A stretch of 64,000 nt of DNA from an uncultured Alphaproteobacteria bacterium (GTDB lineage: Bacteria > Pseudomonadota > Alphaproteobacteria > Sphingomonadales > Sphingomonadaceae): assembly GCA_903934325.1 (NCBI GenBank), contig CAIZNH010000041.1, positions 62,001-126,000 of the forward strand. The letters run 5' to 3'. Shown piece after piece: positions 1-64,000 of the stretch. Numbering within the stretch: position 1 is the stretch's first letter; each line of letters begins with the position of its first letter. The position numbers and the translations under genes were made by a program. The notes beneath the pieces were generated by a model. It saw nothing but the letters and a program-made list of their open reading frames with translations, had not been told where the DNA came from and searched no databases.

Positions 1-674
1 ATCTTGAAGCCATAGGGCGCGCCGGGGAACTTCATCCCCTGGGTGGTGCGCGCGGGCACGTTCTTGAGGGTGACCGAGCGCCCGCCCATCAGGTTGGCCG
101 AGCCGGGGAGGATTTGCAGCGCGGTGATCCCGCCATTGGCGAGCGCGCGGCCAAAGCCCGGGTCTTGCGGCCAGACCGAATGTTCGGCCCAGACTTCGGG
201 CGTGGTCGGCGCGGTGGCTTCGTTGCCGTCCGAATGGGCGTCAACCCCGGGGGAGGGGTAGTTGCCAAGGTGCGAGTGGATGTCGATGATGCCGGGGGTG
301 ACGACCTTGCCGGCGGCGTCGTACACCGCGACATCGGCCGGGATCGGCGTGTCCGGCCCGCCGACCGCGACGATCTTGCCGCCGCTCATGAACACGACGC
401 CGTTCTCGATCTTGCCGCCGCGCCCGTCATAGACGGTGGCGCCGCGGATCGCCGTGGCGGTGCCGGGATAGGGCTTGTAGGTCGAGGGGTAGACCGGATC
501 GCCGGCCTTGGTGGCGGCAAAGGCAGGGGCTTCGGCGACGGCCTCGTCCTTGTCCTTCTTCTTCTTGTCGCGCTCTTTCGCGCCAGCGACCGTTGCGCCC
601 GCGATCAGCGCCAGCGCGCTGGCGAAGGTGGTGAACGCGGCCAACCGCGCACGCGTGCTCTTATCTGCAAACAT
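1..674 (-). CDS. Exported amidohydrolase-family protein, 3' part beyond window
   Basis: The gene reads leftward from an ATG at 674 and is still open at base 1, giving about 224 N-terminal residues. The start is followed by a basic and hydrophobic signal peptide (residues 1-32, ending near AGATVAGA), then a Lys/Asp-rich linker. Next comes the start of a metal-dependent amidohydrolase fold: a beta-sandwich segment (RGATVYDGRGGKIENG) and the HSH metal motif in GIIDIHSHLGNY at about residue 133. This layout is typical of periplasmic imidazolonepropionase-like hydrolases that act on peptides or cyclic amides. The catalytic domain is mostly outside the window, so the substrate cannot be inferred. 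It lies 87 bp downstream of the peptide transporter in the same direction, so joint transcription and a peptide-related role are plausible but unproven. Confidence 0.85.
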   Translation of the reverse strand, partial: MFADKSTRARLAAFTTFASALALIAGATVAGAKERDKKKKDKDEAVAEAPAFAATKAGDPVYPSTYKPYPGTATAIRGATVYDGRGGKIENGVVFMSGGKIVAVGGPDTPIPADVAVYDAAGKVVTPGIIDIHSHLGNYPSPGVDAHSDGNEATAPTTPEVWAEHSVWPQDPGFGRALANGGITALQILPGSANLMGGRSVTLKNVPARTTQGMKFPGAPYGFK

Positions 675-761
675 TCAGAGACTCCCCGTCTTCCCGCCAG
701 CTTTGTGACGGGAAAACGGGGGCCTGTCCATGCAGTTGGACGACTAATTTGTCAGGCGAAC

Positions 762-2303
762 TTACTCGGCCCGGCTGGCAGCGACGGGGTAGGCCTCGTC
801 GACGTTCTCGGTGCCCCCGGCACTGTCGTCCTTCAGCGTGTCGAGGTGCATCAGCTTCTTGATCAGCGGGCTGATCACCAGCACGCCGACGCCGACCGCA
901 ATCGCGACCCAGCCGATCTGGCTGTAGACGCCGAGCACGACCTCCTTGCCCGCGCCTTCGCCCGAGGCGGCTTCCGAACCGGTTGCCGCCGCGATCAGGC
1001 CGGCGGCGAAGTTGCCGGTGGCCGAGGCAAAGAACCATGTGCCCATGATCAGCGATGCCATGTGCGCAGGCGCAAGGCGGTTCATCGCCGAAAGGCCGAC
1101 GGGGCTGAGGCACAGCTCGCCGGTGGTGTGGAGCAGGTAGATGAGGAAGATGAACACGACCGGGGTCATGTCACCCGTCGCCGCGCCCGCGACCAGCACG
1201 AGGAAGCCCGCGCCCAGCTGCATCAGCGCCAGACCGAACTTGGCCGGGGCCGAAGGCTCCAGCCCCTTGCGCCCGAGCCAGGTCCACAGCGCCGCGAACA
1301 GCGGAGCGAGCAGCACGATGTACATCGCGTTGACCGACTGGAACACCGAAGCCGGCACACCCGCGCGGTCGACATAGCGATCGGTGTAGAGGTTGAGCGA
1401 CGAGCCCGCCTGTTCGAACAGCGCCCAGAACAGGATCGAGCCGATGATCAGGAACATCGCGGCGAAGATGCGGTCGCGGTCTTCCGAGGGCAGCTTCACC
1501 ACGGCGGTGAACAGCACATAGGCCACCAGCAAGGCCCCCGAGAGGCCGAGCAGGCCGCCGACCACCGACTGGTTCTGCACCATCCACCAGCACGCGCCCA
1601 CAGCGGCCACGCCGACCGCGTAAAGGCCCCATTCGGTGCCCTTGGCGAGCGCCTTGGGCGGCTCGCCCCGGCCCAGCAGCAGCGGCTTGAACGAGACGAA
1701 GACGATCAGGCCGGCCAGCATCCCGAAGCCCGCCGCGCCGAAGCCATAGGCCCAGCCATAGGTCTCGCCCAGATAGCCGCACAGCAGCGAGCCGAGGAAG
1801 GCGCCGAGGTTAATCCCCATGTAGAAGATCGTGTAGGCCCCGTCGCGCCGCACATCGGTGCGCTGGTAGAGCTGGCCGACGATTACCGAGATGTTCGCCT
1901 TCAGGAAGCCCGAACCGACGATGATGAAAGCGAGCGCCAGCCAGAAGATGTTGAGGCTGGCCGCGTCCTGTCCGCCATTGCCTTCAAAGCCCATCAGGAA
2001 GTGCCCGAAGGTGAGCAGCACCGCGCCATAGGTGACGGCCTTGCGCTGGCCCAGATACTTGTCCGCGAGGTAACCGCCCAGCACCGGGGTGATGTAGACC
2101 AGCGCGGTATAGGCGCCGTAGATCACGCCGGCCTGACTGTCGGAGAACAGCCAGTGCTTGGTGAGGTAGAAGATCAGCAGGGCGCGCATCCCGTAATAGG
2201 AAAAGCGCTCCCACATCTCGGCGAAGAACAGAACGAACAGTCCCTTGGGATGGCCGAGGAAAGTCCCGGCGCTGTCCCCGTGCGGCAGCTCAGCAGTGGC
2301 CAT
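762..2303 (-). CDS. Peptide:H+ symporter, POT/PTR family
   Basis: This 513-residue protein is a proton-dependent oligopeptide transporter of the inner membrane, which imports di- and tripeptides. The first helix carries the family signature E-x-x-E-R-F-x-Y-Y-G (EMWERFSYYGMR, about residues 29-40). It is followed by the second POT hallmark around GGYLADKYLGQRK (residues 76-88). The remainder reads as about 12-14 hydrophobic helices and the length is normal for the family. The start at 2303 puts a short hydrophilic N-terminus before helix 1. The exported amidohydrolase lies directly downstream on the same strand, so the pair could form a peptide uptake and breakdown unit (inference). Peptide specificity cannot be read from sequence. 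Confidence 0.93.
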   Translation of the reverse strand: MATAELPHGDSAGTFLGHPKGLFVLFFAEMWERFSYYGMRALLIFYLTKHWLFSDSQAGVIYGAYTALVYITPVLGGYLADKYLGQRKAVTYGAVLLTFGHFLMGFEGNGGQDAASLNIFWLALAFIIVGSGFLKANISVIVGQLYQRTDVRRDGAYTIFYMGINLGAFLGSLLCGYLGETYGWAYGFGAAGFGMLAGLIVFVSFKPLLLGRGEPPKALAKGTEWGLYAVGVAAVGACWWMVQNQSVVGGLLGLSGALLVAYVLFTAVVKLPSEDRDRIFAAMFLIIGSILFWALFEQAGSSLNLYTDRYVDRAGVPASVFQSVNAMYIVLLAPLFAALWTWLGRKGLEPSAPAKFGLALMQLGAGFLVLVAGAATGDMTPVVFIFLIYLLHTTGELCLSPVGLSAMNRLAPAHMASLIMGTWFFASATGNFAAGLIAAATGSEAASGEGAGKEVVLGVYSQIGWVAIAVGVGVLVISPLIKKLMHLDTLKDDSAGGTENVDEAYPVAASRAE

Positions 2304-2410
2304 GAAGAATGATATCCCTAATACGCGCCTCTCTCCGGCGCGGTCCCATGGGGGCGCACCCTAGCGTGTGTTTCACTCGTGTGAAGAGGGGAATGGCCTC
2401 TTGTCTTCCG

Positions 2411-2592
2411 CATCGCTGCGGGCGGCCGGTCGGACTTGCGGCCCGTCCGTTGGCGGACCTGATCAGCACGCACCTTGAATAGATGCGCTGATTTCGGCCC
2501 CCAGGGCCGCGAGCGCACGCGCGCGAGCCGCAGGCGATCCGGCGCGAAGCGACGGAGACTCGCCGAGGACGGGCCCGCGGAGGCGGGGCCGC
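2411..2592. repeat. Intergenic repeat, copy A
   Basis: This fills most of the 332-bp gap between the POT transporter and the GntR gene. Its core is nearly identical to bases 3569-3735 (GCGGGCGGCC, TTGCGGCCCGTCCG, GCTGATTTCGGCCC, GGGCCGCGAGCGCA). Its right part matches the reverse complement of 59277-59430. It ends in CGAGGAC followed by a hairpin with a GGAG loop (2572-2590, GGCCCGC/GCGGGGCC). A translated shadow (LRLARVRSRP-like) recurs in all three copies, but no coding role is likely. Confidence 0.75.
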
Positions 2593-2635
2593 AAATCAAT
2601 TGACCGCATGGCTGTATTATGGCACTGAAGCACCC

Positions 2636-2974
2636 ATGAGCCAGAACCGTCCCGTCTACCTCAAGCTGCGCGACCAGATCGCGGCGGCGATTATCGACGG
2701 GGTCTATGCCGAAGGCGCGATGCTCCCCTCGGTGCGGGCGCTGGCGGCAGAGCAGGGGGCGAACCCGCTCACTGTCGCCAAGGCCTATCAGCAGTTCCAG
2801 AACGATGGCCTGGTCGAAGTGCAGCGCGGCGTGGGCATGTATGTTGTGCGCGGCGCGGCCGAACGCCTGCGCAGTGCCGAGCGCGAGGCCTTTCTGCGCA
2901 GCGAATGGCCCGAGATTCGCGGGCGGATGCGCCGGCTCGGCCTCGATCCGGCCGATCTTGCGGTTTTATCCTGA
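2636..2974 (+). CDS. GntR-family regulator, short YtrA type
   Basis: This is a 112-residue DNA-binding regulator. The N-terminal winged helix-turn-helix is typical of GntR: PVYLKLRDQIAAAIIDG, then LPSVRALAAEQGANPLTVAKAY and the wing GLVEVQRGVGMYV. Only about 35 residues follow the domain, which fits the YtrA subfamily, whose members lack a large effector domain. The ATG at 2636 was chosen because it begins the domain in the usual way. A TTG at 2600 is in frame but would add an unlikely 12-residue extension. YtrA regulators often control adjacent ABC transporters, but none is adjacent here. An ATCAATTGA palindrome lies 32 bp upstream (2595-2603), and two unusual palindromes follow the stop codon. 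Confidence 0.9.
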   Translation: MSQNRPVYLKLRDQIAAAIIDGVYAEGAMLPSVRALAAEQGANPLTVAKAYQQFQNDGLVEVQRGVGMYVVRGAAERLRSAEREAFLRSEWPEIRGRMRRLGLDPADLAVLS

Positions 2975-2980
2975 AAAAAC

Positions 2981-3033
2981 TGCAACACTGACAATTGTCA
3001 TCGTTGCACCTGCAACCAAATTCTGACAATTTG
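2981..3033. promoter_or_regulatory. Palindromic operator-like pair between gntR and ihfB
   Basis: Bases 2981-3008 form a near-palindrome: TGCAAC, a spacer, the perfect 12-mer TGACAATTGTCA (2989-3000), a spacer, and GTTGCA. A second, looser version follows at once: TGCAAC at 3011-3016 and TGACAATTTG at 3024-3033. The AT-rich core stands out from GC-rich surroundings. It could be an operator, for example for the upstream GntR protein, or part of a stem at the end of that transcript. No U-run follows, so a terminator is less likely. Confidence 0.45.
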
Positions 3034-3188
3034 TTCATGTACGTATCTCGCGAGGTTGAATCGCGCGGGGTGCTACAGCTACAGGGGGGGCGCCTCACGG
3101 GTCGGAGGCGATGACAAGAAACCGCGGGGTTAACCCGCTTTGGCGTGAAGGGGCGGAGCGAACCGTCCATGATCGTCCGGAGTTCGCC

Positions 3189-3467
3189 ATGATCAGATCC
3201 GAATTGCTGCAAGAATTGCACAAGGATAATCCCGAACTGCGTGCCGAGGAAATCGAGCAGGTGGTGGATATCTTCTTCGACGAAATCGCCCAGCGTCTGG
3301 CCGAAGGCGGCCGCGTGGAACTGCGCGGTTTCGGCGCCTTCTCGACCCGCGAGCGCGAAGCCCGCAGCGGCCGCAACCCGCGCACCGGCGATGCGGTCGA
3401 CGTTCCCGCCAAGCGCGTGCCGTATTTCAAGGCCGGCAAGGAAATCCGCGAGCGTTTGAACGATTAA
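3189..3467 (+). CDS. ihfB: Integration host factor beta subunit
   Basis: This 92-residue nucleoid protein is of the HU/IHF family and pairs with IHF alpha to bend DNA at specific sites. The start MIRSELLQEL resembles known IHF beta proteins. The family signature G-F-G-x-F runs into the DNA-contacting arm (VELRGFGAFSTREREARSG, then GRNPRTGDAVDVP, about residues 44-73). The C-terminus RVPYFKAGKEIRERLN matches the beta rather than the alpha subunit. A longer in-frame opening from 3111 would add unrelated residues, so the ATG at 3189 is preferred. The upstream region holds a GGGTTAACCC palindrome (3127-3136) that could be a regulatory site. The gene stands alone here and is not behind rpsA as in enterobacteria. 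Confidence 0.92.
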   Translation: MIRSELLQELHKDNPELRAEEIEQVVDIFFDEIAQRLAEGGRVELRGFGAFSTREREARSGRNPRTGDAVDVPAKRVPYFKAGKEIRERLND

Positions 3468-3472
3468 GTTTG

Positions 3473-3748
3473 CGTGCCCGCCTCCGCGGGCACGTCCTCG
3501 CTGCGTTTTAGTGTTCCGCATCGCCTCCGCGATGCGAAATCCTCGCTCACACGCCCTGCGGACGCGTCGCTGCGGGCGGCCGTTCGGCCTTGCGGCCCGT
3601 CCGATGGCGGGCCGGATCACTGTGACACTCAGGATTTGGCGCTGATTTCGGCCCGCAGGGCCGCGAGCGCAATCGCGCGAACCGCAGGCGCTCCGTAGCG
3701 TAGCGAAGGAAACAGCGCCGAGGACGCATCGCGGAGGCGATGCGGAAA
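3473..3748. repeat. Intergenic repeat, copy B, with hairpin terminal inverted repeats
   Basis: This fills the gap between ihfB and the antiporter gene. The element proper is about 3513-3748. Its left end (3517-3536) is the hairpin CGCATCGC-CTCC-GCGATGCG followed by TCCTCG. Its right end (3725-3744) is the same hairpin in inverted form preceded by CGAGGA. The internal part shares its core with copy A. An extra hairpin of the same design but different stem, CGTGCCCGC-CTCC-GCGGGCACG, sits at 3473-3494 and is also followed by TCCTCG. The design resembles REP/REPIN or MITE-like elements. Confidence 0.75.
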
Positions 3749-3753
3749 ACAAG

Positions 3754-5421
3754 TCACGCCGCGCGCAGCACCTCATCACCCGCTAGTCGCGGCACAGGCA
3801 AGCGCCGTTCGCGGCCCAATGCGCCGAACACCAGTTCGATCATCCGCTCGTTCCCGCTCGCCGCGCTGGTGTCGACCGTGACGATGCCGAGCGCGGCGAA
3901 CTCCTCCTCTGCGATGTCGCCCGATGTTGCGACGATCCGCGCGATGCCCGGCAGGCGTTCCTGCACCAGCGGGGTGAGCTCGCGCGAGATCGCGCCGTTG
4001 CCGGTCGCCACCACCACCAGTTCGCGCCGACCCATGCCGATCGCGTCCCAGCTGCGCGGATCGGCGGGGTTGGCCTGATGGACGTGGTAGCCGTCCGCCA
4101 GCGCGGTCTGGAAGCGGGTGTGATCGGGATCGATGGCGATATAGCCCACCCCGTTGAATGTCAGCGCATCGGCCACCGCGCGGCCCGCAGAGGTGAGGCC
4201 GATGATCACCACCGGCGCGTCATCGCCAGCGAGCTTGGCATCGGGCGGACCGGCCCGCAGGCGGCCTGCGAGCTTGCGGCCGATGGTGGAGACCGGCGGG
4301 GTCACCGCAAGGCTGATCGCAATCGCGGTCACCAGCGTCGAGACGAGGCGCGGATCGGCCAGCCCCGCCACGGCGGGCAGCGCCAGCAGCACCAGCGTGA
4401 ACTCGCTCCCCTGCCCGAGCAGGAACCCGAGCTGGATCGAGCCGGGCACCGACCAGCGGTTGACCAGCGCGGCGAGGACGTTGAACGCGCATTTCAAGGC
4501 GATCAGGCCCGCTGCCGCACCCAGCACCAGCAGCCAGTCCTGCGCCAATGCGGCGGGATCGATCGACAGGCCGACCGAGATGAAGAAGAAACTGAGGAAC
4601 AGCCCGCGGAAGGCGTCGATCTCGGTCTGCACCAGAATGCGGTAGCGCGAATCCGCCACCGCCATGCCGCCCAGAAACGCGCCCAGAGTGAGCGAAAGCC
4701 CCGCCATCCCCGTCGCCCATCCGGCGGCGAGCGCGATGAACAGCGCGGTGGCGGTGTAGACTTCGGTGGTGCCCGCGCGCGCGATCAGGCGGAATAGCGG
4801 CTCGGTCAGGAAGCGCGCAAAGAGCACCGCGATGGCGAAGGCGGCGAGCGCCTTGGCCCCGGCAAGGCCGAGTGCAGGCAGCAGCGCTCCTCCGCCCGCC
4901 AGCGCGCCCGCGCCCACCAGCAGCATGATCGCGGCGATATCCTGAAAGATCAGGATCGCCTGCGCGGCGCGGCCCACGGGGCAATCCTCCTGATCGCGCT
5001 CGCGGATGACGCCGATCACCACCGCGGTCGAGGACAGCCCAAGCCCGAACCCGGCGATCACCGCGAACGCAGGCGGCAGGCCCATTAGCGCCAGCAATCC
5101 GGCAAAGGCCCCGCCCGCGACCAGCATCTGCAAGGCCCCGAAGCCGAAGATATTGCCCGCCTCCGCGCGGATCCGCCCCAGGGAGAAGTGCAGGCCAAGG
5201 TTGAACAGCAGGAACATCACCCCTGCCTCGGCCATGGCGGCCACCAGCGGCCCGCTGAAATCCTTCGCAAGCCCAAGGCTCGCCAGCCCCAGCCCGAGGC
5301 CGATATAGCCGACAATCGGGTTGAGCCGCAGCGCACGGCTCGCCAGCGCGGCCCCGATGCCGAGGCCGAGCAGCGTGATCGCGGGCTGGATTGTGCCCAC
5401 CACCGAATGTCCGTCTGCCAT
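3754..5421 (-). CDS. CPA2-family cation:proton antiporter with TrkA-N domain (KefB/YbaL-like)
   Basis: This 555-residue inner-membrane protein has an N-terminal Na+/H+-exchanger domain of about 12 helices (residues 1-375), including GFGLGLSSTAVV and LSLTLGAFLGGMAVADS. A C-terminal Rossmann domain of the TrkA-N type (about 395-515) begins VVIIGLTSAGRAVADAL, where the usual GYGRVG is replaced by GLTSAG. The family exchanges K+ or Na+ for protons and helps control cytoplasmic pH; nucleotides bound to the C-domain gate it. The ATG at 5421 was chosen because it has AGGGG 6-7 bases upstream and opens directly into the first helix. Upstream in-frame codons read as unrelated sequence. A KefB, KefC or YbaL assignment cannot be made here. 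Confidence 0.9.
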   Translation of the reverse strand: MADGHSVVGTIQPAITLLGLGIGAALASRALRLNPIVGYIGLGLGLASLGLAKDFSGPLVAAMAEAGVMFLLFNLGLHFSLGRIRAEAGNIFGFGALQMLVAGGAFAGLLALMGLPPAFAVIAGFGLGLSSTAVVIGVIRERDQEDCPVGRAAQAILIFQDIAAIMLLVGAGALAGGGALLPALGLAGAKALAAFAIAVLFARFLTEPLFRLIARAGTTEVYTATALFIALAAGWATGMAGLSLTLGAFLGGMAVADSRYRILVQTEIDAFRGLFLSFFFISVGLSIDPAALAQDWLLVLGAAAGLIALKCAFNVLAALVNRWSVPGSIQLGFLLGQGSEFTLVLLALPAVAGLADPRLVSTLVTAIAISLAVTPPVSTIGRKLAGRLRAGPPDAKLAGDDAPVVIIGLTSAGRAVADALTFNGVGYIAIDPDHTRFQTALADGYHVHQANPADPRSWDAIGMGRRELVVVATGNGAISRELTPLVQERLPGIARIVATSGDIAEEEFAALGIVTVDTSAASGNERMIELVFGALGRERRLPVPRLAGDEVLRAA

Positions 5422-5550
5422 GCTGCGCCCCTGTCTTGCTGCCGCTGCTCTGCGGTCATGGGGGAGATGGGGCTTTGCACCCTCCGAGGCAAGCGCGCCC
5501 GCGATCTCCACTGGCGCTGCCACGCGCATTTGTGGCAAGGCGACCCCTGC

Positions 5551-5635
5551 GCGGGCGTGGCGGAATGGTAGACGCCGGGGACTTAAAATCCCCTGAGCTT
5601 TGCTCTTGCGGGTTCGAGTCCCGCCGCCCGTACCA
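5551..5635 (+). tRNA. tRNA-Leu (TAA anticodon)
   Basis: This folds as a class II tRNA with a long variable arm. The acceptor stem GCGGGCG (5551-5557) pairs with CGCCCGT (5625-5631), followed by A and an encoded CCA (5633-5635). The anticodon stem GGGGA/TCCCC encloses the loop CTTAAAA with TAA at 5584-5586. The variable arm is TGAGCTTTGCTCT-like, and the T arm GCGGGTTCGAGTCCCGC is canonical. The first acceptor pair is G-U. It reads UUA and UUG codons, which are rare in this GC-rich DNA. It lies on the plus strand between genes of opposite direction. Confidence 0.97.
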
Positions 5636-5778
5636 ATCCTCCCACCCCTGTCAAAGCAGGCAGGCGCGCCATTAGGCCGGACTTAACCTGTTAGCCCTAT
5701 TGATTTGTGTCACTTATGGGACAGACGTGACCGGTCGCCCGCCCTCGTGGTGCGCGCCGGAGACGGGGCGCGTGCGAA

Positions 5779-6420
5779 TTGGACAAGGCAGTCAATCTAG
5801 CAAGCCTGCCCGACGCGGCAGACGAGGCCGGCGCCGAGCAGCGCGCCGCGCCGCGCTTCACGCTGCTGATCCGCGCTGCCAAGCTGGTCTCGGCGCAGGG
5901 CGAGTTCGTCTGCGTGATCCGCGATGTTTCCGAAACCGGGGTCAGCGTGCGCCTGTTCCACGCCCTGCCGAGTTGCCAGCAATACGAGCTGCACATGCCC
6001 GGCGGCGCGGTCTATGCCATCAGCCGCGTCTGGAACCGCGCCAACGAGGCCGGCTTCACTTTCGATGCCGTGGTCGATGTGGAACAGCTGATCAACGAAT
6101 CCGGCGACTATCCCAAGCGCGGCCTGCGGCTCGGGCTGTGCTTCCCGGTGCAGGTCGGCACGCTCGGCCAGAGCTTTGAATCGCTGGTGGAGAACCTCTC
6201 GCAGCAGGGCGCGCGGCTGGAGTGCGACCGGCTGCTGGCGATCGATCAGGCGGTGCGCCTCGCTCTGCCCGATCCCTCGGGCGTGACCCGCGAAGTGCGC
6301 GCCAAGGTGCGCTGGCGGCGCGAGCGGCATTACGGCGTGGTGTTCGACGACACCTTCACGCTGGGCGATTTCGCACGGCTGGCGGCGCGGCTTCAGGCGC
6401 CTGCGTTGCTCGAAGAGTAA
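5779..6420 (+). CDS. Tandem PilZ-domain protein, putative c-di-GMP receptor
   Basis: A 213-residue soluble protein with two PilZ-like domains. The first (about 20-105) carries both parts of the c-di-GMP site: R-x-x-x-R in QRAAPRF and D-x-S-x-x-G in DVSETGVSV. The second (about 120-205) keeps N-x-S-x-x-G (NLSQQGARLE) but has no clear RxxxR, so it may be structural or regulatory. It starts at a TTG at 5779 with a GGGG stretch roughly 11 bases upstream. No better start is in frame. No output domain is present, so it probably works through a partner protein in motility, polysaccharide production or surface control. It stands alone between tRNA-Leu and msrB. Confidence 0.82.
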   Translation: MDKAVNLASLPDAADEAGAEQRAAPRFTLLIRAAKLVSAQGEFVCVIRDVSETGVSVRLFHALPSCQQYELHMPGGAVYAISRVWNRANEAGFTFDAVVDVEQLINESGDYPKRGLRLGLCFPVQVGTLGQSFESLVENLSQQGARLECDRLLAIDQAVRLALPDPSGVTREVRAKVRWRRERHYGVVFDDTFTLGDFARLAARLQAPALLEE

Positions 6421-6427
6421 CGCAGGC

Positions 6428-6925
6428 TCAGCCCGCTACGAATTTCAGCGCCAACCCGTTGATGCAGTGGCGCTGGCCGGTGGGCTTGGGCCCGTCTCCG
6501 AAGATATGCCCCAGATGCCCGCCGCAATCGGCGCAGTGCACCTCGGTGCGAGGATAGCCGATCTTGAAATCGGTGCTGGTGCCCACGGCCCCCTTGTCGA
6601 TCGCCTGCCAGAAGCTCGGCCAGCCGGTGCCGCTGTCATACTTGTGCGCCGAGGCATAGAGCAAGTTGGCGCAGCCTGCGCAGACGAAGGTGCCCTTGCG
6701 CTTTTCCTTGTTGAGCGGGTGGGAGAAGGCGCGTTCGGTGCCTTCCTCGCGCAGGATATGGAACTGGTCGCGCGTCAGGATGCGGCGCCATTCGGCCTCG
6801 GTCTTGCCCTTGGGGAAGCTCTTGGCCTCGGCCGGAGCGGCTCCGCAGGCGGCCACCAGCGGCAGGGCGGTGGCCATGCCGGCGGCGGCGATCACAGTGC
6901 GGCGGTCGAGCAGGGGCAGGCGCAT
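6428..6925 (-). CDS. msrB: Exported peptide-methionine (R)-S-oxide reductase
   Basis: This 165-residue enzyme reduces methionine-R-sulfoxide in proteins. The MsrB domain has the two zinc pairs CAGC and CADCGGH, the HxGW-type stretch SGTGWPSFW, and the catalytic Cys in RHCINGLALKF (about residue 154). The N-terminus has twin arginines (LLDRRTVIAAAG), a hydrophobic run and a lipobox-like LVAACG. It is therefore probably a Tat-exported periplasmic protein, possibly a lipoprotein. The ATG at 6925 is preferred because GGAG lies 9 bases upstream. An ATG at 6943 is possible but lacks a ribosome site. Export suggests repair of oxidised envelope proteins. Confidence 0.93.
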   Translation of the reverse strand: MRLPLLDRRTVIAAAGMATALPLVAACGAAPAEAKSFPKGKTEAEWRRILTRDQFHILREEGTERAFSHPLNKEKRKGTFVCAGCANLLYASAHKYDSGTGWPSFWQAIDKGAVGTSTDFKIGYPRTEVHCADCGGHLGHIFGDGPKPTGQRHCINGLALKFVAG

Positions 6926-7004
6926 CGGGGAGTTCTCCGTCATCTTGCGTTTATGATACGCGCGAAGCCCCGCCGAGGTTTCATGCCCGCCCCTGCGCCG
7001 GTTG

Positions 7005-8366
7005 TCAGAAGGTGGTGATCTCGACTTCGAGCTTGCGGAAGCCGTGGACGAAGTTCGCCCGCACCCGTTCCACATCGCCCGCGACATGCACCCGCATCCG
7101 GCGCTTGTGCAGTTCCTCCAGCAACACGCGCAATTGCAGCTCGGCCAGACGCGCGCCCACGCAGCGGTGGATGCCATAGCCGAAGGCGAGGTGGCGGCGC
7201 GCATTCTCGCGGGTGATGTCGAGCTTGTCGGCGTCCTCGAACACCTCCTCGTCGCGGTTGGCGCTGATGTACCACAACACCACCTTGTCGCCGGCCTTGA
7301 TGGTCTGGCCGAAGACTTCGGTATCCTCGGTGCAGGTGCGGCGCATATGGGCGAGCGGCACCTGCATACGCAGGATTTCCTGCACCGCATTGGGGATCAG
7401 CTCGGGCTGTTCCTCGTAGAGCTTGCGCTGATCGGGGAACTTGTCGAGCGCGTGGATGATGCCGCTCATGGTGTTGCGGGTGGTATCGTTCCCGCCCACG
7501 ATCAGCAGCACCAGATTGCCCATGAATTCCTCGGGGCGCATCTGGTTCATCGCGGGCGAGTGGATCATCATCGAGATGAGATCGCTGCCCGGCTCCTTGT
7601 CCATGCTGCGCTCCATCCAGAGGGTCTGGAAATAGGCCGCCATTTCCTGAAGGATGCCCCAGCGCACTTCATCCAGCGCGCGCACCGAGCCGAGTTCGGT
7701 ATCGCCTGCCCAGTCCGACCAGAAGGTCAGCAGGCGGCGGTCTTCCCAGGGAAAGCCGAAAAGGATCGCCAGCATCCCCGTGGTCAGCTCGATCGAGACC
7801 GTATCGACCCAGTCGAACACCTCGCCGCGCGGCAGGCTGTCGAGCAGCTCGCCGGTGCGGGCGCGGATTTCCGCTTCCATGTCGGTGATCGCGCTGGGGG
7901 TGAACTTGGGCGCGACGGTGCGGCGCTGGCCGGTGTGCTGCGGGCGGTCCATCGCGATGAACATCGGCAGTTCGCGCGGCGCATCAATGCCGGCGGCGGC
8001 AGCTTCTTCTTCCGTCAGACGGTTGAGGATGGTGATCCCGCCATGCTCCCAGCTCGACGAGAAGGTCTCGGGCAGGGCCTCGATATGCTGGATCGCCTTG
8101 TGGCCGACCACCGCCCAATAGGGGCCATAGGGGCTGTCCGGAATCCAGTGCAGCTGTCCGGCCTTGCGCATTTCCGAAAACACCGGCTGCCAGCGATCCT
8201 CGGCATAGATTTCCGAGCGGCTCACATCCCACGGATGGGAATGTTGCAGCCGTTCTTCCGGGTGCGCGACGAAGTGGGCCTTCAGCGCATCATAGGAGGT
8301 CGGCTCGCGGCGCACTTGCGGGCGCTGGATAGTGTGCGAGGCGGGCGGCTGTGCAATCGTGGCCAT
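7005..8366 (-). CDS. Cytochrome P450, CYP153-like (alkane/fatty acid terminal hydroxylase type)
   Basis: This 453-residue soluble bacterial P450 has its I-helix oxygen motif at 291-296 (GGNDTT). The K-helix region follows at about 329, and the heme loop F-G-x-G-x-H-x-C-x-G (FGYGIHRCVG, 395-404) has Cys402. Several stretches match what is known of the CYP153 family: LVLLIVGGNDTTRN, PLAHMRRT, DKVVLWYISANRDE and GARLAELQLR. CYP153 enzymes hydroxylate the terminal carbon of alkanes, fatty acids or cyclic terpenes. They need a 2Fe-2S ferredoxin and an FAD reductase. A suitable reductase gene lies at 11850-13091, but no ferredoxin gene is in the window. The start has GGGAGAG just upstream. The substrate is inferred from family only. 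Confidence 0.85.
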   Translation of the reverse strand: MATIAQPPASHTIQRPQVRREPTSYDALKAHFVAHPEERLQHSHPWDVSRSEIYAEDRWQPVFSEMRKAGQLHWIPDSPYGPYWAVVGHKAIQHIEALPETFSSSWEHGGITILNRLTEEEAAAAGIDAPRELPMFIAMDRPQHTGQRRTVAPKFTPSAITDMEAEIRARTGELLDSLPRGEVFDWVDTVSIELTTGMLAILFGFPWEDRRLLTFWSDWAGDTELGSVRALDEVRWGILQEMAAYFQTLWMERSMDKEPGSDLISMMIHSPAMNQMRPEEFMGNLVLLIVGGNDTTRNTMSGIIHALDKFPDQRKLYEEQPELIPNAVQEILRMQVPLAHMRRTCTEDTEVFGQTIKAGDKVVLWYISANRDEEVFEDADKLDITRENARRHLAFGYGIHRCVGARLAELQLRVLLEELHKRRMRVHVAGDVERVRANFVHGFRKLEVEITTF

Positions 8367-8431
8367 ATGTCTCTCCCGTCCGGCGACCTTTCGGGGTTGG
8401 TCGCTCTGGTCCGAGTCGCAGTCTGCCCTAA

Positions 8432-8447
8432 CTTACAGCGATGTCAA
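8432..8447 (-). promoter_or_regulatory. Candidate promoter/operator of the CYP153-like gene
   Basis: On the minus strand the 16 bases read TTGACATCGCTGTAAG, an imperfect palindrome (TTGACA/TGTAAG around TCGC) that includes a perfect -35 hexamer TTGACA. It lies 66-81 bp before the P450 start. The -10 at the expected distance (AGACTG) is poor, so an activator or a different promoter is possible. The site resembles operators of TetR-type regulators in general shape only. Confidence 0.35.
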
Positions 8448-8479
8448 TATGGGTTGCGATTGCGAACCTATCTTCGGGC

Positions 8480-9751
8480 CTATTCCGCCGGTTCCGCTGC
8501 CGGAGCGCGCGCGCCGAAGCGCGAACGCTTGACCCGGCCCGCGCCGCCCGACTTCATCACCCGCTTGCGGAACAGCAGCGATCCGCCCTTGACCAGCGCC
8601 AGCACCGCGAGCCCCTGCCACACCAGCGCGAGCGCGTGGGTCCAGACGTCCGGCTCCATCGCCGCACGCGCCAGCATCGCAAAAGGCGAGGACAGCGGGA
8701 AGGCAATCGCGGCCAGCTCCAGCCCCGAACCCGGCGCCTTGATTGTATAGGCGGCAAGGAAGAACACCATCAGCTGCATCATGGTGACCGGCATCGAGAG
8801 CGTCTGCACCTCGCGCACCGTGTTCGCCATCGCGCCGATGGTGAGGAACAGGGCGCCCAGCAGGAGATAGGCCATCGCGAAGTAGATCACGCCCAGCGTG
8901 ATGAACAGCGGCCAGCCCACCGCAGGGGCGGGCAGGTTGGCGAAGTCGAACCCGGTCGAGGCGTTGATCGCCCCGCCGCCGAGGCTCCACAGCACGAAGC
9001 CCGCCGTGCCCCACACCGCGATGCCGACAAAGCTGACCGCGAGCATGGCGAAGAGCTTGCCCATGAACACCGCGTCCATCGGGATCGCAGCGGCGAGGAT
9101 CTCGATGATCTTGTTCGCCTTCTCCTCGACGAGGTTGGACAGCACCATCCCGGCGAGCAGCATGGTGAGCAGGAACAGGATCATCTGCGCGGCCTGCGCG
9201 GTCTGGATGCGGCTCGAACGTTCGGTCGCTGCCGAGGTGGCGACGATGTCGCTCGTCACCTTGGGGAAGGCGGTCGGCTCGGCCTGCAACGCATGGCCCG
9301 CGATCATGCTGACCGGACCCTGCCAGCGCAGCAGCTGGCCTTCGGTGCCGACCAGTTCGGGGGCAGCGAGCGTGCCGGTCATGATCGCGGCGTAGTTGCC
9401 GCGGCGCGATTCCATGAAGGCGCGCGCGTCGAAGGCGGGATCATCGGTGGCCTCGGGCACTTCGCGCAGGGCCGGCAGCGCGCCGCCCAGTTGCGGGGCA
9501 AGCCTTTCGGCTGCGACCTGCATCGCGGCATTATCCGCAGGGTTCATGGCAAGGCCGATCTCGACACTCACCGCCTCGCGCTGCACCTCGCCGCCGATCG
9601 CGCCGGCCATGCCGCCGATCAGCACCGGGAAGAGCGGGCCAAGCAGGAAGAACAGGAAGGCGCGGCTGAACAGCACCGCGACAAAATCGCGCCGGGCGAT
9701 GACCCAGGCGGCTTCAAGCGCCGAGAGGCGCGGACGAATGGTCTCGCTCAT
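8480..9751 (-). CDS. ABC-2 type transporter permease (NatB-like)
   Basis: A 423-residue membrane subunit. One N-terminal helix (about 25-55) is followed by a large extracytoplasmic domain (about 60-215) and then five or so helices. The helix starts LILFLLTMLLAGMVLSNLVEEKANKIIE, where a conserved V-E-E-K-x-N-x-I motif typical of NatB and other ABC-2 permeases is visible. It overlaps the upstream ATPase gene by 4 bp (ATGA), indicating translational coupling. NatAB proteins export sodium or other small molecules; the real cargo cannot be read here. The last 20 residues are rich in Arg and Ala and look cytoplasmic. Confidence 0.87.
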   Translation of the reverse strand: MSETIRPRLSALEAAWVIARRDFVAVLFSRAFLFFLLGPLFPVLIGGMAGAIGGEVQREAVSVEIGLAMNPADNAAMQVAAERLAPQLGGALPALREVPEATDDPAFDARAFMESRRGNYAAIMTGTLAAPELVGTEGQLLRWQGPVSMIAGHALQAEPTAFPKVTSDIVATSAATERSSRIQTAQAAQMILFLLTMLLAGMVLSNLVEEKANKIIEILAAAIPMDAVFMGKLFAMLAVSFVGIAVWGTAGFVLWSLGGGAINASTGFDFANLPAPAVGWPLFITLGVIYFAMAYLLLGALFLTIGAMANTVREVQTLSMPVTMMQLMVFFLAAYTIKAPGSGLELAAIAFPLSSPFAMLARAAMEPDVWTHALALVWQGLAVLALVKGGSLLFRKRVMKSGGAGRVKRSRFGARAPAAEPAE

Positions 9752-10758
9752 GCGCGGTCTCCCTGGTTGTCGGCTTCAAGCTGGCGGGCAGCAGCCTCGC
9801 CCGCGATGGCGACGAAGGCATCGTGCAGGCCTGCGCGCTCGATCGAGAGCGAGAGGATGCCCGCCTCGCCTTCGATCAGCCCCTTCAGGAGCGGTTCGAT
9901 GCCGCTTTCGGGCAGCGGGAAGTGGAAGAAATCGCCGTTGCGGCGGCTTTCGGGCGGCAGGGCGGAAAGCCACGCGCCTTCACGCGCGCGCGTCTCCAGC
10001 CGCACCTGCGCCGGGATCCGGTCGCGCGCCGCCTCGACGCTCCCGGCATAGGGCACCTTGCCCCCGGCGATGATCGCCACGCCTTCGCACAGGCGTTCGG
10101 CATGGTGAATGACGTGGGTCGAGAAGATCACCGTCACGCCGTCGTCTGCCAGCGCGCGGATCATCATTTCGAGCTTGCCCTGGTTGATCGCATCAAGGCC
10201 CGAGAACGGCTCGTCGAGCACCACCAGACGGGGCTTGTGGACCAGCGTGCCGAGCAGCTGGACGGTCTGCGCCATGCCCTTCGAAAGCTGCCGGATGGTG
10301 CGGTTGGCGGCATGGCCAAGCCCGTGGCGTTCGAGCAGTTCGGCGGCGCGGATGCGTCCTTCCTTCAAGGACAGGCCCCGCAGCGCGCCCATGAAGGCAA
10401 TCGCCTCGATGCACTTCATCTGCGGATAGAGCCCGCGCTCTTCGGGCAGATAGCCGATCAACCGGCCGATTTCGTGCGGGCGATCATGGCCGAACACGCG
10501 GCGCACGCCTTCATCGGGATCGATGATACCGAGCAGCATCCGCAGCGTCGTCGTTTTCCCTGCGCCATTGGGGCCGAGAATGCCGTAGATCGCGCCTTCG
10601 GGGACGGAAATGTCCACCCCGTCCACGGCGCGCGTGCCGTCAAGGCTCTTGACCAGCCCGCGGGCCTCGATTGCCAAAGGCCGCACATCATCGGGAAGGC
10701 TGGTGAAGCCCATTCCCAGATTGCCCGACCGATTCTGTTCGCTTACCGCCATATCCAT
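9748..10758 (-). CDS. ABC transporter ATP-binding protein (NatA-like)
   Basis: A 336-residue cytoplasmic ATPase that partners the permease encoded directly downstream. The Walker A is GPNGAGKTT (about residue 59) and the Q-loop region is GYLPEERGLYP. The signature is LSKGMAQ, replacing the canonical LSGGQ as is usual for NatA/DrrA-type exporters. The Walker B is LVVLDEPFSGLD and the switch His lies in STHVIHHAE. A C-terminal extension of about 100 residues follows. The start could be 10758 or an ATG two codons later. It is divergent from queG with 46 bp between the starts. Confidence 0.92.
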   Translation of the reverse strand: MDMAVSEQNRSGNLGMGFTSLPDDVRPLAIEARGLVKSLDGTRAVDGVDISVPEGAIYGILGPNGAGKTTTLRMLLGIIDPDEGVRRVFGHDRPHEIGRLIGYLPEERGLYPQMKCIEAIAFMGALRGLSLKEGRIRAAELLERHGLGHAANRTIRQLSKGMAQTVQLLGTLVHKPRLVVLDEPFSGLDAINQGKLEMMIRALADDGVTVIFSTHVIHHAERLCEGVAIIAGGKVPYAGSVEAARDRIPAQVRLETRAREGAWLSALPPESRRNGDFFHFPLPESGIEPLLKGLIEGEAGILSLSIERAGLHDAFVAIAGEAAARQLEADNQGDRA

Positions 10759-10804
10759 GGCTTACGCGGTTAGCGGGTCGGATTAAACGGGAGCCTCTCC
10801 AAAC

Positions 10805-11857
10805 ATGGTTAACGCCCCGGAAAGTCTGGACATGGCGGCGCGCATTGCCGGGCAGGCGGCGGCTCTCGGCTTTGCGGTTTGCGGCTTTACCGGCGCGGGG
10901 GAGGACCCGCTGCGGTCTGACCGGCTGGAGCAATGGCTGGGCGAGGGCCACCATGGCAGCATGGAGTGGATGGAAACGCGGCTGGAACACCGCCGCTCTC
11001 CGCAAGGCCTGTGGCCTGAAGCCCGCAGCGTCATCGCGCTGGGCATGAGCTACGCCCCCGCGCATGATCCGCTGGCGCTGGAGGGCTCGGACACCCACGC
11101 GCGCATCTCGGTCTATGCCCAGGGCCGCGACTATCACGATGTCGTGAAAAAGCGGCTGAAGGCGCTCGCCCGCTGGCTGGTGGAGGCGGCGCCGGGGGCG
11201 GAGGTGAAGGTCTTTGTCGACACCGCGCCGGTGATGGAAAAGCCGCTGGGCGAGGCGGCGGGGATCGGCTGGCAGGGCAAGCACACCAACCTCGTCAGCC
11301 CGACCCATGGCAGCTGGCTGTTTCTGGGGGCGATCTACACGACACTCGACCTCGCGCCCGCAGAGCCGCACCGCGACCAGTGCGGGAGTTGCCGCGCCTG
11401 TCTCGACGCCTGCCCCACCAAGGCCTTCCCCGCGCCCTATCAGCTCGATGCGCGGCGCTGCATTTCCTACCTCACCATCGAGCACAAGGGGCCGGTTCCC
11501 GAGGATCTGCGCGAGGGGCTCGGCAACCGCATCTATGGCTGCGATGATTGCCTTGCGGTGTGCCCGTGGAACAAGTTCGCATCCGAAGCGCAGGCGATCC
11601 GCGAATTCCTCCCCCGCGCCGAACTGGTCGCCCCGCGGCTGGCGGAACTGCTGGCGCTGGACGACGCGGGATTTCGCTCGCTCTTCTCCGGCTCCCCGAT
11701 CAAGCGCATTGGGCGCGACCGGTTTGTGCGCAACTGCCTCTATGCGGCGGGCAACAGCGGGAATGGCGCACTGATCCCGCAGGTTCAGGCGTTGACCGCC
11801 GATGCTGACCCGGTGGTCGCTGAGGCAGCGCAGTGGGCGCTAACCCGGCTCAGATAA
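10805..11857 (+). CDS. queG: Epoxyqueuosine reductase
   Basis: This 350-residue cobalamin-dependent iron-sulfur enzyme catalyses the last step of queuosine synthesis, converting epoxyqueuosine in tRNA to queuosine. Visible features are the conserved Asp region [10 protein letters not shown] (about 137-146) and a first 4Fe-4S motif [12 protein letters not shown] (about 193-204). The second motif, [13 protein letters not shown], has the signature CPWN of this family. A C-terminal HEAT-like helical tail (about 300-350) binds tRNA. Length is normal. Its stop overlaps the end of the convergent reductase gene by 8 bp, so no room exists for a terminator between them. Confidence 0.95.
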
Positions 11858-13091
11858 GATCCTTGAGCGCCACTTCGGGATCGGCCAGCAGCGCCGGGTC
11901 GACTTTGCCCACGCCGCTCTCCAGCAGCTTTCTTGCCTGCACATAGTCCTTCATCGTCCCCACGCAGTCGAAGGCGATCGGCTTGCCGCCCTTCAGATAG
12001 ACCACGGTGAACTTGCGGCTTTCCGGATCGCCGCGCAGCACGGTTTCGTCAAAGCCGAGGCTGAGGCCCGCCGTTTGCAGCTTCAGATCATACTGGTTCG
12101 ACCAGAACCACGGCAGGGCGTGATAGGTCTCCTTCTCGCCCATGATCGCCTTGGCGACGGTGTTCGCCATGTCATGTGCGTTCTGGACCGATTCGAGCCG
12201 GATCACGGCGCCATCGGCAAAGTCGTTGGCGTGGGCCGCGCAGTCGCCGATGGCGTAGATATCATCGAGGGTGGTGCGGCAGCAGAAGTCCACGTCCACC
12301 CCGTTGGAGCCGGCAGCGCCCGCCGCAATCAGTGGGGCAACCGCTGGCACGATGCCGATGCCGACCACCACCATGTCGCAGGCCACCTCCTCGCCCGTGT
12401 CGAGCCGGACGCCGGTGACTGTGTCATCCCCCAGCACGGAATGGACGCCGGTGGAGAGGCGCACATCGACGCCCTGACGGCGGTGTTCATCGGCATAGAA
12501 GGTGGAAAGCTCTTCCCCCGCGACGCGCGCGAGCAGGCGCTGCAGCATCTCGACCAGCACCACCTCGCAGCCCAATTTGCGCAGCACGGCAGCCGCTTCG
12601 AGGCCGATATAGCCCCCGCCGATCACCACCGCGCGCTTCGCCCCGTCGGCCAGCGCCTGCATCATCGCATCGGCATCGGACTTGTCGCGCACGTAGAACA
12701 CCTGGGGCAGCACCGCGCCCGGCACCGGCAGGCGGCGCGGATCGCCCCCGCCTGACCAGATCAGTTTGCGATAGGTCACCGCGCCCCCGTCCGAGAGGGT
12801 GAGGCGGTGCGCAGCGGGATCGATTGCGGTCACCGCCGCGCCGAGGTGCAGCGCGATATCCTTGTCGGCCCAGAATTTCTCGGGCCGGATCATGATCCTC
12901 TCAAAGCCCTTGTCGCCCGCGAGATATTCCTTGGACAGCGGCGGGCGCTCGTAGGGCGGGGCATCGTCGCGGCCGATCATCAGGATCGAGCTTTCGTGCC
13001 CGTGCTGGCGCAGCGCGATCGCCGCCTGCGCGCCGCCATGGCCGGTGCCGACGATCACGACGTCTGCGTGCTGGATATTCGCTGTTGTCAT
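11850..13091 (-). CDS. FAD-dependent ferredoxin/rubredoxin-type reductase
   Basis: A 413-residue NAD(P)H-dependent flavoprotein. The N-terminal FAD Rossmann motif is [17 protein letters not shown] (residues 11-27). The second, NAD-binding Rossmann motif is [17 protein letters not shown] (about 154-170), and the FAD-binding IYAIGDCA lies near residue 285. This matches putidaredoxin reductase, rhodocoxin reductase and related proteins that feed electrons to ferredoxins of class I P450 systems or dioxygenases. With two P450 genes in the window it is a natural redox partner, although neither is adjacent. The GxGHGG variation in the first motif is common in this group. Confidence 0.9.
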
Positions 13092-13185
13092 GCCCTGCCT
13101 AATGCCCCTCCGGCGTGTTGCGGCCTTTGACTTGCCGCAAACGCCCGAAGGGTCAAGCTGGTGATTGTGTGACAGGCCGCGCGCG

Positions 13186-16100
13186 TCAGCGCTCCAAAAG
13201 ATTCCGCGCCTGGCTGGCGATCTGGGCGAGCATCGCCGGGCCGACCGGCGGGCGGGCCTGGGCGCGGGCGATCATGCTGCGGAACTGCGCGACGCTGGCC
13301 GCATTGCGCGTGGCCCATTCGCCCACAGCACCGCGCGGATCGTCCTTGCCGCCCTTGCGCCGCAGCAGGCGCCGCAGGAAATCGAGCCGCATCGCCTGGA
13401 AATCGCGCGCGAGGCCCGAGACCAGCAGGCGGTCCCACACGTCGGATGGCGACATATGCGCCGCGGTGCCCTGCGCCCAGTCGAGCCCCAGCCGCCCGCC
13501 GATATCGGTGAAGGCATGGGTCAGCGCGATGGCATCGATCCCGGTCTCCAGCGCCAGCTTGGCGAGGCCCACTGCCCCGTCGAAATCGAACAGGTTGGCG
13601 ACCCGCGCGGCGAGCGCCTCGGGGGCTCCCGCAGCGACAAAGCCCTGCCGCAGCTCTGCCGAGCGGGCGCGCGGTTCGGCTGCGAGCAGCTCCTCGCGCG
13701 CGGCGGCGAGGCGGACGACGCCCTTCTCCAGCTCGGCAATCATCGCCCCGGCCTCGACCTTGCCCGCAGCGGTGCGCAGCACGTCGCTCATCAGGTTGCC
13801 GACCGCTGCCGCGAGCCGGTCAAACAGCACCAGCCTTGCGCTTTCGGGGATCGCCGCCGCGTCAAGCTCGCGCCACAAGGCATCGAGCCCGAACAGGCGT
13901 TCGGCCACCACAAAGGCCCCCGCCACCTCGGCATGGTCCACCCCTTCCTCCTCGGCGAGTTCGAAGGGGTGGACCATGCCGAGCCGGTTGACCATGCGAT
14001 TGGCAAGGCTGGTCGCGATCATCTCGCGCCGCAGCCGGTGGCCGCGGATTTCGGCGGCATAGGTCTTGCGCATCGCGGTGGGGAAGCGCGCGATCAGCAG
14101 CGCATCATTCACCGGATCATCGACCAGCGTGCTCGCCTCCAGCGCATCCTGAAGCGCGAGCTTGGCCGAGGACAGCAGCACCGCAAGCTCGGGGCGGGTG
14201 AGCCCCTGCCCGTCGGCGGCGCGGCGCAGCAGGGTCTCGCCATCGGCAAGGCCTTCGGTGCGGCGATCGAAGCCGCCGATATCCTCCAGCCGCTCGATCA
14301 GGCGCACGTAAGCGGCGCTTGCTCCCGGCCCGCCCGCCTCGGCCACCGACAGGGCGAGGGCCTGCAAGCGGTTGTCTTCGAGCACGATGGTGCCGACCTC
14401 GTCGGTCATAGCGGCGAGCAGCGTGTTGCGCTTCTTGGGGCTGAGCTTGCCCGAGGCGCTCGCCGCGGCCAGCGCGATCTTGATGTTGACCTCGTTGTCC
14501 GAGCAATCGACCCCGGCGGAATTGTCGATGAAATCGGTGTTGATGCGGCCTCCGGCCAGCGAATAGGCGATGCGCCCGGCCTGGGTGACGCCGAGGTTCG
14601 CGCCCTCGCCGATCGCTTTTGCCCGCACCTCGTCCGCATCGACGCGCAGGGCATCATTGGCCGGATCGCCGACCTGGATGTGGTTCTCCTGCGGCGCCTT
14701 CACATAGGTGCCGATCCCGCCGAACCACATGAGGTCAACCCGCGCGCGCAGGATTGCCGAGATCAGCGCTTCGGGCTCGATCTCCTTCTCGGCAATGTCG
14801 AGCAGCGCGCGCATTTCCTTGGTCAGCTTGATGCGCTTCAGCGAGCGGCTGAACACCCCGCCGCCCTTGGAAATCAGCGCGGGATCATAATCCTCCCAGC
14901 TCGAACGCGGCAGTTCGAACATCCGCTTGCGCTCTTTCCAGCTTGTCATCGGATCGGGGGTGGGATCGATGAAGATGTGGCGGTGATCGAAGGCGGCGAC
15001 GAGCTTGATCGCCTTCGAGAGCAGCATCCCGTTGCCGAACACGTCGCCCGACATATCGCCGCAGCCTGCGACGGTGACGGGATCGGTCTGCACGTCGATC
15101 CCCATCTCGCGGAAGTGGCGCTGGACGCTCACCCAGGCGCCGCGCGCGGTGATGCCCATCGCCTTGTGATCATAGCCGTTCGAGCCGCCGCTGGCGAAGG
15201 CGTCGTCGAGCCAGAAGTCGCGCGATTGCGCGATGCCGTTGGCGATGTCGGAGAAGGTCGCGGTGCCCTTGTCGGCGGCGACCACGAAATAGGGGTCCTG
15301 CCCGTCGAGCACCTGCACGGCCTCGGGGTGGACCACCTTGCCCGCGACGATATTGTCGGTGACCGACAGCAGCGTGCGGATGAAGGCCTCGTATGCGCCG
15401 CGGCCCTCTGCCGCCCAGCCTTCGCGGTCAAGCGCGGGGGAGGGAAGCTGCTTGGGATAGAACCCGCCCTTGGCGCCGGTCGGCACGATCACCGCATTCT
15501 TCACCCGCTGGGCCTTCATCAGCCCGAGGATTTCGGTGCGGAAGTCGTCGCGCCGGTCAGACCAGCGCAGGCCCCCGCGCGCCACCGCACCCGAGCGCAG
15601 GTGGATGCCTTCCACGCGGCGCGAATAGACGAAGATTTCGCGCCACGGCACCGGCTTGGGCAGGTTCGGGACGAGGGCGGAATCGATCTTGAAGGCGAGC
15701 GCCTCGGCGGCGGCGGGCGCAAAGGCATTGGTGCGCAGCACGGCATCGATCACCGCGCGGTAGAGCCGCAGCAGGCGGTCGTCATTGATCGCGGTGACCT
15801 TGGCAAGGCCGCGGGTGAAGGCACCGTGAGCCGCGGCAATCGCCTCCTCGCGGTCACCCTTGAAGGCGGGATCGTGGCGCGCGGCGAACAGATCGATCAT
15901 CGCTGCGGTCACTTGCGGCGCGCTCGCCAACGCATCGACCACGGTGTAGATCGTGTAGGTCACCCCGGTCTGGCGCAGATAGCGATAGATCGCGCGCATC
16001 CAGTTCGCCTCTTGCGGGGTGAGGCCGATGGCGGTGACGAGGCGGTTGAAGGGATCATCCTCGCCAGCGCCATTGAGCACGTCCGCCAGCGCCGTCTCGA

Positions 16101-17907
16101 TCAGCCCGGCCCGCGCGATCAGGCCCTTCGCGTCGAGCCCGGCGGGGACAGTGAGCTGGAAATCATGGATCGAGCCGAGCGCGGTGTCGGTGAGGAAGGT
16201 CGGCACTTCGGCAGCGACGCGGAAGCCGAAATGTTCAAGTGCAGGCACCGCGTCCGACAGGGCAAGGCGGCGGCGGGCGCAATAGATCTTGAGCCGCAGC
16301 GCGTCTGGCCCGTCACCTTCGACATGATAGAGCCGGGTGGCGCGATCGGGGCGGGCGGTGGCGGCGGCGTCCTCATGCTCGGCGTGGGCAAGCGTGCGCA
16401 GCCTCGCGATGTCGCGCGCCGCCTCGGCCGGGCCATTGGCAAGGCGATAGGCGGTGGGGAAGGCTGGGGCATAGCGCGCCGCGAGCATGGCGGCGCGGCC
16501 ATCATCCTCGTGGGTGGCGAGGTGGGTTTCGACCGCCTCGTTCCAGCCGCGCAGCAGATCGACCAGCTGGGCTTCGATCCCGGCCGGATCGGGCAGACCA
16601 TCGCAGCCGCGCACATCAATCAGGAAGCGCAGCAGGGCGAGCGTGCTGCCTTCGACCTCAAGGCTCCAGTCGAGCAGCGCGGCCCCCGGCGCAGCGAGCA
16701 GCATCGCCTGGATTTGCAGGCGCACATCGGTCGACATCTGGTCACGCGGGAGCCAGACGAAGGCGAACAGGTGGCGTTCGAGGGTCGAGGGCACCATCAC
16801 CATGCGCACCCGCGGGCGATCGATCAGCGCCATCTTGGTGGTCGCAAGCTCGGCCACGCGCTCGCGCCCGAAGGCGATCAGCAGATCATTGGGCAGCGAA
16901 GTGAAGGCGTGCACCAGCGCCTTGCCGTTGTGCCCGGCGGGATCATAGCCGAGCCGGTCGGTCAGGGCTGCCAGCCGCTGGCGCACCACCGGCACTTCAT
17001 GCGGGCGGGCGTTGAGCGCAGCCGAGGTCCACAGGCCCGCGTGGAGCGACAGGGCGACGACCTTTCCGCCTTCGCGCACCGGGGCAATGAACAGATCGAG
17101 CGGGCTGGCGCGGTGGACGCGGGCGTGGACGTTGGACTTGATCACCAACAGGGCGCGCGGAGTGCCCTCGGCCTCCTGGGCGTCGAACCAGTCGAAGGCG
17201 CGCTGCATCGAGACTTCGGCCAGCAATTCGCGCGCCGAGCCGCGGCAGATGCCGAGCATCGCGTCTTCGCGCCCGTCGCGATAGCGGGTGAGGTGGCCGA
17301 GCTGGGTCAGCATCCCGCCGCCCAGCCATTCGAGCAGCGCGCCCGCTTCGGCGTCCACGGCAGCGGCGGCCTGTGCATCACCGGCCATCGCGGCCTGCAT
17401 TGCCGGCCAGTCACCCACGGCAGCGCGGACATCGGCCAGCGTCAGCTCCAGCGCTTCGTGGAGCTCGCGGCGCAGGCGGGCATCGACCCGCGGGGTCTCG
17501 ACATAGATCAGCGATTCGCGAGCGGCGCCGGGGGCCTTTTCCTCGGGCTTGGCGATGGCGGTCAGCGCGCCCTTCGCGTCGCGGGTGACGGGGGCGACGG
17601 GATGCAGCAGGCGGTCAATCGCAATGCCGAGCGCAGCCATGGTGGCCGCAATCGAATCGACCAGAAACGGCATGTCGTCATTCACCAGCGCGATGCGCAA
17701 GCGGCGCTCGCCGGTGTCGGATTCGATGTGGATCAGCGATTCGCCGGGCTGGCGTGTGGCGGCGGCCTTGATCAGGAACTGCGCGGCATCATCGAGCACG
17801 GGGCGATCGGCCTGGGCATCGCTTGGCAGCAGCGAGGCTTCGAGATTGAGGCGCAGCGCCTTGTTCCACGCGTTCTGCGCCGCCCCAGCAGCGGTCTTAG
17901 ACCCCAT
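13186..17907 (-). CDS. gdhZ: NAD-specific glutamate dehydrogenase, large GDH-180 type
   Basis: A 1573-residue enzyme that deaminates glutamate to 2-oxoglutarate with NAD. Its size and sequence fit the Bac_GDH (180 kDa) family, whose Caulobacter member is named gdhZ. The N-terminal half (about 1-650) holds regulatory ACT-like segments. The catalytic region (about 700-1220) includes [30 protein letters not shown] and the nucleotide-binding part around [15 protein letters not shown]. The C-terminal 350 residues are the family-specific helical domain. The enzyme is usually catabolic, so together with gltBD and glnE it places both glutamate breakdown and synthesis in this window. The whole frame is intact; a long open frame on the other strand is a codon-bias shadow. 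Confidence 0.95.
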
Positions 17908-18037
17908 ATTCGGCTCCTGCCCATCCTACGTCCGGCCTGCGCTTCATGCGCAACATTATTGTGCCGGTTTGTTGTTATCGTGTTTCGCCGCGATACGCCT
18001 TTACCCGCGCTGTGCCAAGCGTGTTGATGACGTAGGG

Positions 18038-19033
18038 TTAAGTGACGAGCGCCTTTTCGCAGGCCTCCATCGTCATTTCGAGGCTGCGGATGCGCGCCTC
18101 GGGATCATAGGTCGCGCCTGACAGCATGATCTCGTCCGCGCCGGTGCGCTGCACGAAGGCGGCGATCCCTTCGCGCACCTGTGCCGGCGTGCCGACGGCG
18201 GCGGCCTGTCCGACATGGGCGAGCATCGCCTGCGCAGGGGCAGGCAGCGTGTCGGTGTAATCGGCAATCGGCGGCGGCAGCTTGCCGGGGTTGCCGCTGC
18301 GAAGGCGCACAAAGCTTTGCTGCTGGCTGGAGGCGAGCAGCCGCGCCTCGGCCTCGGTTGCGGCGGCAAAGACGTTCATCGCGACCATGACGTGCGGCTT
18401 TTCCAAAGCCTCGGACGGCTGGAAATCGCGGCGGTAGAGCGTCAGCGCGGCATCGAGGTGATCGGGCGCGAAATGTGCGGCGAAGGCATAGGGCAGGCCC
18501 AGCTTCGCGGCCAGTTGCGCGCCGAACAGGCTCGATCCCAGCATCCACAGTTCCACCTTGGCGCCCATGCCGGGGGTGGCGGTGATCGGCAGATCGAAAT
18601 CGCCGGTGAGGAGCGCACGCAGTTCGACCACGTCCTGCGGGAAATATTCGGCCGCCTGATGGAGGTTCTTGCGCAAGGCCCGCTGCAATTCCGGCCCCGC
18701 CCCCGGTGCGCGGCCGAGACCGAGATCGACCCGTCCGGGGAACAGCGCATCGAGCGTGCCGAACTGCTCGGCAATCTGGAACGGGGTGTGGTTGGGCAGC
18801 ATGATCCCGCCCGATCCGATGCGGATCGTGCTGGTGGCGTTGCCGATATGGGCGAGCACCACGCTGGTCGCCCCGCCCGCGATCCCGTCCATCGCGTGAT
18901 GCTCTGCCACCCAGAAGCGCTTGCACCCCGCCCGCTCTGCCGCACGGGCAAGATCGGCGGTGGCAGCGAAGGCCTCGCTCAGGGTCCCGCCTTCGCGGAC
19001 GGGGACGAGATCGAGCACGGAGAAGGTCGTCAT
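18038..19033 (-). CDS. LLM-class flavin-dependent oxidoreductase (MsnO8-like)
   Basis: A 331-residue protein of the luciferase-like monooxygenase superfamily, a TIM barrel using reduced FMN. The N-terminal stretch FSVLDLVPVREGGT, the AEHHAMDGIAGGA loop (about 46-58), GSGGIMLPNHTPF and VDLGLGRAPGAG are typical of the MsnO8 group, whose members have no assigned substrate. It is the last gene of a three-gene operon and overlaps the TPR gene by 4 bp (ATGA). No flavin reductase is adjacent, so reduced flavin must come from elsewhere. Confidence 0.88.
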   Translation of the reverse strand: MTTFSVLDLVPVREGGTLSEAFAATADLARAAERAGCKRFWVAEHHAMDGIAGGATSVVLAHIGNATSTIRIGSGGIMLPNHTPFQIAEQFGTLDALFPGRVDLGLGRAPGAGPELQRALRKNLHQAAEYFPQDVVELRALLTGDFDLPITATPGMGAKVELWMLGSSLFGAQLAAKLGLPYAFAAHFAPDHLDAALTLYRRDFQPSEALEKPHVMVAMNVFAAATEAEARLLASSQQQSFVRLRSGNPGKLPPPIADYTDTLPAPAQAMLAHVGQAAAVGTPAQVREGIAAFVQRTGADEIMLSGATYDPEARIRSLEMTMEACEKALVT

Positions 19034-19890
19034 GCGGGCGGTTCCTGCGGGTTGGCGGGCGCGCTCTCGGGCGGGCCAAGCTGGACGAGATAGTCGCGCG
19101 CCTGGCTGGCGGCGGGGCTGTCTGCCGAAAGGTCGATCACCGATTGCCAGCTTTGTCGCGCGGCATCGTCGCGCCCTGCGAGCACGGCGATGACGCCGGC
19201 TTCAAGCCCGATTTCCGGGCTTGCGGGCGCGAGCTTTGCGGCGGCTTCGATCGCGATCTGCGCCGCATCGAGCCGGTTCATCCGGCGCAACAACGTGGCC
19301 TTGAGCAGCCAGCCCTCGCTGCTTTCCGGGGCGAACCCGGTCGCCTCGTCGAGCGCCACAAGGGCTTCGTCCTGCCGGTCCAGCGCCACCAGTGCGCGGG
19401 CGCGGTCGATCGCGGCAATCGCCTGCAAGGGCGCGGCAGCCGCGCTGCGGGCTTCGGCGCCCGCCTGCTCCAGCAGCGCCAGCGCCCCCTCGCCATCCCC
19501 GCCTGCAAGCGCGGCATTGCCGGCCATCATGGTGAAGCGCGCGCGGGCGCGGATCTCGTCTTCGGGCGTCTCGTCATGCGCGGCCATGAAGGCGGCGCGG
19601 GCATCGTCCCACAGGCCAAGCTCGCTTGATGCTGTGCCAAGGCAGTGGTTGGCGAGCACCCGCTCGGTCCCGGTGGTCTGGGTGCGGCGGATCTGCGCCA
19701 TGGTGTGGGCGCGGGCAGCATCGGTGCCGATTTCATCGAGGCAGGATTGCAGCCACGCGCTGGTCGGATCGACAATCTCCTGCTCGGTGCCGGGACGCGG
19801 GGGCCGGTCACGCACCAGATCATCGCTGCGCATCGCGCCGCCCATGGGATCGGGGCCAACCTGGAGCAGCAGAGCGAGGAGCAGGGACAC
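19030..19890 (-). CDS. Exported TPR-repeat protein
   Basis: A 286-residue protein starting at a GTG at 19890, five bases after the stop of the hydrolase gene. A short hydrophobic N-terminus (SLLLALLLQVG) may be a signal peptide. From about residue 75 to 265 the sequence consists of degenerate helical pairs with the TPR pattern of Ala/Leu/Gly spacing (for example LGLWDDARAAFMAAHDETPE and LAGGDGEGALALLEQAGAEA). It ends in a Pro-rich tail. TPR proteins are scaffolds, and the partner is unknown. Tight packing between the hydrolase and the flavin monooxygenase genes indicates cotranscription and perhaps a common pathway. Confidence 0.75.
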   Translation of the reverse strand: MSLLLALLLQVGPDPMGGAMRSDDLVRDRPPRPGTEQEIVDPTSAWLQSCLDEIGTDAARAHTMAQIRRTQTTGTERVLANHCLGTASSELGLWDDARAAFMAAHDETPEDEIRARARFTMMAGNAALAGGDGEGALALLEQAGAEARSAAAAPLQAIAAIDRARALVALDRQDEALVALDEATGFAPESSEGWLLKATLLRRMNRLDAAQIAIEAAAKLAPASPEIGLEAGVIAVLAGRDDAARQSWQSVIDLSADSPAASQARDYLVQLGPPESAPANPQEPPA

Positions 19891-19895
19891 GATTT

Positions 19896-20642
19896 CTATC
19901 CGTAAAATCCGGCCACGATGGCCTTGAGGGCGGCAATATCATTCTCGCGCGAGAGGCGGTGATCGCCGTCCTCTACCAGCGTAACCTGTACGTCGTCCGA
20001 ACGTAAGGCCGCCTTTAATCGCAGGCTGATTTCCCACGGCACATCCGCGTCCTGCTTGCCGTGGATCAGGTGCACCGGGCAGGTGATGTCGATCCCCCGC
20101 TCCAGCCGCAGGTGACATTCGGCATCGGCAAAGAAGCCGGGATGGGTCGGGGTCGGCTCGGGGCCATAGGGGTTGGGCTCGTAAAGCACCTCGCCCGCCG
20201 CGAGCGTCGCGCGCTGTTCAGGGGTATAGCCCCAGCGGGTGAAATCGGGCGCAGGCGCAATGCCGATCATCCCGGCGAGGCGGTGCTTCAGATGCTCGGC
20301 CACCAGCAGCATCAGCCACCCGCCCATCGAGGAGCCTGCCAGCAGCACCGTCCCGCTGACATAGGAAGCGACGAGCGCCAGCACCTCGTCCCGCCATTTC
20401 GACAGGGTGCCGTCGGCGAAATCGCCCGCGCTCTGCCCGCAGCCCGAATAATCAAGCAGCAGGCAGGCGCGGCCCTGCGCCTCAGCCTCGGCGAACAGCG
20501 CGGTCGCCTTGCCGCCCGCCATGTCGGACATGTAGCCGGGCAGAAAGACGAGGGTCGGGCCCCCGAAACCTTCGGCGCCGGGCGTGAAACGGAAGGCGAT
20601 CCGGCGGCCATCATAAAGCGTGTGGTGCATCACGTCGGTCAT
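19896..20642 (-). CDS. Alpha/beta hydrolase (ABHD10-like serine hydrolase)
   Basis: A 248-residue single-domain serine hydrolase. The nucleophile elbow is GSSMGGW (Ser about 98), the acid is the Asp of HGKQDADVPW (about 193) and the His is in VEDGDHRLSR (about 221). The oxyanion-side motif LPGYMSDMAGGKA precedes the core. The pattern is that of the mycophenolate-glucuronide esterase / ABHD10 group of small esterases and depalmitoylases. The start MTDVMHHTLYDG at 20642 is preferred; an in-frame ATG 12 bases upstream is possible. It is first in an operon with the TPR and flavin monooxygenase genes and is divergent from the PhoD gene (about 80 bp apart). Confidence 0.85.
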   Translation of the reverse strand: MTDVMHHTLYDGRRIAFRFTPGAEGFGGPTLVFLPGYMSDMAGGKATALFAEAEAQGRACLLLDYSGCGQSAGDFADGTLSKWRDEVLALVASYVSGTVLLAGSSMGGWLMLLVAEHLKHRLAGMIGIAPAPDFTRWGYTPEQRATLAAGEVLYEPNPYGPEPTPTHPGFFADAECHLRLERGIDITCPVHLIHGKQDADVPWEISLRLKAALRSDDVQVTLVEDGDHRLSRENDIAALKAIVAGFYG

Positions 20643-20722
20643 GGCGCACACCATGCCTTGCGCATGTGCACGGGCGCAAGCATTGTCATGCCAGCGCAAC
20701 GGGAGAGGGTTACGCCGCCGCC

Positions 20723-22399
20723 ATGTTCAAGACCGACACTGCCGCCGTCCAGCCGGCCGCTTCACCCACCGCGCTCACCCGCCGCGGCCTGTTCACCCTT
20801 GCCGGCGCATCGGCTGCCGTGGCCGCTGCGCCGCTCGCCGCGCAAGGCTTCGGCAAGGGCTTCACCCATAATGTCGCGAGCGGCGAGCCGGGCACCGACA
20901 AGGTGATGCTGTGGACCCGCTATGTCTCCGACGCCCCCGCCTATCTCGCGTGGGAGATGAGCGAGACCGAGGATTTCGCCCGTCTTGTCGCCGAGGGCGC
21001 TACCGGCAAGGCGGCCGGACCGGATAGCGATTTCTGCGTCAAGACCTGGGCCGACGGGCTCATGCCGGGGCGCTGGTATTTCTACCGCTTCATCGCGCCC
21101 GACGGCACCAAATCCCCCGTGGGCCGCACCCGCACCCTGCCCGAAGCGGGCGCCGCAGCGAGCTTCCGCATGGCGGTGTTCTCCTGCTCGAACTACGGCT
21201 TCGGCTGGTTCAACGCCTATGGCCATGCGGTGCTCGCCAATGACTGCGATATCGCGGTGCATCTGGGCGATTACATCTACGAATATGGCGCGGGCACCTA
21301 TCCCAACACCGGACAGGGCCTGGCCGAGCGGGTGCTCGAACCCGCCACCGAAATCGTCGCGCTGACCGATTATCGCCTGCGCTACGCCACCTACCGCGCC
21401 GATCCCGATTGCCAGCGCCTGCATCAGGTGCTGCCGATGATCGCGGTGTGGGACGATCACGAGAGCGCCAACGACAGCTATGCGGGCGGCGCGCAGAACC
21501 ACCAGCCGGACACCGAGGGCGACTGGGCCGCGCGCAAGGCGGCGGCCAAGCGCGCCTATCGCGAATGGATGCCGGTCTCGGACGAGCCCTATGCCGCCTA
21601 TCAGGTCGGCGACCTCGCGACCCTGTTCCGGCTCGACACCCGGCTCGAAGGGCGCGAGCAGCAGTTCAGCCTCGAAAAGCTGCTCGCCGGGCAGAAGGAC
21701 CCGCAGGCCGCGCAGGCGGTGCTGGAGGCCTTCCGCAAGGGCGACTGGGCCAATCCCGAACGCCAGCTTTTGGGGGAGCGCCAGGAAGCATGGCTGGCCG
21801 AGGGGCTCGCCGCCTCCACCGCCAGCGGCACGCCGTGGCAGGTGCTGGTGCAGCAGGTGCTGATCGGCAATCTCAAGAGCCCGCAGTCGCTGATGGACCA
21901 GCTTGGCAGCGCCCTGCCCGATTTCGTCAGCCAGCGCCTGAAAGCGGCCAGCATGGCGAGCAAGGCCGGCCTGCCGCTCAACATGGATGCATGGGACGGC
22001 TATCCCGCCGCGCGCGAGCGGGTGTTCAAGGCCGCGCTCAAGGCCGATGCCAACCTCCTCGTGCTGGCGGGCGACACGCATAACGGCTGGGCCTTCGAAC
22101 TGGCGCAGGACGGGGCGAAGGTGGGCGTGGAGCTGGGCGTGTGCTCGGTCAGCTCGCCGGGGTTCGAGAATTACCTCAGCTTCGTGAAGCCCGACACGCT
22201 GGCCGCCGCGCTGGTGGCCGAGAACCCGCAGCTCCAATGGGCCGACACGTCGCAGCGCGGCTATATGGTGGTCGAGCTGACCAAAGCTCGCGCCACCACC
22301 GAATACCGCTTTACTGGCAGCCCCAAGCAGCGCTCGACCCGGCTGGCGGGCACCAGGCGGATCGTGAGCGAGCAGGGCAGCGGCAAGCTGGCGGTCTAG
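20723..22399 (+). CDS. phoD: Alkaline phosphatase D (PhoD), Tat-exported
   Basis: A 558-residue periplasmic or secreted phosphodiesterase/phosphatase dependent on Fe and Ca. The twin-arginine signal is LTRRGLFTLAGASA (about residues 18-31). The PhoD N-terminal domain begins FTHNVASGEPGTDKVMLWTR. The metallophosphatase core has FSCSNYGFGWFNAY, HLGDYIYEYG, WDDHESAND and the terminal GDTHNGWAFEL with its metal His. It releases phosphate from nucleotides or teichoic-acid-like and phosphodiester substrates. Its 3' end overlaps the convergent XRE gene by 4 bp. No pho box was identified with confidence in the short upstream gap. Confidence 0.94.
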   Translation: MFKTDTAAVQPAASPTALTRRGLFTLAGASAAVAAAPLAAQGFGKGFTHNVASGEPGTDKVMLWTRYVSDAPAYLAWEMSETEDFARLVAEGATGKAAGPDSDFCVKTWADGLMPGRWYFYRFIAPDGTKSPVGRTRTLPEAGAAASFRMAVFSCSNYGFGWFNAYGHAVLANDCDIAVHLGDYIYEYGAGTYPNTGQGLAERVLEPATEIVALTDYRLRYATYRADPDCQRLHQVLPMIAVWDDHESANDSYAGGAQNHQPDTEGDWAARKAAAKRAYREWMPVSDEPYAAYQVGDLATLFRLDTRLEGREQQFSLEKLLAGQKDPQAAQAVLEAFRKGDWANPERQLLGERQEAWLAEGLAASTASGTPWQVLVQQVLIGNLKSPQSLMDQLGSALPDFVSQRLKAASMASKAGLPLNMDAWDGYPAARERVFKAALKADANLLVLAGDTHNGWAFELAQDGAKVGVELGVCSVSSPGFENYLSFVKPDTLAAALVAENPQLQWADTSQRGYMVVELTKARATTEYRFTGSPKQRSTRLAGTRRIVSEQGSGKLAV

Positions 22400-22587
22400 T
22401 CGCGGCTGAAGATCGCCTCGATCGGCAGGCCGAACACCTCGGCAATGCTGAAGGCGAGCGGGAGCGAGGGGTCGTAGCGGCCGGTCTCGATGGCGTTGAC
22501 GCTCTGGCGCGAGACGCCGAGCCGGTCGGCGAGGTCCTGCTGGCTCCAGCTGCGTTCGGCGCGCAGCACCTTGAGGCGGTTGTTCAT
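22396..22587 (-). CDS. Small XRE-family transcriptional regulator
   Basis: A 63-residue protein that is almost only a helix-turn-helix domain: LKVLRAERSWSQQDLADRLGVSRQSVNAIETGRYDPSL, then AFSIAEVFGLPIEAIF. This is the YozG-like type often encoded next to small membrane proteins. The ATG at 22587 overlaps the stop of the preceding membrane protein gene (ATGA). Upstream in-frame codons belong to that gene. It probably represses its own operon; the candidate promoter at 23373-23401 would be the target. Confidence 0.9.
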   Translation of the reverse strand: MNNRLKVLRAERSWSQQDLADRLGVSRQSVNAIETGRYDPSLPLAFSIAEVFGLPIEAIFSRD

Positions 22588-23183
22588 TCGCCGCGCACTT
22601 TCATCCAGAGCTGGGCGAGGCCGAGGCCCACCGCCCAGACCGGCAGCACCCACCAGGCCCAGATGTGCGGGACGAGCTCGAACATCTCCAGAAAGCCCCA
22701 GAAGATGCCGATGGCGAGCACCCCGCCAAGGCTCATGATCGCCGCGCGCACCATGCGGTAGCGCAGGTATTCGTCCTGCTCCTCGACGAGGTAACGGCCC
22801 ATCGCCCAGATCATCGCGAAGGTCGGCAAGGTCGGCAGCAGGGCGATGGCGAAGGCCACCGGGCCGGACAGCTCGTAATTGTTCCACAATGCGATGGCGA
22901 TGCCGAGGCCGAGAACATAGCCGAAAGACGCGGCGAGGATGCGGCGGTTATAGCGCACCATCACCGGGCTGGCGCAATTCTGCCGCTCGCCCGCGCGCAC
23001 CAGCGGGATCAGCAGGCCCATCGCGCCGACGAACAGGATCATGGCGACTGTGCTCGTAATCGCGTCGGTCAGCTTGAGCGCGACGATGATGGCAGACGAG
23101 GCGAAATAGTTCCCCGCCCAGAACCACGGGCTGCGGCCGGCGGAGGTGCGGGCCGGGGTCTCGGTATCCTCCACCCTCAGCAC
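22584..23183 (-). CDS. Membrane protein cotranscribed with XRE regulator
   Basis: A protein of about 199 residues with four to six hydrophobic helices, for example ILAASFGYVLGLGIAIALW, ALLPTLPTFAMIWAMGRYLV and IMSLGGVLAIGIFWGFLEMF. A polar loop in the middle carries the stretch EEQDEYLRYRMVR, a motif that recurs next to small XRE regulators in other genomes (recollection, not searched). The start is uncertain: a GTG at 23183 overlaps the stop of the upstream small gene, while a TTG at 23198 and a GTG at 23174 are also in frame. Function is unknown; it may pass a membrane signal to the regulator. Confidence 0.75.
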   Translation of the reverse strand: MLRVEDTETPARTSAGRSPWFWAGNYFASSAIIVALKLTDAITSTVAMILFVGAMGLLIPLVRAGERQNCASPVMVRYNRRILAASFGYVLGLGIAIALWNNYELSGPVAFAIALLPTLPTFAMIWAMGRYLVEEQDEYLRYRMVRAAIMSLGGVLAIGIFWGFLEMFELVPHIWAWWVLPVWAVGLGLAQLWMKVRGE

Positions 23184-23359
23184 CCCCGCACGGCGCAATT
23201 GCCGCGGCGGCTGATCACGAAGGGCACCACCATCAGCGGCACCATCTGCGCGACGGTTGCAGGGACGATGTCGAAAATCGCCAGCAAGGCCGTGGCGATC
23301 GCAAAGGTCGCGATCAGCAGGGCATAGACTTTGGACGACATGGAAAGCTCATTTTGCAT
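23177..23359 (-). CDS. Small membrane protein, first gene of the XRE operon
   Basis: A 60-residue peptide with two hydrophobic helices (YALLIATFAIATALLAIFDI and VAQMVPLMVVPFVI) and a basic, Cys-containing end (SRRGNCAVRGC). The ATG at 23359 lies about eight bases after the predicted transcription start; an ATG at 23341 would remove six residues. Its stop overlaps the start region of the next gene, so the three genes are translationally linked. Coding is supported by the chain of overlaps and the membrane-like composition, not by recognised homology. Confidence 0.6.
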   Translation of the reverse strand: MQNELSMSSKVYALLIATFAIATALLAIFDIVPATVAQMVPLMVVPFVISRRGNCAVRGC

Positions 23360-23372
23360 AATGGCAAGGGTG

Positions 23373-23401
23373 CTTTACATCTGAGTCGCGGTCTATGTCA
23401 A
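23373..23401 (-). promoter_or_regulatory. Candidate promoter of the XRE/membrane-protein operon
   Basis: On the minus strand a perfect -35 TTGACA (23396-23401) is followed after 16 bases by TGTAAA (23374-23379) as a -10-like element. Transcription would begin near 23367, just before the first gene. TTGACA is the consensus for the housekeeping sigma factor. The region is shared with the divergent thrS promoter about 25 bp away, so the two could influence each other. Confidence 0.5.
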
Positions 23402-23424
23402 GGACGCTTTCCGTCAACTTGGAG

Positions 23425-23453
23425 ATGACTTTTAACCCTTGGCGGCCTATAGC
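23425..23453 (+). promoter_or_regulatory. Candidate promoter of the thrS leader
   Basis: ATGACT (23425-23430; four of six matches to TTGACA) is separated by 17 bases from TATAGC (23448-23453; four of six to TATAAT). The predicted start point, about 7-8 bases after the -10, is 23460-23462. That coincides with the ATG of the threonine-rich leader, so the leader mRNA would be leaderless. This is a reading of hexamers only. Confidence 0.45.
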
Positions 23454-23461
23454 CCCCCGCC

Positions 23462-23533
23462 ATGGCCAAGCTGCTGACCACGACTGCCACCACCACCACC
23501 CGGACTATCCGGGGGCGGGGTGCTGCGGCTTAG
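23462..23533 (+). CDS. Threonine-rich leader peptide upstream of thrS
   Basis: A 23-codon frame beginning MAKLLTTTATTTTRT and ending in Ala codons before TAG. It has eight Thr codons in the ten positions 23477-23506 (three Thr, Ala, four Thr, Arg, Thr). Its stop lies 128 bp before thrS. A cluster of codons for the amino acid handled by the downstream synthetase is the hallmark of ribosome-mediated attenuation. No ribosome site precedes the ATG, but the predicted transcription start is at or next to it, as known for the leaderless trp leader of Sinorhizobium. Too short for ordinary gene finding; the peptide itself probably has no function. Confidence 0.72.
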   Translation: MAKLLTTTATTTTRTIRGRGAAA

Positions 23534-23613
23534 GCCCAGGCACCGCCGCCCGGATCGGGGCGGCGCGGTGTCCTTCCCGAACCGGTAACCTGCTCAACAC
23601 CGCTCTTCCGGTG
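23509..23613 (+). promoter_or_regulatory. Putative threonine attenuator structure of thrS
   Basis: Four RNA segments can pair in competing ways. Segment 1 (23509-23523, CCGGGGGCGGGGTGC) pairs with segment 2 (23540-23553, GCACCGCCGCCCGG) in an 11-bp stem with one bulge. Segment 2 also pairs with segment 3 (23558-23570, ending GCGGTG) in about 11 bp. Segment 3 end GCGGTGT (23565-23571) also matches ACACCGC (23597-23603), which in turn can pair as CACCG/CGGTG with 23609-23613. Segment 1 starts three bases after the last Thr codon, so a ribosome stalled there would block it. No U-rich run follows, so the terminating element, or a translational alternative, is unresolved. Confidence 0.55.
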
Positions 23614-23661
23614 CGATGCCCTTTGTCCTAAGGCCCGCGCCAAACGAGACGGATGTAAACG

Positions 23662-25656
23662 ATGACCGAACTGCTCAAGATCAGCCTCCCCGATGGATCG
23701 GTGCGCGAAGTGCCGCAGGGCTCGACCCCGGCGGATATCGCGGCGGCGATCGGCCCCGGCCTTGCCAAGGCGGCGCTGGCGGCACGGGTCAATGGCGAGC
23801 TGCGCGATCTTGGCCGCCCCTTCGATGGCGATGCCGAGCTGGCGCTGGTGACGAGCCGCGACGAGGCCGACGCGCTCGAACTCGCGCGCCACGACTATGC
23901 CCACGTGCTGGCCGAAGCGGTGCAGGCGCTGTTCCCCGGCACGCAGATCACCTTCGGCCCTGCGACCGATGACGGCTTTTATTATGACGTGAAGGCCCCA
24001 GCGACCCGCGAGCCCTTCGGCATGGATGATCTGCCCGCGATCGAGGAAAAGATGCGCGAGATCATCCGCGCCGACAAGCCGCTGACCCGCGAAGTGTGGA
24101 GCCGCGAGGCGCTGATCGCCAAGTGGGCGTCCGAGGGCGAGACGTTCAAGGCCGAATGGGCCAAGGAACTGCCCGAGGGCGAGGAACTGACGGTCTACTG
24201 GAGCGGCAAGGACTGGCTCGACATGTGCCGCGGGCCGCACCTGCCCTCGACCGGCAAGCTTGATCCCGACGCCTTCAAGCTGATGCGCGTCGCCGGGGCA
24301 TACTGGCGCGGCGACCAGAACAATGCGCAGCTTACGCGCATCTACGGCACCGGCTGGCTCAACAAGAAGCAGCTTTCCGCTCACCTCACGCGCCTTGAGG
24401 AAGCCGCCAAGCGCGACCACCGCAAGCTCGGCCGCGAGATGGACCTGTTCCACTTGCAGGAAGAGGCCCACGGCTCGGTGTTCTGGCACCCCAAGGGCTA
24501 TCGCATCTGGCGCGAGCTCGAGAGCTATATGCGCCGCAAGATGGACGGCGGCGGCTACCGCGAGATCAAGACCCCGCAGCTGATGGACGTGCGCCAGTGG
24601 ACCCAGTCGGGCCACTGGGGGAAGTATGCGCAGAACATGTTCGCCGTGCCCGATATCGTCCCCGATGTGGACGAGGAGAGCGGGGTTGCCTCCCCCAAGG
24701 TCGCCGATGATGCGGCGTGGATGGCGATCAAGCCGATGAACTGCCCGGCTCACGTGATGGTGTTCAAGCAGGGCATCACCTCCTACCGCGATCTGCCGAT
24801 CCGGCTGGGCGAGATGGGCTGCTGCCACCGCAACGAGCCCCATGGCGCGCTCCACGGCCTGATGCGCGTGCGCCAGTTCACGCAGGACGACGCGCATATC
24901 TTCTGCACCGAAGGCCAGGTGGTGGGCGAAGTGCAGGCCTTCATCGCGCTGGCGGATTCGGTCTACCGCGACTTCGGCTTCACCTATGACATCAAGCTCG
25001 CCCTGCGCCCCGAAAAGCGCTTCGGCAGCGAGGCCGATTGGGACAAGGCCGAGCAGGAATTGCGCGACGCGCTGACCGCGAACGGGCTGGAGTGGGAAGA
25101 ACTCCCGGGCGAGGGCGCTTTCTATGCGCCCAAGCTCGAATGGCACCTCACCGATGCGATCGGGCGCACCTGGCAGGTCGGCACGATCCAGTCGGACCGG
25201 GTTTTGCCCGAGCGTCTCGATGCGAACTACATCGGCGAGGATGGCGAAAAGCACCGCCCGGTGATGCTCCACCGCGCGATCTTCGGCTCCTACGAGCGGT
25301 TCATCGGCATCCTGATCGAGCATTTCGCCGGCAAGCTTCCCGCATGGCTCGCGCCGGTGCAGGCGGTGGTGGCGACCATCGTGTCCGACGCTGACCCCTA
25401 TGCCGAGGATGTCGCGGCCCAGCTGCGCGCCGCCGGTATCCGCGTCGAGACCGACACCCGCAACGAGAAGATCAACTACAAGGTGCGCGAGCACTCGCTC
25501 GCCAAGGTCCCGCACCTCTTGGTGGTCGGCAAGCGCGAGGCCGAGGAAGGCACCGTCGCCGTGCGCACCTTGGGCGCGGAGCACCAGAAGGTGATGCCGC
25601 TGGCGGAGGCAATCGCAATGCTGAAGGGCGAGGGCACCCCGCCGGATCTGGCCTAA
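23662..25656 (+). CDS. thrS: Threonyl-tRNA synthetase
   Basis: A 664-residue class II aminoacyl-tRNA synthetase that charges tRNA-Thr. Domains in order: TGS (1-62, [19 protein letters not shown]); editing domain with [10 protein letters not shown] and the later [12 protein letters not shown]; and a catalytic domain from about 245. Zinc ligands are seen in [10 protein letters not shown] and DDAHIFC plus the late [13 protein letters not shown]. Motif 2 is [19 protein letters not shown]. The anticodon-binding domain (about 560-655) ends [20 protein letters not shown]. The ATG at 23662 is preceded by GAGACGG. Expression may be controlled by the threonine-rich leader just upstream, which would raise synthetase levels when charged tRNA-Thr is scarce. 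Confidence 0.97.
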
Positions 25657-25762
25657 AAAGCCTCAGCCGTTCGTGTCGAGCACAGTCGAGACACCAGAGC
25701 GCGGCATTGCGACTGCGTTCGATGCGAACGGAAGTTTGGCGTTAATGCGCCGCTGATCGGGT

Positions 25763-25897
25763 TCAGAACGGCAGCGGGTGCTGCGCGAGGATCAGCGCGG
25801 CAGCACAGCCGAGCACCACCAGCTGGCGCAGCACTTCGGTCGCATCGAAGCGATTGGCGGCGGCGGCGGCGAGCGGGAGGGCGATGGCGCGGTTCAT
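25763..25897 (-). CDS. Small hypothetical protein downstream of agmatine deiminase
   Basis: A 44-residue frame starting MNRAIALPLAAAAANRFD, followed by one hydrophobic helix (LRQLVVLGCAAALILA) and ending QHPLPF. Codon third positions are strongly GC, like neighbouring genes. GGGAGG lies 12 bases before the ATG at 25897, and another in-frame ATG lies at 25909 directly behind that sequence. It follows the agmatine deiminase stop by about 35 bp in the same direction. No homology is recognised; it may be a small membrane protein or a chance frame. Confidence 0.4.
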   Translation of the reverse strand: MNRAIALPLAAAAANRFDATEVLRQLVVLGCAAALILAQHPLPF

Positions 25898-25932
25898 GAG
25901 CCGCACCATCCTCCCAAGACCCTAACGAAGCG

Positions 25933-26913
25933 TTAAGTGGCCGGCATCTGCTGGCTGGCGCAGTGGAAGCCGCCGCCGCCCGCCAGCACTGCCTCTCCAG
26001 GCAGGCCGATGGTCTCGCGGTCAGGGAACAGCGCGGCAATTGCGGCAACCCCTTCTGCATCATGCGGGCTGCCGAAGGTCGGCACCACCACGAGGTGCGA
26101 GGTGATCGCGAAGTTCACATAGCTGGCCGGTTCGATCACCCCGTCGCGGGTCAAGAGGCCGGGCGAGGGGATGCGCACCACCTCCACGCCTGCCGCCGCG
26201 GCCCGCGCGGCGGCATCGGCATAGATCGCCGCGTTGGGATCATCCGTACCGGTCGACTGCGGCACCACCAGCCGGTTCGGCCCGACAAACCGCGCGAGGT
26301 TGTCGACGTGCCCGTCGGTGTGATCGTTGATCAGGCCATCGCCCAGCCACAGCACGCGGGTGAAACCGAGCTGCGCGGCGAGTTCCGCCTCGATGGCGGC
26401 GCGGCTCATGTGCGGATTGCGGTTGGGATTGAGCAGGCATTGCTCGGTCGTCGCGACAAGGCCCGTGCCGTCACCATCCACCGCCCCGCCTTCGAGGATC
26501 ATCGCGGTGGTCGTGATGGCCAGCCCCGCATCGCGCGCAATGTCCGCGCCGATCTCCTGATCGCCCGGCATCAGATATTTCCCGCCCCAGCCGTTGAAGC
26601 CGAAGCGCCGCGCGGTGCGCGTGCCATCGGCTTCGCGGACAACCAGCGGGGCAGTGTCGCGCAGCCAGACATCGCCATAGACGCGCCGCTCCAGCGTGAC
26701 CTTGCTGCTGACCAGCTGGCGCGCGCGGGCCTCATTGGCCTCGTCCCGCACCAAAAGGCGCACCTCTTGCCCGCTCTCCGCCACGGCGCTGGCAAAGGCG
26801 GCCATCTGCACCTGCGCCGGCTCAAGCCAGCCCGGCCACTCTTCGGCAAGATGCGGAAAGCCGATCCAGATCCAGTCCTGCGGCGCCCATTCGGGGGGCA
26901 TGATCATCGTCAT
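25933..26913 (-). CDS. aguA: Agmatine deiminase
   Basis: A 326-residue enzyme of the guanidino-group-modifying superfamily (PPAD family) that converts agmatine to N-carbamoylputrescine plus ammonia. Visible signatures are MPPEWAPQDWIWIGFPH at the start and ILEGGAVDGDGTG. The catalytic His region is GLINDHTDGHVDNLARF and the catalytic Cys is in GGGGFHCASQQMP near the C-terminus. The ATG at 26913 lies 7 bp after the stop of the M28 peptidase gene, so the two are probably cotranscribed. The next enzyme of putrescine synthesis, N-carbamoylputrescine amidase, is not in the window. Confidence 0.94.
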   Translation of the reverse strand: MTMIMPPEWAPQDWIWIGFPHLAEEWPGWLEPAQVQMAAFASAVAESGQEVRLLVRDEANEARARQLVSSKVTLERRVYGDVWLRDTAPLVVREADGTRTARRFGFNGWGGKYLMPGDQEIGADIARDAGLAITTTAMILEGGAVDGDGTGLVATTEQCLLNPNRNPHMSRAAIEAELAAQLGFTRVLWLGDGLINDHTDGHVDNLARFVGPNRLVVPQSTGTDDPNAAIYADAAARAAAAGVEVVRIPSPGLLTRDGVIEPASYVNFAITSHLVVVPTFGSPHDAEGVAAIAALFPDRETIGLPGEAVLAGGGGFHCASQQMPAT

Positions 26914-26920
26914 GACGCGG

Positions 26921-28630
<1,710 letters not shown>

Positions 28631-28783
28631 CGCGATCATCCTCGTGTCCCGGGCTGCGACCCCTTGTGCGCGCCTCAATTGCAGAGCGGCGCACGGCGCG
28701 CAAGCGCGCCCGCACGCGGCGGGGCGAGAGGGCCGCCAGACACCCCTTGCCCGCGGGCACAAGCAGGGCCAGAGAAGCGGGCG

Positions 28784-31540
28784 ATGGGAGAGAACCGCAA
28801 GCCTGACTGGGACAGCGCGCTGGCGCGGGCCCGGGCCCACGCGCCGTTTCTGGCGCGCGCGCTCTATCGCCAGCCGGAACTCGCCGCGCTGCTGGCGGCG
28901 GGCGAGGGCGAGGCGGCGCTCGCCTGGGCGCGCTCGCAAGGCTTGCATCCCGATACCGAAGTGGCGCTGCGGCGCGAGCGGCTGGCGCTGGCCGCCGCGC
29001 TGGCGGTGGGCGACCTCGCCGGCGCCTTCCCGCTCGCCCGGGTGGTGGGCGAACTGACCGGTTTTGCCGACCGCGCCCTCGACCGCGCGATCCGCACCGC
29101 GATTGCCGAACGCACCGGCGAGGAGCGCGCCGACGGCTTCATCGCACTGGCACTGGGCAAGCAGGGCGCGGGCGAGCTCAACTACTCCTCCGATATTGAT
29201 CCGATCCTGCTCTATGATCGCGAACGTCTGCCGCGCCGGGCGGGCGATGATCCGGGCGAGGCGGCGCAGCGCTATGCCCGGCGGGTGGTGGCGCTGCTTT
29301 CGGGCAACAGCGATGAAGGCTACGCGCTGCGCGTCGATCTCAGGCTGCGCCCGCAGAGTGAGATCAGCCCGCTCGCCGTGCCGGTGGGCGCAGCGCTGGC
29401 GCATTATCAGGGGCAGGCGCTGGCGTGGGAGCGCGCCGCCTTCACCCGCGCCCGGGCGGCGGCTGGGGATGTGGCGGCGGGCGAGGACTTCCTCGCCGCG
29501 ATCCGGCCCTTTGTGTGGCGCAGCCAGCTCGATTTCGGCGCGATCGAGGAGATCAGCGCGCTCACCCAGCGCATCCGTGACAGCCATTCCGGCCCGCCCG
29601 TCCCCGGCCCCCATTTCGATGTGAAGCGCGGGCGCGGCGGCATCCGCGAGATCGAATTCTACGCCCAGACCCACCAGCTGATCCACGGCGGGCGCGACCT
29701 GTCGCTGCGGGTGCGCGGCACGCGCCATGCGCTCGATACGCTGGCCAGCGCGGGGTGGATCGCGCCCGAACATTCGCAGGTGCTGGGCGAGGGCTATGAC
29801 CGCCTGCGCGCCATCGAGCACCGCTTGCAGATGGTGAACGACCGCCAGACCCACAGCCTGCCCGAGGGCGACGCGCTGGACAATGTCGCGCGGCTCGACG
29901 GGCTGGCGGACGCGGCGTCGCTGGTGGAGGAACTCACCGCGCTGACGGGGCGCACGGGGCGCATCTATGACGAGTTGATCGGCACCCGCACCTCAGCTCC
30001 CGCCCCCATGCCCGAAGCGAGCGATCTGGCGCAGGAGCTTGCCGCGCTCGGCTTCGAGGAGCCCGAGACCCTTGCCGAACGCATCGAATCCTGGCGCGAC
30101 GGGCGCCATGCCGCGATCCGTTCCCCGCAGGCCGTCGCCGCTTGGGACCGGCTCGCGCCCGCGCTGATCCGCGCCATGGCCGCCAGTGATGATCCGATGC
30201 GGGCCGTCACCCGCTGGGAGCGGATCATCGAAAGCGTGCCATCCGCGATCACCACCTTCCGCCTGCTCGATGCGCGGCCCGAACTGACCCGCAGGCTGGT
30301 CGCCGCGTTGACGCTGGCTCCGGTGCTGTCCGACGAATTGGCGCGGAAGCCCGATCTGCTCGATACGCTGGTGGACCGCGACGCGCTCGAACTGCCGGGT
30401 GACAGGGCGGCGATCATGGCGCGCATGCGCGGCGCAGCGGTGCGCGATGATTACGAGGCGCTGCTCGATGCGATCCGCGTCATCACCGGCGAAATCCGCT
30501 TTGCGCTCGGCATCCAGCTGATCGAGGGGCTGGCCGATCCGCTCGAGATTGCCCGCGCGCTGTCGCGCACCGCCGAAGCCGCGCTCACCCTTGCGGCCGA
30601 GGCGACGGTGGCGGAATTCGCGTCCAAACATGGGATGATTGCGGACAGCGAGCTGCTGATCCTCGGGCTCGGGCGGTTGGGCGGCGGGGCGCTGACCCAT
30701 GCGTCAGACCTCGACATCGTCTACCTCTTCACCGGCGATTTCGCCGCGCAGTCCGATGGGCCGCGCCCGCTCGGTGGGACGGTCTATTACAATCGCCTCG
30801 CCAGCCGGGTCAGCGCCGCGCTCTCCGTGCCGACGGCACAGGGGGCGCTTTACGAGGTCGACACAAGGCTGCGGCCGCAGGGCAATCAGGGGCCATTGGC
30901 GGTGAGCTGCGAGGCTTTCGGCAAGTATCAGCGCGAGGCGGCGTGGACCTGGGAGCACATGGCGCTCACCCGCGCACGGGTGCTCTACGGCTCGCCCGCG
31001 GCCTGCGCCGAGCTGGAGGCGGTGCTGGCGCAGGTGCTCCATGCTCCGCGTGACCGCGAGGCGCTGCGCGATGCGGTGCTGGGGATGCGGGCCGAGATGG
31101 CGCGGCACAAGCATCCGGGCGGGCCGATCGATGCCAAGCTGATGCGCGGCGGGCTGGTCGACCTAGAGTTCCTCGTCCACTACCTGCAACTGCGGGGCGA
31201 GACGGCGGCCGGCACCCCGCTTGCCGCGAGCGTTCCGCAGGCGCTCGACCCCGATCTCGGCGTGGCGCTCGCAGGCCTCGCGGCGGCGGGGCTGGTGCCC
31301 GAGGGGCTGGCCGCTCCCCATGCGCTGATGAGCCGGATGCTGGTGGCCGGACGCTTGCTGGCCCCTGATGGCAGCACGCCCCCGCCCTCGGGCGCAAGGG
31401 CGCTGGCGCGGGCCTGCGGGCATGACAGCTACGAGGGCCTGCTCGCCGCCTTCGCCGATGTGCGCGCGCAGGTGGCGGCCGCATGGAAACAAATTCTCGG
31501 GCCGGACATTCTCGCAGACGAACAGGAGACCCAATCATGA
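28784..31540 (+). CDS. glnE: Bifunctional glutamine synthetase adenylyltransferase/deadenylase
   Basis: A 918-residue enzyme that adenylylates and deadenylylates glutamine synthetase in response to nitrogen status through PII. Two nucleotidyltransferase domains are visible. The N-terminal deadenylase has ALGKQGAGELNYSSDID (about 122-138) and the C-terminal adenylylase has LGLGRLGGGALTHASDLDI (about 627-645). Each is followed by a helical GlnD/PII-type domain. The length agrees with E. coli GlnE (946). The start MGENRKPDWD at 28784 was chosen because upstream in-frame residues are low-complexity. It overlaps bcp by 4 bp (ATGA), so peroxiredoxin is translated with it. Confidence 0.95.
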   Translation: MGENRKPDWDSALARARAHAPFLARALYRQPELAALLAAGEGEAALAWARSQGLHPDTEVALRRERLALAAALAVGDLAGAFPLARVVGELTGFADRALDRAIRTAIAERTGEERADGFIALALGKQGAGELNYSSDIDPILLYDRERLPRRAGDDPGEAAQRYARRVVALLSGNSDEGYALRVDLRLRPQSEISPLAVPVGAALAHYQGQALAWERAAFTRARAAAGDVAAGEDFLAAIRPFVWRSQLDFGAIEEISALTQRIRDSHSGPPVPGPHFDVKRGRGGIREIEFYAQTHQLIHGGRDLSLRVRGTRHALDTLASAGWIAPEHSQVLGEGYDRLRAIEHRLQMVNDRQTHSLPEGDALDNVARLDGLADAASLVEELTALTGRTGRIYDELIGTRTSAPAPMPEASDLAQELAALGFEEPETLAERIESWRDGRHAAIRSPQAVAAWDRLAPALIRAMAASDDPMRAVTRWERIIESVPSAITTFRLLDARPELTRRLVAALTLAPVLSDELARKPDLLDTLVDRDALELPGDRAAIMARMRGAAVRDDYEALLDAIRVITGEIRFALGIQLIEGLADPLEIARALSRTAEAALTLAAEATVAEFASKHGMIADSELLILGLGRLGGGALTHASDLDIVYLFTGDFAAQSDGPRPLGGTVYYNRLASRVSAALSVPTAQGALYEVDTRLRPQGNQGPLAVSCEAFGKYQREAAWTWEHMALTRARVLYGSPAACAELEAVLAQVLHAPRDREALRDAVLGMRAEMARHKHPGGPIDAKLMRGGLVDLEFLVHYLQLRGETAAGTPLAASVPQALDPDLGVALAGLAAAGLVPEGLAAPHALMSRMLVAGRLLAPDGSTPPPSGARALARACGHDSYEGLLAAFADVRAQVAAAWKQILGPDILADEQETQS

Positions 31541-32010
31541 GCAACTTCCCGGGCGTCGGTGACGCCATTCCCGATATCGCGATGGAAACCCCCGAGGGCG
31601 GCAGCGTGAAGCCTTCGGCCTTCGCCGGCTCCAAGCTGGTGATCTTCTTCTATCCCAAGGACGACACCCCCGGCTGCACCACGGAGAACAAGGATTTCTC
31701 CGCGCTGAAGGGCGATTTCGCAGCGGCCGGCACCCAGCTGCTCGGGGTGAGCAAAGACCCGGCCAAGAAGCACGCCAAGTTCATCGCCAAGCACGGCCTC
31801 ACCGCTCCGCTCGCCACCGACGCGGAAACAGGCGGGCTGTCGGACGCGCTCGGCGTGTGGGCGGAAAAGCAGATGTATGGCAAGACCTACATGGGCATGG
31901 TCCGCGCCACCTATCTCGTCGATACCTCGGGCAAGATCGCGCGCATCTGGGACAAGGTGAAGGTCGCCGGCCACGCCGAAGAGGTGCTGGCCGCCGCAAA
32001 GGCGCTCTGA
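31537..32010 (+). CDS. bcp: Thiol peroxidase, Bcp/PrxQ-type peroxiredoxin
   Basis: A 157-residue peroxiredoxin that reduces peroxides. The peroxidatic Cys is in DDTPGCTTEN (about residue 47) within the usual FYPKDDTPGCT. The second Cys five residues later, present in E. coli Bcp, is missing (Asn-Lys-Asp follows), so this looks like a one-Cys form or uses another thiol. The substrate-side Arg is in MVRATYLVD. The start codon overlaps the glnE stop; the ribosome site (AGGAG) lies inside the last glnE codons. Confidence 0.95.
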   Translation: MSNFPGVGDAIPDIAMETPEGGSVKPSAFAGSKLVIFFYPKDDTPGCTTENKDFSALKGDFAAAGTQLLGVSKDPAKKHAKFIAKHGLTAPLATDAETGGLSDALGVWAEKQMYGKTYMGMVRATYLVDTSGKIARIWDKVKVAGHAEEVLAAAKAL

Positions 32011-32021
32011 CGCCGCAAGCG

Positions 32022-32813
32022 ATGCAGTCCGTCGCCTCCGCGATCCGCGCAGCGCTGCTGACGCCGGAGCCGCGCGCCAAGTGCTTTGCCACCCGCGAGG
32101 TGGCGCGCGCGTGGCGGCGCGGCGCGTTGGCTTGGCGCTTTGGCGTCACCATGCCCGATGCTCCGGCATGGCCCGCCGCGCCCGAGCTGCTCCCGCCGGG
32201 GCGCATGCCCAAGCGCGGCAAGTTCGGGTCCGAGCGGGCGCGAATCGCCCTGTGGCATAGCCTCGCCCATATCGAATTCGTCGCGATCGATCTGGCGCTC
32301 GACATGGCCGGGCGATTCGGGGAAGCGATGGGGGAGGAATTCGTCGGCGACTTCCTGAGCGTTGCGGCAGACGAGGCGATGCATTTCGCGCTGCTGGCAC
32401 GGAAGCTCGAGGCGCTCGGCAGCCATTACGGCGCCCTGCCCGCCCATGCCGGATTGTGGGAGGCCGCCCACGCCACCCGCGATGATGTGGCGGCACGGCT
32501 GGCGGTGGTGCCGATGGTGCTCGAGGCGCGCGGGCTCGACGTCACGCCGGCGACGCTCGAACGGGTCGAAGCTGCGGGCGATACGGGCGGCGCCAAAATT
32601 CTGAAACGCATCCTTGACGACGAAATGCGGCACGTCGCGTTTGGCACCAAGCACTTTTTGCGATGTGCTGAAATGGCGCAGGCGAATCCCGAAACGCATT
32701 GGCAGAACCTCGTAAAACGGCACTTTCGGGGTGCGATTAAGCCTCCGTTCAACGACTCAGCGCGTCTTGCAGCCGGTTTGTCGCGCGAATTTTATGCAGA
32801 GATTGCGCATTAA
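32022..32813 (+). CDS. DUF455 ferritin-like protein
   Basis: A 263-residue protein matching the DUF455 family (Pfam PF04305). Carboxylate and His residues spaced as in a four-helix di-iron bundle are visible: HSLAHIEFVAIDLA, VAADEAMHFALLARKLE, PMVLEARGLDVTP and LDDEMRHVAFGTKHF. This suggests a ferritin-like metal site, but no activity is established for the family. It begins 11 bp after the bcp stop and is likely the third gene of glnE-bcp-DUF455. A link to iron or oxidative stress is consistent with the bcp neighbour but inferred. Confidence 0.85.
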   Translation: MQSVASAIRAALLTPEPRAKCFATREVARAWRRGALAWRFGVTMPDAPAWPAAPELLPPGRMPKRGKFGSERARIALWHSLAHIEFVAIDLALDMAGRFGEAMGEEFVGDFLSVAADEAMHFALLARKLEALGSHYGALPAHAGLWEAAHATRDDVAARLAVVPMVLEARGLDVTPATLERVEAAGDTGGAKILKRILDDEMRHVAFGTKHFLRCAEMAQANPETHWQNLVKRHFRGAIKPPFNDSARLAAGLSREFYAEIAH

Positions 32814-32847
32814 CGACTCACCCGGATAACGATGTTTCATCAAGAGC

Positions 32848-32862
32848 GCGCATCAGATGCGC
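32848..32862. promoter_or_regulatory. Palindrome upstream of M23 peptidase gene
   Basis: GCGCATCAGATGCGC is a perfect 7-bp inverted repeat around a single A, with outer GAG/CTC extending it imperfectly. It lies between DUF455 and the M23 gene, 58 bp before the latter's start. It could be an operator or a weak stem at the end of the upstream transcript; no T-run follows. Confidence 0.35.
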
Positions 32863-32920
32863 TCAACCACACGAGCGGCTCACCGGAAACGGCGGGCCGA
32901 AATCGGGGACCGGGTCAGTT

Positions 32921-33673
32921 ATGAATTTCGCCGTGCGCACCATGTCTAAGCTCGCCGCCCTTGTTGGCGCGGCGCTTCTGGTTTCCGCCGGCTCGGCCCC
33001 TGCCCTTGCCAACACTGCCAATTCCGCCGCTGCCACCTCCACCACCACCGCGTCCGCGGATGTGACCGCGCCGGTGCGGGGCGAGCAGATCGATCCGCTG
33101 GCCGGCGGGGACCAGCGCTTCAAGTCGCTGTTTGCCAGCTGGACCGCGATCGAGCGCACCAGCCCCAAGGCCGGCAGCCTCGCTGAAACCGCCTATTCGG
33201 CTCCCTTTGCCCAGCCGACTGTCTCGGTGCCCTCGCGCATGCCGCTCGAAGGCGCTGCGCTGACCAGCGGCTACGGGATGCGCACCCACCCGGTGCTCGG
33301 CGGCCGCCGCCAGCACACCGGCATCGATCTCGCCGCGCCGACCGGCACGCCGGTCTATGCCACCGCCGATGGCGTGGTGAGCCGCGCTGACTGGTATTCG
33401 AGCTATGGCCTCTACATCGCCGTCGAGCATGGCGCTTCGATGCAGACCCGTTACGCCCACCTCTCGCGTGTCGCCGTGACCGCAGGGGACAGCGTGAAGA
33501 AGGGCGACCTGATCGGTTACGTCGGTTCGACCGGCCGTTCGACCGGTCCGCACCTCCATTACGAAGTTCGCATTGATGGGCTTGCAGTCAATCCGATTCC
33601 GTATATGGTGGAGAGCGAAGCACAGCTCGCCTTCGCCCGTGGCCGGGTTCTGAACGGTCAAGGCGGCGAGTAA
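32921..33673 (+). CDS. Secreted M23-family peptidase (LytM-type endopeptidase)
   Basis: A 250-residue exported protein. A signal peptide (about 1-31, LVGAALLVSAGSAPALA) and a low-complexity Ala/Thr/Ser linker precede a C-terminal LytM domain (about 105-230). Zinc ligands are His132 and Asp136 in QHTGIDLAAP and His213 in GPHLHYEV, with the catalytic His in RYAHLS (about 180). All metal residues are present, so it should be an active cell-wall endopeptidase. An ATG at 32942 (MSKLAAL) would give a more usual signal peptide. The gene ends in a structured 3' region with a strong terminator. Confidence 0.93.
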   Translation: MNFAVRTMSKLAALVGAALLVSAGSAPALANTANSAAATSTTTASADVTAPVRGEQIDPLAGGDQRFKSLFASWTAIERTSPKAGSLAETAYSAPFAQPTVSVPSRMPLEGAALTSGYGMRTHPVLGGRRQHTGIDLAAPTGTPVYATADGVVSRADWYSSYGLYIAVEHGASMQTRYAHLSRVAVTAGDSVKKGDLIGYVGSTGRSTGPHLHYEVRIDGLAVNPIPYMVESEAQLAFARGRVLNGQGGE

Positions 33674-33686
33674 CGCACGAAAATTG

Positions 33687-33757
33687 CCCGCTGTAAGCGG
33701 GCCGGACATTGGAGAGGGTGTCCGAACATGGCGGCGGGTTATCCCGCCGCCTTTTTT
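33687..33757 (+). terminator. Three consecutive stem-loops ending in an intrinsic terminator
   Basis: The 3' region of the M23 gene has GCCCGC/GCGGGC (33687-33703, loop TGTAA) and CGGACA/TGTCCG (33704-33725, loop TTGGAGAGGG). The terminator proper is GGCGGCGGG-TTAT-CCCGCCGCC followed by TTTTTT (33730-33757). The last is a textbook Rho-independent terminator. The two extra hairpins are unusual for a simple transcript end and could belong to a 3'-derived small RNA. Confidence 0.88.
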
Positions 33758-33939
33758 CGTGGTCCGACGCCCCCCTGATTCTCCATCGCAGCCGCGTGTG
33801 ACGCTGGTGTGAACACCCGCAGATTCGGTAGCATTTCCCATACTGTTTTTGCTTGCGGGCCGTCCCGCTCCCGCTAGATTTCCAGCCCGAGAGAGCTGGC
33901 GCGCCTGCCTGACGGAGCGCGCCGCATGGGAGAGAAATC

Positions 33940-35481
33940 ATGTCGATGCACCCGATCGCACACGCCGCGACCCGCCCGGATCACCCCGCTGTCATCATGA
34001 CCGGATCGGGCAAGCAGATCACCTTTGGCGAGATGGACAAGGAGTCCAACCGCTTCGCCCATCTGCTGCGCGCGCACGGGATCGGCGCGGGCGATGCCTT
34101 CGCGGTGCTGCTGGAAAACCGCATCGAATATTTCACCGTGATCTGGGGCTCGCAGCGCGCGGGCACGATGCTGGTGCCGATCTCCTCGCGCCTCACCGCG
34201 CCCGAGGCGGCCTATATCATCCGCGATGCCCAGGCGAAGCTGCTGATCACCAGCGGCTATTTCAGCGCCATCCTCGGCGATATCCGCGCCGAGTGTCCGG
34301 GCCTTGACGTGCTGATGATGGATTCAGGGGATGCCGAGGATTTCGCCGCTGCCCTCGCCGCCCAGCCAGCCACGCCAATCCCCGATCAGAGCGCGGGCAT
34401 GCTGATGCTCTATTCGAGCGGCACCACCGGACGGCCCAAGGGCATCCGCCCGGCGCCGCCCGAAGATCCCGATCCCGCCGCGCCCGTGCCGCTGCTCGGC
34501 CTCGCGACCATGGGCATGGGGATGCCCGCCGATGGCAGCATGGTCTATCTCTCGCCCGCGCCGCTTTATCATGCCGCGCCGATCGGCTGGTGTTCGGTCG
34601 TGCACCGCCTTGGCGGCACGGTGGTGATGATGGAGAAGTTCGATCCCGAAGAGGCATTGAAGGCGATCGAAACCTACAAGGTCACCGACAGCCAGTGGGT
34701 GCCGACCCACTTCGTGCGCTTCCTCCGGCTCGAACCCGAGGTGCGCGAGCGATACGACCTCTCCAGCCACCAGCGCGCGATCCACGCTGCCGCGCCGTGC
34801 CCGGTGCCGATCAAGCGCGCGATGATCGAGTGGTGGGGCCCGATCGTGAACGAATATTACGCCGGCTCCGAGATGATCGGGATGACGCTGGTGAAGTCCG
34901 AGCACTGGCTCGCCAAGCCCGGTACGGTCGGCTTTCCGGCCTATGGCAAGATCCATGTCTGCGGCCCCGAGGGCGAGGAGCTGGGGCCGGACGAGGATGG
35001 CCTCATTTTCTTCGAGAACGACAACCTGCCCAGCTACCACAATGATCCGGCCAAGACCGCCGAGGCGATGCATCCCAAGGGCTGGATGACGCTGGGCGAT
35101 ATCGGCCACCTCGACAAGGACGGCTTCCTGTTCCTGACCGACCGCAAGAGCCACATGATCATCAGCGGCGGCGTGAACATCTACCCGCAGGAGATCGAGA
35201 ACCTGCTCGTCACCCATCCCAAGGTGATGGACGCTGCCGTGATCGGCGCGCCCTGCCCCGATCTGGGCGAGAAGGTGGTGGCCGTGGTGCAGCCGCGCGA
35301 CATGGCGGATGCCGGCCCCGCACTGGAGGCGGAGCTGCGCGAATTCCTTGCGCCCAGCCTGTCGAAGGTGAAGATGCCCAAGCTGTTCGACTTCCGCCCC
35401 GATCTGCCGCGCGAGGCCAATGGCAAGCTCTACAAGCGCGAGTTGCGGGACGAATATGCCGCCAAGGCCGCTGCGGCATGA
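33940..35481 (+). CDS. Acyl-CoA synthetase (AMP-binding, FadD-like)
   Basis: A 513-residue adenylate-forming enzyme that activates a carboxylic acid to its CoA thioester. The P-loop is LYSSGTTGRPKGI (about 157-169). The A4/A5 region is HAAAPCPVPIKRAMIEWW and EYYAGSEMIG. The hinge is GDIGHLDKDGFLFLTDRKSHMI, and the catalytic Lys is in REANGKLYKREL near the end. The substrate class (fatty, aromatic or terpenoid acid) cannot be told. It overlaps the following P450 gene by 4 bp (ATGA), so both are made together and probably act on the same catabolic route. Confidence 0.92.
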   Translation: MSMHPIAHAATRPDHPAVIMTGSGKQITFGEMDKESNRFAHLLRAHGIGAGDAFAVLLENRIEYFTVIWGSQRAGTMLVPISSRLTAPEAAYIIRDAQAKLLITSGYFSAILGDIRAECPGLDVLMMDSGDAEDFAAALAAQPATPIPDQSAGMLMLYSSGTTGRPKGIRPAPPEDPDPAAPVPLLGLATMGMGMPADGSMVYLSPAPLYHAAPIGWCSVVHRLGGTVVMMEKFDPEEALKAIETYKVTDSQWVPTHFVRFLRLEPEVRERYDLSSHQRAIHAAAPCPVPIKRAMIEWWGPIVNEYYAGSEMIGMTLVKSEHWLAKPGTVGFPAYGKIHVCGPEGEELGPDEDGLIFFENDNLPSYHNDPAKTAEAMHPKGWMTLGDIGHLDKDGFLFLTDRKSHMIISGGVNIYPQEIENLLVTHPKVMDAAVIGAPCPDLGEKVVAVVQPRDMADAGPALEAELREFLAPSLSKVKMPKLFDFRPDLPREANGKLYKRELRDEYAAKAAAA

Positions 35482-36776
35482 GCGGTGCGGCCGTCCTGCC
35501 CGGCGATATTGCCCGCCGGGTGATCGATCCCCACGCCTATGCGCAATGGGACGGGCTGCTCGACACCTTCGACGCGATCCGCGCCACCACGCCGGTTGCG
35601 CGGGTGCAGCCCGACACGCCCGGGCTGTTCGAGCCGTTCTGGCTGGTCACCCGCTATGATGATGTGATGCGCATCTCGAAGGACAATGCCGCCTTCCTCA
35701 ACAATCCGCGTCCGGTGGTGTTCAGCTTCAACCAGGCGATCGAATTCAGCCGCGCGGCCACGGGTTCGAACATGCTGGTCGATTCGCTGGTGGTGTTCGA
35801 TGCGCCGATCCACCCCAAGTATCGCAAGCTGACGCAGGAATGGTTCATGCCGCGCAACCTCGCGCAGCTGGAAGACGAGCTGCGCGCCCTGGCCGCCCGC
35901 ACGGTCGACCGGATGCTGGAGCAGGCGAGCGGGGGCGAGGTCGATTTCGTGAAGGAGGTCTCCGGCCCCTATCCCTTGCGCGTGGTGATGCAGATTCTGG
36001 GCGTGCCGCCGGAGGACGAGTTCCGGATGCAGATGCTCACCCAGCAGCTGTTCGGCGGGCAGGACAAGGACTTGTCCGGCTCCGGCATGGACCAGATGAC
36101 GCCCGAACAGGTCGTCCAGATCGTTGCCGGAGCGGTGAAGACTTTCGAGGATTACTTCGCCGGGATCGCCGAGGATCGCCGCCGTAATCCCACCGATGAT
36201 GTGGCGAGCGTGATTGCCAATGCGCTGGTGGACGGCAAGCCGCTGCCGCCGCGCGACATGGCGGGTTATTTTATCATCGTCGCCACCGCCGGGCATGACA
36301 CCACCTCGGCCAGCACGGCAGGGGCGATGCAGGCGCTGAGCCTTGATCCCGAGCAATATGCCCGCGTGCGTGCCGACCGCTCGCTGCTGCCCGGTATCGT
36401 TGAAGAGGCGATCCGCTGGACCAGCCCGGTGCAGCACTTCATGCGCACCGCGGCGGAGGATTGCGAACTGGGCGGGCAGCAGATCAAGGCAGGCGACTGG
36501 CTGATGATCAACTATGTCGCGGCCAACCACGATCCCGCGCAATTCCCGGAGCCGCGCCGTTTCGATGCCGCCCGTTCGCCCAACCGGCATCTTGCCTTCG
36601 GGGCCGGGGCGCACCAGTGCCTTGGCCTGCATCTGGCGCGGCTGGAGATGAAGATCCTGTTCGAAGCGATCCTTGATCGCGTGGCGGCGGTGGAACCTGC
36701 GGGTGAGGCCCGGCGGGCCAGCAGCACCTTTGTCGGCGGGCTGAAGAGCCTGCCGCTGCGCGTGACGCCGGCCTAG
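35478..36776 (+). CDS. Cytochrome P450
   Basis: A 432-residue soluble class I bacterial P450. The I-helix motif AGHDTTSAST (271-280) has the conserved acid-Thr pair. The ExxR of the K-helix is in EEAIRW, and the heme loop FGAGAHQCLG (374-383) has Cys381. The overall pattern resembles P450s acting on terpenoid, steroid or alkyl side chains (CYP108/CYP125-like), but the family cannot be fixed by eye. Translational coupling to an acyl-CoA ligase suggests an oxidation step in degradation of a hydrophobic acid. Its electron donors are not adjacent. The 3' end overlaps galU by 4 bp in convergent orientation. Confidence 0.9.
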   Translation: MSGAAVLPGDIARRVIDPHAYAQWDGLLDTFDAIRATTPVARVQPDTPGLFEPFWLVTRYDDVMRISKDNAAFLNNPRPVVFSFNQAIEFSRAATGSNMLVDSLVVFDAPIHPKYRKLTQEWFMPRNLAQLEDELRALAARTVDRMLEQASGGEVDFVKEVSGPYPLRVVMQILGVPPEDEFRMQMLTQQLFGGQDKDLSGSGMDQMTPEQVVQIVAGAVKTFEDYFAGIAEDRRRNPTDDVASVIANALVDGKPLPPRDMAGYFIIVATAGHDTTSASTAGAMQALSLDPEQYARVRADRSLLPGIVEEAIRWTSPVQHFMRTAAEDCELGGQQIKAGDWLMINYVAANHDPAQFPEPRRFDAARSPNRHLAFGAGAHQCLGLHLARLEMKILFEAILDRVAAVEPAGEARRASSTFVGGLKSLPLRVTPA

Positions 36777-37654
36777 TCGCCGATCAGGCGGCGGGCTATT
36801 TCGCGGACCTGATCGCCCATGTCGGGGCGGGCCAGCGCGATCGCCAGCGTCGCTTCGACAAAGCCGGTCTTGCTGCCGCAATCGTAGCGCGCGCCATCGA
36901 AGGTGACGGCGTGGAACGGCTGGGTGCCGATCATCTTGGCCATCGCATCGGTCAGCTGGATTTCGCCGCCCGCGCCCTTCTCCTGCGCTTCGAGTACGCG
37001 CATCACCTCGGGCTGGAGGATGTAGCGGCCCGAGACGATCTTGTTCGAGGGGGCGTCTTCGAGCTTGGGCTTTTCGACCAGCCCGCGCACTTCGGTGAGC
37101 GCGCCCCGACTTTCGCCCGGCGCGATCACCCCGTAGCTCGGCACCTGCTCCATCGGCACTTCGAGCACCGAGATGAGGTTGCCGCCGACTTCGTTGTAGG
37201 CTTCCACCATCTGCTTCATGCAGCCGGTGCCGCCTTCCTTCGCCACCATCAGCTCGTCGGGCAGGAAGATCGCGAAAGGCTCGTCGCCCACGATGGCGCG
37301 GGCGCACCAGATCGCATGGCCGAGGCCCAGCGGCACCTGCTGGCGCACCGCGATGACATCGCCCGGGGTGGCGCGGGTGCATTCGAGCACCGAAAGATCA
37401 CGTCCACGTTCCGTCATGGTCTGTTCGAGTTCGAAGGCGATGTCGAAATGCTCGACAATGCCCGTCTTGCCGCGACCGGTGACGAAGATCATCTGCTCGA
37501 TCCCTGCCTCGCGCGCCTCGTCCACCGCGTACTGGATCAGCGGGCGATCCACCACCGGGAGCAACTCCTTGGGCACGACCTTGGTTGCGGGCAGGAAACG
37601 CGTGCCGAGACCGGCGACGGGAAACACGGCCTTGCGGATCGGGCGGGGTGACAT
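36773..37654 (-). CDS. galU: UTP-glucose-1-phosphate uridylyltransferase
   Basis: A 293-residue nucleotidyltransferase making UDP-glucose for exopolysaccharide, glycolipid and osmoregulated glucan synthesis. The signature [22 protein letters not shown] (split here only by length) begins at about residue 8. Further family segments are [33 protein letters not shown] and [10 protein letters not shown]. The ATG at 37654 is chosen because AGGA lies seven bases upstream; a GTG one codon earlier is possible. It is divergent from murA with about 120 bp between the starts, so the shared region holds both promoters. Confidence 0.95.
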
Positions 37655-37776
37655 CACGACATCCTTGTGAGCTTGCGCAACGTCCCGTGCCGCGCTGCCT
37701 GCGCAAGGTCAATCGCTTGTTGGCGCTTGGCGCGCGCCATGTTGCGCGAAAGGCACTTTTCGCTAAGGCTTGCGGG

Positions 37777-39057
37777 ATGGACAAACTCATCATTCGTGGC
37801 GGCAACCGCCTTTCCGGCTCGATCCCGATTTCCGGCGCCAAGAACGCAGCGCTTACGCTGATCCCTTGCGCGCTTTTGACCGAGGAGCCGCTGACGCTGC
37901 GCAACCTGCCGCGGCTGGCGGATATCGACGGGTTCCAGCACCTGATGAACCAGTTCGGGGTCACCACGGTGATCCAGGGCACGCGTCCTGAAGATTTTGG
38001 CCGGGTGATGAGCCTTGAGGCGACCCGCATCACCTCCAACGTCGCGCCCTATGATCTGGTGCGCAAGATGCGCGCTTCGATCCTCGTGCTTGGGCCCATG
38101 CTGGCCCGCGCGGGCGAGGCGACGGTTTCGATGCCCGGCGGCTGCGCGATCGGCAACCGCCCGATCGACCTGCACCTGAAGGCGCTCGAAGCCTTCGGCG
38201 CGAAGATCGAGCTGGCGGCAGGCTATGTGCGGGCGATCCAGCCCGATGGCGGGATGCCGGGTGGCGATTTCGACTTCCCGGTGGTGAGCGTCGGCGCGAC
38301 CGAGAATGCGCTGATGGCCGCCGTGCTGGCGAATGGCACCAGCCGGTTGTTCAACGCCGCGCGCGAGCCGGAAATCGTCGATCTGTGCAACATGCTCGTC
38401 GCGATGGGCGCGGAGATCGAGGGGATCGGCACCTCCAACCTCACCATCCACGGCGTGAAGCGCCTGCACGGCGCGACCTACCGCGTCATGCCTGACCGGA
38501 TCGAGGCCGGCTCCTACGCCAGTGCGGCGGCGATCACGGGCGGCGAAGTGCGGCTCGAAGGCGCGCGCGCGGACGAGATGATGGCGACGATCCACGCCCT
38601 ACAAGCCATCGGCTGCGACGTGACGTGGGATGCCAAGAGCATCACGGTGGCTGCGAACGGCCCGCTGAAGGCCACCAACCTCACCACCGCGCCCTATCCG
38701 GGCCTTGCCACCGACATGCAGGCGCAGCTGATGGCGCTGCTGTGCAAGGCCGAGGGCGCGAGCGTGCTGAAAGAGACGATCTTCGAAAACCGCTTCATGC
38801 ACGTGCCGGAACTGGCGCGCATGGGGGCAGACATCACCACCGAAGGCCGCACCGCGATCGTCAAGGGTGTCGAGCGCCTGACCGGCGCCGAAGTCATGGC
38901 GACCGACCTGCGCGCTTCGATGAGCCTCGTCATCGCCGCGCTGGCTGCGGAAGGCGAGACGACCGTGCGCCGGCTCTACCACCTCGACCGCGGTTACGAG
39001 CGGCTGGAGGAAAAGCTCCAGCTGGTCGGTGCGGATATCGAGCGGGTGGACGATTGA
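37777..39057 (+). CDS. murA: UDP-N-acetylglucosamine 1-carboxyvinyltransferase
   Basis: A 426-residue enzyme for the first committed step of peptidoglycan synthesis, transferring enolpyruvate from PEP to UDP-GlcNAc. The N-terminus [20 protein letters not shown] and the inverted alpha/beta prism repeats fit MurA. The catalytic loop is [15 protein letters not shown], with the nucleophilic Cys (about 117) that is the target of fosfomycin, so sensitivity is expected. The conserved RIEAGSYA and [15 protein letters not shown] segments are present. The start at 37777 opens directly with the family sequence. The stop lies inside an 11-bp inverted repeat shared with the convergent HAD gene. Confidence 0.96.
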
Positions 39058-39105
39058 GCTAGCCGAGGCCGCGTGGCCTCAGCAGCCCAGCATGTCGGCT
39101 AGCTC
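39056..39105. terminator. Inverted repeat at the murA/HAD convergent junction
   Basis: GAGCTAGCCGA (39056-39066) and TCGGCTAGCTC (39095-39105) are perfect 11-base inverted complements, with an inner GAGGCC/GGCCTC stem (39065-39080). They start in the murA stop codon and reach into the last codons of the HAD gene. The structure could stop transcription from both sides although no T-run is evident. Confidence 0.5.
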
Positions 39106-39804
39106 GGTCAGGCTCGTCGCTGACCATTCCCACGTTTGCGCGTGATGCGCATCGGGTGCGGGTGCGCCACCATATTCGTCCGTGCGGTCAACATAGGCAG
39201 TCATAAGCCCGCAAGCGCGCGCGGCGGCAAGATCGCCGTGATGCGCAGCGACGAGGCATAGCTCGCCCGGCGCGATGCCGAGGACTTCGGCGGTGCGCAG
39301 ATAGGCCTGACGGTCAGGCTTGTAGAACCCGCTCACCTCCGCGCCGAGGATCGCATCCCACGGCAGGCCCGCCCCCCGCGCCATCGCCAGCAGCAGCGCG
39401 ATATTGCCGTTGGAAAGCGTGACAATCGGCAGACGCGTCTTCAGCCGGGTCAGTCCTTCGACGGTATCGGGCCATGGATCGAGCCGGTGCCACGCGCGGT
39501 TCCAGTCGGCCAGCAGGTCCTCATCGAGGTCCGCCGGATCAATATCGCGCTCGCGCAAGGCGGCTTCGAGCATCTCGCGGTGGAGCACATCGAGCACCTC
39601 AAAAGCGCGGCCCGATTTGCGCATCCCGATCATCGCCGCGATGTATTGCGCCCGCCATGCATCGGCGAAGGCCGCCGCATCGATATCGCCCCGCCCGATG
39701 GCCGCGAGAAAGCTTGCGGATTCGCGCGTGACGCTGGTGCGCCAGTCAACGACCGTGCCGAAGACGTCGAAGGCGAGCGCCTTGGGAAGGAGCGGAGCGG
39801 ACAT
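39079..39804 (-). CDS. HAD-superfamily hydrolase, haloacid dehalogenase type II-like
   Basis: A 241-residue cytoplasmic hydrolase. HAD motif I is AFDVFGTVVDW with the nucleophilic Asp at about residue 13. Motif II is TLSNGN, motif III KPDRQAY, and the final acid region VAAHHGDLAAAR. These match the (S)-2-haloacid dehalogenase group, which cleaves 2-halocarboxylic acids, but many such genes act on other substrates. It starts 3 bp after the gltD stop and is therefore the last gene of the glutamate synthase operon, an association with no obvious explanation. Confidence 0.85.
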   Translation of the reverse strand: MSAPLLPKALAFDVFGTVVDWRTSVTRESASFLAAIGRGDIDAAAFADAWRAQYIAAMIGMRKSGRAFEVLDVLHREMLEAALRERDIDPADLDEDLLADWNRAWHRLDPWPDTVEGLTRLKTRLPIVTLSNGNIALLLAMARGAGLPWDAILGAEVSGFYKPDRQAYLRTAEVLGIAPGELCLVAAHHGDLAAARACGLMTAYVDRTDEYGGAPAPDAHHAQTWEWSATSLTELADMLGC

Positions 39805-39807
39805 GCC

Positions 39808-41244
39808 TCAGCGCGGCAGTTCGCTAACCCCCATCAGCGCTTCGTCAACGCTACGAGCGCACTGGCGGCCCTCGCGGATCGCCCAGACGACGAGGCTCTG
39901 CCCGCGCCGCATGTCTCCGCAGGCGAAGACGCCGGCTTCGCTGGTGGCGTAGCTTTCGGTGTCGGCATCGACATTGCCGCGCGGGGACAGCGCCACGCCC
40001 GCCTGTTCGAGCAGCCCGGCCTTCTTCGGCCCGACAAAGCCCATGGCGAGCAGGATCAGATCAGCCGGGATGGTGAATTCGCTGCCCGCGACTTCCTGCA
40101 TCTGGCCGCCGATCCATTCGACCCGCACGCATTCGAGGCCGGTCACCGTCTCGCCGTCGCCGATCACGCGCTTGGTCAGCACGGCCCAGTCACGCTCCAC
40201 GCCTTCCTGATGGCTCGACGAGGTGCGCAGCTTGAGCGGCCAATCGGGCCAGGTCAGCGCCTTGTCTTCCTTTTCGGGCGGCTTGGGCATGATTTCGAGC
40301 TGGGTGACGCTCTTGGCGCCCTGCCGGTTCGAGGTGCCGACACAGTCGCTTCCCGTATCGCCGCCGCCGATCACCACCACGTGCTTGCCGGTGGCGAGCA
40401 GCGAGCCGCGCGGGGCGGCGCGCAGTTCGTCGTCACCTGCGACACGCTTGTTCTGCTGGGTGAGGAATTCCATCGCAAGGCGCACGCCCTGCATCTCTGC
40501 GCCGGGGATCGACAGCGGGCGGGCATCTTCCGCGCCGCCGGCGAGCACCACCGCGTCGAAATTCTCCTTCAGCGAGGCGAAGGAGATGTCGACGCCGACT
40601 TCCTTGGAGGTTTTGAAGGTCACCCCTTCGGCTTCCATCTGGACGCAGCGCCGGTTGATGAGGTGCTTTTCCATCTTGAAGTCGGGGATGCCGTAACGAA
40701 GCAACCCGCCGACGCGGTCGGACTTTTCGAACACCGTCACCGAATGGCCCGCACGCGCCAGCTGCTGAGCGCAGGCGAGCCCCGCCGGGCCGGAGCCGAT
40801 GACGGCGACCGACTTGCCGGTCTTGGTTTCGGGCACCTTGGGCGTGATCCAGCCTTCCTTCCACCCGCGATCGACGATGGCGCATTCGATCGACTTGATG
40901 GTCACCGGCTGGTCGACAATGTTGAGCGTGCACGCCGCCTCGCACGGGGCGGGACAGATGCGGCCGGTGAATTCGGGGAAGTTGTTGGTGGAATGGAGCA
41001 TATCGAGCGCACGCTTCCAGTCCGCCTCGTAGACGAGGTGGTTCCAGTCCGGGATCAGGTTGTTCACCGGACAGCCGTTATGGCAGTAGGGAATCCCGCA
41101 ATTCATGCAGCGCGAGGCCTGCCCCGTCAGCGTCGTATCATCCGGCTGGACGACGAATTCGCGGTAGTTCTTCAGCCGCTCTTTCGGATCGAGATAGTCC
41201 CGCTCGCGGCGGTCCAATTCGAGAAATCCGGTTTCCTTGCCCAT
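39808..41244 (-). CDS. gltD: Glutamate synthase (NADPH) small subunit
   Basis: A 478-residue flavoprotein that passes electrons from NADPH to the large subunit. N-terminal iron-sulfur Cys motifs are [14 protein letters not shown] (about 42-55) and CPAPCEAAC (about 98-106). FAD binding is [16 protein letters not shown] and NADPH binding is [12 protein letters not shown]. The terminal FAD segment has [18 protein letters not shown]. Length and order are those of GltD. It follows gltB by 23 bp and is cotranscribed. Confidence 0.96.
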
Positions 41245-41267
41245 GTCTCAGTCTCGTTCCTGAAGTC

Positions 41268-45908
<4,641 letters not shown>

Positions 45909-46104
45909 GGCAAAAGTCCGATCTGTCAGATGCCGACAAGCGCGATGCTGGCGCGTGCCTAACGGGCGCAAGGCGGCGATTATTCCGGACAAGCCTCGCC
46001 GCAGGCGGCCTGCCTTGCCCGGTTTCGGCCCCCTCATGCCGACAGGAAGCGGTTTTGGCAATGGGTTTGGGTGAAGTATTATTTCTCGCAGAGGTATTCA
46101 AACT

Positions 46105-46135
46105 ATCAATTGATTGCGCTCACCGCATCAATTGA
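46105..46135. promoter_or_regulatory. Tandem ATCAATTGA sites upstream of gltB
   Basis: ATCAATTGA occurs at 46105-46113 and again at 46127-46135, exactly 22 bp (two helical turns) apart. Each core TCAATTGA is palindromic. On the minus strand the nearer site overlaps TTGATA, a -35-like hexamer, and an AT-rich stretch (AGAAATAATAC) follows 17 bases later. The same 9-mer also occurs at 2595-2603 before the GntR gene. Rare AT-rich motifs in this GC-rich DNA suggest binding by a dimeric regulator on one helix face. Confidence 0.45.
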
Positions 46136-46173
46136 ACCAGCCACTTGCAGGTTTTGCGGGAATCAGGCGGGCC

Positions 46174-47145
46174 TCAGGCGGCCCCGCGCAGTTCAGCCAA
46201 GCGGCTGAGCGCCGCGCGCAGCGGTTCGCTGTGGCCTTCGCCTGCGCCCTCGCGGCTCAAGGCGGCGAGCGCCTTCAGCGCCTCGGCCAGTGCGGCGTCG
46301 CGGCCGGCGAGGTCGACCGGCTGGGCGGTCTGGCCCGGCGGAACCGACTGGTGTTCGTGCAGCGCGGCGGCGAAGCGCTCGACCATCTGGATCATGCTGA
46401 GTTCGCTGGTCGGCACGGCGCGCAGGCGCTCGATCGCGCTGGGGCTGAGCGGACGCGGCGCAGGGCGGCGCAGGTCGGCCACCGGAGGCGGGGCGGGCCG
46501 GGGCGCGGGCTCGGGTGCGGGTGCCACGGCAAAAGCCGGAGCGGGGGCTTGCGCGGGCGGGGCAGCAAGCTCGGCCTCGGGCTCATCCTCGGCCGGCTCT
46601 TCCACCCACACCGCATTGCGGCCCGGAAGCGCGCCGAATTCGGCGAGATCGAGTTCAAGCGGGGCGTCGGCTGCGCGCTCATATGCCGCTTCGGCTTCGT
46701 ATTCTGGGCGGAAGCGCGGTTCGGACGCGGCAAAGGGGATGGTCTCGACCGGCGCATCAAGGCTCGCGCTGCCGAGATCGGTAAGAGGGTCGATGGTGCG
46801 CACCTTGCGCACCGCGCGGGCAGCGATCGACGGCGTGTTCCTGGGGTTGCGGCGACTGACGCTGATCGTTCCGGCGAGCACCAGCATGATGATGCCCACC
46901 ACCATGGCGGCGAGGCCTGCAAGCGCGAAGCGGCCCGTGCCGCCAAGTTTGCCCATGCCGATCCGTGCGGCCGCATCGAGCACCAGATCAACCGGGAGCG
47001 CCATCGTCACGAAGAAGCCCAGCATCGCGCCCCACAGGGCCAGAACCGTGCCGAACAGCGGATGGGCGCGCAGCGGCTGGCGCACACGTGCGGGCGCCTT
47101 GGCGCGCTTCTGCTGTGCTTCCTTGTTCTGCCGCCCGAATGCCAT
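46174..47145 (-). CDS. Membrane protein with long proline-rich region, function unknown
   Basis: A 323-residue protein. A basic N-terminus is followed by two transmembrane segments (about 29-50, LFGTVLALWGAMLGFFVTMAL, and about 70-95, FALAGLAAMVVGIIMLVLAG). A Pro/Ala/Glu-rich, probably disordered region (about 110-250, repeats such as APAPAFAVAPAPEPAPRP) comes next. A helical C-terminus (about 255-320) includes ALAEALKALAALSREGAG. The ATG at 47145 has AGGA ten bases upstream and lies 8 bp after the stop of the glycosyltransferase gene, so both are in one transcript. It may be an envelope protein associated with the glycosylation locus; no family recognised. Confidence 0.7.
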   Translation of the reverse strand: MAFGRQNKEAQQKRAKAPARVRQPLRAHPLFGTVLALWGAMLGFFVTMALPVDLVLDAAARIGMGKLGGTGRFALAGLAAMVVGIIMLVLAGTISVSRRNPRNTPSIAARAVRKVRTIDPLTDLGSASLDAPVETIPFAASEPRFRPEYEAEAAYERAADAPLELDLAEFGALPGRNAVWVEEPAEDEPEAELAAPPAQAPAPAFAVAPAPEPAPRPAPPPVADLRRPAPRPLSPSAIERLRAVPTSELSMIQMVERFAAALHEHQSVPPGQTAQPVDLAGRDAALAEALKALAALSREGAGEGHSEPLRAALSRLAELRGAA

Positions 47146-47152
47146 CGGCTCA

Positions 47153-48342
47153 CTATCCTGCTTTGCGTCGATGCCCACCGGCTAGCAAGAGATGGTAAAC
47201 AGACAGATAATCGCGCGCATTTGCCGCCCAGTCGTGGCGAGCGCGGACATGGGCCACGGCGCGGTCTTTCATCGCCTCCCAGCCCGCGCGCGCGTCGAGC
47301 AGCCGGGCGAGCGCGGCGGCACAGGCGGCCGGATCATCGGGGGCGAAGAGCGTGCCTGTCTCGCCATCGGTGATGAGTTCGCGGTGTCCGCCGACGCTCG
47401 ATGCCGCGACGAGGCGGCGCTGGGCCATCGCTTCCAGCGGCTTCAGCGGCGTGACGAGATCGGTGAGGCGCTGCCCTTTGCGCGGATAGGCGAGCACATC
47501 GACCAGCGAATAGTAGCGCTCGACCTGCGTGTGCGGCACGCGGCCGGTGAAGATCACGGCCTCGGGCTCGGGCAGGGCGGCAGCGGCGGCGCGCCAGGCG
47601 GCGTCCATCGGCCCCGCGCCCACCAGCAGCAGCCTTGCCCCCGGGTGCGACTGGCGCAGGAGCGGCATGGCGGCGATCAGATCATCGACGCCCTCATAGG
47701 CATAGAAACTGCCGATATAGCCGATAACCGGAGCGCCGTGCGCAAGGCCGAGGTCGCGTGCGAGGTTCTCGTCGCGGCTCACCGGCTCGCCGAACAGCTC
47801 CAGATCGACCCCGTTGGGCATGATTGCGATGCGATCGGCAGGAATGCCGCGGGCGACCAGATCGTCCTTGAGGCCGTGGCAGATGGTGAACACCGCATCG
47901 GCCTGCCGCACCACCCGCGTCTCCAGCGCGCGGGTCAGGCGGTATTTGAGACTGCCCTCGGTGCCGGACAGATTGCCGACCGCCGCATCCTCCCAGAAGG
48001 CGCGGATCTCGTAGACGAAAGGCACGCCCAGCGCGCGGGCGGCGCGGCTGGCGGCGGCGCCGCACAGGGCGGGGGAGTGGATCGCCGCATCCAGCGCCTC
48101 GATCTCGCCCAGTTCGCGCAAAGGCGGGGGGCCTTCGGGCAGACCGGGGTGCGGTGGAAGACAAGCCCGTCGGCCTCCTCGGGCGAGGGACCGGCGGGGG
48201 CTTCGAGGTTGTGCCGCTGGCCGGTGATGCCGCGCACCTCCAGCCCGTGGCCCGCCTGCGCCTTCAGGATCGCGCGGGTGCGGAAGGTGTAGCCGCTGTG
48301 GAGCGGGAGCGAATGATCAAGGACGTGGAGAACGCGGGTCAT
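47153..48342 (-). pseudogene. Exosortase-A-associated glycosyltransferase, frameshifted
   Basis: A GT4-type glycosyltransferase broken by one missing base. The N-terminal part reads MTRVLHVLDHSLPLHSGYTF from 48342 up to FHRTP. The remaining two thirds continues in another frame as GLPEGPPPLRELGEIEALD and runs intact to 47153 (IRAFWEDAAVG, NGVDLELF, IGYIGSFYAYEGVDDL, TLFAPDDPAACAAA). Adding one C to the run of four at 48146-48149 restores about 396 residues. The opening sequence is typical of glycosyltransferases accompanying exosortase A/PEP-CTERM systems. Without the base the upstream part ends in unrelated sequence, while the downstream part lacks the acceptor-binding N-domain. Sequence error or true decay cannot be told apart here. 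Confidence 0.8.
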
Positions 48343-48433
48343 GGGCCAAGGCTGTAACGCAGCCGTGCTTAACGCCGCGTCAACTGCCTGCGGCGTATGA
48401 CGCCAGCCTGCGCCCCTTTGGAGCCCCGTTTCG

Positions 48434-48670
48434 ATGATCGACTATTTTGCGCTTGCTCTCGGCCATGGCCTGATGGCCATCGCGCTGCTGCGGCTGGTGC
48501 TGCGCGAGGATTGCGATGCCGATCCGCTGATCGAAACGCTCAAGGCCGATATCGCCGCCGACCGCATGGCCACCAGCACCGCCGGCCGCAACGCCGCGCG
48601 CCGGGCGCGGACGCAGGAAGCGGAAAACGAAGACGAGAGCGATCCCCGCGCTCAAGTAGCGAAGCGGTAG
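48434..48670 (+). CDS. Small hypothetical protein
   Basis: A 78-residue protein with one hydrophobic helix near the start (YFALALGHGLMAIALLRLVL), then an acidic stretch and a charged Arg/Glu tail. It lies 9 bp before the O-antigen-ligase-like gene on the same strand and is divergent from the glycosyltransferase. Codon usage fits the genome. It probably belongs to the same glycosylation locus; no family recognised. Confidence 0.65.
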   Translation: MIDYFALALGHGLMAIALLRLVLREDCDADPLIETLKADIAADRMATSTAGRNAARRARTQEAENEDESDPRAQVAKR

Positions 48671-48679
48671 CGCACAAAA

Positions 48680-50062
48680 ATGCTCGATCTCGTCTTCCTT
48701 GCCTTCATCGGCTACGTCCTGCTGCTCGGATTGAAGCGTCCGTTCCTGTGGGTGCTGCTCTATGTCTATATCGACATTCTCGCGCCCCAGCGGATCGGCT
48801 ATTCGCTGATCGCCACTCTGCCGGTGTCGCTGATCGCCTTTGCTGCGGCCTTTGGCGGCTGGCTGGCGCTGGATCGCAAGGAGGGCGGGCGCTTCACGGT
48901 GCGGCAGGGGCTGATGCTGGCGCTGCTGGTCTATTGCTGGTGGACCACCGGCCACGCCGATTTCCCGGCCGATGCGGCGACCAAGTGGGACTGGGTGTGG
49001 AAGGCGCTGCTCTTCGCGATTTTCCTGCCCTTCACGCTCACCACCCGCGCCCGGATCGAAGGTCTTGCGCTGATGCTGGTGCTGGCGATTGCCACGATCG
49101 TGATCGGCACCGGCATGAAGACCGTGCTGGGCGGCGGCGGCTATCAGAACCTCAAGTTCTTCGTGAACGACAATAGCGGCGTCTATGAAAGCTCCACGCT
49201 GGCGACGGTTGCAATCGGGCTGATCCCGACGATCTGGTGGCTCGTGCGCCACGGCACGATCTTCCGTCCGCACTGGACGGTCACCGCCTTTGCGGTCGCT
49301 CTGACCTTTGCCTGTCTGATGGTGCCGATCGGCACCGAGGCGCGTACCGGCCTCTTGTGCATCGCCGCGCTCGCCGTGCTGCTGCTGCGCTAAACCAAGC
49401 GGCGGCTGGTGTTCGTGATCGGCGCAGGGGTGCTGGGCCTCACCGCTCTGCCCTTCCTGCCGCAGTCCTATTACCAGCGCATGGCCACCCTTGCCGAACC
49501 GGGCGGGGATGAAAGCGCCTCGACCCGCGTCGCGGTGTGGGAATGGACGCTCGATTACGTTGCGCAGAAGCCCCTTGGCGGAGGGTTCGATGCCTATCGC
49601 TCCAACCGCTTCACCTATGTCATGCCGGTCAAGCAGGTGAACGGGAACACCACCACGGTCACCTATCAGGAGGTCGAGGACAAGGGCCGCGCCTTCCACT
49701 CCTCGATCTTCGAATTGCTGGGCGAACAGGGCTGGCCGGGGCTGATCATCTGGCTGGCGCTGCATGGCCTCGGGCTGTGGCAGATGGAACGGATCTACCG
49801 CCGCTGGAAGGGTGCCAAAGACGAGGCCGAAGCGTGGATCTCGCCGCTGGCTGCCGCGCTGGAGATGGGCGCGCTGATCTATCTCGTCGGCGCGCTGTTC
49901 CAGGGGATCGGCTATCAGCCGGTGATGCTGATGCTGGTGGGTCTGCAGATCGGGCTCGCCACCTATTGCGCGCGGATCGATTCGGTGCGCGCCGGGCGCG
50001 AGCGCAGCCGCAAGCGGCGCGAGGCGATCGCCACCAAGATGGGCGGTGCCGTAGCGGCATAG
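48680..50062 (+). pseudogene. Exosortase-A-associated O-antigen/glycosylation ligase, interrupted by in-frame stop
   Basis: A multi-helix membrane protein of the Wzy/WaaL type. The first 237 codons (from MLDLVFLAFIGYVLLLGLKR) end at TAA (49391-49393). The same frame goes on without other stops as TKRRLVFVIGAGVLG to 50062. Joined, the product would be about 460 residues, normal for the exosortase-A-associated ligase family, with its periplasmic loop (PLGGGFDAYR, GRAFHSSIFELLGEQGWPG) in the second half. A single C-to-T change of CAA, or A-to-T of AAA, would create the stop, so a homopolymer error is not the explanation. A restart at the GTG at 49409 or 49415 would yield only the C-terminal half. 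Confidence 0.82.
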
Positions 50063-50173
50063 CGCGCCGCGATTCTGGCCCGTTGCGCTCCCCCTGATGA
50101 TGCGCCATGAAGCGCCCGCACAGACGCACGGAGGGCACGGGATCCCGCCGGCTGCATGAAGAGGAGGAGCCCC

Positions 50174-50623
50174 ATGAACGCACAGGAATTGGCCGCCAAG
50201 GTCGGCGAAGTGATCGGCACCAGCGACTGGGTCGAAATGAGCCAGGAACGCATCAACCAGTTCGCCGAGGCCACCGGTGACCACCAGTTCATCCACATCA
50301 ACGAAGAGATGGCCAAGATGACCCCGTTCGGCGGGACCATCGCGCATGGCTTCCTCACCTTGTCGATGATCCCCTATCTCGGCGCCCAGGGCGGCGCACC
50401 GCGGGTCGACGGCGTGAAGATGGGCGTCAACTACGGCGGCAACAAGACGCGCTTCATCGCGCCCGTCCGCGCCGGCAAGCGCATCCGCGGCCACTGGAAG
50501 CTGATCGAGATGGTCGAGAAGCGCCCCGGCCAGTGGCAGCAGACCTGCGAAATCACCATGGAGATCGAGGGCGAGGAAAAGCCCGCGCTGATCTGCGAGT
50601 GGATCACGCAGTTCTTCATCTGA
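50174..50623 (+). CDS. MaoC-family enoyl-CoA hydratase/dehydratase
   Basis: A 149-residue hot-dog-fold protein of the R-specific enoyl-CoA hydratase group. The active site is visible as the hydratase motif with Asp and His in TGDHQFIHINEE (about 40-51), followed by TPFGGTIAHGFLTLSM. GAGGAGGAG lies 5-13 bases before the ATG at 50174. It could connect beta-oxidation with polyhydroxyalkanoate synthesis, in line with the PHB depolymerase gene nearby, or act in another acyl-CoA route. A thiolase gene follows after a palindromic repeat. Confidence 0.92.
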   Translation: MNAQELAAKVGEVIGTSDWVEMSQERINQFAEATGDHQFIHINEEMAKMTPFGGTIAHGFLTLSMIPYLGAQGGAPRVDGVKMGVNYGGNKTRFIAPVRAGKRIRGHWKLIEMVEKRPGQWQQTCEITMEIEGEEKPALICEWITQFFI

Positions 50624-50641
50624 TTGCGATTTTAGATTGAT

Positions 50642-50723
50642 CGTCACCCCGGCGCAGGCCGGGGCCCAGAGCCGCAAGCTCCGCTTTTGTCGTCACTGGA
50701 TCCCGGCTTTCGCCGGGATGACG
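50642..50723. repeat. Alphaproteobacterial palindromic intergenic repeat
   Basis: Two hairpins, CCCCGGC-GCAG-GCCGGGG (50647-50664) and TCCCGGC-TTTC-GCCGGGA (50701-50718), are bounded by CGTCA at the left and TGACG at the right. The sequence is of a type found many times in intergenic regions of Sphingomonadales and related genomes. It separates the MaoC and thiolase genes. The window shows one copy only. Confidence 0.8.
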
Positions 50724-50754
50724 GCTGCAACACAATAACAAGGATACCCCCATC

Positions 50755-51936
50755 ATGGCACGTGACGCCGTCATCGTCTCCACCGCCCGCACGCCGATCG
50801 GGCGCGCATACAAGGGTGCTTTCAATGCCACCCCCGGCGCCACGCTGGGCGCGCTGAGCCTTGCCCCCGCGATCGAGCGCGCCGGTATCGAAGCCGGCCA
50901 GATCGACGACGTGGTGTGGGGCGCGGTGCTGACCCAGGGCACCCAGTCGGGCAATATCGGCCGTCAGGTCGCGCTGCGCGCGGGCTGCCCGGTGGGCGTT
51001 TCGGCCCAGACCATCGACCGCCAGTGCTCTTCGGGCCTGATGGCGATCGCCACCGCGGCCAAGCAGATCATCGTCGACAACATGGATATCGTCGTCGGCG
51101 GCGGGCAGGACTCGATCTCGATGGTGCAGACCCCCGAGATGCGCGTCGCCCCCGATCGCTCGCTGATCGCGATGCACAAGGACGTCTACATGCCGATGCT
51201 CGGCACCGCCGAGACGGTCGCCAAGCGCTACAATGTCAGCCGCGAGGCGCAGGACGAATACGCCTACCAGTCGCAGATGCGCACCGCTGCCGCGCAGGCC
51301 GCCGGGCTGTTCGATGCCGAAATCGTCCCCGTCACCACCACCATGAACGTGATGGACAAGGAGACGAAGGAAGTTTCGCAGGTCGAATTCACCCTCACCA
51401 AGGATGAAGGCAACCGCCCCGAAACCACGCTTGCAGGCCTTCAGGGCCTCCAGCCGGTGATGGGTCCGGGCATGAACATCACCGCCGGCAACGCCTCGCA
51501 GCTGTCGGACGGATCCTCGGCTGCGGTGCTGATGGAAGCAAAGCTTGCCGAACAGCGCGGGCTCCAGCCGCTCGGCCGCTATGTCGGCATGGCGGTCGCC
51601 GGCACCGAGCCCGACGAAATGGGCATCGGCCCGGTCTTCGCGATCCCGAAGCTGCTCAAGCAGACCGGCCTCAAGATGGACGACATCGGCCTGTGGGAGC
51701 TGAACGAGGCTTTCGCGGTGCAGGTGCTCTATTGCCGCGACACGCTCGGCATCGACAATGACATCCTCAACGTCAACGGCGGCTCGATCTCGATCGGCCA
51801 CCCCTACGGCATGACCGGCGCGCGCTGCACCGGCCACGCGCTGATCGAAGGCAAGCGCCGCGGGGCGAAGTATGTCGTCGTCACCATGTGCGTGGGCGGC
51901 GGCATGGGCGCGGCCGGCCTGTTCGAGGTGTTCTAA
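50755..51936 (+). CDS. Acetyl-CoA C-acyltransferase (thiolase)
   Basis: A 393-residue thiolase that cleaves 3-ketoacyl-CoA or condenses acetyl-CoA. The nucleophilic Cys is in [11 protein letters not shown] (about 90). The NEAFA motif is in LNEAFAVQV, the catalytic His in [10 protein letters not shown], and the second Cys in [11 protein letters not shown]. Sequence type suggests a degradative acyltransferase rather than PhaA, but the distinction is not certain. An ATG directly after AAGGATACC opens the gene. It ends in an intrinsic terminator at 51963-51996. Confidence 0.95.
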
Positions 51937-51962
51937 GCTGGAATACCCCATAGGATATGCAG

Positions 51963-51996
51963 CGGCGCGGGGGCGGGCTCCCGCGCCGTTTGCTTT
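51963..51996 (+). terminator. Intrinsic terminator after thiolase
   Basis: CGGCGCGGG (51963-51971) and CCCGCGCCG (51980-51988) form a perfect 9-bp stem with an 8-base loop, followed by TTTGCTTT. Confidence 0.85.
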
Positions 51997-52046
51997 ATGC
52001 GCCGCCCGCGCTAGGCAGGGGTGAAGCGCAACCGTAGGAGGCCGCC

Positions 52047-52655
52047 TTGGATCTTGTCGGCTTTGCTCTTGCCGTTCTGCTGATCGAACTGACGCCCGGG
52101 CCCAATATGGCGTGGCTTGCAGGCCTTGCCGCCACCGAGGGCCGCCGGGCCGGAATGTCGGCCGTGGCAGGCGTGGCGCTCGGCCTGCTGGTCAACGGCG
52201 TGCTCGCCGCGCTCGGCCTTGCCGCGCTGCTCAAGGCGGTGCCGCAATTGTGGAGCGGCCTGCAATGGGCGGGGGCGGTGATGATGGTGTTCCTGGCGAT
52301 CGAGGCATGGCGGGGTTCGCCGCGGAAGGAGCCCCGGCTGGCGCAGGACGGCCTTCACCGCCGCGCATTCCTCACCGGCGCGCTGATCAACTTGCTCAAT
52401 CCCAAGGCCTATATCTTCTTCCTCGTGGTCGCCCCGCAATTCCTCGGCGGCGAGGTGCTGAGCCTTGCCAATGCGCTGACGCTGGCCGTGGTGAGCGCGG
52501 GAATCGCGACGGTGATCCACATCGCTCTCGTGCTGGCCGGGGCCCGCGCCCATGGCTGGCTGGCCGATCCGCGGCACACCTTGTGGGCGCGGCGGGTGTT
52601 TGCCGTGATCATGCTGGCAGTGGCCCTGTCCTTCCTGCTGGCCGACATGGGCTGA
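52047..52655 (+). CDS. LysE/RhtB-family amino acid exporter
   Basis: A 202-residue inner-membrane exporter with about six helices. The family start is recognisable in LLIELTPGPNMAWLA, and INLLNPKAYIFFLVVAPQF carries the conserved N-P-K. The start is a TTG at 52047, supported by AGGAGG six bases upstream and by the correct opening of helix 1. The exported substrate (threonine, homoserine or another metabolite) is unknown. Confidence 0.9.
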   Translation: MDLVGFALAVLLIELTPGPNMAWLAGLAATEGRRAGMSAVAGVALGLLVNGVLAALGLAALLKAVPQLWSGLQWAGAVMMVFLAIEAWRGSPRKEPRLAQDGLHRRAFLTGALINLLNPKAYIFFLVVAPQFLGGEVLSLANALTLAVVSAGIATVIHIALVLAGARAHGWLADPRHTLWARRVFAVIMLAVALSFLLADMG

Positions 52656-52752
52656 CGTCGATCTCGACGATCTGCGCAAGATGGCGTATTTCTTGCGCCG
52701 CGCGCGCCATTCAGGGGAGAATGGACAAGCCAACCTCTCGGGGGACGTTCCT

Positions 52753-53618
52753 GTGAAACAGTCGCTGATCAATCTGCTGCCGCCCGCAACTCTGGCCGCG
52801 GTGATTGCCTTCTGGGGTCTTGCTCCGCAGGCATGGGTCGATGCGCCCTGGACCATCATGATCGTCGGGCTGGCAGTGATCGCCTTCGTGCAGCTGCTCG
52901 ACTGGTGTTCGAACGCCACGAGGGCTGGCGCATCAACCGGCAGGAACTGGTGACCGACGTGTTCTACGTCGCTTTTGGCTACACCGCCGTCGGCTTTGCC
53001 AGCGAGGCGCTGGTCCATTCGCCCCTGCGCGCGCTGAAGGATAGCTGGGGCATCGCCACCCCGTGGCTCGAAGCCAGCCCCTTCCTTGTGCAGGTGGCGG
53101 TGGTGATGTTCACCTTCGAGCTCGGCCAGTACTGGATGCACCGCGCGATGCACAACTGGACACCGCTGTGGCTGACCCATGCGCCGCACCACCACGTGAC
53201 GCAGCTGAACGCGATGAAGGGCTTCATCGGCAATCCGATCGAGCTGTTCCTGATCAGCATCGGCATCAACGCCCTGCTCGATGTCGATCTGAACGCCCTG
53301 TTCGCCGCGATCACCGGCGGCGGTGTGATCGCGACCTATGCCCATGCCAATGTCCGCGCCAACCCGCCGATCTGGTACAGCTTCTTCTTCACCACCATCC
53401 GCCACCACAGCCTGCACCACACCGCGCTGAGCTATGAAGACACGCGCTGCAATTACGGCAACTCGGTGATTGTCTGGGACCGCCTGTTCGGCACCTTCAA
53501 GGAAGGCGAGAGCGAGGTCGTGGGACAGGATGATCGCAAGCGGCTGTCGATCAAGGAGCAGTGGCTGTTCCCGCTGCGCCCGTGGCTTGAAAAGCGTGAG
53601 GGCGCGGCAGAGGGCTGA
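52753..53618 (+). pseudogene. Sterol desaturase/fatty acid hydroxylase family protein, frameshifted
   Basis: A membrane di-iron hydroxylase gene split by one missing base. It begins at GTG 52753 (GGGGGA seven bases upstream) and reads KQSLINLLPPATLAAVIAFW to QLLDW. The next frame then continues VFERHEGWRINRQELVTDVF through to 53618. An extra G in TGGTG (52903-52907) restores about 288 residues. The His boxes lie in the second part: HRAMH, HAPHHH and HHSLHH, so the metal site would be complete. Without correction translation ends at 52953. The family includes sterol desaturases and ceramide or carotenoid hydroxylases; its substrate here is unknown. Confidence 0.82.
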
Positions 53619-53630
53619 GGCGCGCCTGCC

Positions 53631-54875
53631 TTAGCCGGCGTTCGCGGCGATCCATTCCTCCACCACCGGGGCGACCTTGGTGCGCCAGCGGCTGCCGTTG
53701 AAGATGCCGTAGTGTCCGGCGCCTTCCGCCATGTAGTAGCGCTTCTTTTCCTCGGCGAGGTTCGGGGTCAGCTTGAGTGCCGCCTTGGTCTGGCCGAGGC
53801 CTGAGATATCGTCGCGCTCGCCTTCGATCGCCAGCAGCGCGGTGTCGGTGATCGCGGTCAGGTCGACCACCTCGCCCTTGTGGCGGAACTCGCCCTTGGG
53901 GATCGAGTGCTTCTGGAACACCTCTTCCACGGTCTGGAGATAGAACTCCGCCGTCATGTCGCACACCGCGCGATATTCGTCGTAGAAGGTCTTGGTCGCC
54001 TGCGCGCTCGCATCATCGCCCACGGTGAGGTGTTTGAACATCTCGTAGTGGCTCATCATGTGGCTCGAAAGGTTCATGCTCATGAAGGCCGAAAGCTGCA
54101 TGAAGCCGGGATAGACGCGGCGGCCAGCGCCGGCATATTTCATCGGCACAGTGGCGATCACGCTCTGGCGGAACCATGCGATCGGGCGCTGCATCGCCAT
54201 GTTGTTGACCACGGTGGGGCATTCACGCGTGTCGATCGGGCCGCCCATCATGGTGAGGGTGGCGGGCGTCGCGGGCGACTTGTGAAGGTTCATCAGCGCG
54301 GTCGCGGCAAAGGCGGGCACGCTCGGCTGGCACACAGCCATCATGTGGATGCGCTGGCCGCCGGCTTCCGCATGAATGTGCTCTGCGAAGTCCATCAGGT
54401 AGTCGATGTAATCGTCGAGATCGAACTTCCCCGCGCTCGCCGGCACCATCTTGGCATCGGCCCAGTCGGTGATGAACACCTCCGCGCTTTCGAGCATCCG
54501 CTCCACCGTGCCGCGCAGCAGCGTGGCGTAGTGGCCGCTCATCGGAGCGACGATCAGCAGGCGGGGGCGGTCAGCCGGAGTGCCTTCCACGCGGAAGCGC
54601 AGGAGATCGCCGAAGGGGCGCTTCATCACCACGCTCTGGGTGACGGCATGGGGCTTGCCGTCAATTTCGACGCTGTCGATGCCGAATTCGGGCTTGCCAT
54701 AATGCGCGGTGGCGTGAGCGAAGACATCGAGCGCGCTGGCGGCGAGCGGGCCCATGCCCATGCCGAAGGCGCTCAGCGGATTGGCGGGGTTGGACAGCAT
54801 CCCGGCGCTGATCGAGGCGAGCGCGCTGGCGCTGTTCATCCAGCTGCGCTGCAGCTCGTAGGCATGGTAAAGCAT
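53631..54875 (-). CDS. phaZ: Intracellular polyhydroxyalkanoate depolymerase
   Basis: A 414-residue enzyme that mobilises stored polyhydroxybutyrate. It opens MLYHAYELQRS, as known intracellular depolymerases do. A lipase-like box has Cys instead of Ser, MAVCQPSVPA (about 184), which is the known nucleophile of PhaZa1-type enzymes. The other triad residues are likely in EGERDDISG and EGAGHYGIFNG. The ATG at 54875 has GAGG eight bases upstream. A TGCA-rich palindrome lies about 85 bp upstream. Confidence 0.92.
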   Translation of the reverse strand: MLYHAYELQRSWMNSASALASISAGMLSNPANPLSAFGMGMGPLAASALDVFAHATAHYGKPEFGIDSVEIDGKPHAVTQSVVMKRPFGDLLRFRVEGTPADRPRLLIVAPMSGHYATLLRGTVERMLESAEVFITDWADAKMVPASAGKFDLDDYIDYLMDFAEHIHAEAGGQRIHMMAVCQPSVPAFAATALMNLHKSPATPATLTMMGGPIDTRECPTVVNNMAMQRPIAWFRQSVIATVPMKYAGAGRRVYPGFMQLSAFMSMNLSSHMMSHYEMFKHLTVGDDASAQATKTFYDEYRAVCDMTAEFYLQTVEEVFQKHSIPKGEFRHKGEVVDLTAITDTALLAIEGERDDISGLGQTKAALKLTPNLAEEKKRYYMAEGAGHYGIFNGSRWRTKVAPVVEEWIAANAG

Positions 54876-54957
54876 CAACAAGACCTCGAAGCGACGAACA
54901 TGTCCGGCACCTCATCCCGCGGGCACCTTGAGGCGACAGATGCGCCTTTGCGCCACG

Positions 54958-54972
54958 TTGTGCAATGCACAA
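54958..54972. promoter_or_regulatory. TTGTGCA-A-TGCACAA palindrome between phaZ and ABC exporter
   Basis: A 7-bp inverted repeat around one base, in an otherwise GC-rich divergent intergenic region (181 bp). It could be an operator for phaZ, such as for a PhaR-type regulator that recognises TGC/GCA-rich sequence, or for the divergent exporter gene. It is flanked by two TTGCGC sequences (54948-54953 and 54975-54980). Confidence 0.45.
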
Positions 54973-55056
54973 TATTGCGCGGCGCACACGCGGCGGAGCG
55001 TTCTGTTGCTTTTTGCACGTGAAATTCGTGCGCACCGTGGCTAATGCGGCGCAACC

Positions 55057-56934
55057 ATGCACGGCGACACCCCAGACAACACGCGCCCGGCGGGCGATGG
55101 CCCCGAACCGGTGAACGCACCGGCAGGCGCTTTGGCCGACACTCCGGACGTGAGCGAAAGCGAGGCTGACGCCGCGCCCAAGTCGCGCAGTCTTGCGCCC
55201 TTGCGCATGGTGTTCGGCACGGCGCTGCAATACCCGCGCGAGATCGCCTTTGCCCTGCTGGCGCTGGTGATCACCTCGGCGGCGACGCTGGCGATCCCCT
55301 ACCGGTTCAAGGTCATCATCGACGAGGCTTTCGGCGGGTCCGCCACCGCTGATGATATCGCCCACGCCTTCCAGTACCTGCTGATGATCGTGCTGATCCT
55401 CGGCTTCGGCACCGCGCTGCGGTTCTATTTCGTCAGCTGGCTGGGCGAGCGCGTGGTGGCCGACATCCGCCTGAAGGTGCAGGAGAACCTGCTGCGCCTG
55501 TCGCCCGGGTTCTACGAGGTCAACAGCCCCAAGGAAATCTCCAGCCGGATGACCAGCGACACCGCGATCATCGAGAATGTGGTGGGCACCACGGTCTCGG
55601 TGGCGCTGCGCAATTCGCTGACCGCGCTTGGCGGCATCGGACTGCTGATCTTTCTCGCACCCTCGCTGACGCTGGGGTTGCTGATCGGCATTCCGATCGT
55701 GATTGCCCCGATCGTGTTTTTCGGCCGCAAGATCCGCGCAGTCTCGCGCTCCAGCCAGGACCGGATCGCGGACGTGGGCGCCTATGTCACCGAAGTGCTC
55801 TCGGCGATGAAGATCGTACAGAGCTTCGGGCAGGAGACGCGCGAGGGCGAGCGGTTTGCAGGCGTGGTCGAGGAGACCTTCGCCATCGCCCGGCGGCGCA
55901 TCATCCTGCGCGCGGCGATGACGTCGGTGGTGATCGTGCTGGTGTTCGGTGCGATCACGCTGGCGATGTGGCGCGGCGCGCTGGCCGTCAACGAGGGCAC
56001 GATTACCCCGGGCGACATGGGCTTCTTCGTCTTTACCGGCGTGCTGGTGGCAGGCGCGCTGGGCGCTTTGACGGAAGTCTATGGCGATCTGCTGCGCGGT
56101 GCTGGCGCGGCGAGCCGACTGGCCGAACTGCTCGAAGCCAAGCCCGAGATTGCGCCCCCGGCTCGGCCTGAACGCCTGCCCGAGCCCGCGCGCGGCAGCC
56201 TGTCCTTCCGCAATGTCACCTTCCGCTATCCGGCACGGCCTGAAACCGCCGCGCTCAAGGACTTCACGCTCGAGATCGAACCGGGAGAGACCATCGCGAT
56301 TGTCGGCCCGTCGGGGGCAGGCAAGTCGACGATCTTCCAGCTGGTCGAGCGGTTCTATGATCCGCAGGCCGGCACCATCCGTCTCGACGGCGTGCCACTG
56401 ACCAGCGCCGACCCGGCCGATATCCGCGCCCGTCTGGCGCTGGTGCCACAGGACGGAGTGCTGTTCAGCGCCAATGCGCGTGACAATCTGCGCTACGGCC
56501 AGTGGGACGCCAGCGACGAGGATATCTGGCAGGCCGCCCGCGCCGCCAATGCCGAGAGTTTCCTGCGCGCCCTGCCGCAGGGCCTCGACACCTATCTGGG
56601 CGAGGGCGGGACGCAGCTGTCCGGCGGCCAGCAACAGCGCGTCGCGATTGCCCGCGCGCTGCTGCGCGATGCGCCGATCCTGCTGCTCGACGAGGCGACC
56701 AGCGCGCTGGATGCCGAGAGCGAGCAGCTCGTCCAGCAGGCGCTCGAAGGCCTGATGCAGAACCGCACGACGCTGGTGATCGCTCACCGCCTTGCCACGG
56801 TGCGCGCGGCTGACCGGATCGTGGTGCTCGATGAAGGCCGGATCGTCGAACAGGGCACGCATGAGGTGCTGAGCAAGGCGGGCGGTCTCTACGCGCGCCT
56901 CGCAAGGCTCCAGTTCGCTGCCGACGCGGCGTAG
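55057..56934 (+). CDS. ABC exporter, fused permease and ATPase (MsbA-like)
   Basis: A 625-residue half-transporter working as a homodimer in the inner membrane. A hydrophilic N-terminal extension (about 1-48) precedes six helices (about 55-345), then an ATPase domain (about 380-620). Walker A is VGPSGAGKST, the signature is QLSGGQQQR, Walker B is PILLLDEATSALD and the H-loop is IAHRLATVRA. All catalytic residues are intact. The group includes lipid A, multidrug and siderophore-related exporters; its cargo is unknown. Confidence 0.92.
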   Translation: MHGDTPDNTRPAGDGPEPVNAPAGALADTPDVSESEADAAPKSRSLAPLRMVFGTALQYPREIAFALLALVITSAATLAIPYRFKVIIDEAFGGSATADDIAHAFQYLLMIVLILGFGTALRFYFVSWLGERVVADIRLKVQENLLRLSPGFYEVNSPKEISSRMTSDTAIIENVVGTTVSVALRNSLTALGGIGLLIFLAPSLTLGLLIGIPIVIAPIVFFGRKIRAVSRSSQDRIADVGAYVTEVLSAMKIVQSFGQETREGERFAGVVEETFAIARRRIILRAAMTSVVIVLVFGAITLAMWRGALAVNEGTITPGDMGFFVFTGVLVAGALGALTEVYGDLLRGAGAASRLAELLEAKPEIAPPARPERLPEPARGSLSFRNVTFRYPARPETAALKDFTLEIEPGETIAIVGPSGAGKSTIFQLVERFYDPQAGTIRLDGVPLTSADPADIRARLALVPQDGVLFSANARDNLRYGQWDASDEDIWQAARAANAESFLRALPQGLDTYLGEGGTQLSGGQQQRVAIARALLRDAPILLLDEATSALDAESEQLVQQALEGLMQNRTTLVIAHRLATVRAADRIVVLDEGRIVEQGTHEVLSKAGGLYARLARLQFAADAA

Positions 56935-57095
56935 TTTCTGGGTTCGCTCGCGCGAACCGCAGACCTCCCTCCCCGCCTCCCCGCGCCCTTAATCGACGAA
57001 CCGCACCCACGCTCGACGAAGCGCAACCTTTCGTGGGACGAGGCGTTAGGAGTGCTGCTCGCAGATTTCTGCACCAGCTCTCGGGGACACACCAC

Positions 57096-59264
57096 ATGAT
57101 CCACAAGACCGCCTTGATCGGCGCCAGCCTATTCGCGCTTGCGCTGGCTGCGCCTGCCTTCGCCAATGACGACGCCCATGATCACGCTGCCGAGACGCAG
57201 CTGGCCCAAGGTGAGCCTGCCGCTTCGTCCCTGCCGACCATGAGCTTTGGCAGCTGGGGCTTCGATCCCGCTCTGCTGGCCGCCGATGTGAAGCCGCGGG
57301 ACGATTTCAACGCCTATGCCAACCAGCGCTGGATCGATGCCAACCCGCTGCCGCCCGAATTCAGCCGCATCGGCGCCTTCGTGCTGCTCGGCGAAAAGAG
57401 CACCTATGACGTCAAGGCGCTGATGGACGAGCTGGCGGCAAAGGACGCCGCCACCCTCTCTGCCGACGAGCGTCGCATCCTCGACGCTTACAGTGCCTAT
57501 CTCGATACCGCGGCCATCGAGGCTGCGGGCCTTGCCCCGGCCAAGCCCTATCTCGACCGGATCATGGCCGCGAAGAGCCTCGATGATCTCGCCATGCTGT
57601 GGGCCGAGCCCGGCTATGCCAGCCCGATCGGCGGCGGCGTGGGGATCGACGCCAAGCAGCCCGATCGCCACATCGCCAGCGTCGGCTTCGGCGGGCTCGG
57701 CCTGCCCGACCGCGATTACTATCTCGACACCTCGGAAAAGGGCGTCGCGATCCAGAACAAGTACAAGTCCTATCTCGCCTTCCTGCTGGGCGAAGCGGGC
57801 TATGCAGATCCCGAGGCGCAGGCCGCGGGAATCTATGCCTTCGAGGACAAGATCGCCCGCACCGTCGCGTGGGACCGCGCCGTGCGCCGCAACCGCGATC
57901 TGACCTACAATCTGCTCACCGCAGAGGAACTGGCTGCGATCAGCGGCAAGGTGCCGGTCACCGCGATGCTGGAGAAGATCGGGATTGCCGGCAGCCCCGG
58001 CTTCGTCGTCAGCCTGATGCCGCCCACGGCCGAGGAAGTGACTGCGCTCAAGCTCGATGCCGCCACCCTCGCCAAGATCGGCACCGGCGTGCCGGGCATG
58101 CTCGCGCTTCTGGGCGAAACCCCGGTCGAAACGCTGAAGGCGTGGATGGTCAAGGAAATGCTCTCGTCCAACGCGGCGGTGCTGCCCAAGCGGTTCGACG
58201 ATGCGAGCTTCGAATTCTTCGGCAAGACCCTGCGCGGCACCCCCGAACAGCGCCCGCGCTGGAAGCGTGCCATCGGCGAGTCCGAAGGCCTCTTGGGCGA
58301 GCTCATCGGCAAGGCCTATGTCGCGCGCTACTTCCCGCCCGAAAACAAGGCGGCGATGGACGAGCTGGTCGCGAACCTGCGCGTAGCTCTGGGTCAGTCG
58401 ATCGACGAGATCACCTGGATGGGCGCCGAGACCAAGACCCAGGCCCATGCCAAGCTCGCCAGCTTCGATCCCAAGATCGGCTATCGCCCGAACCTTGAGA
58501 CCTATGAAGGCCTCGAAATCATCGCCGGCAACCCGATTGCCAACCGCATGGCGGCGGCCAAGTGGGGTCAGGCCGACAATGTCGCCAAGCTTGGCCAGCC
58601 GATCGACCGCACCGAATGGGGCATGCTGCCGCAGACGGTGAACGCCTATTACAACTCGGTGAAGAACGAGATCGTCTTCCCGGCGGGGATCCTCCAGCAG
58701 CCGTTCTTCGCGCTGACCAACGACATCGCGGTCAATTATGGCGCGATTGGCGGCGTGATCGGCCATGAAATGGGCCACGGCTTCGACGATCAGGGCTCCA
58801 AGTCCGACGCCAGCGGCGCGCTGCGCAACTGGTGGACTGAAGCCGACCGCGCGGCCTTTGACGGGCTCGGCAATGCGCTGGTGGCGCAGTATAATGCCTT
58901 CTGCCCGCTTGATGAAGGCAAGACCTGCGTCAATGGCCGCCTGACACTGGGCGAGAATATCGGCGACGTCGGCGGGCTTTCGATGGCCTACCGCGCCTAC
59001 AAGCTCGCCACCAAGGGCAAGGACGTGCCGGTGATCGACGGCCTCACCGGTGATCAGCGCTTCTTCCTCGCCTGGGCGCAGGTATGGCGTTCGACCCAGC
59101 GCGAGGAGAACTACCGCAACCGCCTGCGCACCGACAGCCACAGCCCCGAGGAATACCGGGTCAACGGCGTCGTGCGGAACCTCGACGAATGGTACAAGGC
59201 CTTCAACGTGAAGCCGGGCGACAAGCTCTACCTGTCGCCGGAAAAGCGCGTGCGCATCTGGTAA
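57096..59264 (+). CDS. M13-family metalloendopeptidase (neprilysin/PepO type)
   Basis: A 722-residue exported zinc peptidase. The signal peptide MIHKTALIGASLFALALA ends near Ala24. The large N-terminal helical domain (about 70-430) limits substrate size to peptides. The zinc motif HEMGH is in VIGHEMGHGFDDQG (about 563), and the third ligand Glu is in GENIGDVGGLSMAY. The end, KPGDKLYLSPEKRVRIW, matches the family's usual terminus. GGGGA precedes the ATG at 57096. It probably degrades peptides in the periplasm. Confidence 0.93.
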   Translation: MIHKTALIGASLFALALAAPAFANDDAHDHAAETQLAQGEPAASSLPTMSFGSWGFDPALLAADVKPRDDFNAYANQRWIDANPLPPEFSRIGAFVLLGEKSTYDVKALMDELAAKDAATLSADERRILDAYSAYLDTAAIEAAGLAPAKPYLDRIMAAKSLDDLAMLWAEPGYASPIGGGVGIDAKQPDRHIASVGFGGLGLPDRDYYLDTSEKGVAIQNKYKSYLAFLLGEAGYADPEAQAAGIYAFEDKIARTVAWDRAVRRNRDLTYNLLTAEELAAISGKVPVTAMLEKIGIAGSPGFVVSLMPPTAEEVTALKLDAATLAKIGTGVPGMLALLGETPVETLKAWMVKEMLSSNAAVLPKRFDDASFEFFGKTLRGTPEQRPRWKRAIGESEGLLGELIGKAYVARYFPPENKAAMDELVANLRVALGQSIDEITWMGAETKTQAHAKLASFDPKIGYRPNLETYEGLEIIAGNPIANRMAAAKWGQADNVAKLGQPIDRTEWGMLPQTVNAYYNSVKNEIVFPAGILQQPFFALTNDIAVNYGAIGGVIGHEMGHGFDDQGSKSDASGALRNWWTEADRAAFDGLGNALVAQYNAFCPLDEGKTCVNGRLTLGENIGDVGGLSMAYRAYKLATKGKDVPVIDGLTGDQRFFLAWAQVWRSTQREENYRNRLRTDSHSPEEYRVNGVVRNLDEWYKAFNVKPGDKLYLSPEKRVRIW

Positions 59265-59276
59265 GGGAGCCTTTGA

Positions 59277-59430
59277 TTGCGGGGCCGCCTCCGCGGCCCA
59301 GTCCTCGGTGAGTCCTTGTTGGCCTACCGCTTCGCTACTTGAGGCCGGGTTTTCTCCCGCTACGCTCCGGGCACCTGCGGCTCGCGCGCGTGCGCTCGCG
59401 GCCCGTCCTGTGGCGGGGCCGGGCGGCACA
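59277..59430. repeat. Intergenic repeat, copy C (inverted)
   Basis: Its reverse complement matches copy A over GGGCCGCGAGCGCACGCGCG, GAGCCGCAGG and the end CGAGGACTGGGCCGCGGAGG. The left end (59281-59300) is a hairpin of the shared design, GGGGCCGC-CTCC-GCGGCCC, followed by TCCTCGG. It lacks the inner TTCGGCCC section of copies A and B and has a different middle part. Confidence 0.7.
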
Positions 59431-59440
59431 TGTCTCGGAA

Positions 59441-59473
59441 GGCCCGCTCCCCTGCCGGAGCGGGCCTTTTGGT
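59441..59473 (+). terminator. Intrinsic terminator after M13 peptidase
   Basis: GGCCCGCTCC (59441-59450) and GGAGCGGGCC (59457-59466) form a perfect 10-bp stem with loop CCTGCC, followed by TTTTGGTTT. It lies between repeat copy C and uppP. Confidence 0.88.
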
Positions 59474-59510
59474 TTGACTTGGCCGTCTCACTCGTCAAAG
59501 CCCTGCGCCC

Positions 59511-60314
59511 ATGACCGATACCTTAGCCGCGATCCTGCTCGGCATCCTTGAAGGGCTGACCGAATTCCTGCCCGTGTCCTCGACCGGGCACCTGATCCTT
59601 GCCACCGAACTGCTCGGGTTCAATCAGGATGACTGGGAGGTCTTCAACATCGCCATCCAGCCCGCCGCGATCCTCGCGATCGTGGTGCTTTACTGGCGCA
59701 CCTTCTGGGATGTGGCAAAAGGCCTGCTGGGCTTCGAAAAGGGCGCGCTGTCCTTCGTGGGCAACCTGCTGGTCGCCTTCTTCCCGGCGGTGCTGCTGGG
59801 GCTTGCATTCGGCGATGTCATTCAGGCGATGCTCGGCAATGCGGTGCTGGTGTGCTGGTCGCTGATCATCGGCGGGGTGGCGATCCTTGCCATCGAACGC
59901 TGGGCCAATCCTCCTGCGGTCGGACCGGGCGTCGCCGGGGTGCCGCTGCGCACCGCGGTTCTGATCGGCCTGGTCCAGTGCCTTGCGATGATCCCCGGGG
60001 TCAGCCGCTCGGGCGCGACGATCCTCGGCGCGATGGCCTTCGGGGTCGACCGCAAGACCGCCGCCGAATTCAGCTTCTTCCTCGCCGTGCCGACCTTGAG
60101 CGGGGCGACGGTCTACCAGATGGCCAAGCACGCCACCGCGCTCACCACCCGCGATTTCGAGCTGATCGCGATTGGCTCGGTGGTCGGCTTCGTGACCGCG
60201 CTGGTGGTGGTCAAGCTGTTCGTCGCGGTGGTGACCCGCATCGGCTTTGCGCCCTTCGCCTGGTATCGCATCATCGTCGGCGGCGCTGCGCTGGCGTGGC
60301 TCTCGCTGCGATAA
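59511..60314 (+). CDS. uppP: Undecaprenyl-diphosphatase
   Basis: A 267-residue inner-membrane enzyme (BacA/UppP family) that recycles the lipid carrier for peptidoglycan and polysaccharide synthesis; overexpression gives bacitracin resistance in other species. The two catalytic motifs are present: EGLTEFLPVSSTGHL (about 13-27) and PGVSRSGATI (about 162-171). About eight hydrophobic helices are visible. The small GlsB-type gene follows 86 bp downstream. Confidence 0.95.
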   Translation: MTDTLAAILLGILEGLTEFLPVSSTGHLILATELLGFNQDDWEVFNIAIQPAAILAIVVLYWRTFWDVAKGLLGFEKGALSFVGNLLVAFFPAVLLGLAFGDVIQAMLGNAVLVCWSLIIGGVAILAIERWANPPAVGPGVAGVPLRTAVLIGLVQCLAMIPGVSRSGATILGAMAFGVDRKTAAEFSFFLAVPTLSGATVYQMAKHATALTTRDFELIAIGSVVGFVTALVVVKLFVAVVTRIGFAPFAWYRIIVGGAALAWLSLR

Positions 60315-60400
60315 GCGTCCCGCCTTCGGAACCACCTGCCTCCACGCTGGTTTGGGAGTCGGACCGGCCGCAGCCGGCAAAGCTGGAGTTGCAGGAAATA

Positions 60401-60658
60401 ATGGCGTTACTGGTGCTGATTGTGTTGGGGGCAACCATGGGCTGGATGGCCTCGATCCTCGCGCGCAGCGAGGCACCGGGGACGATTCTGCGCCAGATCG
60501 CTCTTGGCGTTGCCGTGTCGGTGGTGGCCGGTGAAATCGCCAACGACGGCACGATGATCGGCAGCCTGTCCTTCCTCAGTCTCGGCGTGGCGCTGGCGGC
60601 CACGGGCGCCGCGCTGGTGCTCTACAATGCCGTCGCCCGCCGCCGGATCAGGGCCTAG
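60401..60658 (+). CDS. GlsB/YeaQ/YmgE-family small membrane protein
   Basis: An 85-residue protein with three hydrophobic helices. The pattern MGWMASILARSEAPGTI followed by GVAVSVVAGEIA resembles the transglycosylase-associated protein family. GCAGGA lies six bases before the ATG at 60401. Its function is unknown; in some bacteria the family responds to stress. The stop overlaps the end of the convergent phhA gene by 4 bp. Confidence 0.75.
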   Translation: MALLVLIVLGATMGWMASILARSEAPGTILRQIALGVAVSVVAGEIANDGTMIGSLSFLSLGVALAATGAALVLYNAVARRRIRA

Positions 60659-61596
60659 ACAGGCACCGCTCCGCTGCCCCGGCCGCCGCGCAGATGATAT
60701 TCCTGCGTGCCCCCGTGCAGCACATTATCGACATCAATCACCGCCGAATTAGCATAGGTGAAGCCCGCCGGAAGGCTGCGATAGAGCCGGTCAAAATCGC
60801 GCTCCACCGTCTGGCGGTAGAGATCGGCAAAGCTCTCGATCACGAAATATGTCGGCTGCAGATCGCTGATCACGTAATCGGTGCGCATCACGCGGTCGAC
60901 ATTGAGCATGATGCGGTTGGGGCTCCCCGCCTCCACCGCAAAGCGCGCCTCGGTCGGCCCTGACAGGATCCCCGCGCCATAGGCCCGCACGTCGCCCGGG
61001 GCCTCCTCGATCAGGCCGAACTCCACCGTGTACCAGTAGAGCGCGCCCAGCGCCTTCAGCCGGTTGTAGCGCATCGCCTTCCACCCGGCGCGGCCATATT
61101 CCTGCATGTAGTCGGCATAGACCGGATCGGTCAGCATCGGCACATGGCCGAACACGTCGTGGAAGACGTCGGGCTCCTGGATATAGTCGAAGGTCTCGCG
61201 CGTGCGGATGAAGTTGCCCGCCGGAAAGCGGCGGTTGGCAAGGTGCCAGAAGAACACGTGATCGGGGATCAGCATGGGGACGGGCACCACGCTCCATCCG
61301 GTGAGGCTGCCCAGTTCTTCCGACAGCTTGCCGAATTCGGGGATGCCCCCGCGCGACAGATCGAGCTTCTCCAGCCCCGCCATGAAGGCCGAGCACGCGC
61401 GCCCCGGGAGCACCTCCATCTGGCGCGCGAAGAGATCGTCCCACACGCGGTGATCATCGGCGCTGTAATTGGTCTGCGCGGGCTCGAGCCAGTCCTCGCC
61501 GACATGCGCGGGGCGCGCGAGCGGCGCGGTGAAGACATCCGCGGCCATGTCTGGCAAGGTGGCAAAGTCGGGCTGGGGGTCTGCAAGTGTCGCCAT
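60655..61596 (-). CDS. phhA: Phenylalanine 4-monooxygenase
   Basis: A 313-residue non-heme iron, pterin-dependent enzyme that converts phenylalanine to tyrosine. The iron ligands are His and His in DVFHDVFGHVPML (about 142-154) and Glu in WYTVEFGLIEE. The catalytic domain starts about residue 30, and there is no N-terminal regulatory domain, as in other bacterial forms. The ATG at 61596 (MATLADPQ) was selected; a longer frame would add unrelated residues. It is divergent from ppk2 with 56 bp between starts. No pterin carbinolamine dehydratase (phhB) is adjacent. Confidence 0.95.
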   Translation of the reverse strand: MATLADPQPDFATLPDMAADVFTAPLARPAHVGEDWLEPAQTNYSADDHRVWDDLFARQMEVLPGRACSAFMAGLEKLDLSRGGIPEFGKLSEELGSLTGWSVVPVPMLIPDHVFFWHLANRRFPAGNFIRTRETFDYIQEPDVFHDVFGHVPMLTDPVYADYMQEYGRAGWKAMRYNRLKALGALYWYTVEFGLIEEAPGDVRAYGAGILSGPTEARFAVEAGSPNRIMLNVDRVMRTDYVISDLQPTYFVIESFADLYRQTVERDFDRLYRSLPAGFTYANSAVIDVDNVLHGGTQEYHLRGGRGSGAVPV

Positions 61597-61652
61597 GTCG
61601 TTGCAGATGATACTATCTCCCGCAGGCTGCGGCAACCGAAGGGGAGGCAATC

Positions 61653-62429
61653 ATGGGAATGAAGCGCGAAGCCTATGAAGAGGCGCTAAAGCCACTGACG
61701 CTCGAACTGGTCAGCTTGGCGCGCTGGGTGAAGGCGACGGACGCGCGGGTGGTGGTGCTGTTCGAGGGGCGCGACACGGCGGGCAAGGGCGGCGCGATCG
61801 GCGCGGTGCGCGAGGCGCTGAACCCGCGCCAGTGCCGCACCGTGGCCCTGTCCAAGCCGACCGAGGCGGAGATGGGGCAATGGTATTTCCAGCGCTACAT
61901 CGCCCACTTGCCGACCGCCGGCGAGATCGTGCTGTTCGACCGCTCATGGTACAACCGTGCAGGCGTCGAAAAGGTGATGGGCTATGCCGACGAGGCGCAG
62001 GTGAAGGCCTTCCTCAAGGCCGTTCCCGCCTTCGAGAAGCTGCTGGTGGATGATGGCATCCTGCTGTTCAAATACTGGCTCGCCGCCGACCAGGCCGAGC
62101 AGGAAGCGCGCCTGCGCGAGCGGCTGGAGGATCCGCTGAAGCGCTGGAAGCTTTCCCCCATCGATCTCGCCGCGCGGGCAAAATATGATGACTACACCAA
62201 GGCGCGCGAGGCGATGCTGGAGGCGACCCACACCAAGCACGCCCCTTGGACGCTGGTAGATTTCAATGATCAGCGGCGCGGGCGGTTGACGCTGTTGCGC
62301 GATCTCCTGAGCCGCATCCCCGATACCCACGCGGAGCCCGAGGCGATCGACTTCCCCGATCTGGGCCGGGAGCCGGTGAAGGAAAGGTTCGGGGTGCTGA
62401 AGCCGATCCCCGATTTTCCGATCGATTAA
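61653..62429 (+). CDS. ppk2: Polyphosphate kinase 2
   Basis: A 258-residue one-domain PPK2 that transfers phosphate between polyphosphate and nucleotides. The Walker A is VVLFEGRDTAGKGGAIG (about 33-49), Walker B/lid is VLFDRSWYNRAGVEKVMGY, and the basic segment near ERLEDPLKRWKLSP follows. The length fits class I, which usually phosphorylates GDP or ADP, but the class cannot be decided without comparison. Its end overlaps the convergent dehydratase gene by 4 bp. Confidence 0.93.
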   Translation: MGMKREAYEEALKPLTLELVSLARWVKATDARVVVLFEGRDTAGKGGAIGAVREALNPRQCRTVALSKPTEAEMGQWYFQRYIAHLPTAGEIVLFDRSWYNRAGVEKVMGYADEAQVKAFLKAVPAFEKLLVDDGILLFKYWLAADQAEQEARLRERLEDPLKRWKLSPIDLAARAKYDDYTKAREAMLEATHTKHAPWTLVDFNDQRRGRLTLLRDLLSRIPDTHAEPEAIDFPDLGREPVKERFGVLKPIPDFPID

Positions 62430-63277
62430 AGCCCCGCGCTCGCCTGCGTCACCTGCCTGCCATCATCGGCGAAGGCGGCGAGGTCATATCCCTTCTCGCC
62501 CTTCTTCATCACCAGATGCAGCGGCTCGTCCGCGATGGCGGGGGAAAGGCCGCGGAAGGCAAAAGAGCGCAACCGGTTCTCGCCCAATTCCTGCGCCGCC
62601 AGTTGCAGCAGCAGGCTCGCCGTGAGCGGGCCGTGGACCACCAGCCCGCGATAGCGCTCGACATCGCGGGCATAGGGCGCGTCGTAATGGATGCGGTGGG
62701 TGTTGAAGGTCAGCGCCGAATAGCGGAACAGCAGCCGCGCATCGGGAGTGATGGTGCGGGTCGCCTCCCAGCCTGCGGGATCGAAGCGACCCTCGCCCGG
62801 CGGCGGCGGGCTGAGCGGGGCGTCGGGCGCGGCGGCATCGCGGTAGACCAGCGTCTGTGTCTCGATCACCGAGGGTGTGCCATTGGCGGTGGTGGTGTGT
62901 TCGACGTCGACGAAAGCGAGCCGGCCCGAACCGCCCTCCTTCTCGCTCACCGAAGCAACCTTGCTGCGGCGCTCGATCACGGCCCCGATGGCGATCGGGG
63001 CGACGAACTGCATTCTCGATGAGGCCCACATCCGGCGCGGCATGGGAAAGGGCGGCAGGAAGCTCTGCGGCGAGGTGTCTCGCTGAGGGTGGCCGTCCTC
63101 GCCGAGGCTAGCCGAGGGTGCTTGCGGGGTGCACAGCGCCAGATGCACGCCCTGCGGCATGATCCGTGACGGAGGGGGCGGCAGATCGAAGGTGGCGAGC
63201 CAGCGGGCCGCGAGCGCTTCGTCCAGCCGGTCTGCGGCGCGGGCTTCGCGCCCGATCCACGCGGTGAAATCGGTCAT
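62426..63277 (-). CDS. MaoC-like hydroxyacyl-thioester/CoA dehydratase (HTD2 type)
   Basis: A 283-residue protein with two hot-dog domains. The N-terminal FAS1-like half is degenerate, and the C-terminal half holds the hydratase signature FNTHRIHYDAPYA with GLVVHGPLTASLL. The pattern matches HTD2-like and mesaconyl/itaconyl-C4-CoA hydratase-like proteins, often found in acyl-CoA degradation operons. The ATG at 63277 overlaps the upstream thiolase stop by 4 bp (ATGA). A loop near residues 55-80 (QAPSASLGEDGHPQRD) is Ser/Gly-rich and unusual. Confidence 0.83.
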   Translation of the reverse strand: MTDFTAWIGREARAADRLDEALAARWLATFDLPPPPSRIMPQGVHLALCTPQAPSASLGEDGHPQRDTSPQSFLPPFPMPRRMWASSRMQFVAPIAIGAVIERRSKVASVSEKEGGSGRLAFVDVEHTTTANGTPSVIETQTLVYRDAAAPDAPLSPPPPGEGRFDPAGWEATRTITPDARLLFRYSALTFNTHRIHYDAPYARDVERYRGLVVHGPLTASLLLQLAAQELGENRLRSFAFRGLSPAIADEPLHLVMKKGEKGYDLAAFADDGRQVTQASAGL

Positions 63278-64000
63278 GCGGCCCGCTCGAACACCGCCGC
63301 GATGCCCTGACCACCACCGATGCACATGGTCTCGAGCCCGTAGCGCACACCGCGCCGGTGCATCTCGTGCGCCATGTCGGCAAGGATGCGCCCGCCGGTT
63401 GCGCCGATGGGGTGGCCGAGGCTGATGCCCGATCCGTTGACGTTGAGGATCTCGCGGCGGCTATCGTCTGCCGACCAGCCCCAGCCCTTGAGCACCGCGA
63501 GCACCTGCGGGGCGAAGGCTTCGTTGAGTTCGACCATGCCGATATCGTCCCACGAATATCCGCGCCGTTCGAACAGGCGCTCCACGGCGGGCACCGGGCC
63601 GATGCCCATGCGCGAGGGATCGCAGCCCGCCGCCGCCCAGCCGCCGAACCACAGCATGGGCTCAAGGCCCAGTTCCTCGAGCTTGTCCTCCGCGACCACC
63701 AGACAAGCCGCCGCCGCGTCGTTCTGCTGACTGGCATTGCCGGCGGTGACGATGGCTGCTGGATCGCGCTTCAGATCGATCGGCGAGAGTTTGCCCAGCG
63801 TCTCCATCGAGGCATCCGTGCGGTAGCCCTCGTCATGATCGAAGATCACCGGATCGCCCTTCCGCTGCGGGATTGCGACGGGGACGAGCTGCTCGGCAAA
63901 GCGGTTCTCGGCCCAGGCCTTTGCCGCGTTCTGGTGGCTGCGCACCGCGAAGGCGTCGGCGTCTTCGCGAGAAATGTCGTAATCCTTGGCGAGGTTCTCG
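63274..64000 (-). CDS. Thiolase, C-terminal part (5' end beyond window)
   Basis: The frame is open from base 64000 down to a stop at 63274 and codes for the last 241 residues. NEAFA is in LNEAFAPQV, the catalytic His in LGHPIGATGGRI, and the second catalytic Cys in MCIGGGQGIAAV. The start and nucleophilic Cys lie upstream of the window. It is translationally coupled to the dehydratase gene, which suggests one acyl-CoA degradation operon running leftward. Confidence 0.92.
   Translation of the reverse strand, partial: ENLAKDYDISREDADAFAVRSHQNAAKAWAENRFAEQLVPVAIPQRKGDPVIFDHDEGYRTDASMETLGKLSPIDLKRDPAAIVTAGNASQQNDAAAACLVVAEDKLEELGLEPMLWFGGWAAAGCDPSRMGIGPVPAVERLFERRGYSWDDIGMVELNEAFAPQVLAVLKGWGWSADDSRREILNVNGSGISLGHPIGATGGRILADMAHEMHRRGVRYGLETMCIGGGQGIAAVFERAA

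Follow-up and report, generated by a model that had tools for sequence, protein, structure and literature searches.

A putative threonine-codon leader peptide attenuator upstream of thrS in Sphingomonadaceae

A threonine-rich leader upstream of thrS

In an uncultured member of the Sphingomonadaceae, thrS is preceded by a short, threonine-rich leader open reading frame (ORF) and a chain of alternative RNA hairpins, which probably act together to raise the output of threonyl-tRNA synthetase (ThrRS) when charged threonine tRNA is short. We interpret this region, which lies in the 64-kb stretch of DNA analysed here (the window), as a ribosome-mediated attenuator that would sense charged tRNA-Thr and control thrS, and we give this reading a probability of about 0.65. 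It is based on the conservation of the leader among relatives, covariation in the helices, the overlapping coordinates that make successive helices mutually exclusive, and the predicted folding of the first two alternatives, A:B and P3, in most of the leaders studied.

The leader ORF (positions 23462–23533, forward strand) has 23 codons, encodes MAKLLTTTATTTTRTIRGRGAAA and stops 128 nt upstream of the thrS ATG at 23662. The downstream gene (23662–25656, forward strand) is identified as threonine--tRNA ligase by the NCBIfam model TIGR00418 (638 bits against a cutoff of 384). Eight of ten consecutive leader codons specify threonine (at 23477, 23480, 23483, 23489, 23492, 23495, 23498 and 23504), and these are the candidate regulatory codons (23477–23506, forward strand); coordinates and ORF list thus confirm the 23-codon frame with eight Thr codons in ten, ending 128 bp before thrS, that the original prediction had described. 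When short ORFs of 10–60 codons were scanned on both strands of the whole 64-kb window, with every start codon counted, the leader alone had at least seven Thr codons in ten, the runner-up having six. Upstream of the leader, both open frames (22584–23198, which has no NCBIfam match, and 23177–23359) are on the minus strand, which suggests that the thrS unit may begin with the leader.

A search of the same genome for runs of five ACN codons returned 20 places, of which four (L314, L318, L319 and L322) have a short ORF with five or six Thr codons in ten and the remaining 16 at most four; L314, L318 and L322 were rejected as further Thr leaders, all three overlapping longer open frames. The window's own leader, with a longest run of four, escapes this pattern, so further leaders in the genome, including any before threonine biosynthesis genes, may have escaped it too.

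Conservation of the leader in Sphingomonadaceae

thrS was detected in 146 of 149 Sphingomonadaceae genomes, and 100 upstream stretches were taken, chiefly at loci that matched better, which weights this set towards nearer relatives. With the best short ORF considered at each locus, at least five Thr codons in ten were present in 47 of 101 loci, the window counted; after one locus (L044) was dropped and three loci with four Thr codons at the same place were added, Thr-rich leaders were accepted at the same place in 48 of the 100 thrS loci, leaving 52 with no accepted leader. A Thr leader also precedes thrS in 17 of 73 further named loci (80 minus seven duplicates of the first set, with six outgroup rows among them and one locus, L129, offering only 101 nt of upstream sequence). 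Two of these 17, L103 and L110, were left out of the alignment, and in the 64 aligned leaders the stop codon lies 116 to 169 nt ahead of thrS. Locus L103 (PHEL01000034.1) retains the leader, with its stop 50 nt before thrS, and the stretch from P3 to P5 is gone, which is either a real deletion or an assembly fault.

In a ThrS tree covering 81 rows, built with a quick method and without bootstrap, leader presence takes seven changes, compared with a mean of 20.2 when presence was shuffled (0 of 500 shuffles as low). The leader is found in every row of a 14-row clade around the window, mostly Erythrobacteraceae, is mixed among Novosphingobium rows, and occurs as isolated cases in Sphingopyxis sp. 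LC363, Blastomonas natatoria and three Sphingomonas rows. Culture-collection strains, Erythrobacter ramosus JCM 10282 among them, are found among the near relatives and should make a reporter test practicable.

In the leader peptides a Thr run tends to lead into a P..RGRSVA-like tail, the codons of which double as 5′ arms of RNA helices, and the distance from the last Thr codon to the stop codon is exactly 30 nt in 33 of the 64 leaders. Third positions of the Thr codons differ across leaders (242 C, 93 T, 87 G and 26 A), a variation that is silent in the Thr frame only. ACT and ACA are commoner in the leaders (93 and 26 of 448 Thr codons) than in three genes of the window (4 and 0 of 86); ACA or ACG is present in 59 of 64 leaders, and ACC or ACT in all 64.

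Mutually exclusive helices and their covariation

Between the Thr codons and thrS, the forward-strand RNA can form helices that share bases in succession. The A:B helix (23513–23523/23540–23551; 11 pairs, one bulge) has segment B in common with the P3 hairpin (23545–23551/23558–23564; seven pairs), P3 shares bases with the P4 hairpin (23550–23559/23576–23585; nine of ten pairs), and the loop of P4 holds the 5′ arm of the P5 helix (23565–23571/23597–23603; seven perfect pairs), the candidate terminator. By coordinates, therefore, A:B blocks P3, P3 blocks P4 and P4 blocks P5. The alternative stems of the original prediction (segments 1–2, 2–3 and 3–4) are present, with support from the partner swaps described below, and we take them to be A:B, P3 and P4; P5 was absent from that prediction and is supported by covariation. 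An inverted repeat further downstream, P7 (23610–23615/23636–23641), overlaps a thrS-proximal element. The P1 hairpin (CCCGGA-CUA-UCCGGG, 23499–23513) covers the last Thr codons and is compatible with A:B; it was rejected as an A:B-excluding partner, since the coordinates of the two meet at 23513 only and P1 therefore lies outside the switch, and it is perhaps a pause hairpin.

Covariation was assessed by exchanging 3′ arms between species, with arms cut by alignment columns and 5,000 permutations, a procedure that, like the shuffles below, allows incompletely for kinship among sequences. The true partners paired better than exchanged ones for P4 (z = −12.6), P3 (−6.8), A:B (−5.8) and P7 (−5.0) in 64 sequences, and for P5 (−8.6) and P1 (−2.7) in 61; no permutation was as good for P4, P3, A:B or P5, and 29 of 5,000 were for P1. 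A hairpin between P5 and P7 (P6, CACCG-CUCUUC-CGGUG) that looks good in the window was dropped, having z = −0.4 in the same 61 sequences with 1,715 of 5,000 permutations as good.

Pairs were also counted in a MAFFT alignment made by sequence alone, with shuffled and slid controls. For A:B, P4 and P7 together, 76.6% of cells are paired (71.5% shuffled, 35–47% slid) and the covariation score is 0.226 (0.158 shuffled, 0.052–0.118 slid; 0 of 500 shuffles reach it); their 98 double-change cells (49.8 shuffled) are not distinctive, because the slid control gives 41–91. For P3 and P5, paired cells reach 91.2% (87.0% shuffled, 37–51% slid), the covariation score 0.204 (0.141 shuffled, 0.036–0.072 slid; 0 of 500 shuffles) and double-change cells 41 (13.1 shuffled, 9–17 slid); the count of further pair types in these two helices was not above shuffles, 198 of 500 reaching the same value. 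Changes on both sides were seen in 11 of 13 counted pairs of A:B, in which about 75% of cells are paired, in five of nine counted pairs of P4 and in four of six counted pairs of P5, in which 91.7% of cells are paired and C-G is replaced by U-A at two pairs, in 11 sequences each. Upstream of thrS in relatives, then, both short Thr-rich frames and covarying stems were found, as the original prediction anticipated: the leaders are conserved and the paired segments covary, where a lack of either in near relatives would have spoken against it.

A model for ribosome-dependent control of thrS

We infer a mechanism that would link the start of transcription, leader translation, termination at P5, the response to threonine and, for the window, the P4/P5 step, as follows. 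Transcription would start at or just before the leader AUG, yielding a nearly leaderless leader mRNA. With Thr-tRNA scarce, a ribosome would stall in the Thr run and leave segment A free to pair with the emerging B; B would then be unavailable for P3, and segment C would pair with D to form P4, the antiterminator, whose loop would trap the 5′ arm of P5 and prevent P5, so that RNA polymerase would continue into thrS. With Thr-tRNA plentiful, a ribosome at the stop codon would cover A, B and C would form P3, D would be left uncaptured, P5 would form and transcription would end before thrS. The attenuator reading of the original prediction is supported in this form; with segments 1–4 alone and 3:4 as the terminator, the sign would be wrong. 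P4 cannot be the terminator because a stall before segment 1 would give A:B plus P4, that is, thrS off under starvation, and the addition of P5 restores the expected sign and makes P4 (3:4) the antiterminator.

Equilibrium folding, which ignores the order of synthesis (D before E), was computed for the 64 leaders using the RNA not covered by a ribosome placed on the Thr codons or at the stop codon. In the stalled state the median number of expected pairs was 12.1 for A:B and 0.06 for P3; with the ribosome moved to the stop codon, P3 had 7.9 expected pairs and the median for P5 rose from 2.5 to 5.8. Stalling lowered P5 by more than one pair in 29 of 64 leaders and raised it in six, and P4 was higher on stalling in 23 and lower in three. 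Within this model, the A:B/P3 switch is clear over the set and the P4/P5 switch is partly seen. The window itself illustrates the switch poorly: on stalling, 6.9 expected pairs of P3 persist alongside 9.4 of A:B, and little of P4 or P5 is predicted with the ribosome in either place (P5, 0.1 versus 1.2). Its nearest relatives favour P3 over A:B when stalled (L101, 11.3 versus 0.5; L102, 7.1 versus 4.8).

The near absence of P4 and P5 from these predictions for the window would suit a Thr run that arose by chance or from a repeat and has no function, as would the fold energy of 226 nt of the window, which is mildly better than that of shuffles (z = −1.96; 8 of 200 as stable) and is weak evidence taken alone. 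Conservation across genera, silent third-base change, a fixed place and covarying helices already disfavour such an origin, however, and we regard it as extremely improbable. Under the attenuator reading, the region has the features of a leader-peptide attenuator in the broad sense: clustered codons for a single amino acid, codons cognate to the product of thrS, and exclusive helices that are predicted to depend on ribosome position.

Transcript start, termination and the thrS-proximal element

A promoter-like pair (GATGAC, 17 nt, CTATAG; 23424–23452, forward strand) lies at a distance from which transcription would be expected to start at, or a few nucleotides before, the leader ATG; a strict sigma-70 scan returned no site at this pair. 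In 55 of 64 leaders the first in-frame ATG is preceded by a −10-like YTAN box that starts 12–17 nt upstream of it, compared with 147 of 2,304 positions (6.4%) at control offsets, and a Shine-Dalgarno-like tetramer precedes the leader in two of 64. The placement of the YTAN box and the near-absence of Shine-Dalgarno sequences argue for a transcript start near the leader AUG, and the leader transcript is probably leaderless or nearly so.

Scanning for canonical terminators gave none in 23380–23680, which bears out the lack of a clear U-run remarked on in the original prediction; the stem plus U-run before the structural gene that defines trpL/thrL-type attenuators was not found. Because P5 has no clear U-run, we treat it as a putative terminator, at which termination might be intrinsic with a poor tail or be helped by Rho or NusG. 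It is followed by a weak U-rich stretch (UCUUCC, 23604–23609, forward strand), a modest T enrichment confounded by the element downstream, and a run of at least four T within 10 nt of the end of P5 occurs in nine of 64 leaders. The terminator-like scan returned a good site with six T at 33730–33751 and overall matched shuffles (10 versus 9.8). In locus L049, which has no Thr leader, another stem-like stretch with TTTT was seen by eye about 60–100 nt before thrS, ahead of the proximal element.

Translation of the leader might instead alter Rho access or thrS translation, with the hairpins gating a Rho site or ribosome access and no intrinsic termination. The missing U-run is consistent with this, thrS itself has a Shine-Dalgarno-like tetramer in just seven of 64 loci, and the helix covariation holds whichever output is used; against it, the thrS start region lies outside every covarying helix and a U6 terminator is present in the unrelated family of G212 (see below). 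We consider this route unlikely.

The CTTCCG-N16-CCTAAG element between P5 and thrS (23605–23641, forward strand) overlaps P7 and could be a thrS-proximal promoter or an RNA hairpin. A CTT-N16-GCCATG-like element, defined with motif alternatives picked after sequence inspection, occurs in 55 of 64 loci that have a leader and 43 of 103 that have none (means of 0.9 and 1.7 after shuffling), and its spacing is 16 in 54 of the 55. Nine loci that have no leader ORF (L008, L019, L044, L047, L049, L055, L076, L083 and L089) retain it, as judged by motif or by eye. The conserved CTT after P5 matches the first half of the element; it persists in loci where leader and P5 are lost, so it may be part of the element. 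The element may be thrS's own promoter, letting part of the transcripts skip the attenuator, and its promoter-like portion (23605–23632) means that transcription may start downstream of 23533, which would count against the original prediction. These counts, and its persistence in the nine loci, are consistent with most thrS transcripts starting at 23605–23641 and the attenuator tuning a minor second promoter. The strict sigma-70 scan gives no site there, yet it misses the leader's promoter-like pair too, and the same stretch is the covarying inverted repeat P7; we hold this arrangement to be possible, though rather doubtful.

In E. coli, thrS has a translational operator near its start site, an anticodon-arm mimic bound by ThrRS, and P7 could by analogy be bound by ThrRS or another protein. 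A hairpin conserved upstream of thrS, its loop included, would fit such a site, but inspection by eye led us to reject an anticodon mimic, since an anticodon-like NGU is not kept in the loop (UGU and UCU both occur), and we judge P7 binding improbable.

Threonine leaders in other alphaproteobacterial families

Among 40 hand-picked thrS loci from other alphaproteobacterial families, three (L184, L188 and L209) have a cluster of at least five Thr codons. In the family of G212, Thr leaders precede thrS in eight of ten loci (L271–L278), for example MTARTTTTATTTRTSCGGP; none was found in L280, and L279 has merely about 150 nt upstream. Six U's follow the stop codon at 55–58 nt, behind a GGAGGG stem arm, in seven of the ten (L271–L277), and the end of the leader frame offers the CCCTCC partner of this arm an alternative in GGAGGG or a close variant of it. 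The predicted layout is a textbook antiterminator with a canonical U6 terminator.

Evidence is weaker for a Thr leader in the family of G213 (L281–L310), in which a short ORF ending in RT precedes thrS in 30 of 30 loci, with two to five Thr codons in ten; TTGAC lies 20–45 nt upstream in all 29 loci with a correctly placed start, and nine of ten inspected have a GGCCGGG...CCCGGCC hairpin after the stop codon. A leader with seven Thr codons in ten occurs in two of 22 loci (L241 and L247) in the genus of G198, no Thr leader having been found in the remaining loci of the 22; the leader stops of L241 and L247 lie about 250–280 nt before the thrS match. RNA layouts differ between families when compared by eye, and the leaders may have arisen repeatedly or turned over fast.

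On present evidence it is an even bet that the window holds a relay attenuator (A:B, P3, P4, P5) with a terminator that has no U-run, a leaderless mRNA and, as target, a synthetase gene not known to be under such control, and that Thr leaders are general for alphaproteobacterial thrS. Part of that same joint reading is that several alphaproteobacterial families, with differing RNA layouts, have gained or kept Thr leaders. If it holds, leader attenuation would be a general control of alphaproteobacterial thrS, much as T-boxes are in Gram-positive bacteria.

Comparison with known systems

The E. coli thrL attenuator (Rfam Thr_leader) governs the thrABC operon, senses threonine and isoleucine and ends in a U-run terminator. 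Like the thrS leader it has a Thr-rich peptide followed by exclusive hairpins; unlike it, thrL targets biosynthesis genes and has the U-run. Rfam 15 gave no match at gathering thresholds in 12 relatives, Thr_leader and T-box included, and in the window (22500–24500, E up to 1) no Thr_leader or T-box match and three weak matches to unrelated families. The pheM-pheST attenuator of E. coli is likewise a synthetase operon governed through codons for its own amino acid, but it is gammaproteobacterial, uses phenylalanine in place of threonine, has fewer helices and ends in a canonical terminator. The T-box riboswitch of Gram-positive thrS binds tRNA directly and has no leader ORF, and like the attenuator proposed here it raises thrS when tRNA-Thr is uncharged. 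The Sinorhizobium meliloti trpL attenuator has a trp-type layout with a U-run terminator.

The S. meliloti trpL (rnTrpL) transcript is reported to begin at the leader AUG and to be leaderless (PMC10117765, PMC7298713); it resembles the thrS leader, whose transcript is probably leaderless as well, in being alphaproteobacterial, and differs in controlling trpE. In Sinorhizobium, a Thr/Lys-rich small ORF is reported before an aspartate dehydrogenase gene (PMC10117765). A ribosome-profiling-based coding-sequence map of Caulobacter crescentus includes a leader coding sequence before trpS (PMC4117421), also an alphaproteobacterial leader ORF before a synthetase gene and different in using tryptophan. 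In bacilli, a His leader before hisS/hisZ paralogues, found through a search for Rho-independent terminators (PMC2965389), likewise has codons cognate to the synthetase; it differs in being from Firmicutes and in using histidine.

The original prediction knew of no established Thr-codon leader on alphaproteobacterial thrS, and a literature search, over the accessible portions of mostly non-subscription papers, likewise came upon none. The region would combine a known kind of control with an apparently unreported target, an unusual helix relay and no canonical terminator. If this is correct, leader-peptide control of synthetases (pheST, hisS, trpS) extends to thrS, an extra alternating helix pair keeps the sign of the attenuator right with a terminator placed farther downstream, and the leader is a Gram-negative counterpart of the thrS T-box.
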